NCBI RefSeq assembly: GCF_025361915.1
Contig: NZ_JANYJC010000083.1
Coordinates: 1-47,202 of the forward strand
DNA from: Chamaesiphon sp. GL140_3_metabinner_50
GTDB lineage: Bacteria > Cyanobacteriota > Cyanobacteriia > Cyanobacteriales > Chamaesiphonaceae
Reading direction: 5' to 3'
DNA length: 47,202 bases
This document shows, one piece after another, positions 1-47,202 of the stretch. Every line of letters begins with the position of its first letter. Position 1 is the first letter of the stretch. The notes below the pieces were generated by a model. It saw only the letters and a program-made list of their open reading frames with translations. It ran no database searches and was not told the DNA's origin. The position numbers were made by a program, and so were the translations under genes.

Positions 1-283
1 TGGGGCTTCTTTTTCACTTAATGATAAGCATCATCCAGAACTGACGGTTAGATTAAGTCAAAGTGCATTCGTAATCATTTTTCGCTTTCTCTCAGTAGGT
101 TTTGGTGATTAATTATTACTATTAGAAAGCTTTGGGTGTAAATCATCCTTACGTACTGAGCCACTGACATGTATAATTAAATCGCTTGAAGCTAAGACAT
201 TAAAAGAAAGACCCAACTTCTTGAAGAAATTGAGTCTTTGGTAGTCTTTGTGGGGATAAAATCTTGAATTTGTTTTAGTCTCT

Positions 284-1150
284 CTAAATCTCATCCAAGC
301 TAATGTTCGATCGAAACCGCTGTTGAAATGCCGTCAGCGTACCTGAATTAGCACTAGAAGTATAAATCGCAAATATCACTCTATCGAAACAACCCCAAAA
401 ACTGGGATGTTCCAGCCACCGCCCGAAGGCATCGGCTACCATACCAGGATCGTTACAAAATACCCCACAACCCCAAGCTCCGAGTAATATCGATCGATGT
501 CCATTATCGCGTGCGATGGCTAAAACAATCCCCGCACGTCGTTCGAGTGTGGCTGCAATCGCCGCACTACATTCAGGATCTCGACGTAAAGCTTGTCCCG
601 CGTTGGGTGCGGGTGCGGTAATTACCGATGCTAGAAATACATTATCTGACAACTCCCGATTGCGGACGCGAAACCACGGGACATTCGGAGAATAGATAGT
701 ATAATCGCTATACAGCAACGATTCACCCGCACGGTTGACATCGTAGTAAGTGGGTTGAGTCAACAGACACGGGTAGATGCCCGAACAACGCGCCAAATCT
801 TCTTCCTGAGCTTTGGCACCATTAATAAAGCCACCACCCGGATTTCGGGCTGATGCGAAGCTTAATAATACCAAATCTCTACACCCCTCAGCACGCACGA
901 GTCGATTGGCGGCTACTTGGGTTGTTTCGGTTGTCACTTCAATCTGGGGTTGCTGCTTGGATGTACTAGCAGCGGGCTGTTCTAATAATGCATACGACTG
1001 TTGCGGGGTGTATAAAACTGTGTTTTTGACTGCACTCTGTTGTGCGGCTAAAAACTCAATTGTTTTTCCAGCCCGATCGATATATTTCCCTATTTTGAGA
1101 ATATCTAATGTTTCCTTAGCAGTATTTTTGAGTGACATAATTCGATTCAT
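284..1150 (-). CDS. TIGR02452-type microbial poly(ADP-ribose) glycohydrolase-like protein
   Basis: 288 aa ORF; LLSFASARNPGGGFINGAKAQEEDLARCSGIYPCL matches the PARG-like signature (GG..G..AQEE). Confidence 0.9.
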   Translation of the reverse strand: MNRIMSLKNTAKETLDILKIGKYIDRAGKTIEFLAAQQSAVKNTVLYTPQQSYALLEQPAASTSKQQPQIEVTTETTQVAANRLVRAEGCRDLVLLSFASARNPGGGFINGAKAQEEDLARCSGIYPCLLTQPTYYDVNRAGESLLYSDYTIYSPNVPWFRVRNRELSDNVFLASVITAPAPNAGQALRRDPECSAAIAATLERRAGIVLAIARDNGHRSILLGAWGCGVFCNDPGMVADAFGRWLEHPSFWGCFDRVIFAIYTSSANSGTLTAFQQRFRSNISLDEI

Positions 1151-1202
1151 TCATAGAGCGTGAGCTAGACAGCTCGATATCGATCGAAACAGCTAAGTAT
1201 TG

Positions 1203-1463
1203 TTAGATTGCATTTGGTTCTTTTGGCTCTTCTCCAATTGCTTGTTGTGAAGAGTGGCGAATATGAAGAATCCGAACACTAGATACGAACTCATCTAATC
1301 CCTGCTGAATACCTGCTATCGCTGCCGCTGAATCTTGTGTTTCCCATTCAAGAATACTCGCCAAAAGCTCGGTTGCAACCAGATTAATATCTTGTCCCTG
1401 ACGTACCGCTTTTTCTCGTAACTGTTCTTCTAATTCTGGACTTAGAGTGACGACAATCGACAT
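1203..1463 (-). CDS. Small antitoxin-like protein (start re-assigned to internal MSIVVTLSPELEEQLREKA...)
   Basis: The ORF-track start at 1655 lies inside a repeat element; the internal start gives a compact RHH/antitoxin-like protein of about 86 aa. Confidence 0.6.
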   Translation of the reverse strand: MSIVVTLSPELEEQLREKAVRQGQDINLVATELLASILEWETQDSAAAIAGIQQGLDEFVSSVRILHIRHSSQQAIGEEPKEPNAI

Positions 1464-1523
1464 AGATCTAGTTCCTACAGCAGTTAATCTGTATACGATT
1501 TTAACATAATGGTAGAGTAGATC

Positions 1524-1660
1524 GTAGGTTGGGTAGAGCAGAGCGAAACCCAACGATCCCACAATTATCGGTATTGGTTTAATGTTGGGTTTCATTCTGG
1601 TTGATGAGCGACTCGTACCGTGCGACAGCCGAAGTGTAGTCGAATTACAATCCAACCTAC
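1524..1660. repeat. MITE-like element bounded by GTAGGTTGGGT ... (A)TCCAACCTAC
   Basis: Inverted termini plus internal AAACCCAAC / GTTGGGTTT; related copies at 9338-9562 and 37371-37455. Confidence 0.65.
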
Positions 1661-1668
1661 AATTTACT

Positions 1669-1698
1669 AAAATCTAAAATCTAAAACCTAAAACCTAA
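1669..1698. repeat. Heptameric STRR-like array (AAAATCT/AAAACCT)
   Basis: aaaatctaaaatctaaaacctaaaacctaa, 7-bp periodicity. Confidence 0.8.
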
Positions 1699-4271
1699 TC
1701 ACTAGTCTGGCGATATTGTTCGATGAAATCTTGCACTAGTTGGCGATATTCGCGCATCGTTTCATCGACCCAATTGCGATCGTTACCATTGACATAAATA
1801 TGTACCAAAGGTTCGCCAGCATCGGGGAGAATTAAGATCCAGCGATCGTCTTGATAATTGATAATTTTAACCCCATCTTCGGTATCTAAATATTCTGGTT
1901 GATGGGTTTCGAGAATATGCCGCATTAAGCCACCTTTAGCCGTCCAGGGGCACCGAATTGAGTGGCTGCGATAAAAGACGCGCGGTAGCTCGGCGCGGAG
2001 GCTGCTGAGGGAACGTTCTTGGCGGGTGAGCATTTCGATTAGTTTGGCGATGCAAAACATGGCATCGAAGCCGGGATGAAATTCGGGGAAGATAAAGCCC
2101 ATTTCGCCGCTCCCGCCGAGGACGACGTTTGGTAACTGTTGGCAAGCTTCCATTAATGCTGTGGGGCTGGCTTTGGTGCGCTTGACTTTGCCCCCATGAC
2201 GGCGGACAATTTGTTCGATTGCGCTGGAAACTTGGACGGGAACGACTACGGTACCGCCGGGGTAGGCGGTGAGGACGATTTGCACCATTAGGGCGGTGAG
2301 CATATCGCCGCGAATTGGTGCGCCTTCTTCATCGACGAGGATCAGTTGTTCGCCGTGGGCGGAGACTTGCACGCCGAAGGAGCCTTTGAGGGCGACGACG
2401 ACATGTCCGAGTTGGTTTAATAGGACTTCCCGCTCGTTGGCGGTGAGGGAGATCTGGCTAAGGCTGGCGTTGAGTACTACTGCGTCGCAGCCGAATTTTG
2501 AGAGGAGTACGGGGAGAATTGCGCCAGAGACGGCGTAGACGTAATCGACGACTACTTTAAAGCTAGCATGACGGATCGCATCGATATTAAGTTGCTTTTG
2601 GAAGGCGGATTTATAGATTTCCATGCCTTGGGAAAAACGATTGACATCGCCGATTTCGGGAATCCGCGCGCGGCGGAGATCTTCTTTGAAGTAGGCTGAT
2701 TCGATTTTTTTCTCTTGGGTGGTGGAGATATTAATGCCGCGATCGTCGAAGAATTCGATTAAAATTGAATCCATGCGATCGGGATGCAATCTGACGTGAA
2801 TGCCGCCGATGACTGTGACTTCATCTTGACGTTGGCGCAAGGCATAAATAATTTTCCGAGCGACGGGGATGGCGGTGGCTTCAAGATCTTGGATATTAAT
2901 ACCTACTGACATTAATCCCGCAATTAGAGATCGCGACACCATCCGCGATACATTTCGTTGATCGCGAGAAACTGTGACTTGGGTGCCTATTTTAAGGGTG
3001 GAACCGTAAGCGGCACCCAATTTAACGGCAAATTCGGGAGTAATATCGATATTTGCCAAGCCCTGCACGCCACGCTGGGCAAATAAGTTGCGGTGGGCGA
3101 TTTGCCCCCAGATTAGATTCAGATTTAGCACGGCCAAAGGTTCGATTTCTTTATTCGGCCATACTCGCACATTCGGATTGATCTGCGCTTCTTCACCCAC
3201 GTTCGAGAGTGCCCCCAAAACGGCTCCTTCTAGCACTTGGGCACCGCGACCGATCCTCACCCCGCGCGCTAGCACGCAAGCCCGAAGCTGGGCATCCTCG
3301 CCGATAATCGAGCCACTGCCAATAATCGGACGTTTGAGATTAGCATTAGCTCCGATCGCCACATTATCACCGACAATCGTCTCGGCAGAAATTTTTACCC
3401 GCGCGCCAATTTTACAATTTGCGCCAATTACCGCTGGAGCCTCAATTTGGGCACTCGGATCGATGTAGGTATTCGCCCCAATCCAAATTCCGGGGCTAGC
3501 TTCGGGAAATGGCCAGTCGAGCTGGACTTTGCCGCGCAGCGCGTCGTATTGGGCTTCCCGATAGGTATCGAGTTGTCCGATATCGCACCAATAACCGCTG
3601 GCGACGTAGCCATACATCGGGATATCATGCGCTAGGAGCTGGGGGAATAAATCTTGCGAAAAGTCGGCTTCGGTATCGGGATGGAGATAGTCTAAGACTT
3701 CTGGTTCGAGAATATAAATCCCTGTATTTACCGCATCAGAAAATACTTCACTGGCGGAGGGTTTCTCTAAAAAGCGACGAATCCGTTGATTTTCATCGAT
3801 GATTACCACCCCGAAATCAATCGGGTAGGGAATCTGAGTTAAAATAATAGTCGCCTTAGCACCTTTTTGACGATGGAATTCGATCGCACCCGTAAGATCG
3901 ATATCGGTGAGACTATCCCCACTAATTACTAAAAATGTCCCGCCTAGAATTTCTTCGACATTTTTGACGCAGCCAGCCGTACCCAATGCTCGCTCGGCTT
4001 CGATCGCATAATGAATTTTGACACCAAAATCGCTACCATCGCCAAAATAATTTTGAATTACCTCTGGGAGATAATGCAAGGTGATGATAATTTCGGTAAT
4101 GTGGTGGCGTTTGAGCAAATTAATAATATGCTCGGCGATCGGACGATCGATCGCTGGTACCATCGGTTTGGGTAGTTCGCAGGTTAAAGGTCTCAACCGC
4201 GTTCCAGAACCTCCAGCCATCAATACTGCGCGCAGTTGCATATCGTTTTTCGAGGGGATAGTCTCACCCAA
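1695..4271 (-). CDS. Mannose-1-phosphate guanyltransferase-like protein: nucleotidyltransferase + left-handed beta-helix + phosphomannomutase-like domain
   Basis: N-term MQLRAVLMAGGSGTRLRPLT...PKPMVP nucleotidyltransferase motif; hexapeptide-repeat segment; C-term PMM-like region. Confidence 0.92.
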   Translation of the reverse strand: MGETIPSKNDMQLRAVLMAGGSGTRLRPLTCELPKPMVPAIDRPIAEHIINLLKRHHITEIIITLHYLPEVIQNYFGDGSDFGVKIHYAIEAERALGTAGCVKNVEEILGGTFLVISGDSLTDIDLTGAIEFHRQKGAKATIILTQIPYPIDFGVVIIDENQRIRRFLEKPSASEVFSDAVNTGIYILEPEVLDYLHPDTEADFSQDLFPQLLAHDIPMYGYVASGYWCDIGQLDTYREAQYDALRGKVQLDWPFPEASPGIWIGANTYIDPSAQIEAPAVIGANCKIGARVKISAETIVGDNVAIGANANLKRPIIGSGSIIGEDAQLRACVLARGVRIGRGAQVLEGAVLGALSNVGEEAQINPNVRVWPNKEIEPLAVLNLNLIWGQIAHRNLFAQRGVQGLANIDITPEFAVKLGAAYGSTLKIGTQVTVSRDQRNVSRMVSRSLIAGLMSVGINIQDLEATAIPVARKIIYALRQRQDEVTVIGGIHVRLHPDRMDSILIEFFDDRGINISTTQEKKIESAYFKEDLRRARIPEIGDVNRFSQGMEIYKSAFQKQLNIDAIRHASFKVVVDYVYAVSGAILPVLLSKFGCDAVVLNASLSQISLTANEREVLLNQLGHVVVALKGSFGVQVSAHGEQLILVDEEGAPIRGDMLTALMVQIVLTAYPGGTVVVPVQVSSAIEQIVRRHGGKVKRTKASPTALMEACQQLPNVVLGGSGEMGFIFPEFHPGFDAMFCIAKLIEMLTRQERSLSSLRAELPRVFYRSHSIRCPWTAKGGLMRHILETHQPEYLDTEDGVKIINYQDDRWILILPDAGEPLVHIYVNGNDRNWVDETMREYRQLVQDFIEQYRQTSD

Positions 4272-4452
4272 TATATCTTTATTGTCAATCGATTTTTAGA
4301 AGCTGGCACCAGGCGATCGCATAGGTTAATATATTCAGCCCAATTCAGGATTTATGGAATCAGACTAGAATAGAATGTAGATTGATACCATAGTGCAATT
4401 TTGCGATCCATTCTGTCAAACTCGTCATCATTGAGAAAATAAATAAAGATTT

Positions 4453-4647
4453 ATGCAATTCGTTGTCGTCGGTTTAGTGGGAGCTTACGGATACGGTGTC
4501 TGGAGATTTTCGCGCAACTTCAACCGTACCAATTATCAACGTACCCTCCCCACCAAGATCGTGCTAGCTCTATTATGGCCAGTTTGCTACATTGTCAATG
4601 CTTCCTATCGGCAGAACTTTAATAGAGCATTAAAGGGCGGCGATTGA
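4453..4647 (+). CDS. Small conserved-type hypothetical membrane protein
   Basis: 64 aa, hydrophobic N-term, immediately upstream of the cytochrome b gene on the same strand. Confidence 0.6.
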   Translation: MQFVVVGLVGAYGYGVWRFSRNFNRTNYQRTLPTKIVLALLWPVCYIVNASYRQNFNRALKGGD

Positions 4648-4686
4648 GTCCGATCTGGCTCTTGGAATGCGAATAAGTTTACCGAG

Positions 4687-5289
4687 TTGATTGTTATGGC
4701 AACACCCAAAAAAATACCACCGATTCCACACCAAAAAATTATCATCAAGTTATTTCACGGTATCATCATTATCAGTCTATTCTTGATGATTGGTAGCGGA
4801 CTCCAAATTTATAATGCTACGCCCGTATTTGGTGATAAAGAAGGGTGGCAGTTTCCCGATTTTATGACTCTGGGTGGCTGGCTGGCGGGTGGTAGAGATT
4901 GGCACTTTGCCATCATGTGGGTATTTTCATTTAATTTATTAATTTATGGTATCTACATCTTTTTAACTAAGCGGTGGCAACGCCGTTTTGTTGCCAGCAG
5001 CGATCTGCAAGCTATCAAAGTCGGACAAAACCATAAGCGTAAGGCTTATGCTTGGCATCGGCTAATTTATACTGGTATTATTCCCATTTTAATTCTGGCG
5101 ATCGCAAGTGGATTAGCAATGTATAAGCCCGTTCAATTAGCTTGGTTGATGAGTTTATTTGGCAATTGGAAAACACTCCGCATAATCCATTTTATGACAG
5201 TGCCGATCTCTTTAGTATTTACGGTTTTACACATGTTCATGGGTTTAAAAGTCGGCGGACTAAGGCTCTGGAGATCGATGTTTGTCTGA
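4687..5289 (+). CDS. Cytochrome b/b6-domain membrane protein (thiosulfate reductase cytochrome b-like)
   Basis: Multi-TM 200 aa, conserved His in TM segments (KLFHGIIIISLFLMIGSGLQIY; HFMTVPISLVFTVLHMFMG). Confidence 0.8.
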   Translation: MIVMATPKKIPPIPHQKIIIKLFHGIIIISLFLMIGSGLQIYNATPVFGDKEGWQFPDFMTLGGWLAGGRDWHFAIMWVFSFNLLIYGIYIFLTKRWQRRFVASSDLQAIKVGQNHKRKAYAWHRLIYTGIIPILILAIASGLAMYKPVQLAWLMSLFGNWKTLRIIHFMTVPISLVFTVLHMFMGLKVGGLRLWRSMFV

Positions 5290-5338
5290 GTGAATATTAA
5301 AGTAGGGGCAATAATCAAAACTTTAATTCCTAATTTGT

Positions 5339-6046
5339 ATGCATCCTCAGTCTCTAAGTCGGCGGCAATTATTCCAACTATCTGGTTTCGCAGGTATGGG
5401 TTTATTACTCGATAGCTGTGGATTAAACGAATACTCTACGGCTGTAGGTAATGCGATCGATCCGCTCAATCAACGAGTCGAAGAATTACTACTCAAACCG
5501 CAAGCTTTAGCACGCGAATATCCTATTAGTTCGATAGATCCTAATGCATTAATAATTAATAGTTTTACCGATGTCCCCCAAATCGATCCGACTACTTTTA
5601 AGCTAATTATCGATGGAGCAGTCAACCAGCCCCTGCAATTAAGTATGAACGACATTTACAAGTTACCACTCCAAACGATGGTAATTCAGCATGTCTGTGT
5701 CGAAGGTTGGGCGGCAATCGTCCAATGGGGAGGAGCAAGACTAAAAGATTTAATCGCGTTAGCGCAGCCAAAAAACACGGCTCGTTATGTTTATTTTGAA
5801 TCGGGTGATGGTTACTATAATAGTTGGGATTTACCCTCAGCAATCCACCCACAAACGCTGTTAGCCTATCAAAAAAATGGACAACCGCTTCCCGTCGATA
5901 ATGGGGCACCATTGCGCCTTGCTGCACCAATTAAGCTGGGCTACAAGCAAAGTAAATGGGTAACTAGGGTGACGCTAATGAATCAGTTGCCGATAAAACG
6001 AGGCTACTGGGAAGACCAAGGTTATGAATGGTTTGGCGGGCTTTAA
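5339..6046 (+). CDS. Molybdopterin-dependent oxidoreductase, sulfite oxidase/YedY-like
   Basis: IQHVCVEGWAAIVQWGGARLKDLI Mo-Cys motif; N-term SRRQLFQLSGFAGMGLLLDSCG (Tat-like RR plus lipobox-like C). Confidence 0.88.
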   Translation: MHPQSLSRRQLFQLSGFAGMGLLLDSCGLNEYSTAVGNAIDPLNQRVEELLLKPQALAREYPISSIDPNALIINSFTDVPQIDPTTFKLIIDGAVNQPLQLSMNDIYKLPLQTMVIQHVCVEGWAAIVQWGGARLKDLIALAQPKNTARYVYFESGDGYYNSWDLPSAIHPQTLLAYQKNGQPLPVDNGAPLRLAAPIKLGYKQSKWVTRVTLMNQLPIKRGYWEDQGYEWFGGL

Positions 6047-6874
6047 TTAGAGTGTTAAACTTTGTCTGGTAGTGCGGCGCGTAAAAGCATTCCAAACATC
6101 TAATTCTGCTGCCGAACGCCCTAATAATGTTCCTCTGAGCGCGTCGCCCAGTCCCTGCACGCGGCTAAAATCTGCACCAGCAATACTAGTCAAATGTTCC
6201 ATTTCTACGCCACTCAAGTCGGCGGCGCGCAAATCGACACCTTGCAAATCTACACCATTCAAGCGCGCATTTCGCAACGAAGCACCTGTCAGATACGCTC
6301 TCTGGAGCGTTGCACCACTCAACTTGGCATTTTGAAGATTGGCTCCTGTCAAATCGGCTCCGCTGAGATAACTTCCGAGCAGATTCGCGCCACTGAGATC
6401 GGCATTGCGGAGATTAGCAGTATTGAGGTAAGCACCATTAAGGATCGCTCCAGGGCCGATCGCACCTGAAGATTTATAAGCAAATCCTTCACTCCAAGTG
6501 GTACGATCGTCGTATCTAGCGACTTGTAATTTAACTCCAGTTAAATTTGCACCAGTCAAATTGGTATTGTAAAGTTGCGATCGATTGAGATAAGCTTTTT
6601 CTAAGTTCGCATTACTCAAGTTGGCATCGCTGAGATCGACTCCTCGCAAGTCAGCTCCGCTCAAATCGGCTCCGCTGAGATTAGCTCCCCGAAAATTTGC
6701 CCCGATCGCATTTAATCCGCTCAGTTTAGCACCTGGTAAATCGATGCTGCTAAAATTAAATCGATACAGATCTAACTGGGCGATCGATCGACCAGCATCA
6801 ATAGTTGCTAAAATTTTGGAAGTAGCGATCGCAGAATCGTTCAAGGTTGCTTTAAATAACTCGTTATTAGTCAA
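6047..6874 (-). CDS. Pentapeptide repeat protein
   Basis: Tandem A(D/N)LXX repeats (ANLSGADLSGADLRGVDLSDANLSNANL...). Confidence 0.95.
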   Translation of the reverse strand: MTNNELFKATLNDSAIATSKILATIDAGRSIAQLDLYRFNFSSIDLPGAKLSGLNAIGANFRGANLSGADLSGADLRGVDLSDANLSNANLEKAYLNRSQLYNTNLTGANLTGVKLQVARYDDRTTWSEGFAYKSSGAIGPGAILNGAYLNTANLRNADLSGANLLGSYLSGADLTGANLQNAKLSGATLQRAYLTGASLRNARLNGVDLQGVDLRAADLSGVEMEHLTSIAGADFSRVQGLGDALRGTLLGRSAAELDVWNAFTRRTTRQSLTL

Positions 6875-6950
6875 CTTTATAGTGTAACGGTCGGTTTAGG
6901 CAATCGATCGGTACAAATAGAAACCAACAAAACTATCCACTAATTCCCCC

Positions 6951-7532
6951 ATGTCTCTAGTTCCCCCCATGACGATGATGGACTTCTTTCGCAAAAGCGC
7001 AGGAACCTGGCTTACCCTCCGCGCGGTTCATCATTTCGATTTGGTTGAGGATGAATCGGGAGAATCAAATTTGATCGTGCGTGTTATCGAGCAAACAGAT
7101 GCTAAAGTTGCCGCAATTTGCGAGCAGCAATCGATCGATCCCGCTCAGGCTATGGGTGGCGGACTATTTATGTGGCAAGCCAATCTCGATGAAGAGCCGC
7201 CAAATGCCGATTATGGTGCGGTGCTGATCGATGTCCCCGATGATGAGAGTAGACTATCTGGTAAGCTAATTCGCGATCGTGGTTATGTCGAAAAAATTCC
7301 CGTAATTTCTAGGTATTGGTTTGGTCGAGATGGGATTTTAACGATCGAGACGGAATATGATAACAATCAAGGACAAGAGCGATGCTGGTTTATTACCGAC
7401 GATTTTCGGGTGCGGGTAAGTAGCGTCAGAATGATGAATGGCGTAAATTTGACAACCTACTGCTCGGAGCGAAGATGTATCGAGGATACTACTCTAAATG
7501 CCATGATCGATCGTAATTCAGCTAGAGTTTAG
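6951..7532 (+). CDS. Phycobiliprotein lyase, CpcS/CpeS family
   Basis: MMDFFRKSAGTWLTLRAVHHFDL...RYWFGRDGILTIETEY...CWFITDDFRVRVSSV typical of CpcS/CpeS. Confidence 0.88.
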   Translation: MSLVPPMTMMDFFRKSAGTWLTLRAVHHFDLVEDESGESNLIVRVIEQTDAKVAAICEQQSIDPAQAMGGGLFMWQANLDEEPPNADYGAVLIDVPDDESRLSGKLIRDRGYVEKIPVISRYWFGRDGILTIETEYDNNQGQERCWFITDDFRVRVSSVRMMNGVNLTTYCSERRCIEDTTLNAMIDRNSARV

Positions 7533-7604
7533 GGAATAGTGGATAAGCGGTGGAACATCTCAATCGCTCAATTGAATGACTTCGGCTGTATTGGGTTGGT
7601 AGTA

Positions 7605-8642
7605 TTAATTTGGTGAGGTAGGAATGCCTAGATATTCAAATAGAGAATTTGAAGTACTCCAATCCAACGATCTAATCAGCAAATCATCCAAATCGTCTGC
7701 CGTCATGCTCGTCAATTTGGCTTCGATTTCTGGAGAAACCTTGCCAAATCTAGCCGATAAGAGTTTTTTTGCTGTTTCCAGTTTGCCTTCGGCTTTACCT
7801 CTAGCTTCGCCTTCGGCTTGAAGTTCTTTGACACGCTTTTGATAAGCAGGTTCTTGTTGCAAAATGCTCATGGTACTTACCTCTTGTGGATCGATCGATG
7901 CGGTTGTTGTGAGTCCTTGAATGTGGATGCAATATTCGTTACATGCTCCAATTATATCATTGGCTAACGGTAGGTCGGGATACAACCGATCGATGTCGCG
8001 ATAGGCTCTTAATACGGTGTCGGGATTATTACTCAACAGCTTGAGCAACATTGTATCTTCTGAGTAGGCGAGCTTTTCGAGGACGACAATTCCAATTCCT
8101 GTTTGCGGATCTAGTCTGTAGACATGTTTGCCAAAAATGGGATCGGGTTCGGCACGGGTACGGAGTAGTAAGTTGTCACCACATTTTGCTGTCAAGATCC
8201 AGGTAAAGGGCATGTCTGGGGAGAGCGGAGTCGGTTTGTTTGCGGTGCTTTTATCCAGCCGCAAGTCGCTAGAGCGATCGATCCGGGTATCGTTTTCACT
8301 ATACCAATAAACTTGTTTACGAAGGGTGCAACTATCGATGTATTCGGGTTTGAGATATTGGCTGTAGTGTTCGACAATGATGGTGGGATGAATTTTCATC
8401 ATTCGTCCTAACATGCCTAGCAGTTGTTCCTGCTGAGGGTTGAGGGGATTGGGGTCGGTTAAACTTTTGTAAAAGATGTCGATGAAGAGTTCTTCTTTAA
8501 GTCGAACTGGGCGTTGGGTTGCGGCGATTTGGGTAGGGAAGAGGAGTGGGAATATTGCTTTGACAAATTTATCATGCGGCTGGTGGGGTTGAGCGGTCAT
8601 TGGGTAAAGGAGTTGTTCGGGCACTCTTGTCTGTGTTGACAA
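7605..8642 (-). CDS. Rpn/PD-(D/E)XK nuclease-transposase-like protein with DUF4351-type C-terminus
   Basis: C-term KLLSARFGKVSPEIEAKLTSMTADDLDDLLIRSLDWSTSNSLFEYL; N-term FVKAIFPLLFPTQIAAT. Confidence 0.75.
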   Translation of the reverse strand: MSTQTRVPEQLLYPMTAQPHQPHDKFVKAIFPLLFPTQIAATQRPVRLKEELFIDIFYKSLTDPNPLNPQQEQLLGMLGRMMKIHPTIIVEHYSQYLKPEYIDSCTLRKQVYWYSENDTRIDRSSDLRLDKSTANKPTPLSPDMPFTWILTAKCGDNLLLRTRAEPDPIFGKHVYRLDPQTGIGIVVLEKLAYSEDTMLLKLLSNNPDTVLRAYRDIDRLYPDLPLANDIIGACNEYCIHIQGLTTTASIDPQEVSTMSILQQEPAYQKRVKELQAEGEARGKAEGKLETAKKLLSARFGKVSPEIEAKLTSMTADDLDDLLIRSLDWSTSNSLFEYLGIPTSPN

Positions 8643-8779
8643 TGATTTTTAGCTAGATCGTAACACTCCCGTTTCCAGAAATGGCGTTAATAATTGTCCA
8701 ATCCATTGTGGATAGGGGTGTTGGTGTGCCAGATCGATCGGGCGGTAGAATAGATGCTAGTTAGTAAGGAAGTATTGGT

Positions 8780-9283
8780 ATGGCTGAGATTACCAGAGAA
8801 GAGTTGTTGGCTCGTTACGGTGCTGGGGAGAGAGATTTTAGTAAGTTGGATTTGCGATGGGTTGAACTTCAGTACGCTAGTTTGAGAGGAATCATTCTCT
8901 CTGGAGCCAATTTGTCTGATGCTCGACTGTTCCGTGTTGATTTGAGGGAAGCTAATCTCACTAGTGCTTGTATGACTGATACTATCCTTGAGGATGTTGA
9001 TTTGAGTGGGGGTAATTTGAGTGAGGCAGTCTTGCAAGGTGCTACTGTTAGAAGATCCTGCTTGACAGGATCTAACTTCGAGAATGCCATCTTGGCTGAA
9101 TCGGGAATGGATGATTCCTGTCTCAATAGCGTTAATTTCAGTGGGGCTGAACTCTGTGAAGTATCTTTCACAAGATGTAATTTTAGGGATGCTACTGTCA
9201 ATATCAATGAACTTCTTGGGTGTTATCTGACTGAAGTCTGTTTGCCCAATGGAGAGATTGTTACAAATGGTATCCAAGATTGA
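8780..9283 (+). CDS. Pentapeptide repeat protein
   Basis: ILSGANLSDARLFRVDLREANLTSACMTDTILEDVDLSGGNLSEAVLQGATV repeats. Confidence 0.9.
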   Translation: MAEITREELLARYGAGERDFSKLDLRWVELQYASLRGIILSGANLSDARLFRVDLREANLTSACMTDTILEDVDLSGGNLSEAVLQGATVRRSCLTGSNFENAILAESGMDDSCLNSVNFSGAELCEVSFTRCNFRDATVNINELLGCYLTEVCLPNGEIVTNGIQD

Positions 9284-9337
9284 ATTGACTGCAAAATTTT
9301 CATCTGCTAATAGTGACGCGTTGGTAAGTAGTAGCCT

Positions 9338-9562
9338 GTAGGTTGGGTTGAAGCCTGCGTTGGCGTAGTCTTTCGGGACGAAACAACCCAACAACCCCAG
9401 CATTAACGGAACGATCGGTTAAAATTATCGAAGATCTTTACATCTTCCCAATTACCTCCAGCACGCTGCGAGATCGAGAAGATCTTAGAGCATTTAATAT
9501 TGGTGGTGTTGGGTTTCGCTTACTTCGACTACGCTCAGTACAAGTCACTCTACCCAACCTAC
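9338..9562. repeat. MITE-like element bounded by GTAGGTTGGGT ... ACCCAACCTAC
   Basis: Inverted termini; contains a nested GTTGGCGTAG(T)CTTTCGGGACG repeat. Confidence 0.65.
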
Positions 9563-9566
9563 AAAT

Positions 9567-9624
9567 CTTCTTACTCCTTACTTCTTACTTCTTACTCCCT
9601 ACTCCCATCTCCCATCTCCCATCT
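9567..9624. repeat. Heptameric STRR array (TTACTTC/TTACTCC then CCCATCT)
   Basis: cttcttactccttacttcttacttcttactccctactcccatctcccatctcccatct. Confidence 0.9.
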
Positions 9625-10258
9625 ATTTCCTCAATTTCCCGATTAAGTCGGCAACTGGCGTATTTAGCCAACTTTGCTTGTGATGCTTATTGAATTTTCG
9701 CAAGAAAGCACCATAAGTTCTGAGTTTGACTAGTGAATTCTGGTTGATATCGCGCTTGCGTTCTTGTTTTTTGCGATTATTAAAAAATTCTCGATCTTGC
9801 CCGATAATTAATAACCCATTAATACTATCGGGATCTACTTCCTCTATTAAATTATTTTCAACTAAAACCCGTGCTAAATTATTAGTGCAGTAATGTAATT
9901 TATCGAAGGCTAGTTTAGCGGCTGGCGTGAGTTGCAACTCGTCATCCCAAGTTTGTTCCTGAGAGCCAGCGCACATAATTATATGCCAACTAATACCTTC
10001 ACGATAACTAAAACAACCGCAAATATAATCGGGGCGGTTATCTTCGTTAGCAATTAGATTACTCGACAGAAAATAGATTTCGTCGTAATCGACATAGGCA
10101 TTAAATAAATAAGCGCACAAAGAAATGTTGCGATTTAATAATCCTTGAATTTCGCCAATTTTACTATTGCTACTAATTGTAGCGACCAATCGATCGATCT
10201 CTTGTCGCTCGACTCGATTGGGATCTACTTGAAATGGTTGCAGGTGCTGTAAAGACAT
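9623..10258 (-). CDS. Hypothetical protein, weakly Shedu/DUF4263-like layout
   Basis: 211 aa; RPDYICGCFSYREGISWHII ... NGLLIIGQDREFFNNRKKQ...VKLRTYGAFLRKF. Confidence 0.6.
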   Translation of the reverse strand: MSLQHLQPFQVDPNRVERQEIDRLVATISSNSKIGEIQGLLNRNISLCAYLFNAYVDYDEIYFLSSNLIANEDNRPDYICGCFSYREGISWHIIMCAGSQEQTWDDELQLTPAAKLAFDKLHYCTNNLARVLVENNLIEEVDPDSINGLLIIGQDREFFNNRKKQERKRDINQNSLVKLRTYGAFLRKFNKHHKQSWLNTPVADLIGKLRK

Positions 10259-10497
10259 AATTAATCGATCTCGCTGGCGGCTCGGCTATGCCAACGCAAG
10301 GCTCCGTTATCTCTGAGTATACCCAGCAGTCGCCAAGTTATGAAGATTCACTCAAAAACAATCGGATCGACAAGAGTATTATAATTAATTAGAAAGCTGT
10401 CGATCGCCAGTCGTGCTGATAAGTAGTGATATCTGCGATTGGGCAGTTAGCTCGATCTGGTAACTTAGTCGAACAGTCTAAATTTACACTTTATTTT

Positions 10498-10623
10498 ATG
10501 AATCTACAGTCGATAATTATTGATGAATCAATGCAAAATGCCATCGTTGGTGGACTGGCGATCGCGATTACGCTCGGCGCAATGCTAATGATGTTTAGTA
10601 ATGTCTGGACTACTAAAAAGTAA
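10498..10623 (+). CDS. Putative 41-aa single-TM microprotein (MNLQSIIIDESMQNAIVGGLAIAITLGAMLMMFSNVWTTKK)
   Basis: Internal ATG of track ORF 10426-10623; single hydrophobic helix and KK end. Confidence 0.45.
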   Translation: MNLQSIIIDESMQNAIVGGLAIAITLGAMLMMFSNVWTTKK

Positions 10624-10701
10624 TCGGTATCTATACCTGAAGCTCGATCTGTTTGACTGAACGATCGCGAGCTTGTTCGTGTATCCTCGATTCTGCTACT
10701 G

Positions 10702-10956
10702 CTACAATTTACTCGTGACATAATTGTGACGATAGTTGTCGAGATCGAGGCATTCAGGTTTTCGATCTGGGGCGATGGTGCCGATCGCTTCGAGGTCGCG
10801 CAGGATATAATTGAGCTGGTTAGCGATCGAACCGATCGAAATCGAAGACTGACAATCGAGCTGACGATTGGCTTGTAAAAAATGCAGGCGCATCTGCCAA
10901 GCAGAATGGTTGGGGTTTTTATTGAGATAGTCTAGTACGGCTTGACGGCTAATCAT
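10702..10956 (-). CDS. Hypothetical protein, possibly winged-helix-like
   Basis: 84 aa; SRQAVLDYLNKNPNHSAWQMRLHFL...LNYILRDLEAIGTI. Confidence 0.5.
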   Translation of the reverse strand: MISRQAVLDYLNKNPNHSAWQMRLHFLQANRQLDCQSSISIGSIANQLNYILRDLEAIGTIAPDRKPECLDLDNYRHNYVTSKL

Positions 10957-11037
10957 TTTTATTACCCACTTGTGTTATGACTATTGTCTCGCGATCGTCA
11001 ACAATTGTGTAGGTATCTTAACATTTTTCTCGCTATT

Positions 11038-11799
11038 CTAATAATTTAATCGATAACCGACACCGCGTACCGTCTCGATCGGATCTGGATCTCCCAGCTT
11101 TTTGCGGAGTGCGAGGACATGGCTATCTACCGTCCGCGGATTGTCAATATCAATATCCCAGGCACGTTTGAGTAGTTCGCTGCGATGGACGGATCGACCA
11201 CTTGCTTGCGCCAAAACGATTAGCAAGCTAAACTCCTGGGGGCTAAGATCGATTCTCATTTGTGGTAGTTGCTGGTGCCCACTTATAGCAGTCAGCTCCG
11301 AGCGGGAATGAAGAGAATCTACGACTGGTGATATCGCACAGGTACGATATACGCACCGTCGCACCAAATCGATATGTAAATCTCCACACGTCATATCCAT
11401 CGGAATGGTGGTTGCAACGCGGTTACGGCGGAGTAGAGCCGCCACTCGTGCCAAAAATTCTGGCATTCCAAATGGTTTTTTGAGGTAGTCATCTACTCCC
11501 GTTTGCAGCGCGGTAACTAAATCGATCTCGCGAATGCGTGCAGATAACATTAATATCAGCGAATTCCCCTGTGGGTATAGCCACTGGCAAAATTCGATGC
11601 CTTCACCATCGGGAAAATCTGAATCGACGATCGCTAGCGTCGGTAATTGGCGATCGCAATGTTGGTAAGCTTGAGCTAGGGTGGCAATTTGCTGCACCTG
11701 ATACCCAGCTTGTTGAAGATGCCAAGCGAGGAGCGATCGTAAGTTGTGATTGCCTTCGATAATATAAATCTGCACGATTGCCAGGGTAATATTTGTCAA
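11038..11799 (-). CDS. OmpR-family response regulator
   Basis: Receiver (VDSDFPDG, LKKPF) plus winged helix (LSPQEFSLLIVLAQASGRSVHRSELLKRAWD...VDSHVLALRKKLGDPDPIETVRGVGYRLNY). Confidence 0.92.
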   Translation of the reverse strand: MTNITLAIVQIYIIEGNHNLRSLLAWHLQQAGYQVQQIATLAQAYQHCDRQLPTLAIVDSDFPDGEGIEFCQWLYPQGNSLILMLSARIREIDLVTALQTGVDDYLKKPFGMPEFLARVAALLRRNRVATTIPMDMTCGDLHIDLVRRCVYRTCAISPVVDSLHSRSELTAISGHQQLPQMRIDLSPQEFSLLIVLAQASGRSVHRSELLKRAWDIDIDNPRTVDSHVLALRKKLGDPDPIETVRGVGYRLNY

Positions 11800-12119
11800 C
11801 CTTGGAACATTCGCTAAGTAATTAGCGATCTTAATTCTAAGCTGTTCGGCATTACAAATTTAATCTTTATCGATCTGATTATTAATTTGGCAGATTATAT
11901 CCGATCTGCTGCTGGCAGCAAACCTCGATTCTTTCCGGCTCGATTCAGTTAACAGGTAGTTATCGGCTACCAGCGATAAAATTAACTCAAGCTGTGGCGA
12001 TCCCTACCTAATTGTCGCGATCTCTCTCTCACCAATTGTCGGTAATTGACGATAAGTTAGATTTATACCCAGTAGAACGATTTTGATATATCCTATTTAG
12101 TATGTCGAGGGATTAAGCC

Positions 12120-12368
12120 ATGCTGCAATCTATAGAAACGATCGGGCACTACCAAAAAATTACTGATGCCTTAGTCGAAATGTGGCATCGAGGATATCGC
12201 TTCGATGACTTGCGTTTGTATCTTGATGGGTATATATCTGCACTGCGTAACACCAGTGTGTTAGAAGCTTATCAGATTAATCGACTTGAGGAGGAAACGA
12301 TGCGATATGTATCCGATCCTTCCAACTTTGAGCGAGTCGAACTTCAACGGGAGCTAGATTATTACTAA
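12120..12368 (+). CDS. DUF6761-type conserved cyanobacterial small protein
   Basis: 82 aa; FDDLRLYLDGYISALRNTSVLEAYQINRLEEETMRY. Confidence 0.6.
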   Translation: MLQSIETIGHYQKITDALVEMWHRGYRFDDLRLYLDGYISALRNTSVLEAYQINRLEEETMRYVSDPSNFERVELQRELDYY

Positions 12369-12469
12369 ATTGTCTGGTAACTCTAGAATTTCGATTTTGC
12401 AGTTATCGACCGATTGAAATATTAGTCGATAACTGCTAATCTGAAACTCAAAATGTGTAGCTCGACAAT

Positions 12470-12793
12470 TTAACTAGCCAATGCTACTTCAACTTTTTGT
12501 TGCAGTTCGCCTTTCTGGTAAAGTTCGGTTAGTACGTCAGAACCGCCTACAAATTCACCATCGATATATACTTGGGGAATTGTCGGCCAGTTAGAATATT
12601 CTTTGATACCTTGACGAATTTCTGGATCTGCTAAAACGTCTAATGTCTCGTAAGGTACGCCCAGAATATTGAGAATTTGGACTACTTGGTTGGAAAATCC
12701 ACATTGGGGCATTAATTTATTGCCTTTCATGAACACCATAATTTTGTGATCTGCCAAGAGCTTGTCGATTTTTGCGGTTGTAGGTGTCGTCAT
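12470..12793 (-). CDS. grxD: Monothiol glutaredoxin, Grx4 family
   Basis: FMKGNKLMPQCGFSNQVVQIL (CGFS), WPTIPQVYIDGEFVGGSDVL. Confidence 0.96.
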   Translation of the reverse strand: MTTPTTAKIDKLLADHKIMVFMKGNKLMPQCGFSNQVVQILNILGVPYETLDVLADPEIRQGIKEYSNWPTIPQVYIDGEFVGGSDVLTELYQKGELQQKVEVALAS

Positions 12794-12871
12794 CAGAAGA
12801 TATTTTAAATAGTAGTGGATATATTAGAGCTTTGAAATTATTGCCAAGCAACGTCTAACCGCAACGAGCTA

Positions 12872-13129
12872 TTAGTTTTCAGCTTGCCATGTTGCTGGTG
12901 TATAAGTCTTGAGTGCCAAAGCGTGAATCGCTCCACTTGCCAGTTCTGCACGCACTGTACCGTATACTAACTGGTGTTGTTGAACGGAGGATTTACCTTC
13001 AAATTGAGCGGAAACCACCACAGCTTGGTAATGATCGCCGCCACCTGTCAAATCGGTAATTTGGACGATCGCATCGGGAATACCTGCTTCGATCGTGGCT
13101 TTAACTTGACTGGGAGTAATTGCGCTCAT
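12872..13129 (-). CDS. BolA family protein
   Basis: [31 protein letters not shown]...[11 protein letters not shown]. Confidence 0.92.
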
Positions 13130-13193
13130 GCTAAAAATCGATCTAGTTGCTGTGAGATATTTTGATTATAGCTGGATCCCACAGTAATCTAGC

Positions 13194-13646
13194 TTAGGCA
13201 GCGAGTAAATCTGTAAGCTTGACCCAGCTAAATTGCCGATCGCCACCTAACTCAACCACAATTTTAACACGCGGATCGATCGTCGAAAATTGAGAGAGAT
13301 AGGTCAATTCTTGAGTGGATAGTACTTGTCCGTCGATCAGCCATAATACCAAACCTTTAGCAGTAGCAGGCATGGTCGCCAGCCGGGTTTCTAGCATCGG
13401 CGGGATAAAATAGGTGCGAATTTCTTTTTTGCCAACGTGAGGGGGACGCACGCCATGTACCCCTGTTAGATACGCACTCAAATCGCCCAAACCTCTAGCT
13501 GAAAGAGTCATACTTTCGTAGCCAGTTGCCCGCAGTCGGCGCAAATAGCGACCCTCGTTGCCCCCTTCCAGAGGGGCGTAGACACCCAATGCTCCAGATT
13601 GTTCTAGATCGCGGATAAATGGCTTGCCAGTCGTAAGTAGGGGCAT
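13194..13646 (-). CDS. ndhN: NAD(P)H-quinone oxidoreductase subunit N
   Basis: MPLLTTGKPFIRDLEQSGALGVYAPLEGGNEGRYLRRLRATGY matches NdhN. Confidence 0.95.
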   Translation of the reverse strand: MPLLTTGKPFIRDLEQSGALGVYAPLEGGNEGRYLRRLRATGYESMTLSARGLGDLSAYLTGVHGVRPPHVGKKEIRTYFIPPMLETRLATMPATAKGLVLWLIDGQVLSTQELTYLSQFSTIDPRVKIVVELGGDRQFSWVKLTDLLAA

Positions 13647-13877
13647 TTCGACATCCTTGGTTGACAGATTAGATAGTTACTGAAGCTCGAATCCTCACTT
13701 GATGCAATCTTTTAATTCATCGCTGCAAGTGACACTCTTTTAGACTCGTTGGCGTAGCCTCTCATGAAAGAGAATCGCTGTGACGGTAGCGGTAACTTTT
13801 TCATCCACCATTATGCCACAAGTCGAGCTGTAGTAACGATCGATCTCCATCTGCTTTCCCGATCTAGGCTCGATAAT

Positions 13878-14687
13878 CTAGTCGAGGATATTAATACCAT
13901 CGTAAACCAAAGCGATCAGTTCGCCGTTATCGTTAAACTCGATTGCCGATGGTTTGGGAGTCAAAATGGCAATATTTTCAAATGCCCAGCAATAGCCACA
14001 AGAACGCGCCAAATCGACAAGTAACTGAATTTGGGGAATGTCAATGCCGATTTGATGAAAGTAATCAAAATAGCTTAAATAAGCAATTCGATAATCTTGA
14101 ATAGTCGCGGGTAATGATGTGGGATCGAGTTGGGGATAACTTTTCTGAATTTCGCAGATCGAGATCTGATTTAAAAAATCTCCTAACAGATCGAATGCCA
14201 CTTTTTGTTCTTCGCCCACCACTCGCGCGCGCGGGTTAGCATAAGCTTTGACAACATGCATAAATTCAGGTGCAATTTGCTGCTCGATTTGCCGATCGCA
14301 ACTGTCGCAAATTTGGTGTAATATTTTACTGCCGACATCGACTAAATCTGGTCGATCGATTAAAGTCTTCATCGCTGTCAGCGGGTTTTCAGTCCACAAA
14401 ATTCGCGCTCGATCTAGTCCAGCATATAGATAGCAGGCGTTAATTGCATTCTCGGCACTACCTCGATCGGTCGTGCTATCGTTGAGAATTTTTTCCCACT
14501 TTGTTCTACTTTGCGGAATAAAGTCTACTTCTAATTTAGCTAACTTGCGACGTTCCATTAAAACTTTTGATAAGTGCTGGGCTAAAGATTCGACTTGAGG
14601 AGCTTTAATAGGCATGGTGCTAAATGATATGTTGACGATCGAAAAAAATATAATACTTAAAAAATACTCAATTTTTGGCGGAGCCAC
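13878..14687 (-). CDS. DUF6745-like protein (C-terminally short)
   Basis: VDLARSCGYCWAFENIAILTPKPSAIEFNDNGELI resembles the DUF6745 core (CGWWWPF...P..LHRD..G.LH). Confidence 0.6.
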   Translation of the reverse strand: MAPPKIEYFLSIIFFSIVNISFSTMPIKAPQVESLAQHLSKVLMERRKLAKLEVDFIPQSRTKWEKILNDSTTDRGSAENAINACYLYAGLDRARILWTENPLTAMKTLIDRPDLVDVGSKILHQICDSCDRQIEQQIAPEFMHVVKAYANPRARVVGEEQKVAFDLLGDFLNQISICEIQKSYPQLDPTSLPATIQDYRIAYLSYFDYFHQIGIDIPQIQLLVDLARSCGYCWAFENIAILTPKPSAIEFNDNGELIALVYDGINILD

Positions 14688-14899
14688 GCCGAGAGGTAAT
14701 CGCCGATTTGTGGTAAATTAGATATAGCATTAAAATAATATAGCTTAAATATTATTTTGAGTAGCTTTTATAGGAGCGATACTGACATTGATGCTGAAAA
14801 GATTGGCGATGCAGATAGATCGCCATACCATTAAATTTTAGCTAGAGATCTAGTCGATCGTCACTAGCAATCTGGCGGATTGTAGTAAGTTTATCGACA

Positions 14900-15490
14900 A
14901 TGACGAGTATTAATTGCCAAAAACAGCCCTTACGCCGCAAATTACTGGCACAGAGACAAGCTAGATCGGCAGATTGGTGGCAATCTTCAAGCGATCGGAT
15001 CTGCGATCGACTAGCAAACTGCGACGACTTTATCAATGCACACACAATTGTAACATATAAAAGTAATCGCCAAGAGCCGAATCTCGATCGGTTATTCGCC
15101 CATACTACCAAGCAATGGGGACTACCGAGATGCGTTGGTAAAGATCTACACTGGCACCACTGGCAACCCACACAACCGCTGGCGATCGGGAATTATGGCA
15201 TTTTAGAACCCGATCCGGCATTGCCACAGCTTCTAGCCGAAAACGTCGATCTGCTCTTGGTGCCAGCAGTCGCGATCGATCGTGGTGGTTATCGATTGGG
15301 CTATGGGGGCGGTTATTACGATCGACTGCGTGCCGATCCGTGCTGGCGGAAGATTCCCACAATTGGCATCGTCTTTGATTTTGCCTATGTCGATTCACTC
15401 CCGATCGATCCTTGGGATTTACCACTAGATGCAGTGTGTACGGAATTGGGATTGATGAGAGCGGAACTACAAGTAGGCGTTACTGATTAG
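14900..15490 (+). CDS. 5-formyltetrahydrofolate cyclo-ligase
   Basis: [25 protein letters not shown] motif. Confidence 0.95.
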
Positions 15491-15614
15491 CTCTTTCCTT
15501 ACGTTCGCTATAGCGATCGGTCAAATCGTCCACATTGTCTCGTAATAGTAGAGTAAATTTGTAAAGTTCTTCCATGACATCGACAACTCGGTCGCGATAA
15601 GCTGAATCCTTCAT
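15480..15614 (-). CDS. Putative 44-aa small protein [44 protein letters not shown]
   Basis: Read manually on the minus strand, below the ORF-track cutoff; amphipathic helical composition; divergent from purU. Confidence 0.5.
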
Positions 15615-15730
15615 CGTCGTTTTAGGTTGCCCGATCGATAGAAAATGGTGAAAGCATTATACCGACCGATTAAATCGACGAGCTAGAGATTACTAACTCT
15701 TAAATATTTTAAAACATTGACTAATAGCAG

Positions 15731-16588
15731 ATGAAACCAACAGCCACGCTCTTATTTTCTTGTCCCGATCGGCGGGGATTGGTTGCCAAAGTTGCCAATT
15801 TTATTTATAGTAATGGCGGTAATATTATTCACGCCGATCATCATACTGATTTTAATGCAGGTTTATTTTTAACTCGAATCGAGTGGCAGATCGAAGGATT
15901 TAATCTACCCCGCGAACTAATCGAGCCAGCTTTTAGCGCGATCGCCCAACCGTTAAATGGTACTTATCAAATTCGATTTTCAGATACCGTACCCAGGCTG
16001 GCAATTTGGGTCAGCCGCCAAAATCACTGTCTGCTAGACTTAATTTGGCGACAACAATCGCGAGAATTTTTGGCAGAGATTCCGTTAATTATTAGCAATC
16101 ATCCCGATCTCGAACCGATCGCCAAGCAATTTGGCATCGATTATCATTATCTACCAATTACTAAAGATAATAAACCAGAACAGCAACAGCGGCAGCTAGA
16201 ATTACTTCAGGAATATCGGATCGATTTAGTAATTTTAGCTAAATACATGCAAATTATTAGTCCCGAATTTATTGATGCATTCCCCGGTTACAATATTATT
16301 AATATTCACCATTCTTTTCTCCCGGCTTTTGTCGGTGCCAATCCCTATCAAAAGGCTTACGAACGGGGGGTGAAAATTATTGGTGCAACAGGTCATTATG
16401 TGACTTCCGAGCTGGATGCTGGGCCGATTATCGAGCAGGATGTGGTCAGAGTTACCCATCGCGATGATGTGGACGATTTAATCCGCAAGGGCAAGGATCT
16501 CGAACGTGTCGTGCTAGCGCGTGCGGTACGTCATCATCTCCAAAATCGAGTTTTGGTATATGGGAATAAAACTGTGGTGTTTGATTAG
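15731..16588 (+). CDS. purU: Formyltetrahydrofolate deformylase
   Basis: ACT-like N-term plus formyltransferase motif YNIINIHHSFLPAFVGANPYQKAYERGVKIIGATGHYVT. Confidence 0.97.
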   Translation: MKPTATLLFSCPDRRGLVAKVANFIYSNGGNIIHADHHTDFNAGLFLTRIEWQIEGFNLPRELIEPAFSAIAQPLNGTYQIRFSDTVPRLAIWVSRQNHCLLDLIWRQQSREFLAEIPLIISNHPDLEPIAKQFGIDYHYLPITKDNKPEQQQRQLELLQEYRIDLVILAKYMQIISPEFIDAFPGYNIINIHHSFLPAFVGANPYQKAYERGVKIIGATGHYVTSELDAGPIIEQDVVRVTHRDDVDDLIRKGKDLERVVLARAVRHHLQNRVLVYGNKTVVFD

Positions 16589-16621
16589 GGAGATGGGAGT
16601 AAGAAGTAAGAAGTAAGGAGT
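16587..16621. repeat. Heptameric STRR array (reverse orientation)
   Basis: agggagatgggagtaagaagtaagaagtaaggagt. Confidence 0.85.
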
Positions 16622-16678
16622 GACAGTTTGTCTTGTTAGATAATTAAGACTTAATCTCAATTAAGGCAAGCGAAAAAA

Positions 16679-16713
16679 AATCGGATGATGAGACGATACT
16701 CATCGATCCGATT
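16679..16713. terminator. Imperfect stem-loop between purU and ureF
   Basis: AATCGGAT-GATGAG acgata CTCATC-GATCCGATT with one bulge. Confidence 0.4.
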
Positions 16714-16983
16714 GACCGATCCTTAATTTTAGAGAGGAGAACACCAATCCAATGGCTAGAAGCTGCAAATAAATCTTTCGTGCATTCAGCTCTGATGGGC
16801 GGCTAAATTGCTAAAGTAGATGAATGACTGCTGGCAATCGGTGAATTTAGGTGATGTAAACCACTATATACGTATTGATAATCTATGTCAATACATATTG
16901 AGAATTAATATCAACAATTTTCAATCGGTCAAAATTAGAGAACGGGAAATTCAGGATGGTACAGCTAGCAAGCTTATGATGGA

Positions 16984-17679
16984 CTAACTTCTAAACAGAC
17001 GGCTGTAGAGGGTTTCATGCTGCATACTCGCCAGCGACGAACCCCAGGTACAGGCATAAAGATCGTCATCGGCGAGGGTTGGAATCGTCTGAGCGAGGAG
17101 ATCGAGCTGTGCTAGTAATTGCCAGAGCATCTGCTGTCCCGCTGTTTGTCCGAGCGGAATTAATTTGATCCCCACACCGATCTGACTGGTTACCCAACAC
17201 TGGAGATAAGCTAAAATTGTGGCATGTCGATCGATTTGCCAAGATTGGGCGGTAATGCCAAAAGCAATGGCATAATGACAAGGACGATCGAGCGTGCTAA
17301 ATAACTCTTGAATTTCGGGTGTTAGTTCGATCGCCAGTTTAGTCAAAGAACCGCCCATCTGCCAACTTTGATGGCGTAATTCTTCAGTTTCTCGCATCGC
17401 TGACAACCACCGATCCCAGTATTTTAGTCGCGTTAAATTGTTTTGACTTGTCGCTAAATAGGCTCGATCCATCACTGCGGCTTCGATCCGAATTGCTCCA
17501 GCCTGTAATTCATACTCAATCCAGGTTTGGAGCGAAGATCGATCGCTAATCGTGCCCTGTAAAATTAGAGTTTCTAGTCCTTCAGAATAACTATATCCGC
17601 CCACGGGTAATAGTGGACTAGCTAACTGTAATAATCGAGATAATTGCTGGAAGTGCGATCGTGAGTTGACATCCTGCAT
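16984..17679 (-). CDS. ureF: Urease accessory protein UreF
   Basis: LLQLASPLLPVGGYSYSEGLETLI...QWLIPLGQTAGQQML-like end (KLIPLGQTAGQQMLWQL). Confidence 0.95.
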   Translation of the reverse strand: MQDVNSRSHFQQLSRLLQLASPLLPVGGYSYSEGLETLILQGTISDRSSLQTWIEYELQAGAIRIEAAVMDRAYLATSQNNLTRLKYWDRWLSAMRETEELRHQSWQMGGSLTKLAIELTPEIQELFSTLDRPCHYAIAFGITAQSWQIDRHATILAYLQCWVTSQIGVGIKLIPLGQTAGQQMLWQLLAQLDLLAQTIPTLADDDLYACTWGSSLASMQHETLYSRLFRS

Positions 17680-17718
17680 ATTTGTGTGAATATCGACATT
17701 TGGCTCTCAAATCCCGAT

Positions 17719-18186
17719 TTAATGGTGATGGCTGTAAGCACCACCTTGAGGACAAAATGGGGCGACTTCGGTAATTAATTGCAATCCCAAATGTACTAAC
17801 ATCGCTTCCAAAACCGGATCGGGACTCAACCGGAGATATGTAGGCGCGATTTCTAAACTGACATGACGATTGCCCAGATGGTAAGCCGCACGTAGCAAAT
17901 TGAGCGAATTATCGCTAGTTATCGTCAGCACTAATTCTGGTTTAGCAACAACTCTGACGAACATCTCATCTGTTGTCGCCGCTAGTAAGTCGCCATTCTG
18001 AAGCGTAGTTCCTCGCGGTAGTTGTAAAAATACCGCCGTATCATCGTCTGTCAGAAAATGATAGCGGCTGCGGGTACGTTCTTCTGCTGTCAAGGAAAGG
18101 ATTAGAGCAGGTGCGGAAAGAAGGAGATCGCGCTCTAGTCGGCGATCGAGTACGATAGCTGTTGCGGATGACGATTCGTTCGACAC
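17719..18186 (-). CDS. ureE: Urease accessory protein UreE
   Basis: TAEERTRSRYHFLTDDDTAVFLQLPRGTTLQNGDLL...AYHLGNRHVSLEI...YSHHH. Confidence 0.95.
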   Translation of the reverse strand: MSNESSSATAIVLDRRLERDLLLSAPALILSLTAEERTRSRYHFLTDDDTAVFLQLPRGTTLQNGDLLAATTDEMFVRVVAKPELVLTITSDNSLNLLRAAYHLGNRHVSLEIAPTYLRLSPDPVLEAMLVHLGLQLITEVAPFCPQGGAYSHHH

Positions 18187-18255
18187 GGTAGATTTAACCT
18201 CACTAGCTGACTATTGCTATTTTACGCGCGCCCAGATGCCGATCGCCACTACTGA

Positions 18256-18720
18256 CTAATTATTCATGTAACCTCGTACCTTGACTTGCAATGAAGGATT
18301 GGAGCGTACTGCTTGAGTAATTTGATTAAACCTGTCGATACTCAGTCCCCGACTAGCTGCGATGCTCTCACATTGGTTGCAGTATCTGACAAATAGGGAT
18401 TTTGCTTCACTATTCAACCCTTCCATTGTGTTAGGCTGGTTGCAAACGAGATTTGGTAAGTTGCCATTGTTAGCACGACTAACTTGCGACAGTGCCGATT
18501 GTCGAGCTGGCTCGATTTGCATCAGTGCAGCCGCATAGTTGCGGAGATCTGCATCGCTAAATTCTTCAGCTCGCGCCGAGCTACTAAATAATAAACTAGG
18601 TTGTGGTGCGGTCAGATCGGGTACAATTCCACCTAATATGCCCAAGCAGCTAGCGAGAGTTCCGAGTAATAGCGGGCGAGATAAACGGTAAAAGTGACGG
18701 CGGAGGTGTGAAGTTGTCAT
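18256..18720 (-). CDS. DUF4168 family protein
   Basis: Signal-like N-term; FSDADLRNYAAALMQIEPARQSAL...FNQITQAVRSNPSLQVKVRGYM. Confidence 0.75.
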   Translation of the reverse strand: MTTSHLRRHFYRLSRPLLLGTLASCLGILGGIVPDLTAPQPSLLFSSSARAEEFSDADLRNYAAALMQIEPARQSALSQVSRANNGNLPNLVCNQPNTMEGLNSEAKSLFVRYCNQCESIAASRGLSIDRFNQITQAVRSNPSLQVKVRGYMNN

Positions 18721-18873
18721 ATAACCAGGTGTGAAACCAAATCGAGCGAATTTTGGTTTGATTTACATTCTAATTGAAGTGTTCGATGGTTGATAAGTTC
18801 CTGAATGTCTTTGACTGGCGCGATCGAACTGTATTCGGTCGTATGATACTGTAGTTTGTTAAAAATTCCTGAA

Positions 18874-18915
18874 AAATAGGGTGGGGGTAATTCATAAATT
18901 ACCCCCACCCTATTT
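18874..18915. repeat. Palindromic element, 19-bp stem, CATA loop
   Basis: AAATAGGGTGGGGGTAATT CATA AATTACCCCCACCCTATTT; core relates to the copies at 35818 and 36722. Confidence 0.9.
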
Positions 18916-18963
18916 GAGGGCACTTTATCACCCATTCAAACTATAGATCGCACGATCGAAAGA

Positions 18964-19305
18964 CTACGCTGCTTCAAGTGCCGCCGCCGCCGCCGCCGCT
19001 TTAGCAGCTTTCTTGGGCGGATCGAGTTTGAGGCTCAGATAACGGATGACATCTTCACTCAGACGCATCGCTCGTTCTAAAGGTGCAATTTCTTTCCCAG
19101 AGCCAGTATAGTTGACCTGAACGTAGATGCCATCGCGGTGTTTGCCAATTAGATATGCAAGACGACGCTTGCCGCGTTGTTGAATCTCAATGTCGGTAGC
19201 ACCATTGGTTTCAATGATACTCCGATATTTCTCGATCGATTCACCAGCCTGTTCGTCCGATAGATCGGGACGCAGGATGTACATAATTTCGTATTTATCG
19301 CTCAT
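18964..19305 (-). CDS. rpsF: 30S ribosomal protein S6 with Ala-rich tail
   Basis: [15 protein letters not shown]...[23 protein letters not shown]-term [18 protein letters not shown]. Confidence 0.97.
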
Positions 19306-19474
19306 AGATTCTCCTTATGGACAAAATTGGCTTAGGCTCTATTCACCAGTGTGATGACCTAAGCAAGGATTTACCATTTTATCAGCAATTGGGAACCTAC
19401 GGATGTACTAAATTAGCAATACAAACAGATATTGGGGGAGTGGATCGACTCAACCATTTGGATAAGTGGGTATT

Positions 19475-19600
19475 TTAATGTTCTAGATATGAGATCAGCC
19501 ACCAAGTACCGCTAGTAAAGCTCAATAACAAACAGGCAGACAGCAGGTAAGCACTAGAGATAACGCGGACTATCTCAACGGCGGAGACAGGATCGAACAT
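19475..19600 (-). CDS. Putative 41-aa single-TM microprotein MFDPVSAVEIVRVISSAYLLSACLLLSFTSGTWWLISYLEH
   Basis: Read manually on the minus strand between crtW and rpsF; not in the ORF track; strongly hydrophobic centre. Confidence 0.5.
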   Translation of the reverse strand: MFDPVSAVEIVRVISSAYLLSACLLLSFTSGTWWLISYLEH

Positions 19601-19813
19601 AGTTCATGCAGCTCAAGGCTGTCGAAGTTGGTTATGAATTACTTGATATATGTAATTCTGCTATTTACTACTCAGGTTCGGCAGTGTTTTCCAGCACTTT
19701 TATCCAATATTTTTTGTGCTAGCACCACCACGATCGATTAGTTCAAATCTATTGTACCCCGTTTATTAAAAAATAGTGAAGGAGACGGGTAGTTCGGCTT
19801 CGCTCACTAGCCG

Positions 19814-19877
19814 ATGGGAGATGGGAGATGGTTGTGTTTCTTACTCCCTACTTCTTACTTCTTACTTCTTACTCCCT
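19814..19877. repeat. Heptameric STRR arrays flanking and entering the crtW 3' end
   Basis: gggagatgggagatgg ... ttactccctacttcttacttcttacttcttactccct. Confidence 0.9.
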
Positions 19878-20583
19878 CCCGCTCCAATTGCCACCAAGGA
19901 AGATGAGGCGACTCGTGATGTTCCTTGTGGTAGCCAAAATGATAGCAGCTAATTAACGACCACCAGCGCAATCGCGCGATCGTGTGGGCGCGATGTGGGT
20001 TGACATAACCATTTGGTGGTTCGCGGTGGGGTAAAAATGTCCCAAAATAAAAGAGCTGAAGCGAACTTAATATTGGGGGGATCGCCCAAAATAGTCCTAA
20101 GTTGACGATCGAGCAATTGCCGATGAGTAGGTAACCACCCAACATCGCGGCTAAATTTATCGCTTGTCGCCAACTGAGATGTTCGCAAACAAAGTGTCCA
20201 TACCAGCTCCAGAACTGGGATGCAGCGCCATCATGAAAATCGGGATCGCGATCGCTAGCTGGATATTGATGGTGCAGGTGATGTTTGCTTGCCAGTAATG
20301 AATAGTCAAATCCAGCATATAGCCACAAACACAATTGCCCGATCGCCCGATTTACAAGTGGTGATGAATGGAGACTCCCATGCATGGCATCATGAGCGGT
20401 AATAAATAATCCTGTATATAGCCAAGTTTGACACCCAACCAGGCAAATTGTCCAAATTGGGTGTAAAGTTCCAATCTGAATTTGTAAGCAGTTCCACAGA
20501 CCGATCGTCCACATTCCGATAATTGCTATGGCTACCTGTAACGGCAAGCCGATCGTAAATTCTCGGAATCTGGATCTCATCAA
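19855..20583 (-). CDS. crtW: Beta-carotene ketolase (CrtW-type)
   Basis: TAHDAMHGSL, HHLHHQYPASDRDPDFHDG, FGTFLPHREP, YHFGYHKEHHESPHLPWWQL. Confidence 0.92.
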   Translation of the reverse strand: MMRSRFREFTIGLPLQVAIAIIGMWTIGLWNCLQIQIGTLHPIWTICLVGCQTWLYTGLFITAHDAMHGSLHSSPLVNRAIGQLCLWLYAGFDYSLLASKHHLHHQYPASDRDPDFHDGAASQFWSWYGHFVCEHLSWRQAINLAAMLGGYLLIGNCSIVNLGLFWAIPPILSSLQLFYFGTFLPHREPPNGYVNPHRAHTIARLRWWSLISCYHFGYHKEHHESPHLPWWQLEREGVRSKK

Positions 20584-20897
20584 ATTAGGGCTGAGGGACT
20601 AAAAATTACTTTACTTTAATAAATTGCGCCAGTGCTACTATATCTTGTTGGCGTAGCGTCTCCGCAGGGAGAAGGGTAGCCTGTCCCCTGGACAATCGGT
20701 TATCGATCGGATACTTTTAGTAATAAATCTGACTTATTCAATACAAAAAACTATAAATATTCTTATAACTCAAGCAATCTTCACTCACAGCAGTTGCTTT
20801 TTAGGCAACAATTGTTTTAATATCCTAACAAGACAGTAAAGTTTTGTAAACGGAATCTGAGAACTAACTGTTTATTACCTAAGGGGTCGTAATACTT

Positions 20898-21860
20898 ATG
20901 TCTATCACACTCAAGTCCGCTCAATCCATCTTTTCCAACACATTAGTTGCTGATGCAGTTCCGGCGGTTACCGCTGCATTCGACCAGCTCAGTGTTGAAG
21001 ATCAGTTAGCTTTACTTTGGTATGCTTACACTGAAATGGGAATTACCATTACGCCTGCGGCGACAGGTTCGGCAAGTATGGCACTAGCACAACCACTGCT
21101 CGACCAAATTAAAGCCATGCAGCCTGTGGATCAGACTCAAGTAATGACCGACCTTGCCATGCACACCGATACGCCAATCTGCCGGACTTTTACGGCATTT
21201 CGGATGAATACCAAACTTGGCTTCTGGTATGAATTGGGACAAATGATGAAACAGGGTTTGGTGGCACCGATTCCGGCTGGTTATGTTGCGTCTCCAGAAG
21301 CAACAGCTTTACTCGAAACCATCAAACAACTCGATGCTGGTCAACAAATTACGGTGTTGCGGAATACTGTAGTTAACATGGGTTTCGACCCCGCACGCGG
21401 TCAAGACTATGACAAACGCGAAGCACCTTTAGTTACGCCTCGTGCCTTTGCAGATCGTTCGCGCGCTGCGATCGAAGGTGTAGACAACTATACTGTGTTG
21501 AGCTACATCGATAACATGAACGCCTTTGACTTCCAGGCGGCATCTAATCTATTTGTCCAAGAAGGCGCGCTCCAACCTCCATTCCAAGCTCCCGTTGTCG
21601 GCCCTGCGGCGATTCTTACCTACATGCGGGAAGAGTGCGTGGGTTTAAAAATGTTACCAGAACGCGGTGTCGTCGAATCGATCGATGATGGCTACACTCA
21701 AGTTAAAGTTACTGGTAAAGTTCAAACTCCTTGGTTTGGTGCCAGTGTTGGTATGAACATCGCTTGGCGGTTCTTGCTCGATCCTCAAGGTAAAATCTTC
21801 TTTGTTGCGATCGATCTGTTAGCTTCTCCTAAGGAGTTACTCAACTTACGTCGCGTTTAA
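20898..21860 (+). CDS. Orange carotenoid protein
   Basis: OCP N-domain (LLWYAYTEMGITITPAA, FRMNTKLGFWYELGQMM) and NTF2-like C-domain (GKVQTPWFGASVGMNIAWRFLLDPQGKIFFVAIDLLASPKELL). Confidence 0.97.
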   Translation: MSITLKSAQSIFSNTLVADAVPAVTAAFDQLSVEDQLALLWYAYTEMGITITPAATGSASMALAQPLLDQIKAMQPVDQTQVMTDLAMHTDTPICRTFTAFRMNTKLGFWYELGQMMKQGLVAPIPAGYVASPEATALLETIKQLDAGQQITVLRNTVVNMGFDPARGQDYDKREAPLVTPRAFADRSRAAIEGVDNYTVLSYIDNMNAFDFQAASNLFVQEGALQPPFQAPVVGPAAILTYMREECVGLKMLPERGVVESIDDGYTQVKVTGKVQTPWFGASVGMNIAWRFLLDPQGKIFFVAIDLLASPKELLNLRRV

Positions 21861-21893
21861 GATTAGACAGCAGTCGCTATATTAGTTAGCACA

Positions 21894-21925
21894 CAAACCC
21901 GACTTTTTTTAAAAAGTCGGGTTTG
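21894..21925 (+). terminator. AAACCCGACTTTTT hairpin downstream of ocp
   Basis: CAAACCCGACTTTTT..AAAAAGTCGGGTTTG. Confidence 0.75.
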
Positions 21926-21933
21926 GAACAGCA

Positions 21934-22833
21934 CTAGTTCGCTCCTCTCAATTTCGCTAATACAAATCGATCGAGTCCAGCGAGATCGTCGATAATTTCA
22001 ATATCTACATAACTGCCTTGTTTGGTTAACAAATCTGCGACGCTCGTACCTTGTCCAGCCATCATTTCAATTAACCAAATGCCACCCGCCTGAAGATAAT
22101 TCGGTGCGGTATCGACCAGTAATCGAATCGCATCTAAGCCGTCTGTACCGCCATCTAACGCTAGATGCGGCTCATGCTCTACAACTTCCGGTTGCAAGTA
22201 CAACACCTCTTGAGAAGGAATATAGGGGGGATTCGAGAGCATTCCGGCGACTTTACCCTGAAGATGTCCGAGCGACGACCACCAATTGCCGCGACTAAAC
22301 TGAATTCGCTCGGCAACACCTAATCGATTAGCATTAATTTGGGCGATCTCTAGAGCTTCAACACTACAGTCTACTGCGTAAATTTCCGCCGCTGGGAAAG
22401 TTTTTGCCAACCCGATTGCAATTGCACCGCTACCCGTACCCAGATCTACCCAAATGCCCTGCTGTTGAATGTTATTACTAGCAGCTAACACGATATCGAT
22501 CGTCAATTCGGTTTCGGGGCGGGGAATTAGTACCGCAGGTGAAACAACTAGTTCAAAATCTCGCCAAAATGTCTTCCCGACTAGATATTGAACTGGCTTG
22601 CGTCGCTCGACTCGATCGAGCCACAATGCTGAGAGTCGATCGAGCGATATGGCCATTTCGATCGATTTATCATCTGCGATCGATTCTAGTCGCAATGTGA
22701 GTCGATCGAGATCGGCAACCGATCTCAGCAGCCAATCGATTTCGCGCTCTTCAACATGATGAACTTTGGCGGCATTTTGCGCCCATCTGCGCCACGCCCA
22801 CAATTCTTTTCCGGTAATTAGCTGCGATCTCAC
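21934..22833 (-). CDS. prmC: Peptide chain release factor N(5)-glutamine methyltransferase (GTG start)
   Basis: VDLGTGSGAIAIGLA, MLSNPPYIPSQEV (NPPY). Confidence 0.96.
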   Translation of the reverse strand: MRSQLITGKELWAWRRWAQNAAKVHHVEEREIDWLLRSVADLDRLTLRLESIADDKSIEMAISLDRLSALWLDRVERRKPVQYLVGKTFWRDFELVVSPAVLIPRPETELTIDIVLAASNNIQQQGIWVDLGTGSGAIAIGLAKTFPAAEIYAVDCSVEALEIAQINANRLGVAERIQFSRGNWWSSLGHLQGKVAGMLSNPPYIPSQEVLYLQPEVVEHEPHLALDGGTDGLDAIRLLVDTAPNYLQAGGIWLIEMMAGQGTSVADLLTKQGSYVDIEIIDDLAGLDRFVLAKLRGAN

Positions 22834-23598
22834 CTATTTTTTGGGTGTGGTGGTTGTCGATGTTGGATTTGGTTTGGGTTGAGCTGCTTGAATTTTGCGG
22901 ACGCTATTGACGCTCTCTGGAGATGGAACTAGTACTAATTGCTTTTGCTCTGCGTAATTTTTACCCTGAAAATCGGCAACTACTACGTGCAGATAATTAA
23001 CTTTAATTTGGGCTTTGGCAACTAATTTTGCATCTTTCTTTTTAACGCGATCTAACCATTGTTGTGCTTGTTCTCTGCTAAAAAATAGCGGGGTCAAATT
23101 ATTTTCTTGAACTGTGACATACTTGCCCTGCTGTTCGATCGCTACCATGAATAATGGTACTGGGTAAAGAGCGTTAGCTTGATAAGGCTTTTTGAGGAGT
23201 TGAGCATTTTTGAGCTGTTGCTCAGTGGGGAAAAACACAAAGCTGACGTTCTGAGATTTTTTTTGGGCATCTACTTGTAATTTGTAGATCTCGCTCAACG
23301 GCACTACTGTAACTTGTGCGACTTTACTTTGTTTGGGTTGTTCTTTCTTGAGCTTTGTTAAAAAATTGACGGCATCTTTAATCTCCATAAATACTGGTGT
23401 AATTACGCGAGTCTTGCCAGCCGCCGTCACATTTTGCTGAAGAAAATTCCCGGTGTTATTGGTGATGGCAAATACGGGGACTTTTTGCAGTTTGTCCACG
23501 ATTTGGGCTTGGGGTAGAGCCTGCGCTGGTGGCGCAATTGTTACTAGCGGTACCATCGCGACGGAGATGGCAATCGAGAGCATCAAAGATTTAAACAT
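22834..23598 (-). CDS. Tic22 family protein (start re-assigned to MFKSLMLSIAISV)
   Basis: KLQKVPVFAITNNTGNFLQQ...PLFFSREQAQQWLDRVK duplicated Tic22 pattern; signal peptide at the internal start. Confidence 0.82.
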   Translation of the reverse strand: MFKSLMLSIAISVAMVPLVTIAPPAQALPQAQIVDKLQKVPVFAITNNTGNFLQQNVTAAGKTRVITPVFMEIKDAVNFLTKLKKEQPKQSKVAQVTVVPLSEIYKLQVDAQKKSQNVSFVFFPTEQQLKNAQLLKKPYQANALYPVPLFMVAIEQQGKYVTVQENNLTPLFFSREQAQQWLDRVKKKDAKLVAKAQIKVNYLHVVVADFQGKNYAEQKQLVLVPSPESVNSVRKIQAAQPKPNPTSTTTTPKK

Positions 23599-23793
23599 GG
23601 GGTAGTAAGCTAGCGTGCGGCTAAATTGAATAGTAAAGTAGAAAGGAACAGAATGAGAATTAAGACGAACGATCGATCGATAATAACTATCGACTGTCAT
23701 ATTTCTGAATTGTTTCCACTCGATCTGACCTAAACACAATAGAGACCGATCTTAGCGATCTGCCTCTACTTGTATGTTTAGATTTGTGGTGTA

Positions 23794-23865
<72 letters not shown>

Positions 23866-23965
23866 TTAGGATAGTGTTTTTATCCACTTCACCTATAATA
23901 TCATCATCTATTGAAACTTGGCAAGTACCTTTTGAAAATTTATCGCCCGATAAGTTGACACACTC

Positions 23966-24289
23966 ATGAATTTGTTCGCTACGGTGGTTTTCTGTAATTG
24001 CGCGATCGCGATTGTCATTTTTGTCGTTACGCTGTGGACGATCCAATTCCGCAAGCAAATAGTCGCATTGACGAGTTGGTGCGATCGCCAAACGAGTGCG
24101 TGCGAACAGCTAAACGCGCTCGAATCTTCTCTAGGCGCGAACATTGCCGCCAGCAGTGAGAATATTCGCGCTGTGCGCCAGCTCTATCAGCAACAGTTAC
24201 GCATCCTCGATCTGATTGGTTCGATCGGATCGATAGTCAGCTTTGCCAGATATTTATCGAGATCTCGCCAGTCATCTCGGCGGTTTTAG
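23966..24289 (+). CDS. Hypothetical small membrane-anchored protein
   Basis: 107 aa, N-terminal TM followed by polar helical segment. Confidence 0.55.
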   Translation: MNLFATVVFCNCAIAIVIFVVTLWTIQFRKQIVALTSWCDRQTSACEQLNALESSLGANIAASSENIRAVRQLYQQQLRILDLIGSIGSIVSFARYLSRSRQSSRRF

Positions 24290-24324
24290 GTGTTAGGTGT
24301 TAGGTGTTGGGTGTTAGGTTTTAG
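24287..24324. repeat. Heptameric repeat (AGGTGTT)n
   Basis: aggtgttaggtgttaggtgttgggtgttaggtttta. Confidence 0.9.
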
Positions 24325-24401
24325 CGAAGATCTACCCACCCCATTGGGCGGGTGACCCGACCAGTAGCCCTATGGGCACCCCTCCAGGGAGTGGATTTTT
24401 A

Positions 24402-24444
24402 CTACTTCTTACTTCTTACTCCTTACTCCTTACTCCCATCTCCC
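24402..24444. repeat. Heptameric STRR array abutting the stop of the DUF2993 gene
   Basis: acttcttacttcttactccttactccttactcccatctcccta. Confidence 0.85.
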
Positions 24445-25169
24445 TACGGATTAACCTGAATACACCCCTGGCAAAGTAACATGCCTGTAACAAGTTGAAG
24501 CTGAGTAATATTGACATCTGTACCGAGATCGATTTGATAGCTATTGATGTTGCTACCGGGAAGATCGATCGAGCAATTAATCTGTAATGGATCGAGGATT
24601 AGTAGATGTCCATCGTGAATATCGATCCCCATCGAGATCTCGATCGGGACGGTGCGATCGTCAGCGGTGAGATTTCCTTGTAGAATTAAAGTAGATGGTG
24701 CAATGTGTAGATTTTGCCAATCGATGTGCCAATTAGCCTGTTGAGGATCGCTGGCGAGAATTTGACAGAGTAAATCTTTAATGGCTTGAGATAGCAGGGG
24801 TGCAGCCAGTGAAGCTTGTAAATCTCGTTCGCTAAACTTGACATCAGCGATGACTGAAATTGGCTCTAACAGCCGTAATGGCTGACCTTTGATGACTTGG
24901 GGTAAATTAATTTGAATATTTTGGGCGATCAGATCGATCGATCCTAATGATAAGCCTTGATAAACCGCCCCGACAGCGACCACCGTCACTTGGGGAATCG
25001 TGCCACCCAAAATTTGCCGACTTCCGCCTTGAATGTCTACTCTGAGGTCATCTACGTGCGATACTTGCGATCGCAACCAGACCCGACAAGCAGGGGATAG
25101 CACCGAACCCACAATTCCTCTGGTTTGATTTGTCAATTGAGCTACATTTTCCATGTAATATTGCTGCAA
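24444..25169 (-). CDS. DUF2993 (LmeA-like) family protein
   Basis: GGSRQILGGTIPQVTVVAVGAVYQGLSLGSIDLIAQNIQINLPQVIKGQPLRLLEPISV. Confidence 0.85.
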   Translation of the reverse strand: MQQYYMENVAQLTNQTRGIVGSVLSPACRVWLRSQVSHVDDLRVDIQGGSRQILGGTIPQVTVVAVGAVYQGLSLGSIDLIAQNIQINLPQVIKGQPLRLLEPISVIADVKFSERDLQASLAAPLLSQAIKDLLCQILASDPQQANWHIDWQNLHIAPSTLILQGNLTADDRTVPIEISMGIDIHDGHLLILDPLQINCSIDLPGSNINSYQIDLGTDVNITQLQLVTGMLLCQGCIQVNP

Positions 25170-25252
25170 AAGAGTTTACATGTAAATAGTCACTGGTTAC
25201 TAGTGAATACTAGAAGATAAGTTAACTGAATTAACGTCTCAACTCCCGACTC

Positions 25253-26038
25253 ATGAGCTACCGACTCCAGAAAATTTTATCTCAATGGGGAATTGCTTCT
25301 CGGCGGCGTGCTGAGGATCTGATTTTAGCCGGGAGAGTGCGGGTAAATGGAGCGGTAGCTAAGTTAGGACAAACAGCCGAACCGACTACCGATCGAATCG
25401 AAGTTGATGGTAAACTAATCGCAATGCAGAGCCGACCCAAGCTCGTATACCTACTGCTCAATAAGCCAGTCGGTGTAGTTTCTACCTGTTTCGATCCTCA
25501 AGGTCGTCCGACAGTATTAGAGCTATTACCACCGCAACTGGGCGATTGTGAAGGAATTCACCCAGTAGGTAGATTAGATATTGATTCCAGTGGCGCGTTG
25601 TTGCTCACCAACGATGGTGAACTGACATTTAGGTTAACTCACCCGCGACACAGTATCAGTAAGACTTATGCCGTTTGGGTGCAAGGTCGTCCCACCGCCG
25701 CAGCACTAGCTGATTGGCGCAACGGGATCGACTTAGAAGGGCAATTAACTTTGCCTGCGCGGGTTGAAGTTATTAAGCAACAGACCGATCGCACCCTACT
25801 CGAAATTGTGCTTACTGAGGGCAGAAATAGACAGATCAGACGAGTTGCAACTCAGCTCGGATATCCAGTCTTACATCTCCATCGTACCAGAATTGGTGAC
25901 ATTAGCATCGATGGCAGTTCCGAACGAGAGCGGCTGCGCTTACACTCATTAGCCAGCGGCTCTTACCGTCATTTGCAAATAGCCGAACTCAACAGCCTCC
26001 AAGGTAATGGGGATCGCAATACAATCGCCAAACCCTAA
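25253..26038 (+). CDS. Pseudouridine synthase (RsuA/RluB family)
   Basis: S4 domain RLQKILSQWGIASRRRAEDLI; HPVGRLDIDSSGALLLTNDGELTFRLTHP; EGRNRQIRRV. Confidence 0.96.
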   Translation: MSYRLQKILSQWGIASRRRAEDLILAGRVRVNGAVAKLGQTAEPTTDRIEVDGKLIAMQSRPKLVYLLLNKPVGVVSTCFDPQGRPTVLELLPPQLGDCEGIHPVGRLDIDSSGALLLTNDGELTFRLTHPRHSISKTYAVWVQGRPTAAALADWRNGIDLEGQLTLPARVEVIKQQTDRTLLEIVLTEGRNRQIRRVATQLGYPVLHLHRTRIGDISIDGSSERERLRLHSLASGSYRHLQIAELNSLQGNGDRNTIAKP

Positions 26039-26120
26039 ATAGGTAAAGCCGTAAATGTAAAAGATCCTCAAACCCTAACCCCGACTATTATCCCTTAACA
26101 CTACCCCACAATCAGCGATC

Positions 26121-26987
26121 GTGACTCTACTGGCACCGCTCAAGCATCTTACCGCTCTTCAATTATCCAAGCTGTCGATTTTTGCAGTTACTGTTTCTTC
26201 AATGGCACAGTTGGGCACAAAAACACCAATCGTCAGCGAACCACTGGCTGCGCTCCCCGATTTAGTACCCGCACCGCCGACTCCCAACGAGATCCTGGAG
26301 CAGATTGGGGCAAACTTGCGCCAAACTCGCCAACAGCAACAATTATCGATCGAAGATATTGCCGCACGGACGCAGATTCAACCCCGATTGGTACGCGCGA
26401 TCGAAGAAGGTCATATAGAAATGTTACCCGAACCTGTCTACGTTAAAGGCATGGTCAAACGCTATGGCAATAGTTTGGGCTTAGATGGCAGCTCAATTTC
26501 TCAGCAGGTGCTAACTTGGGAGCCAGAAGTAGCAACATTCGATCCGACTACCAAGCTTCAGACAACAACTTTCCACCCGCAGATCCGAATTAAGCCGGGA
26601 TATATTTATCTCGCTTATCTGTTGGCAATCTTGGGTTTGAGTGTGGCAACTTCTAATTTTCTCAGCAATGCACTCGCCCCAAAAGTTACCCCTCTAGCAA
26701 TACCCGCACCTAAAATCCAACCAGTCGCACAGCCTAAACAATTGCCAGATATTCCCGTGGGGATTACTGTCAAAAGTCCGGCTTGGGCACAAATTGGCAT
26801 CGATGGGACGACCAAATTCACAGGTAATCTTCAAGCGGGAATGCAATTGAAGTGGATGGCTAAAAAGCAAATTACCATTAATACCAATAATGCTGGTGGC
26901 TTAGTTATTTCGCATGACTCGCAACCGCCTAAACCGTTAGGTAAAAACGGTCAAAAGCAGAGCGTTACCATTAAAGTAGGTAAATGA
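26121..26987 (+). CDS. RodZ-like helix-turn-helix protein (DUF4115-type C-terminus)
   Basis: LRQTRQQQQLSIEDIAARTQIQPRLVRAIEEGHIEMLPEPVYVKGMVKRYGNSLGLD, TM, C-term beta domain. Confidence 0.88.
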   Translation: MTLLAPLKHLTALQLSKLSIFAVTVSSMAQLGTKTPIVSEPLAALPDLVPAPPTPNEILEQIGANLRQTRQQQQLSIEDIAARTQIQPRLVRAIEEGHIEMLPEPVYVKGMVKRYGNSLGLDGSSISQQVLTWEPEVATFDPTTKLQTTTFHPQIRIKPGYIYLAYLLAILGLSVATSNFLSNALAPKVTPLAIPAPKIQPVAQPKQLPDIPVGITVKSPAWAQIGIDGTTKFTGNLQAGMQLKWMAKKQITINTNNAGGLVISHDSQPPKPLGKNGQKQSVTIKVGK

Positions 26988-27046
26988 TACTCCCCACCGA
27001 TGAATCCTACAGTGTACCGACAAGTTATTTGAGCTGCTGCGTAGAT

Positions 27047-27130
27047 TTACCCCACCCCAGCCCTCCCCTTATAAAGGGGAGGGAGCCGGAGTTAGCTCCC
27101 CCCTTTATAAGGGGGGGTTGGGGGGGGTAA
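27047..27130. repeat. 84-bp MITE-like double-palindrome
   Basis: TTACCCC..CCCTCCCCTTATAAAGGGGAGGGAGC ... GCTCCCCCCTTTATAAGGGGGGG..GGGGTAA. Confidence 0.85.
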
Positions 27131-27214
27131 ACCAACCCAAAACGAAGTCCAGCCGACTTGTGTGTACACGGGAAGGGTCTTAGCTCGTTTTTCGATAACC
27201 GGATTGACTATGCT

Positions 27215-27247
27215 ACAAACCCGACTTCTTCAAGAAGTCGGGTTTGT
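27215..27247 (+). terminator. AAACCCGACTTCTT hairpin
   Basis: ACAAACCCGACTTCTT..AAGAAGTCGGGTTTGT. Confidence 0.7.
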
Positions 27248-27307
27248 GTTTTAATGAGAATAGCAATTGCTATAAAATAGACACCTAGACTTTCTGCCAA
27301 AATCGCT

Positions 27308-28645
27308 GTGATAACCCTGCAACCGTCCGATCGTCATCAAAGTCTTACCGTCACGATACCACCTGCGGGGGTATCGCTTCAGGGGACATTACAGATTCCG
27401 GGAGATAAATCGATTTCCCATCGCGCCTTGATGCTCGGAGCTTTAGCTGAAGGCGAGACTACGATTCAGGGATTATTACTCGGAGAAGATCCGCGCAGTA
27501 CTGCGGCTTGCTTTACCGCGATGGGGGCGCAGATTTCGGAATTAAATACCGAATTAGTGACAGTTACTGGGATTGGCTTGGGGCAAATTCAAGAACCTGT
27601 AGGGATTCTCGATGCGGGCAATTCGGGAACGACAATGCGGCTAATGTTGGGGATTTTAGCTTCCCATCCCGATCGCTTCTTTACTGTAACCGGAGATGAC
27701 TCATTGCGATCGCGTCCCATGTCGCGGGTAGTTAACCCCCTGGTAGAAATGGGGGCGCAAATTTGGGGGCGCAAGGGCAATTCACTCGCACCCCTAGCCG
27801 TGCGCGGGCAAGAATTACAGCCGATTCACTATCATTCGCCGATCGCCTCAGCGCAGGTGAAGTCAGCAATTTTACTCGCTGGATTGATGACTTACGGGCG
27901 CACCACGGTCACAGAACCCGCTTTATCGCGCGATCACTCCGAACGGATGTTGCGGGCGTTTGGGGCGCAGGTGGATGTCGATCCGGAGACTCATAGCGCG
28001 ACAGTTACGGGTTATCCCACCCTGAAAGGGCAACAGGTAATCGTCCCTGGTGATATTAGTTCCGCCGCCTTTTGGCTGGTAGCTGGAGCGATCGTGCCCG
28101 GTTCGGAGTTGTATATTGAAAATGTGGGGGTGAACTCTACCCGCACGGGCATTTTGGTCGCTTTAGAATTGATGGGTGCCGACATTACGCTGGAAAATCA
28201 GCGCGAAGTTGCAGGCGAACCCGTGGCAGATTTACGAGTCAAACATAGCAAATTAATCGCTTGTGAAATTGGTGGGGATTTAATTCCGAGGTTAATTGAT
28301 GAAATCCCGATTTTGGCAGTAGCAGCGGTATTTGCCCAAGGGACGACGATTATTCGCGATGCTGCCGAATTACGCGTTAAAGAAAGCGATCGACTCCAAG
28401 TAATGGCAGCAGCTTTAACTAAAATGGGTGCAAATATTACCGAATTACCCGATGGATTAGAAATCACCGGAGGCGGCTCACTAGTCGGAGCCGAACTCGA
28501 TAGTTATACCGATCATCGGATTGCGATGAGTCTGGCGATCGCCGCCATGATGGCCACCGGAACGACGACGATCGATCGAGCGGAAGCTGCATCGATTTCT
28601 TACCCAACTTTCTTTGATTCGTTACAGAGTATTGCTAAACTATAA
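27308..28645 (+). CDS. aroA: 3-phosphoshikimate 1-carboxyvinyltransferase (GTG start)
   Basis: [53 protein letters not shown]. Confidence 0.98.
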
Positions 28646-29161
28646 CATGCCAAAAGCTTCGACAAAAGTATCGTAATCGGCATCGCTAAAACACACAAAA
28701 CTTACCCCAGAGATCGATAGTTCTCGCTCTAAAAACTCATGTACTGTCGCTAGTGCTACCTGAGCCGCTAGATCGATCGGGTAACCATATACCCCACAAC
28801 TAATCGCCGGGAAGGCGATCGTTTGAATTTGGTTTTGGGTGGCTAAAACTAGACTTTCTCGATAGCAACTAGCGAGTAATTCTGCTTCATTATTGTTACC
28901 ACCCTGCCAAATTGGGCCGACAGTATGAATTACATACCGAGCCGGAAGTCGATAGCCCTTGGTGATTTTTGCCAAACCTGTTTTACAACCATTAAGTTGC
29001 CGACACTCTGCTAATAATTCCGAGCCAGCCGCGCGATGAATTGCTCCATCGACACCACCACCGCCGAGCAGCGAACTATTAGCCGCATTGACGATCGCCT
29101 CTACATGCAGTTTAGTAATATCGCCCTGAATAATTCCCATCCGTTCTTGAGGAGTTGTCAT
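28640..29161 (-). CDS. Macro domain protein (O-acetyl-ADP-ribose deacetylase-like)
   Basis: [50 protein letters not shown]. Confidence 0.97.
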
Positions 29162-29165
29162 TGAT

Positions 29166-31397
29166 TTAACCTAAAGAAGCGATCGCACTATTAAAGATCG
29201 CACTCGGACGCATTGCCTGAGTTGCTTTTTGCTCATCGGGGTGATAGTAACCGCCAAGATCGAAATCTTTACCTTGAGAAGCATTTAACTCAGCAACGAT
29301 CGCGATTTCATGCTGTTCCAATTGTTGTGCTAACTTCCCGAACTTTGCCTGCAATTCGGGATTTTTATCCTGCGCTGCCAACTCCTGCGCCCAATACATG
29401 GCAAGATAAAAATGACTGCCGCGATTATCTAATTCATGGACTTTAGCAGCGGGAGATTTGCCATTATCTAGATACTTACCATTAGCTCGATCGAGTGTTT
29501 CGGCTAAGATTAGCGCGTCGGGATTATTGGTTTTCTGTCCCAAGTCTTCTAATGATACCGCCAGAGCCAGAAATTCGCCTAAAGAATCCCAGCGCAAATG
29601 TCCTTCAGTAACAAACTGTTGGACGTGCTTGGGTGCCGAACCACCTGCACCCGTCTCGAATAAGCCGCCACCCGCGAGTAAAGGCACGATCGATAACATC
29701 TTAGAACTCGTACCCAATTCTAAAATCGGGAATAAATCGGTGAGATAATCTCGCAACACATTTCCCGTCACCGAAATAACGTTTTTACCAGCTTTAATTT
29801 GGGCGCAAGTAAACCGCATTGCGGCGACAGGTGACATAATTTGAAGATCTAATCCCGTCGTGTCATGCTTGCCCAAATATGCAGATACTTTCGCAATTAA
29901 ATTAGCATCGTGAGCGCGCTGCTCATCCAACCAGAAAATCGTTGGGCAACCAGTTGCTCTCGATCGATTGACGGCAAGTTTCACCCAATCTTGAATCGGT
30001 AAATCCTTCGTCTGACACATCCGCCAGATATCGCCTTTTTCGACACTGTGCTTCATTAACATCGCTCCAGCGGCATCGACAACGCGCACCACGCCATCAA
30101 AGGGAATTTCAAAGGTTTTATCGTGCGAACCATATTCCTCAGCTTTCTGAGCCATTAAACCCACATTGGCGACATTTCCCATCGTCGTTACATCAAATGC
30201 GCCATGCTCTTTGCAGAAATTGATACATTCCTGATAAATTGTCGCATAACAGCGATCGGGAATCATCGCTTTGGTATCGCCAGCCTTGCCATCCGCGCCC
30301 CACATTTTGCCTGAAGTCCGAATTGCCGCTGCCATCGACGCATCGATAATTACATCGCTGGGTACGTGCAGGTTGGTAATCCCCTTATCGGAATTTACCA
30401 TCGCTAAATCGGGACGAGCGACATAAACTGCTTGAATGTCAGATTCGATCGCATTTTGCTCATCTTTCGGTAAAGATTGCATCTTGAGATAAACATCGCC
30501 AATTCCATTACTCGGATTCACTCCCAATCGGGCAAAAGTATCGGCATACTTAGTAAATACATCCCGATAATAAACGGTAACAGCGTGCCCGAATAAAATC
30601 GGATCCGATACCTTCATCATCGTCGCCTTCAGATGGAGCGAGAGCAAGATCTTATCCGCCTTGGCTGCCTTAATTTCTCGATCGTAAAAAGCCCGCAACG
30701 CCTTGACACTCATCACCGCCGCATCGACAACTTCCCCCACCATTACCATCACCCGATCCTTCAGCACCGTCACCACACCATCGGCTACGACTAGCTCGAT
30801 TTTTACCGCCCCCGCCTCATTAATAACCACCGACTGCTCGCTACCATAAAAATCACCACCTTCCATGTGCGCCACATGAGTCTGAGAATCCGCCGCCCAC
30901 GCACCAACTTTGTGCGGGTTCTGTTGGGCGTATTGTTTCACCGCCGCCGCCACCCGCCTGTCAGAATTCCCCTCACGCAATACCGGATTCACCGCACTCC
31001 CCAGAATCTTGGCATACCGCGCTTTAATTGCCAGATCTGCCTCATTTTGAGCCGCCGCTGGATAATCGGGAATATCATATCCCTGCGACTGCAATTCGGC
31101 AATCGCCGCTGTTAGTTGGGGAATCGAAGCACTAATATTCGGCAGCTTGATAATGTTCGCCTCAGGAGTTGTCGCCAGTTTTCCCAAGATTGCTAGCGCG
31201 TCGGGCTGCTGTTTTGCGGCTGGCAATCGATCGGCAAAAGCGGCAATAATCCGCCCAGCCAAAGAGATATCACTAATTTCGATCGTCACATTCGCCGCCT
31301 GGGTAAATGCTTGCACGATCGGCAAAAAAGAGTAAGTTGCCAAAGCCGGAGCTTCATCGGTAAAGGTATAGACGATTTTTGAAGGTTGGGCGATCAT
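29166..31397 (-). CDS. icd: NADP-dependent isocitrate dehydrogenase, monomeric type
   Basis: About 740 aa from [60 protein letters not shown]. Confidence 0.95.
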
Positions 31398-31818
31398 GAA
31401 TCTTCCTCGATGTTTAGTGTGGGAGCGTGCCGACTCCAAACCATCATTTTGGCATCTCTGGGGATTCTGGTGGTAGTGTACTTGGCACAATCTGGATTTG
31501 TTAATCGATCGAATCGGCAAATAGTTCGCTTTTACAACACACCAGGGGGCGTACCTATTCAAAAATCAAAATGTTCTTTGACGAACATTTTCTTCGAGAC
31601 CAGCTCGAAAAATATGTTTGGAGAGGGTGCTAATCTGGCTCACAACTGACGATCGGGCGATCTAACGATTCAATAATGAAAATTTTGAATATTATGCGTT
31701 AGGGACGACCGATCCTATACAGAGAAAATAGGTACCCCCACCGCATCTCAAATATCGCAACTTAATTGCCTGCATATTATCGAGTGCCATCAATAATCAA
31801 TTTATTATCATCGATAAA

Positions 31819-32562
31819 TTAGCATCCTCGATCGATTAACCATTCAATCGCCCCCGCCACATCTGTAACGATTTCCCCATCAGGCACCATCGGACGTTTT
31901 ACCATAATCACAGGCAAACCCAACTCCCGCGCCGCAATAATTTTGGCATAAGTCGCATCACCACCGCTATTCTTACTCACGATCGCCTGAATCTGATACT
32001 CTCGAAGTAACTCGCGTTCTGACTCTAAACTAAATGGCCCTCGATCGAGTAATAATTTACCTGGTGGTAAGGGCATACTCAGATCGGGAGGATCGATCGA
32101 TCGCATCAAACACCATTTATCTGTCAAACTGGCAAAGGGAGCGAGTTGTTGCCTGCCGATCGTCACAAATATCCGCTCTGCACCAGCCGGAATCGCCGTC
32201 ACTGCCGCCTCAACACTTTCAACCTCAATCCAATTATCTTCAGGCGATCTCCCCCACTCAGGGCGAATCAGCATCAATCTAGGAATCCCCACTTTCGTCG
32301 CCGCACCCGCCGCATTTCGAGATATTTGGGCCGCAAACGGGTGAGTCGCATCAATTAGCAGATCGATTTGCTCGGTTTGCAAATAGGCAATTAAACCAGC
32401 TTCACCACCAAAGCCACCGATTCGCACATCGCCGACTAAATTTTTTGGCGCGCTTGTTACCCCCGCTAGGCTGGTAATCACCACCAATTCAGGTAGATCT
32501 ATCGCCAGATTTGCTAACTTTACCGCATCCCCAGTTCCACCCAAAATTAAGAGTCGCTTCAT
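31819..32562 (-). CDS. Cobalt-precorrin-6A / precorrin-6A reductase (start re-assigned to MKRLLILGG)
   Basis: LLILGGTGDAVKLANLA, DATHPFAAQISRNAA, KNSGGDATYAKIIAARELGLPVIMVKRP. Confidence 0.93.
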   Translation of the reverse strand: MKRLLILGGTGDAVKLANLAIDLPELVVITSLAGVTSAPKNLVGDVRIGGFGGEAGLIAYLQTEQIDLLIDATHPFAAQISRNAAGAATKVGIPRLMLIRPEWGRSPEDNWIEVESVEAAVTAIPAGAERIFVTIGRQQLAPFASLTDKWCLMRSIDPPDLSMPLPPGKLLLDRGPFSLESERELLREYQIQAIVSKNSGGDATYAKIIAARELGLPVIMVKRPMVPDGEIVTDVAGAIEWLIDRGC

Positions 32563-32632
32563 CACACCTAGCAAGTTCTGAGTAGTTCAATAATAATAAA
32601 TAGATTAGTACCCACCAAACGAGAACATCTTT

Positions 32633-33118
32633 ATGTCATCCACAGTTTACGACTTTTCGGCTACCAGCATTGAAGGTCAACCCGTCGAGATGAGTACCTA
32701 TCGCGATAAAGTTTTGCTAGTCGTCAACACCGCTAGCCAATGTGGTTTCACGTCTCAATACAAGGGTTTGCAAGAGCTGTACGATAAATATGCCAGTAAG
32801 GGGTTTGCGGTGTTGGGCTTTCCTTGCAACCAATTCGGACAACAGGAACCAGGTAGTGCGACAGCGATTCAGTCTTTTTGCGAAACCAGATTTGGGGTGT
32901 CTTTTCCACTATTCGAGAAAATCGATGTAAATGGTGCCAATGCTCACCCACTGTTTCAATATCTAGAAAAATCCGCACCAGGCATTTTTGGCACGGAGGG
33001 TATTAAATGGAACTTTACCAAGTTTTTAGTCGATGGCAGTGGTAATGTGGTCAAACGCTACGGCTCGAATACCGAACCTAAGGATATTGCTAAGGATATC
33101 GAAGGACTTTTGAAATAA
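32633..33118 (+). CDS. Glutathione peroxidase (Cys-type)
   Basis: VVNTASQCGFTSQYKGLQELY, GFPCNQFGQQEPG, IKWNFTKFLVD. Confidence 0.97.
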   Translation: MSSTVYDFSATSIEGQPVEMSTYRDKVLLVVNTASQCGFTSQYKGLQELYDKYASKGFAVLGFPCNQFGQQEPGSATAIQSFCETRFGVSFPLFEKIDVNGANAHPLFQYLEKSAPGIFGTEGIKWNFTKFLVDGSGNVVKRYGSNTEPKDIAKDIEGLLK

Positions 33119-33125
33119 TTACTAA

Positions 33126-33150
33126 CGATCGGGAGATATTCTCCCGATCG
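33126..33150 (+). terminator. Stem-loop downstream of glutathione peroxidase gene
   Basis: CGATCGGGAGA TAT TCTCCCGATCG followed by ATTTTAAATT. Confidence 0.75.
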
Positions 33151-33387
33151 ATTTTAAATTAAAAACAAAAGGTCATAAGCTGTTCGACATTTAAAGTGAG
33201 TCCGCCGTTGGTTGTGCCTACGGCAGGCTACGCCAACGACTCCGCGTGGGCGAACTGGTTTAAAAAAGTCAAATAAGTGATTTAGATGTTCCACAGCTTA
33301 GCGATCGAAAACCAGACAGAGCATCCCATATCGATCGAGAGCTAAAGGTGATAATTTTAACCATATTAGAAGATAGAGGTTTCTTAT

Positions 33388-33585
33388 ATGACTTTAATTA
33401 CTATCGATATTCCAGACGACCAACTTCAAAAATTGCAACAGTTAGCAAGGGAGAGTCAAGTATCACCCGAAGATTTACTACGGGCTAATATCGAAGACTG
33501 GTTAGTACGTCCTAAAAATGAATTTACTCAAGCAGCAAGTTATATCCTCAATAAAAATGCCGAACTCTATCGTCGGCTAGCATGA
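33388..33585 (+). CDS. Antitoxin-like small protein
   Basis: MTLITIDIPDDQLQKLQQLARESQVSPEDLLRANIEDWLVRPKNEFTQAASYILNKNAELYRRLA. Confidence 0.75.
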   Translation: MTLITIDIPDDQLQKLQQLARESQVSPEDLLRANIEDWLVRPKNEFTQAASYILNKNAELYRRLA

Positions 33586-33686
33586 TACGCTGTCTAACTT
33601 TAGGGGAATTAATTGAGTTGCATCATCAAGTCATAAAACAGTCGAAAGGTGCGATCGACATTCGAGACATCAAGATCGAGGGATAA
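33582..33686 (+). pseudogene. Truncated Doc/Fic-like toxin remnant (34 aa)
   Basis: ATGA overlap with the antitoxin; MIRCLTLGELIELHHQVIKQSKGAIDIRDIKIEG* resembles Doc N-termini (LTLEEVLELHRRVIEQSGGA.GIRD); no HxFx(D/N)GNKR. Confidence 0.7.
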
Positions 33687-33716
33687 TAGAGCTATAAACC
33701 TTATCGCACACCATAT

Positions 33717-35798
33717 ATGAAACCACTTTTACAAGGTCAGGGATTACCCCCATTTCCAGAGATTACGCCAGAGCAAGTCGTCCCCGCGATGACCGAACTG
33801 TTGACTGAGGCGAACGCAGCATTAACCCAGCTTGAAGCTAATGTTATCCCCACCTGGGCGGGATTGGTCGAACCACTCGATCGATCGACCGAACGCATCG
33901 GTTGGAGTTGGAGTATCGTCGGACACCTCATGGGTGTCAAAAATAGTCCTGAACTTCGTGCCGCCTACGAAGAAATGCAGCCCCAGCTCGTCCAATTCTG
34001 GACGCGATTGGGACAGAGTGCCCAGCTCTATCAGGGCTATAAGGCGATCGCAGCCAGTTCCGAATTTGCTAACTTCGACGCAGCCCAAAAACGGATTATC
34101 GAGGCTGCCATCCGCGATATGGAGCTATCTGGAGTCGGTTTGACAGGCGAGCCAAAGCAGCGATTTAACGATATTCAATTGGCACTTGCCGAACTTTCTA
34201 ATAAGTTTTCTAATAATGTCCTCGATGCGACCAAAGCTTTTAGTCTCACCCTGACAAAACCCGAAGAAATCGCCGGACTCCCACAGAGTTTACTCGCTCA
34301 AGCCGCTCAATCTGCCAGAGCCGCCGGGAATGAATCCGCTACACCCACCGATGGCCCCTGGACGATTACGTTAGACGCGCCTAGTTACGGCCCTTTTATG
34401 CAGCACAGTCAACGCCGAGACTTGCGCGAACAGGTATATAAAGCCCTCGTCAGTCGGGCGGCATCTGGAGAATATGATAATCTAGGGAATATCGATCGCA
34501 TCCTCGAATTACGCCGCGAGAAATCTAACATCCTCGGCTTCGACAACTTTGCCGAACTCAGCCTCGCCAGTAAAATGGCACCCAACGTCGCCGCAGTCGA
34601 AAGTCTGCTCGAATCCCTCCGCAGTGCCAGCTTTGAAGCTGCCAAACAGGATCTCGAAGATCTCCGCGCCTTTGCAATATCCAAAGACGCACCCGAAGCC
34701 AACGATCTCAAACATTGGGATCTCGCCTACTGGTCGGAACGCCTGCGGGAAGCCAAATTTGACTTTAACGCCGAAGAATTGCGCCCCTACTTCCCCTTAG
34801 AACAGGTACTTTCGGGCTTATTTAATCTCGCGCACAATCTATTTGGCATCAACATCACCGCCGCCGACGGACAAGCACCAGTCTGGAACCCTGATGTGCG
34901 CTATTTCCAAGTCGCCAACGAGCAAAACTCACCGATTGCTTACTTCTATCTCGACGCATATAGTCGTCCCGCCGAAAAACGGGGTGGTGCGTGGATGGCA
35001 GATTGCATCAGTCGCTCCAAATTGACCGACAAAGATGGGTCTACAGTCCGTTTACCCGTTGCTTACCTCACCTGCAATCAAACGCCCCCAGTAGACGGCA
35101 AGCCCAGTCTAATGACCTTCGGCGAAGTCGAAACCCTGTTCCACGAATTCGGGCACGGCTTACAGCACATGCTCACCACCGTCGATTTTGTCGGCGCATC
35201 AGGCATTAGTAACGTCGAATGGGATGCCGTCGAGTTGCCCAGCCAATTTATGGAAAACTGGTGTTACCATCGCCCTACCCTGCTAAGTTTGGGCAAGCAC
35301 TACGAAACTGGCGAACCCTTACCCGAACATTACTATCAAAAACTTCTTGCCGCGCGGACATTTATGAGCGGTAGCGGGATGCTGCGTCAAATCCACTTTA
35401 GCTGGTTGGACATCGCACTCCACAGCAGCTACCAGCCAGGTGGTAACGAAACAATTGCCGACGTTCGCAATCGCCTTGCCAAAATCAGCATGGTGATTCC
35501 GCCATTACCTGAAGATAATTTCCTCTGCTCCTTCGGGCACATATTTGCAGGCGGTTATGCGGCGGGATATTATAGCTACAAGTGGGCGGAAGTCTTGAGT
35601 GCAGATGCGTTTGCGGCGTTTGAAGATGCTGGCTTAGATGATGCTGACGCGATCGGCACCACCGGACGACGGTTCCGCGATACAGTATTATCGCTGGGCG
35701 GTAGCAAGCACCCGATGGAGGTATTTACGGCGTTCCGAGGACGGGAGCCAGATCCAGCGGCGTTGTTGCGTCACAATGGGTTAGTTGCTGCGAAGTAG
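33717..35798 (+). CDS. prlC: M3 family metallopeptidase (oligopeptidase A-like)
   Basis: LFHEFGHGLQHML (HEXXH), C-term [20 protein letters not shown]. Confidence 0.97.
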   Translation: MKPLLQGQGLPPFPEITPEQVVPAMTELLTEANAALTQLEANVIPTWAGLVEPLDRSTERIGWSWSIVGHLMGVKNSPELRAAYEEMQPQLVQFWTRLGQSAQLYQGYKAIAASSEFANFDAAQKRIIEAAIRDMELSGVGLTGEPKQRFNDIQLALAELSNKFSNNVLDATKAFSLTLTKPEEIAGLPQSLLAQAAQSARAAGNESATPTDGPWTITLDAPSYGPFMQHSQRRDLREQVYKALVSRAASGEYDNLGNIDRILELRREKSNILGFDNFAELSLASKMAPNVAAVESLLESLRSASFEAAKQDLEDLRAFAISKDAPEANDLKHWDLAYWSERLREAKFDFNAEELRPYFPLEQVLSGLFNLAHNLFGINITAADGQAPVWNPDVRYFQVANEQNSPIAYFYLDAYSRPAEKRGGAWMADCISRSKLTDKDGSTVRLPVAYLTCNQTPPVDGKPSLMTFGEVETLFHEFGHGLQHMLTTVDFVGASGISNVEWDAVELPSQFMENWCYHRPTLLSLGKHYETGEPLPEHYYQKLLAARTFMSGSGMLRQIHFSWLDIALHSSYQPGGNETIADVRNRLAKISMVIPPLPEDNFLCSFGHIFAGGYAAGYYSYKWAEVLSADAFAAFEDAGLDDADAIGTTGRRFRDTVLSLGGSKHPMEVFTAFRGREPDPAALLRHNGLVAAK
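35649..35798 (+). repeat. Direct repeat copy 1 (3' end of M3 peptidase gene)
   Basis: 141/150 identical by manual alignment, no gaps, to 36551-36700. Confidence 0.95.
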
Positions 35799-35817
35799 CC
35801 GCAAATCTGAAAATATC

Positions 35818-35855
35818 TTCGAGTAGGGGCAATTCATGAATTGCCCCTACTCGAA
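35818..35855. repeat. 38-bp perfect palindrome
   Basis: TTCGAGTAGGGGCAATTCATGAATTGCCCCTACTCGAA. Confidence 0.95.
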
Positions 35856-35911
35856 TTTAATGTTTTTAACCGCAGTAAAATAGAGATAGGTTTATTCCTA
35901 AGTTCAAAAAT

Positions 35912-36100
35912 ATGCCAGAAACTAAAATCGAGGAAAGATTAGCAGCCTTAGAGCGTGAAGTTGCCGAGTTGAAAAGACAATTACCACCAACAGAGCCAGT
36001 CGTCCAGCCTTGGTGGGAAATTACGGCTGGCACCTTTGCTGACGATCCTGCCTTCGAGGAAGCGATGGAACTAGGGCGACAGTATCGTAAATCATCATAG
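35912..36100 (+). CDS. Putative antitoxin of VapBC-like module
   Basis: 62 aa, coiled-coil N-term (IEERLAALEREVAELKRQL), 5 bp upstream of the PIN toxin ORF. Confidence 0.7.
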   Translation: MPETKIEERLAALEREVAELKRQLPPTEPVVQPWWEITAGTFADDPAFEEAMELGRQYRKSS

Positions 36101-36105
36101 TCAAA

Positions 36106-36528
36106 ATGTATTTACTAGATACAGACCATTTGACTATCCTAGATCGTGGTGGTTTATCAGCGCAAACCTTACTTACCAAACTGTCACAAGTACATCCAAA
36201 TGAAATTGCTACTACGATAATTAGCTATGAAGAGCAAACCAGAGGATGGCTTAGTTATATCGCTAAGGCTAAGAATCTGGATGCTCAAGTACTCGCATAT
36301 TCCAAGTTGGAGCGGCATTTAGCTAAATTTCGAGCAGCCACTGTGATTGGCTTCGATTCCAATTCAGCTAGCAAGTTTGAAAGCCTCCGAAAACTATCTC
36401 CCAGACTGGGCACGATGGATCTCAAGATTGCTGCGATTACTATTACCACTGATGCAATACTACTTACTCGCAATAAGTCTGATTTCGATCGAATTGAGGG
36501 CTTAATATTTGAGGATTGGACGAGCTAA
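36106..36528 (+). CDS. PIN-domain VapC-like toxin
   Basis: [15 protein letters not shown] ... [36 protein letters not shown]. Confidence 0.93.
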
Positions 36529-36550
36529 CCTTAAAAATGTATGGTGGGAT

Positions 36551-36700
36551 GCGATCGAGACCACCAGACGACGGTTCCGCGATACAATATTATCGCTGGG
36601 CGGTAGTAAGCACCCGATGGAGGTGTTTACAGCGTTCCGAGGACGCGAGCCAGATCCAGCGGCGTTGTTGCGGCACAATGGGTTAGTTGCTGCGAAGTAG
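36551..36700 (+). pseudogene. Duplicated 3' fragment of M3 peptidase gene (direct repeat copy 2)
   Basis: Encodes [44 protein letters not shown], matching the 33717-35798 C-terminus. Confidence 0.95.
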
Positions 36701-36721
36701 CTGCGAAGATATTCGCAAATG

Positions 36722-36757
36722 TGAGGTAGGGGCAATTCATGAATTGCCCCTACCTCA
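36722..36757. repeat. 36-bp perfect palindrome
   Basis: TGAGGTAGGGGCAATTCATGAATTGCCCCTACCTCA. Confidence 0.95.
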
Positions 36758-36789
36758 AATCAATTTATTCATGATGCTGGAGTTTTACT

Positions 36790-37167
36790 ATGAATACCCG
36801 ATCTGAGGCAGTTCAATATTTGCAAGAGCATGGTTATGAGGCCTTTGAAAGAGATTGGAATATGGGTAAGACAATCGGTATTCCTACTGGAAAACACCGT
36901 TATACAAAAATGGGTAACGGTGTTTTAGAAACCTGGGATGGAATGATGTGGCTGTATCCGATTGAGGAAGGATGGGCTGTAGATGATGGTTGGACTGATG
37001 ATTACATAGACCACAAAAAGTTTTCATCTTTGAATGAAGCAGTCTTAGCTGCTCAAGAAATTGCAGCAGCAATAAATCGTGGGGAATGGCATCGCACAAG
37101 GATGAGTCCAAGTCGTCGAGAAAGCTATGGCGATCGTTGTAATGAGCTATTCAATATTCACAAGTAA
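36790..37167 (+). CDS. Hypothetical protein
   Basis: 125 aa ORF with coding-like composition; no recognised family. Confidence 0.6.
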   Translation: MNTRSEAVQYLQEHGYEAFERDWNMGKTIGIPTGKHRYTKMGNGVLETWDGMMWLYPIEEGWAVDDGWTDDYIDHKKFSSLNEAVLAAQEIAAAINRGEWHRTRMSPSRRESYGDRCNELFNIHK

Positions 37168-37231
37168 TACCAGGAGCGGGATGTAACTTTAGTAATTCAG
37201 AAAATCTCACAACATAACGCTTTGGAAAAAG

Positions 37232-37384
37232 ATGATGAAATCGACGAAAATTAAATATGAAATGACGATCGCATTGTCAGAGGAAGATGATTGTTATTTA
37301 GTAGGCTTCCCAGATTTTTTAGGACAAAAATGGCGAACCAATGGCGATATTTATGAGATTGCTGCAAGTTGTAGGTTGGGTTGA
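37232..37384 (+). pseudogene. Truncated HicB-like antitoxin remnant
   Basis: MMKSTKIKYEMTIALSEEDDCYLVGFPDFLGQKWRTNGDIYEIAASCRLG*; last residues encoded by a MITE-like element. Confidence 0.6.
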
Positions 37385-37455
37385 CGAAGGAAACCCAACG
37401 ATCTTACAAATATCTGTGAGATTGTTGGGTTTCGCATTCGCTCAACCCAACCTAC
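37371..37455. mobile_element. 85-bp MITE-like inverted-repeat element
   Basis: GTAGGTTGGGTTGACGAAGGAAACCCAACGATC ... GATTGTTGGGTTTCGCATTCGCTCAACCCAACCTAC. Confidence 0.75.
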
Positions 37456-37483
37456 GAATCTGTTTATTTCTGGACGAGCGATC

Positions 37484-38176
37484 TCAGGATCGGGATGTAA
37501 ACTTAGCAAATATAAAATCTACGGCTTCTGCTAAATTATTAACAATTTTGTCTGGTTGATGTTGCTCTAATCGATCGCGATTCCTAATTCCAGACAATAC
37601 GCCAATAACTGAGATATTATAAGTTTGCGCGGCAACAATGTCGGCTTCAGTATCGCCAATCATCCAGGTATCTGGATCTGGTTTTAGTTCTGTTAATGCT
37701 GTAGCCATCAATTGAGTTTTGGCTTCGACATCTCCATGTTTTACATAGTCGTCGGGCAGACAATAACGGTGATGAGGTGGGAAAAACTGGGCAAGATCGT
37801 ATTGAGTAAATGCGGGGATTAATTCGCAGGTGCGCCGTAATGTCATTACTAATAATTTGCTACCAGATGCCTGAATTTTGGCTAATGCGGCGATCGATCC
37901 GGGGACGACTCGATCGAATGATAGATACTGTAGTTGATGGGCGTGGAGATCGCGCATTTGTTTGAATGCTTCTGCCTGAGCCGCCGTCAATCCCGACTCA
38001 ATACCTACTTGTTGTTCGGAAACTTGGGCTTGCTTATATGCCCAAAATTTAGCTTTAGAAAAGATGGTAATCGGTTGGTGTGGTTGTTTAACTGTTTCTA
38101 GACAGAGCTGATAGACATGATAGTATCGATCGGATAAATCCATTATCGGCCCATCAAAGTCAGTAATAATTCGCAT
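37484..38176 (-). CDS. HAD family hydrolase (start re-assigned to MRIITDFDGPIMDL)
   Basis: DFDGPIMDLSDRYY, MIGDTEADIVAAQTYNISVIGVLSG. Confidence 0.9.
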   Translation of the reverse strand: MRIITDFDGPIMDLSDRYYHVYQLCLETVKQPHQPITIFSKAKFWAYKQAQVSEQQVGIESGLTAAQAEAFKQMRDLHAHQLQYLSFDRVVPGSIAALAKIQASGSKLLVMTLRRTCELIPAFTQYDLAQFFPPHHRYCLPDDYVKHGDVEAKTQLMATALTELKPDPDTWMIGDTEADIVAAQTYNISVIGVLSGIRNRDRLEQHQPDKIVNNLAEAVDFIFAKFTSRS

Positions 38177-38210
38177 GAGCTTAAATCTTGAATATAAATG
38201 GGCGATCGGC

Positions 38211-39506
38211 TTAATTATCGATCGACTTGGTACTGCGCCAACTGTACAATAGATAACTAATTTCCACGATCGCACCTAACACCATCCCTAGTGCGGCAGC
38301 AACAGCTCCATTTTGCCCAGATTGCGTGGTAAAATACGCACTACTCAACATTGCTACCGCGCCTATACATGCTGCTTGATTGATGCCCCAAGTATGCCCC
38401 GAACTAACTAAAAAGCCTTGCACGGCATTTTGAATCGATACTAATAGCGGCATTCCAGCACAAATCAATAGTACCGGACGGACGCGGGCAATTAGGTCGC
38501 GATCGTTACCGATAAACCAGCCGATCGCCTCTTCACTTGCAGGTGTCCCGCTGACTGATAATAAAATTAACGAGCAGACAATTCCGACGCTAATTGCAAA
38601 AGTAATTAATACTCGATCGGGTAATAACTTGCGATTGCGAATGATAATCTGCTGCACCATTCGCGTTGAATTAGCGATAACTAATACTAACCCCCACGCT
38701 GCTGGCCAAGCAGCCAAAGCAATACTACCATCATTTGCCCGCGCCACAATCCCGACTAAAGCTGCTCGTGCGCCCCAATTTAACATCATGGTGCCGCCTA
38801 GTGGGGCGTAAAATTTCCAGACACCTGCCAAATCTTGGGGTAATTCGGGTGTAGATACTAGCTCTGGTGGTTTTGTCGCGCCGAGCTGACGTGCCAAATA
38901 GGTAACGGCTACTGCCTCGGCAATTACGCCCCAGACGAGGCTCAGTGCTGCTACCGTCGCGCCATTTGCTTTGAGATTAAATCCTCCCGCTAGGATGCCT
39001 ACGACGGTTATGAGCCGAATTAGCCCCGCCTGAGCGACTGCATTACTGTGTCCGTGATGGATTAATAAACCTTGGAAATATCTGCGCCACCCGATCGCGA
39101 ATGGCCATAAAATAACGATCGTCAGGATCGATCGAATCGTACCGCTCAAATTTGGCGTAACACCCAGCCAACTTTCACCGACGATCGCAAACACAGGGGG
39201 AATAGCTGTTAGCGCGAGTAATAAACTCATCCCGCCGCTAGCAATTAACGTAAACTTCCATAGGGCTTGGCGCGAGGCTTGAGTAGGCGCGAGGGCATTA
39301 CTCGCATGGAGTAACATGATAATCGGACTTTCACAAAATATCGCGATCGCTTTGGCAACACCGACAGCCGCAATATTATTCCGCGCATCTGGCAAATGAG
39401 CGAGGGTGGTAGTAGTTAACGGATCGCCCAATGCCATCGATACATCGGATAGAGATAAGGGGATAAATTGCTGCCAGAGTTGGATTAATTGGCGATTTCG
39501 AGACAT
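38211..39506 (-). CDS. Multi-TM transporter of MATE/ANKH-like type
   Basis: About 12 hydrophobic segments; FIPLSLSDVSMALGDPLTTTTLAHLPDARNNIAAVGVAKAIAIFCESPIIMLLHASNAL. Confidence 0.7.
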   Translation of the reverse strand: MSRNRQLIQLWQQFIPLSLSDVSMALGDPLTTTTLAHLPDARNNIAAVGVAKAIAIFCESPIIMLLHASNALAPTQASRQALWKFTLIASGGMSLLLALTAIPPVFAIVGESWLGVTPNLSGTIRSILTIVILWPFAIGWRRYFQGLLIHHGHSNAVAQAGLIRLITVVGILAGGFNLKANGATVAALSLVWGVIAEAVAVTYLARQLGATKPPELVSTPELPQDLAGVWKFYAPLGGTMMLNWGARAALVGIVARANDGSIALAAWPAAWGLVLVIANSTRMVQQIIIRNRKLLPDRVLITFAISVGIVCSLILLSVSGTPASEEAIGWFIGNDRDLIARVRPVLLICAGMPLLVSIQNAVQGFLVSSGHTWGINQAACIGAVAMLSSAYFTTQSGQNGAVAAALGMVLGAIVEISYLLYSWRSTKSIDN

Positions 39507-39683
39507 TATGGGGAGATAGGAGTACGGAGATGGGAGATGGAAGATTTCAGTTGAAATAAGACACAGCAGCTCTAAACAAACTGTCTGTGGATTGTGTCGA
39601 ACGTTCGCGGTACAGCTAGATTAATTTGCTATCTTAAAAATAACGGCATTCCCACACGATAAACGTTTTAAAGTGTAGTTTGC

Positions 39684-39727
39684 CTTACTCCCATCTCCCA
39701 TCTCCCATCTCCCATCTCCCATCTCCT
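39684..39727. repeat. (CCCATCT)n heptameric array
   Basis: ttactcccatctcccatctcccatctcccatctcccatctcc. Confidence 0.92.
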
Positions 39728-39803
39728 AGACGAAACAATCTCAGCCAGCTACCGTCACGACAGATATTAGCTGTGACTTGCCAGCACTAGAGGAATATTA
39801 ACG

Positions 39804-40187
39804 ATGCAATTTAAGTCAATCTGTGGTTCTCTATGTGCGATGATTGTCGCGATCGAATCTAGCCAAATGGCTCCGGTATCGGCGCAACTAGTTCCCGAAC
39901 CTTGGGTAACGGTGGGTACTAAAAATGGCACGGTTTCCTACGGGGTGGGTGTCAAAATTTTCGATCTCGGTGCCGAAATTACCAATAGTGGTGGCACTAC
40001 AGGTGTTGACGTGCTGAAATTCTTTGGGTTTCCGTTAGTTTCTCCTTATGCTGGCTTGGGAATTTACGGAGATAAGGGTGTTGCTTATTCTGGTGGCGTT
40101 CAATTTACACCGCCGGGGAATACTTTTTTCGGAGTGGGGTATCATTCTATTCGTGGTATTAACGGTCAAGTTGGGATTAAGTTTTAG
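39804..40187 (+). CDS. Hypothetical secreted protein
   Basis: Signal-like N-term; Gly/aromatic-rich short beta pattern. Confidence 0.6.
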   Translation: MQFKSICGSLCAMIVAIESSQMAPVSAQLVPEPWVTVGTKNGTVSYGVGVKIFDLGAEITNSGGTTGVDVLKFFGFPLVSPYAGLGIYGDKGVAYSGGVQFTPPGNTFFGVGYHSIRGINGQVGIKF

Positions 40188-40229
40188 CTAGCTCTTAAAA
40201 CCTTTAGTTCGAGATTTTTTTATTTAATC

Positions 40230-40877
40230 ATGTTATTAAACCCTACACAACGTCAAAAATTAGATGGCGGTAACGATCGACAGTTCTACGACACGCCGCG
40301 ATTTGTTACTCATGTCGATACTGGATTTATCGATCGATTGACAAATCTCTACCGCGAACGGCTGATGCCCGATACGCGGATCTTTGACATGATGAGTAGC
40401 TGGGTGTCTCATCTTCCCGATGAGCTGCAATTTGAGTCCGTGCAGGGACATGGTTTAAATGCTGAGGAATTAGCCAAAAATCCCCGCTTCGATAATTATT
40501 TCGTCCAAAACCTCAATCAAGATCTCAAGCTACCGTTAGAATCTGAGAGCTTCGATGCCGTTTTAAATACGGTTTCCGTTCAATATCTCCAGTATCCCGA
40601 AGCGATTTTTGCAGAAGTTTATCGAATTCTCAAGCCCGATGGCATCGCGATCTTTAGCTTCTCCAATCGGATGTTTTACAATAAAGCGATCGCCGCTTGG
40701 CGCGATGGTAGCGAAACCGATCGAGTGGAATTAGTCAAGCGTTATTTTCAGTCTGTAACTGGATTTAGCACTCCCGAAGCGATCGTCAAAGTCAGTCAAG
40801 CACCCGATCTCATGCGTTGGCTCGGTGCTGGCGGTGGCGATCCGTTTTATGCCGTTATTGCCAAAAAAATTAGTTAA
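40230..40877 (+). CDS. SAM-dependent methyltransferase-like protein
   Basis: FDAVLNTVSVQYLQYPEAIFAEVYRILKPDGIAIFSFSNRMF. Confidence 0.85.
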   Translation: MLLNPTQRQKLDGGNDRQFYDTPRFVTHVDTGFIDRLTNLYRERLMPDTRIFDMMSSWVSHLPDELQFESVQGHGLNAEELAKNPRFDNYFVQNLNQDLKLPLESESFDAVLNTVSVQYLQYPEAIFAEVYRILKPDGIAIFSFSNRMFYNKAIAAWRDGSETDRVELVKRYFQSVTGFSTPEAIVKVSQAPDLMRWLGAGGGDPFYAVIAKKIS

Positions 40878-41172
40878 TCTTCCCGTTCCCCATTAACCAG
40901 CAATTCTCGAAAATTGAGATTGGATGTAATGGTGTTTTTTAAAAATAAAACTGCTACAACCCGCATTCTGTCGTCAACAACCCGACAGAGATCCTCCAGG
41001 GGAGAGGCTCACGGGAACGAGACACTGAAAATAGTGCCTGAGTTTTAAAACGATTGCTGCCCATTAACCAAACAGGCAGTGTCGATCGCCCGATCGCGGT
41101 ATGCTATTACCGAATTGGGTGTAACTATGAGGACGGGCAACGGTTTTGTAGACCGTTCAGCAGTAAATTTAG

Positions 41173-43848
41173 ATGTGGATCGATCGAAAAATACGACAAT
41201 TGCTGCGCCCTAAACCGATTGCCATTGTTGAGGCTTGCTCGATCGGAGTAGTTTCGGCTTTAGCTGCGGTAGGTTTGCGACAATCGGTGGCGTGGTTGGA
41301 GGCGTGGCGGTTAGATCTTGCGGGTGCTTTCCCTGCCTGGATTGTATTGCCACTCATCGGCATTGTCGGCGGGTATTTAAGTGGTTTTTTAGTCGAGCGA
41401 TTTGCACCAGAAGCGGCGGGGAGTGGGATTCCGCAGGTGAAGGCGGCTTTAGGATACGTGCCGATCGCGTTGGATTTGCGGGTGGCGGTGGTGAAGTGGC
41501 TCAGTACCAGTCTCTCTCTGGGTTCTGGCTTTGCTTTGGGGCGACAGGGGCCGACGGTGCAAATTGGTGCCGCCTTAGCCGCACAATTGAGCCGCTGGAC
41601 GGATACATCGCCAACTTATCAACGTCAATTAATTGCTGCTGGAGCGGCGGCGGGGCTGGCGGCGAGTTTTAATGCGCCGATCGCGGGGGTATTATTTGCG
41701 ATCGAGGAATTGTTGCAAGATGTCTCGGATCTGACGCTGGGGACGGCGATTATTGCAGCGGTGGTAGGGGGTGTCATTGCGCGCACGTTGGGCGGACGCG
41801 GGATGGTGCCAGATCTGAGCCAGTTGCCGATTCATTTTGCCCTCGCGGAGATTCCCTTATTTATCGGATTGGGCATCCTGGCGGGATTGGTGGGGGTATG
41901 TTGCAATCGCAGTCTGTTGGCGAGTTTGAAGTTTTACCGCCAGCGGTTTCGCGATCGATCTTTAGCAATTAAAATTGCGGTGGCTGGGGGGGTAACTGGC
42001 ATTCTGGCGTTACTTTCGCCCTATGCTTTACTAGGCACTCAAAATTTACAAGACTTTCTAATCGTCGGGGATATTAACTGGCAAATTGCTGGGGAAATTC
42101 TACTCATTCAATTCGTACTGTGTTGGGTGGGGTTTGGGGCGACGGCACCGGGCGGATTGTTTTCGCCGAGTTTAGTGTTGGGTGCGGCTTTGGGCGATGC
42201 GATCGCCACGGGATTGCAAAGTTGTTATCAAGCAGGAATCTGCCCGACAAATCTGGTGCTGAGTTCGCCGACAGTATACGCACTGACAGGGATGAGTGCG
42301 GTATTTAGTGCCATTACCCATCGTCCCATGTTCGCGATCGCGATCGTGTGGGAAATGACGACTCAGTTCGATTTAATCTTACCGCTGACGATCGGTTCTG
42401 TATCGGCATATCTGGTTGCCGAACAACTTTTTCCCGGATCGATTTATCAACATTTACTTACCAGTAGAGGGATCGAGATCGATCGACCAGATTTAGCCCA
42501 ACGTCGCTGGGTGGGCTTAACTGCTGCCGATCTAATGCAGCGATCCGTCGAAACTCTCACTTGTGACACGACTATTTCCGCCGCCGTTACTGCTTTTGCC
42601 AATTCTTCCCATCGCGGATTTCCGATCGTCGATGATGGTAAATTAGTCGGCATTCTCACTCAAAGCGATCTCTCTAACTCTCAACAGCAAGATCGTCAAA
42701 CATCAATCTCGACACTGATGACACAGCGCGTCATCGTCGTCAGTCCTCAAGATCCGCTCACCTCAGTATTGCATTTGCTCGATCGCCATCAGATCGGGCG
42801 ATTGCCAGTCGTCGAAGGTAACAAACTCGTCGGGATTATTACCCGCGCCGATATCATTCGCGTCGAAGCCGATTTATTAAATAGTACCGTCAGCCCCTTT
42901 AAAACTCGCCCGGAACCCTCCTATTTAGTCTATCGGACTCAATCGCCAGCCACGGGACGCGGACGGCTGCTCGTGCCCCTGAGCAACCCGCAGACAGCCG
43001 ATATTTTGCTCCGACTAGCTGCGGCGATCGCCCTTGAATTTAACTACGAATTAGAGTGTCTACACGCGATCGTCATTCCGCCAGCGAGTCACCCCGCCGA
43101 GACTGAAGTAGATCTCACCGCTAGCCGTCAATTATGCGATCGAGCCACCGCTTTAGGCAAAGTTTTAGGCGTTTCCGTCCATACCCAAGTGCGCGTCACT
43201 CATCATGTTGCTACAACTATTTTAGAGGTAATTAACGATCGACATATCGACTTATTATGCATGGGTTGGCAGGGCAAAACTTCTACCCCCGCTCGGATTT
43301 TTGGCAATACGATCGATACCGCCATTCGCCAAGCTCAGTGCGATTTAATGCTAATTAAATTGAGCGATAAATTACAGTTAAATTTACCCGTAAATGAACT
43401 ACTCGCGCCGAACTCTTCGCTAGATGCCTTAATGCGCCTAACTCATCTCAATCGGTGGTCGATCCCGATTTCAGGTGGGCCAAATTCCGAGTATGCTTTA
43501 CAATTATTGCCCGCGCTAACTTCCCTCAGTCGCGCACCAGAAATTCATCTGTGTCAAGTGTTTGCGCCGACTCAATCCCCGCCAGATCTGCATAATTTAC
43601 AGATGGCGGCAGATTTTATCTGCCAAAATTTAGACACAATGCCAACGATTACGCCCTTATATGCCGATACGATCGCGACTGCGGCAATCGATTTTGCGAC
43701 ATCTAAACAATGCGATGCCATTATTTTAGGGGCGAGTCGCGAAAGCCTACTTCAACAAACCGTTCGAGGTAATATTCCCGATGCGATCGCGCGGGGTGCT
43801 AATTGCACGGTAATTGTCGTCAGAAAAGCCGATCGCGATTCGATCTAG
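41173..43848 (+). CDS. ClC-type chloride channel/transporter fused to CBS pair and USP-like domains
   Basis: GSGIPQVK, GRQGPTVQIGAALAAQ, GGLFSPSLVLGAALG; two CBS motifs; USP-like C-terminus. Confidence 0.94.
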   Translation: MWIDRKIRQLLRPKPIAIVEACSIGVVSALAAVGLRQSVAWLEAWRLDLAGAFPAWIVLPLIGIVGGYLSGFLVERFAPEAAGSGIPQVKAALGYVPIALDLRVAVVKWLSTSLSLGSGFALGRQGPTVQIGAALAAQLSRWTDTSPTYQRQLIAAGAAAGLAASFNAPIAGVLFAIEELLQDVSDLTLGTAIIAAVVGGVIARTLGGRGMVPDLSQLPIHFALAEIPLFIGLGILAGLVGVCCNRSLLASLKFYRQRFRDRSLAIKIAVAGGVTGILALLSPYALLGTQNLQDFLIVGDINWQIAGEILLIQFVLCWVGFGATAPGGLFSPSLVLGAALGDAIATGLQSCYQAGICPTNLVLSSPTVYALTGMSAVFSAITHRPMFAIAIVWEMTTQFDLILPLTIGSVSAYLVAEQLFPGSIYQHLLTSRGIEIDRPDLAQRRWVGLTAADLMQRSVETLTCDTTISAAVTAFANSSHRGFPIVDDGKLVGILTQSDLSNSQQQDRQTSISTLMTQRVIVVSPQDPLTSVLHLLDRHQIGRLPVVEGNKLVGIITRADIIRVEADLLNSTVSPFKTRPEPSYLVYRTQSPATGRGRLLVPLSNPQTADILLRLAAAIALEFNYELECLHAIVIPPASHPAETEVDLTASRQLCDRATALGKVLGVSVHTQVRVTHHVATTILEVINDRHIDLLCMGWQGKTSTPARIFGNTIDTAIRQAQCDLMLIKLSDKLQLNLPVNELLAPNSSLDALMRLTHLNRWSIPISGGPNSEYALQLLPALTSLSRAPEIHLCQVFAPTQSPPDLHNLQMAADFICQNLDTMPTITPLYADTIATAAIDFATSKQCDAIILGASRESLLQQTVRGNIPDAIARGANCTVIVVRKADRDSI

Positions 43849-43859
43849 ATAGTGCTGCT

Positions 43860-43892
43860 ACAAACCCGACTTTTCCAAAAAGTCGGGTTTGT
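43860..43892 (+). terminator. AAACCCGACTTTT hairpin downstream of clc gene
   Basis: ACAAACCCGACTTTTccAAAAAGTCGGGTTTGT. Confidence 0.75.
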
Positions 43893-43908
43893 GTCCTCAC
43901 CGACAAGT

Positions 43909-44628
43909 CTATTCATCTGCATTAGTTTCGACAGCAGCCTTAGCTGTTAATTGAGCGATTGCCTGTCGTTCGCACCATCCTGGGGATCGATCTGGATGCT
44001 TGCTTCTGATTTGAGACAGCAGCCATTGAGCTTGGGCGCGATCGCCACCGCATAATGATATTAATTCTGGACTTAGGGTTAATGGTTGAGGGGGCACTGG
44101 TTTCGGTTTGCTCGGTGCTGGAGAGCTAGCTTGACTCGTGTCTACCGATTGTTGTTGTTTGTTAAGGGTTGCTTCTGATTCTAGTAACATTGTGTATCTG
44201 CTGGTACCGAGTATTCCTTGCCATAAGTAATAAAATATAATCCCAGCCAGTGGCGCAGCCGTGGGCGGAAACTGTCCAGAGAAGATTTGATAAAGCTTAC
44301 TCAGTAAATAGTAACCAAACATCAATATGGCGCAGATGTTACTATTCTTGCGGATGCCATAACCCAGCCCGAATATTAAGATGAGATCTAAGATACCCCA
44401 ACTGCTGTCGGGTACGCCGCGAGTTATTTGTACCCACCAGATGAGGGTTGAAAAACCGCCGACTACCATCGTGGCTTGAAATGCACTATTGATTTGCGTG
44501 CGTGCGGCGGCGATATCTTTTTTGATACCGAGGAGAATGGCATCAGAAACCTGACTATCGTCTAGCAGGGTTGGGGGTGTCATAAGATCGATAAATAAGA
44601 GTGCATCTCTAACATTCACAAAAATCAC
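43909..44628 (-). CDS. Hypothetical membrane protein
   Basis: 239 aa, several TM segments and a Pro-rich linker. Confidence 0.65.
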   Translation of the reverse strand: MIFVNVRDALLFIDLMTPPTLLDDSQVSDAILLGIKKDIAAARTQINSAFQATMVVGGFSTLIWWVQITRGVPDSSWGILDLILIFGLGYGIRKNSNICAILMFGYYLLSKLYQIFSGQFPPTAAPLAGIIFYYLWQGILGTSRYTMLLESEATLNKQQQSVDTSQASSPAPSKPKPVPPQPLTLSPELISLCGGDRAQAQWLLSQIRSKHPDRSPGWCERQAIAQLTAKAAVETNADE

Positions 44629-44683
44629 TCAGATCCGATCGTTTGCACCAGATATTTTACATGGGGAGATGGGAGATTAATAT

Positions 44684-45892
44684 TTATGGAGAGTGACGAT
44701 CGACATTAAATGCTTGTGCTAAAACTGTCAGCTCTTTGGCTCGGCGCAGATAAGGCTCTAGTCGCTCGGCTTCCCACCCTGTAAGTAATTCCATTGCTTC
44801 GATCGTCAATCCTCTCATTATCATTTCCACGCACCATGTCGCTTGAGTTTGGGCGATTGTCGGCGGTTCGCCTGTCGGGGTAATAATTTCGCTAGTTAAT
44901 TGTTGCCATTGTCTTTCTAATTCTACCGCTGTTAATGCGGCACCATCTTCATTAATAAATAAAGCATGATGAGCATCTTTACGACTTTTTAGCCATTGTG
45001 TCAGCGGATTTTTAAGATAGGAGCCGTACCTTTTGCCCATAATCCATTGATTTACAGGTACCTGTCGATCGCTACTATGAGTAATTTGTAATAACTGAAA
45101 ATCGCTACTACTCAAATGATTCGATCGAGTTAAAGTAATTAGCTCTCTAGTACTCAATCCCGCGCCAAATAATACGTATGCAATTGCATAAATTTGAAGG
45201 TTCTGCTTTTTGGCTGTTTGGAGAATCCGCTCCACGATCGGTGCGGGTAAATCGAGAGCGATCTCGTGTCGATCGGCTGGTATACTGGCATTTTCAGCCT
45301 CTGCACCTGCGATGAATAGGGCAACCACTCGATCTAAAAAATCTGCTCGATCGCGCCACAAGCCATGAAATTCACTAGTTAGTTCGATCGTCGCATATCC
45401 GAATAACAATGTATGTAATAAACCCGTTAATTGTTCGATCGGGAATTGTAAATCTGCTTGCGATTCGCCAATATTAGTTTTTAAATACTTCGCGACACGA
45501 CGATTGGCGCGATCGAAACTACGTCCCAATCCTTGACGGTTTTCGAGCGAATATTGTCCCGATTCGCCAACTAAAGAACGAATCACGGCGGGGGTTTGTT
45601 CTAGTGCTTGCAGGCAGGTATTGGCATACGTTCTAAGCATTTGCGCCAGACTGCTGGCTGGTGGCAATTCTGTCGCTAAACTCTGCCCTAATTGCCCAAA
45701 TACTTTGGCATCTTCAATGACGGCGAGTAGCAACCCATGTTTATTCCCAAATTGACGAAATAATGTGACTTCGTTTACTTGTGCTAGTTCGGCAATTTGC
45801 TTGGTGGTAGTCTCACTTACCCCTTGGCTGGCAAATAATTCGATCGCTGCTTGGATAATTTTTTGACGGCTAAGGTTGCGGGAAGATGGCAT
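44684..45892 (-). CDS. TetR/AcrR-family regulator with C-terminal degenerate tyrosine-recombinase-like domain
   Basis: N-term KIIQAAIELFASQGVSETTTKQIAELAQVNEVTLFRQFGNKHGLL; C-term AIAYVLFGAGLSTRELITLTR...MIMRGLTIEAMELLTGWEAERLEPYLRRA. Confidence 0.85.
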   Translation of the reverse strand: MPSSRNLSRQKIIQAAIELFASQGVSETTTKQIAELAQVNEVTLFRQFGNKHGLLLAVIEDAKVFGQLGQSLATELPPASSLAQMLRTYANTCLQALEQTPAVIRSLVGESGQYSLENRQGLGRSFDRANRRVAKYLKTNIGESQADLQFPIEQLTGLLHTLLFGYATIELTSEFHGLWRDRADFLDRVVALFIAGAEAENASIPADRHEIALDLPAPIVERILQTAKKQNLQIYAIAYVLFGAGLSTRELITLTRSNHLSSSDFQLLQITHSSDRQVPVNQWIMGKRYGSYLKNPLTQWLKSRKDAHHALFINEDGAALTAVELERQWQQLTSEIITPTGEPPTIAQTQATWCVEMIMRGLTIEAMELLTGWEAERLEPYLRRAKELTVLAQAFNVDRHSP

Positions 45893-45960
45893 GGAATATG
45901 GGTTTGGTTAGCTGACTGGATCGCGATTTTTCGCTGGAGCGGTTGCACTAACGACATTTA

Positions 45961-45977
45961 TGCAAGTGATACTTGCA
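45961..45977. promoter_or_regulatory. Putative operator 1 (TGCAAGT-GAT-ACTTGCA)
   Basis: Perfect 7-3-7 dyad in the TetR/desaturase intergenic region. Confidence 0.7.
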
Positions 45978-46001
45978 TAACTTCAAAAGAGTTGTTAAGA
46001 T
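45973..46001 (+). promoter_or_regulatory. Putative sigma70-type promoter TTGCAT-N17-TAAGAT
   Basis: -35 at 45973-45978, -10 at 45996-46001, 17-nt spacer. Confidence 0.4.
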
Positions 46002-46006
46002 ATAAA

Positions 46007-46023
46007 TGCAAGCGTTACTTGCA
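46007..46023. promoter_or_regulatory. Putative operator 2 (TGCAAGC-GTT-ACTTGCA)
   Basis: 7-3-7 dyad with one mismatch, 46 bp centre-to-centre from operator 1. Confidence 0.65.
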
Positions 46024-46200
46024 ACACCTCTTTCCACTATACCTAGATGCGGAACCAGTGTCCAAGAATTTAGGGGTTAGGGATTAGGGGCTAAGTATGA
46101 GGGAAATCTAACTAAATGATTAAAATTTAGTACCTACAACCCAACCACCACAGACGAAAACTCACAGACTAAAACCTAAAACCTAACTAATCAACTATTT

Positions 46201-47064
46201 ATGACTGCTAATTCGATCGCACGCGGGCAAAGCCCAACCGAGAAAGGCTCACAAGAACGAGATACCACACCATTAAGTTGGGTAAATGTCATCTTTTTTG
46301 GTTCGTTTCACCTCGTTGCTTTAACGGCTCCGTGGTACTTTAATTGGTCGGCACTAGGAGCGGCAATCGTGCTGCATTGGCTATTTGGTTCGCTCGGAAT
46401 TTGCTTAGGATTCCATCGCTTGCTAACACATCGCAGTTTTAGCGTACCCAAACCCTTAGAATATGTATTTGCAACACTTGGCGCATTAGCACTCCAAGGC
46501 GGGCCAATTTTCTGGGTAGCTGGACACCGACAGCACCATTTATATACCGAAGATTGGGATAAAGATCCCTACTCTGCAAAACGAGGATTCTGGTGGAGTC
46601 ACATGTTATGGATCTTCTACCCAAAATCGAATTTCTTTAACTTCGATGAATATAAGCGCAATGCTCCAGATTTAGCGAAAGATGCTTACTACACTTGGCT
46701 GGACAAGTATTTTCTGTTTTTGCAAATTCCAGTCGGATTACTATTATATGCGATCGGCGGTTGGTCGTTTGTGATTTATGGTGTAGCTGTCCGCGCTGTG
46801 GTTTTATGGCACAGTACTTGGTTGATTAATTCTGCCAGCCATATTACTGGCTATCGCAGCCATGAGTCAGATGACAATTCTCGCAATCTCTGGTGGGCAG
46901 CACTGCTAACTTACGGTGAAGGCTGGCACAACAACCACCATGCATATCCCAATGTCGCTAAAGGCGGCTGGCAGTGGTGGGAAATCGATATGACTTGGTG
47001 GGCGATTCAATTATTACAGCAGCTTGGTTTGGCTAAACGAGTAATTTTACCCCCGACAAATTAA
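46201..47064 (+). CDS. Acyl-lipid/acyl-CoA delta-9-type fatty acid desaturase
   Basis: LGFHRLLTHRSF, GHRQHHLYTEDWDKDPYS, GEGWHNNHHAYP histidine boxes. Confidence 0.95.
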   Translation: MTANSIARGQSPTEKGSQERDTTPLSWVNVIFFGSFHLVALTAPWYFNWSALGAAIVLHWLFGSLGICLGFHRLLTHRSFSVPKPLEYVFATLGALALQGGPIFWVAGHRQHHLYTEDWDKDPYSAKRGFWWSHMLWIFYPKSNFFNFDEYKRNAPDLAKDAYYTWLDKYFLFLQIPVGLLLYAIGGWSFVIYGVAVRAVVLWHSTWLINSASHITGYRSHESDDNSRNLWWAALLTYGEGWHNNHHAYPNVAKGGWQWWEIDMTWWAIQLLQQLGLAKRVILPPTN

Positions 47065-47202
47065 TAGATTTAAAAATCTCTTTCGCCTGAGCTAGCCATT
47101 ACTTACAAATTGTGTGAGTGATGGCTATCTGTTTGGGTATGGGACTTGCTTGGAAATAACATTCCAGATATTTGTCGGTTTAGGTTGTGCCGTAGGCACA
47201 AC

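Follow-up and report, generated by a model that had tools for sequence, protein, structure and literature searches.

We have found in the window, by which we mean the whole analysed stretch of 47,202 nucleotides from a Chamaesiphon genome, a gene that joins a TetR-type regulator to a tyrosine-recombinase (Xer) catalytic domain without an active site. We consider that its product is probably an autoregulated, DesT-like regulator with essentially one target, the divergently transcribed desaturase gene desF, into which the dead Xer domain has been exapted. The gene and the parts of its product are as follows, in window coordinates.

44684..45892, minus strand: TetR/dead-Xer fusion gene, an open reading frame of 402 aa with homologues
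45719..45859, minus strand: TetR_N helix-turn-helix, residues 12-58 (Pfam PF00440; 31/60 columns conserved at 90% or more)
45293..45712, minus strand: TetR C-terminal helical part, residues 61-200, putative ligand or dimer domain (Foldseek)
44696..45259, minus strand: tyrosine-recombinase (Xer) catalytic-domain fold without active site, residues 212-399 (PF00589, hhalign, Foldseek)
45152..45154, minus strand: S247, position of the catalytic Arg-I, lost (profile alignment)
45017..45046, minus strand: family-specific insertion WIMGKRYGSY, residues 283-292 (gap in the hhalign and XerA alignments)
44843..44854, minus strand: AQTQ, residues 347-350, position of the HxxR box, lost (profile alignment)
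44750..44752, minus strand: Y381, position of the nucleophilic Tyr (Y in 85/96 homologues)

The first-pass annotation, made from the letters of the sequence, had read the N-terminal half as a canonical TetR helix-turn-helix followed by a ligand-domain-like region, and both parts were recovered. Pfam assigns TetR_N to residues 12-58 with 50.1 bits against a cut-off of 24 (E 2.4e-13), and the helical part behind it, which has helices at 63-197 in the full-length model, matches FadR, DesT, KstR and EthR in Foldseek; its sole Pfam match, TetR_C_33, is weak. The fusion thus has the marks of the TetR family, namely the TetR_N helix-turn-helix, a helical C-terminal domain with a putative dimer function, and palindromes near its own gene. 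The full-length model matches both recombinases and TetR regulators; its pTM of 0.54 is too low to settle how the domains are arranged. Columns conserved at 90% or more amount to 36/140 in the TetR C-terminal part, 0/14 in the linker and 57/188 in the C-domain; the dead Xer domain equals the TetR part in conservation and is under constraint.

The match of the single sequence to Phage_integrase (PF00589, residues 220-375) is modest, with 29.0 bits against a cut-off of 27.1 and E 1.1e-6 in Pfam, and therefore the identity of the C-domain was checked in four further ways. PF00589 is matched individually by 65 of 70 diverse homologous C-domains, with a best E of 2e-12, and a profile of the C-domain finds XerA (4a8e) in the PDB with E 4e-7. 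Alignment by hhalign of the C-domain family to real Xers, represented by 12 recombinases of the same phylum from other genomes, covers 161 columns with 98.5% and E 3.6e-15. The AlphaFold2 model of the C-domain has a pLDDT of 95.4 and a pTM of 0.91, and Foldseek relates it to XerA as the best match (TM 0.75), XerH-difH, Tn1549 Int, Cre, lambda Int and HP1 Int, all with probability 1.00. Both profile and fold hence place the C-domain among tyrosine-recombinase catalytic domains, as had been proposed with a XerC/D-type catalytic fold, and a C-terminus without likeness to recombinases, the outcome that had been named as refuting the proposal, is excluded by the sequence profiles and the predicted fold. 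The fusion also differs from the compared Xers: Pfam finds no SAM-like N-terminal core-binding domain, which is present in the compared Xer L224 and whose place is occupied by the TetR part, and the insertion WIMGKRYGSY of about 10 residues is conserved in 96 homologues and missing from real Xers.

Catalytic residues were mapped by profile alignment and counted in the 96 distinct homologues. At the Arg-I position the window protein has S247 (S in 77 and R in 4 homologues); the hairpin Lys of GKG is deleted, as seen from an alignment gap, and the hairpin is shortened; the HxxR His position has A347 (E in 59, A in 12, with His outside the six commonest residues) and the Arg-II position Q350 (Q in 72, R in 22). 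W373 stands at the His/Trp position (W in 63, C in 18), and with Y381 it is all that the window protein keeps of an active tyrosine recombinase. The earlier observation that the first catalytic Arg and the HxxR box are lost while a Tyr is kept is therefore correct, as S247, A347/Q350 and Y381 show, and the loss extends further, to the Lys. The reading that the protein is a working recombinase, controlled by its TetR part and acting on DNA, could appeal to the Tyr and the His/Trp position, which are mostly kept in the family, and to the 3 of 96 members that have both Arg, but Arg-I, Lys, His and Arg-II are all missing from the window protein, as is the core-binding domain, and no mobile-element gene recurs around the fusion loci, so that we find this reading scarcely credible. 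Those three members (L013, L068 and L099), the only ones of the 96 with both Arg positions, have the Tyr also, and may either preserve an ancestral condition or have partly reverted. In two real Xers of the same class, L223 and L224, the HxxR box reads HQFRHSFATLL; the Gln beside its His is common to them and to the fusion, where it is invariant (Q348), and because of this shared residue these Xers may stand close to the source of the dead Xer domain.

The gene is present in a single copy in its own genome and occurs in seven of the eight sampled genomes of the same genus, in which the named relatives are Chamaesiphon. A search of 84,980 species gave 107 relatives, of which the best 80 are all cyanobacterial, and in an even draw of the phylum the fusion was found in 41 of 386 genomes (E <= 5e-51), corresponding to about 10% of the sampled cyanobacterial species. 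In all 41 genomes it lies inside an open frame of at least 399 codons, and the next matches in the 386 genomes have E 7e-9 or weaker and are mostly ordinary recombinases of 290-340 aa; judging from this gap and these open frames, neither half was therefore seen alone as an orthologue. That the gene is an annotation or assembly artefact or a decaying pseudogene could be imagined for a draft genome in 394 contigs, but the same one-frame fusion is found conserved and intact, at 45-83% identity, in complete as well as draft genomes of many families, and the chance of this explanation is negligible. The nearest unfused TetRs (L027 and L028, 29-33% identity) have RND/HlyD-type genes beside them instead of a desaturase gene. 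L147 (390 aa), which had been suspected of being another fusion in the same genome, was rejected as an ordinary phage-type integrase.

Neither phage records, among which the fusion has no match, nor viral contigs searched with two short peptide patterns of the TetR region yielded a relative, and phage origin or carriage was rejected on these negatives. Spread by plasmids was also rejected, with a single full-length plasmid copy found, which is accompanied by its desaturase. This pair (L149, 10001-11245) lies on pP742403, a 29-kb mobilizable plasmid of Gloeothece citriformis PCC 7424, and adjoins a gene for the N-domain of orange carotenoid protein and an ssl1498-type light-harvesting-like gene, a gene set that suggests a light or membrane stress cassette. 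The homologue on pP742403 is annotated in its record as a TetR/AcrR regulator. In the window, the fusion is followed immediately downstream, on its own strand, by a gene (43909-44628) for a small membrane protein without known family whose C-terminus contains CGGDRAQAQWLLSQIRSKHPDRSPGWCERQAIAQL; this neighbour is not conserved at other fusion loci. An 891-aa protein combining a ClC-type chloride channel, CBS and two universal-stress-protein domains is encoded at 41173-43848.

On the other side of the fusion gene, the window carries the following elements.

45960..45978, no strand: operator II, fusion-proximal and predicted, a perfect palindrome ATGCAAGT-GAT-ACTTGCAT
45992..45997, minus strand: TARCAA element (here TAACAA), exactly 13 bp upstream of operator II
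46006..46024, no strand: operator I, desaturase-proximal and predicted, a palindrome with 2 mismatches, 46 bp from operator II
46036..46041, minus strand: possible -10 (TATAGT) of the fusion gene, a consensus match, with a conserved TAYAGT left of operator I
46201..47064, plus strand: divergent delta-9 fatty acid desaturase of the DesF group (PF00487; 72/72 readable loci; tree)

It had been suggested that other TetR-integrase fusions and their neighbourhoods be searched for, and the search has disclosed a fusion family across cyanobacteria with a constant desaturase neighbour. A divergent fatty acid desaturase gene adjoins the fusion in 72 of 74 loci, the other two having only a few hundred bases upstream of the fusion gene and hence no readable neighbour. 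These desaturases form a clade (100/100) that excludes other delta-9 paralogues, including in the window's own genome a second delta-9 desaturase 54% identical to the neighbour. The DesF clade comprises 37 rows (100/100) with hemN-linked copies inside it. Among eight DesF orthologues without an adjacent fusion, five lie directly downstream of hemN, which in three of the five was recognised from shared C-terminal sequence only; seven of the eight were placed in the tree and group together (94/86). From the tree and the hemN synteny, two forms of desF can therefore be distinguished, one belonging to a low-oxygen heme/chlorophyll cluster and the other to a pair with the fusion, and both are present in three genomes (G004, G007 and G044). 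The second copy of G007 (L206) is downstream of an open reading frame unlike hemN and has no palindromes. By synteny and tree position, the neighbour is assigned to the DesF group, i.e., the low-oxygen delta-9 desaturases. Distances among the fusions and among the desaturases correlate with r 0.82, a value from which relatedness has not been removed.

Two 19-bp palindromes of the form ATGCAAGT-N3-ACTTGCAT are present in 72/72 fusion-desaturase intergenic regions vs 0/3600 shuffled ones, and the 7-mer ATGCAAG is likewise found in 72/72. The palindromes have a start-to-start distance of 46 bp in 26 loci and 47 bp in 32 (range 43-54), and at 46-47 bp the stretch between them is 27-28 bp. No such palindrome occurs at any of the eight DesF orthologues without an adjacent fusion; because the sites are present with the fusion and absent without it, the fusion protein is predicted to bind them. 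In the window's genome the two palindromes are the only sites at 2 mismatches or fewer (control pattern 0). Most other genomes have the same pair and few or no scattered 2-mismatch sites, the most being in G027; such extra sites are mostly single and near the control counts, and a wider regulon was rejected. The palindromes could also be RNA hairpins in a 5' leader rather than DNA operators, since they can form stems of 7-8 bp with a 3-nt loop, but the arms are conserved by sequence and vary without a compensatory pattern, and the fourth position is an unpaired C-A in 74 of 146 sites, which argues for DNA recognition and makes the hairpin very improbable. Elsewhere in the window (27063-27116), two perfect 8-3-8 inverted repeats lie 35 bp apart (CTCCCCTTATAAAGGGGAG and CCCCCCTTTATAAGGGGGG).

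Concerning promoters, a sigma-70 scan gave 1 match vs 0.8 expected. In 62 of 67 distinct loci TARCAA keeps a distance of exactly 13 bp to the fusion-proximal palindrome, while the gap between it and operator I differs from locus to locus; it could not be placed as a -10 or a -35 at consistent spacing, and the promoters could not be assigned cleanly. The string TTAACA, as we take it, resembles the XerD half of E. coli dif, and this likeness of six AT-rich bases was not used as evidence.

On the regulation of desF, we propose that TetR-type dimers would occupy both palindromic operators in the promoter region that the two genes share, and would most likely keep the fusion gene and desF repressed until a signal releases them. 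Repression rather than activation is inferred because the protein belongs to the TetR family; the promoters show one weak consensus match. The releasing signal would probably be a lipid or acyl-ACP state. Acyl-CoA is believed to be scarce in cyanobacteria, and therefore the acyl-CoA signal of the DesT type may not apply. The C-domain is a Xer catalytic domain without its chemistry and with TetR in place of the N-terminal core-binding domain, kept by selection as part of the proposed regulator. Its likeliest job would be to fix the geometry of the complex by keeping the two dimers joined on their operators, 46-47 bp apart, and it might also grip the backbone of the inter-operator DNA near TARCAA; against this reading, the spacing does not correspond to an integral number of helical turns, and its variable part lies between operator I and TARCAA.

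Two other functions of the dead Xer domain have to be weighed. It could be a sensor whose emptied active-site cleft binds a small molecule and signals to the TetR part. Mostly neutral or acidic residues stand where the catalytic ones were cationic, and invariant or near-invariant residues have newly appeared at or near the active site and elsewhere (R276, W283, N295-P296-L297, W329, Q348, T352, W353 and D398); the average net charge is +1.7 vs +5 to +12 in real Xers, and the segment aligned with the major-groove helix of Xers is acidic (mean -2.2). The TetR part, however, already has the usual ligand domain, and we hold the sensor to be possible but on the doubtful side. The same low charge and acidic segment may speak against DNA binding by the C-domain itself, although the cyanobacterial Xers L223 and L224 are likewise slightly acidic at this segment. 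This bears on a further reading, rather unlikely in our judgement, that the domain is a second DNA-binding unit clamping DNA beside operator II at TARCAA. It accords with the fixed 13 bp between TARCAA and operator II, set against the variable distance to operator I, and with several basic residues conserved in the C-domain (K228, K229, R276, K302, R304, K305, R360 and R384), but TARCAA may be a promoter element. XerH also offers a precedent, because its catalytic domain mainly holds the backbone and its N-terminal domain, replaced here by TetR, reads most bases (PMC5241119); base reading would then fall to TetR, with TARCAA as the adjoining grip. Bridging of the two dimers, by a fold whose members form swapped tetramers as XerH does (PMC5241119), stands slightly ahead of sensing and clamping, with no strong preference. 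An extension of bridging, quite unlikely as we see it, is that two TetR dimers are held by their dead Xer domains in an assembly resembling a synapse, which spans the 27-28 bp separating the operators, a length close to the 28 bp of dif. If this is true, the DNA assembly of a recombinase has been kept and its chemistry dropped, and the repressor behaves like a frozen recombination complex.

DesT of Pseudomonas aeruginosa, FabR and MadR are TetR-family regulators of desaturase genes that sense acyl-CoA, of which the DesT type binds the saturated and the unsaturated form to opposite effect. To our knowledge, none of them has a recombinase domain. The fusion resembles them in its TetR fold, whose TetR part is near DesT, FadR and KstR, and in its predicted local control of a desaturase, and differs by the added 190-aa dead Xer domain, the two fixed tandem operators and the cyanobacterial host. 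DesT controls desaturase genes through acyl-CoA (PMC8872791). With XerA, XerC/D and XerH the fusion shares the catalytic-domain fold (profile match 4a8e; Foldseek 5hxy and 5jjv), and unlike them it has no SAM-like domain, most catalytic residues lost, the insertion of about 10 residues, a low charge and the fusion to TetR. In Synechococcus 7002, desF, a low-oxygen delta-9 desaturase gene, belongs to the chlAII-ho2-hemN-desF operon controlled by ChlR (PMC4500134); the desaturase group is the same and five of the eight fusion-free desF copies have the corresponding position just downstream of hemN, whereas fusion-linked desF lies outside the hemN cluster, with palindromes, and ChlR is an unrelated activator.

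Searches of the open literature turned up no account of a TetR fused to a recombinase or of an inactive recombinase acting as a regulator, and none was seen in a review of recruited mobile-element genes. New here are the invariant divergent desF neighbour and the conserved palindrome pair in 72/72 readable loci. The idea in the first-pass annotation that a recombinase fold was repurposed as a regulatory module agrees with the conserved fusion, the 57/188 conserved C-domain columns, the invariant desaturase neighbour and the palindromes: it appears that a fold made for rearranging DNA now serves within a gene regulator. Since the target is defined and the predicted operators are defined, the proposal is testable at once. 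For annotators, this is a reason against labelling these fusions as plain TetR regulators or integrases. For cyanobacteria, it means that a recombinase catalytic domain has entered a one-component regulator and become fixed in many families, and this regulator is possibly the missing controller of DesF-type membrane desaturation where desF lies outside the ChlR low-oxygen operon.
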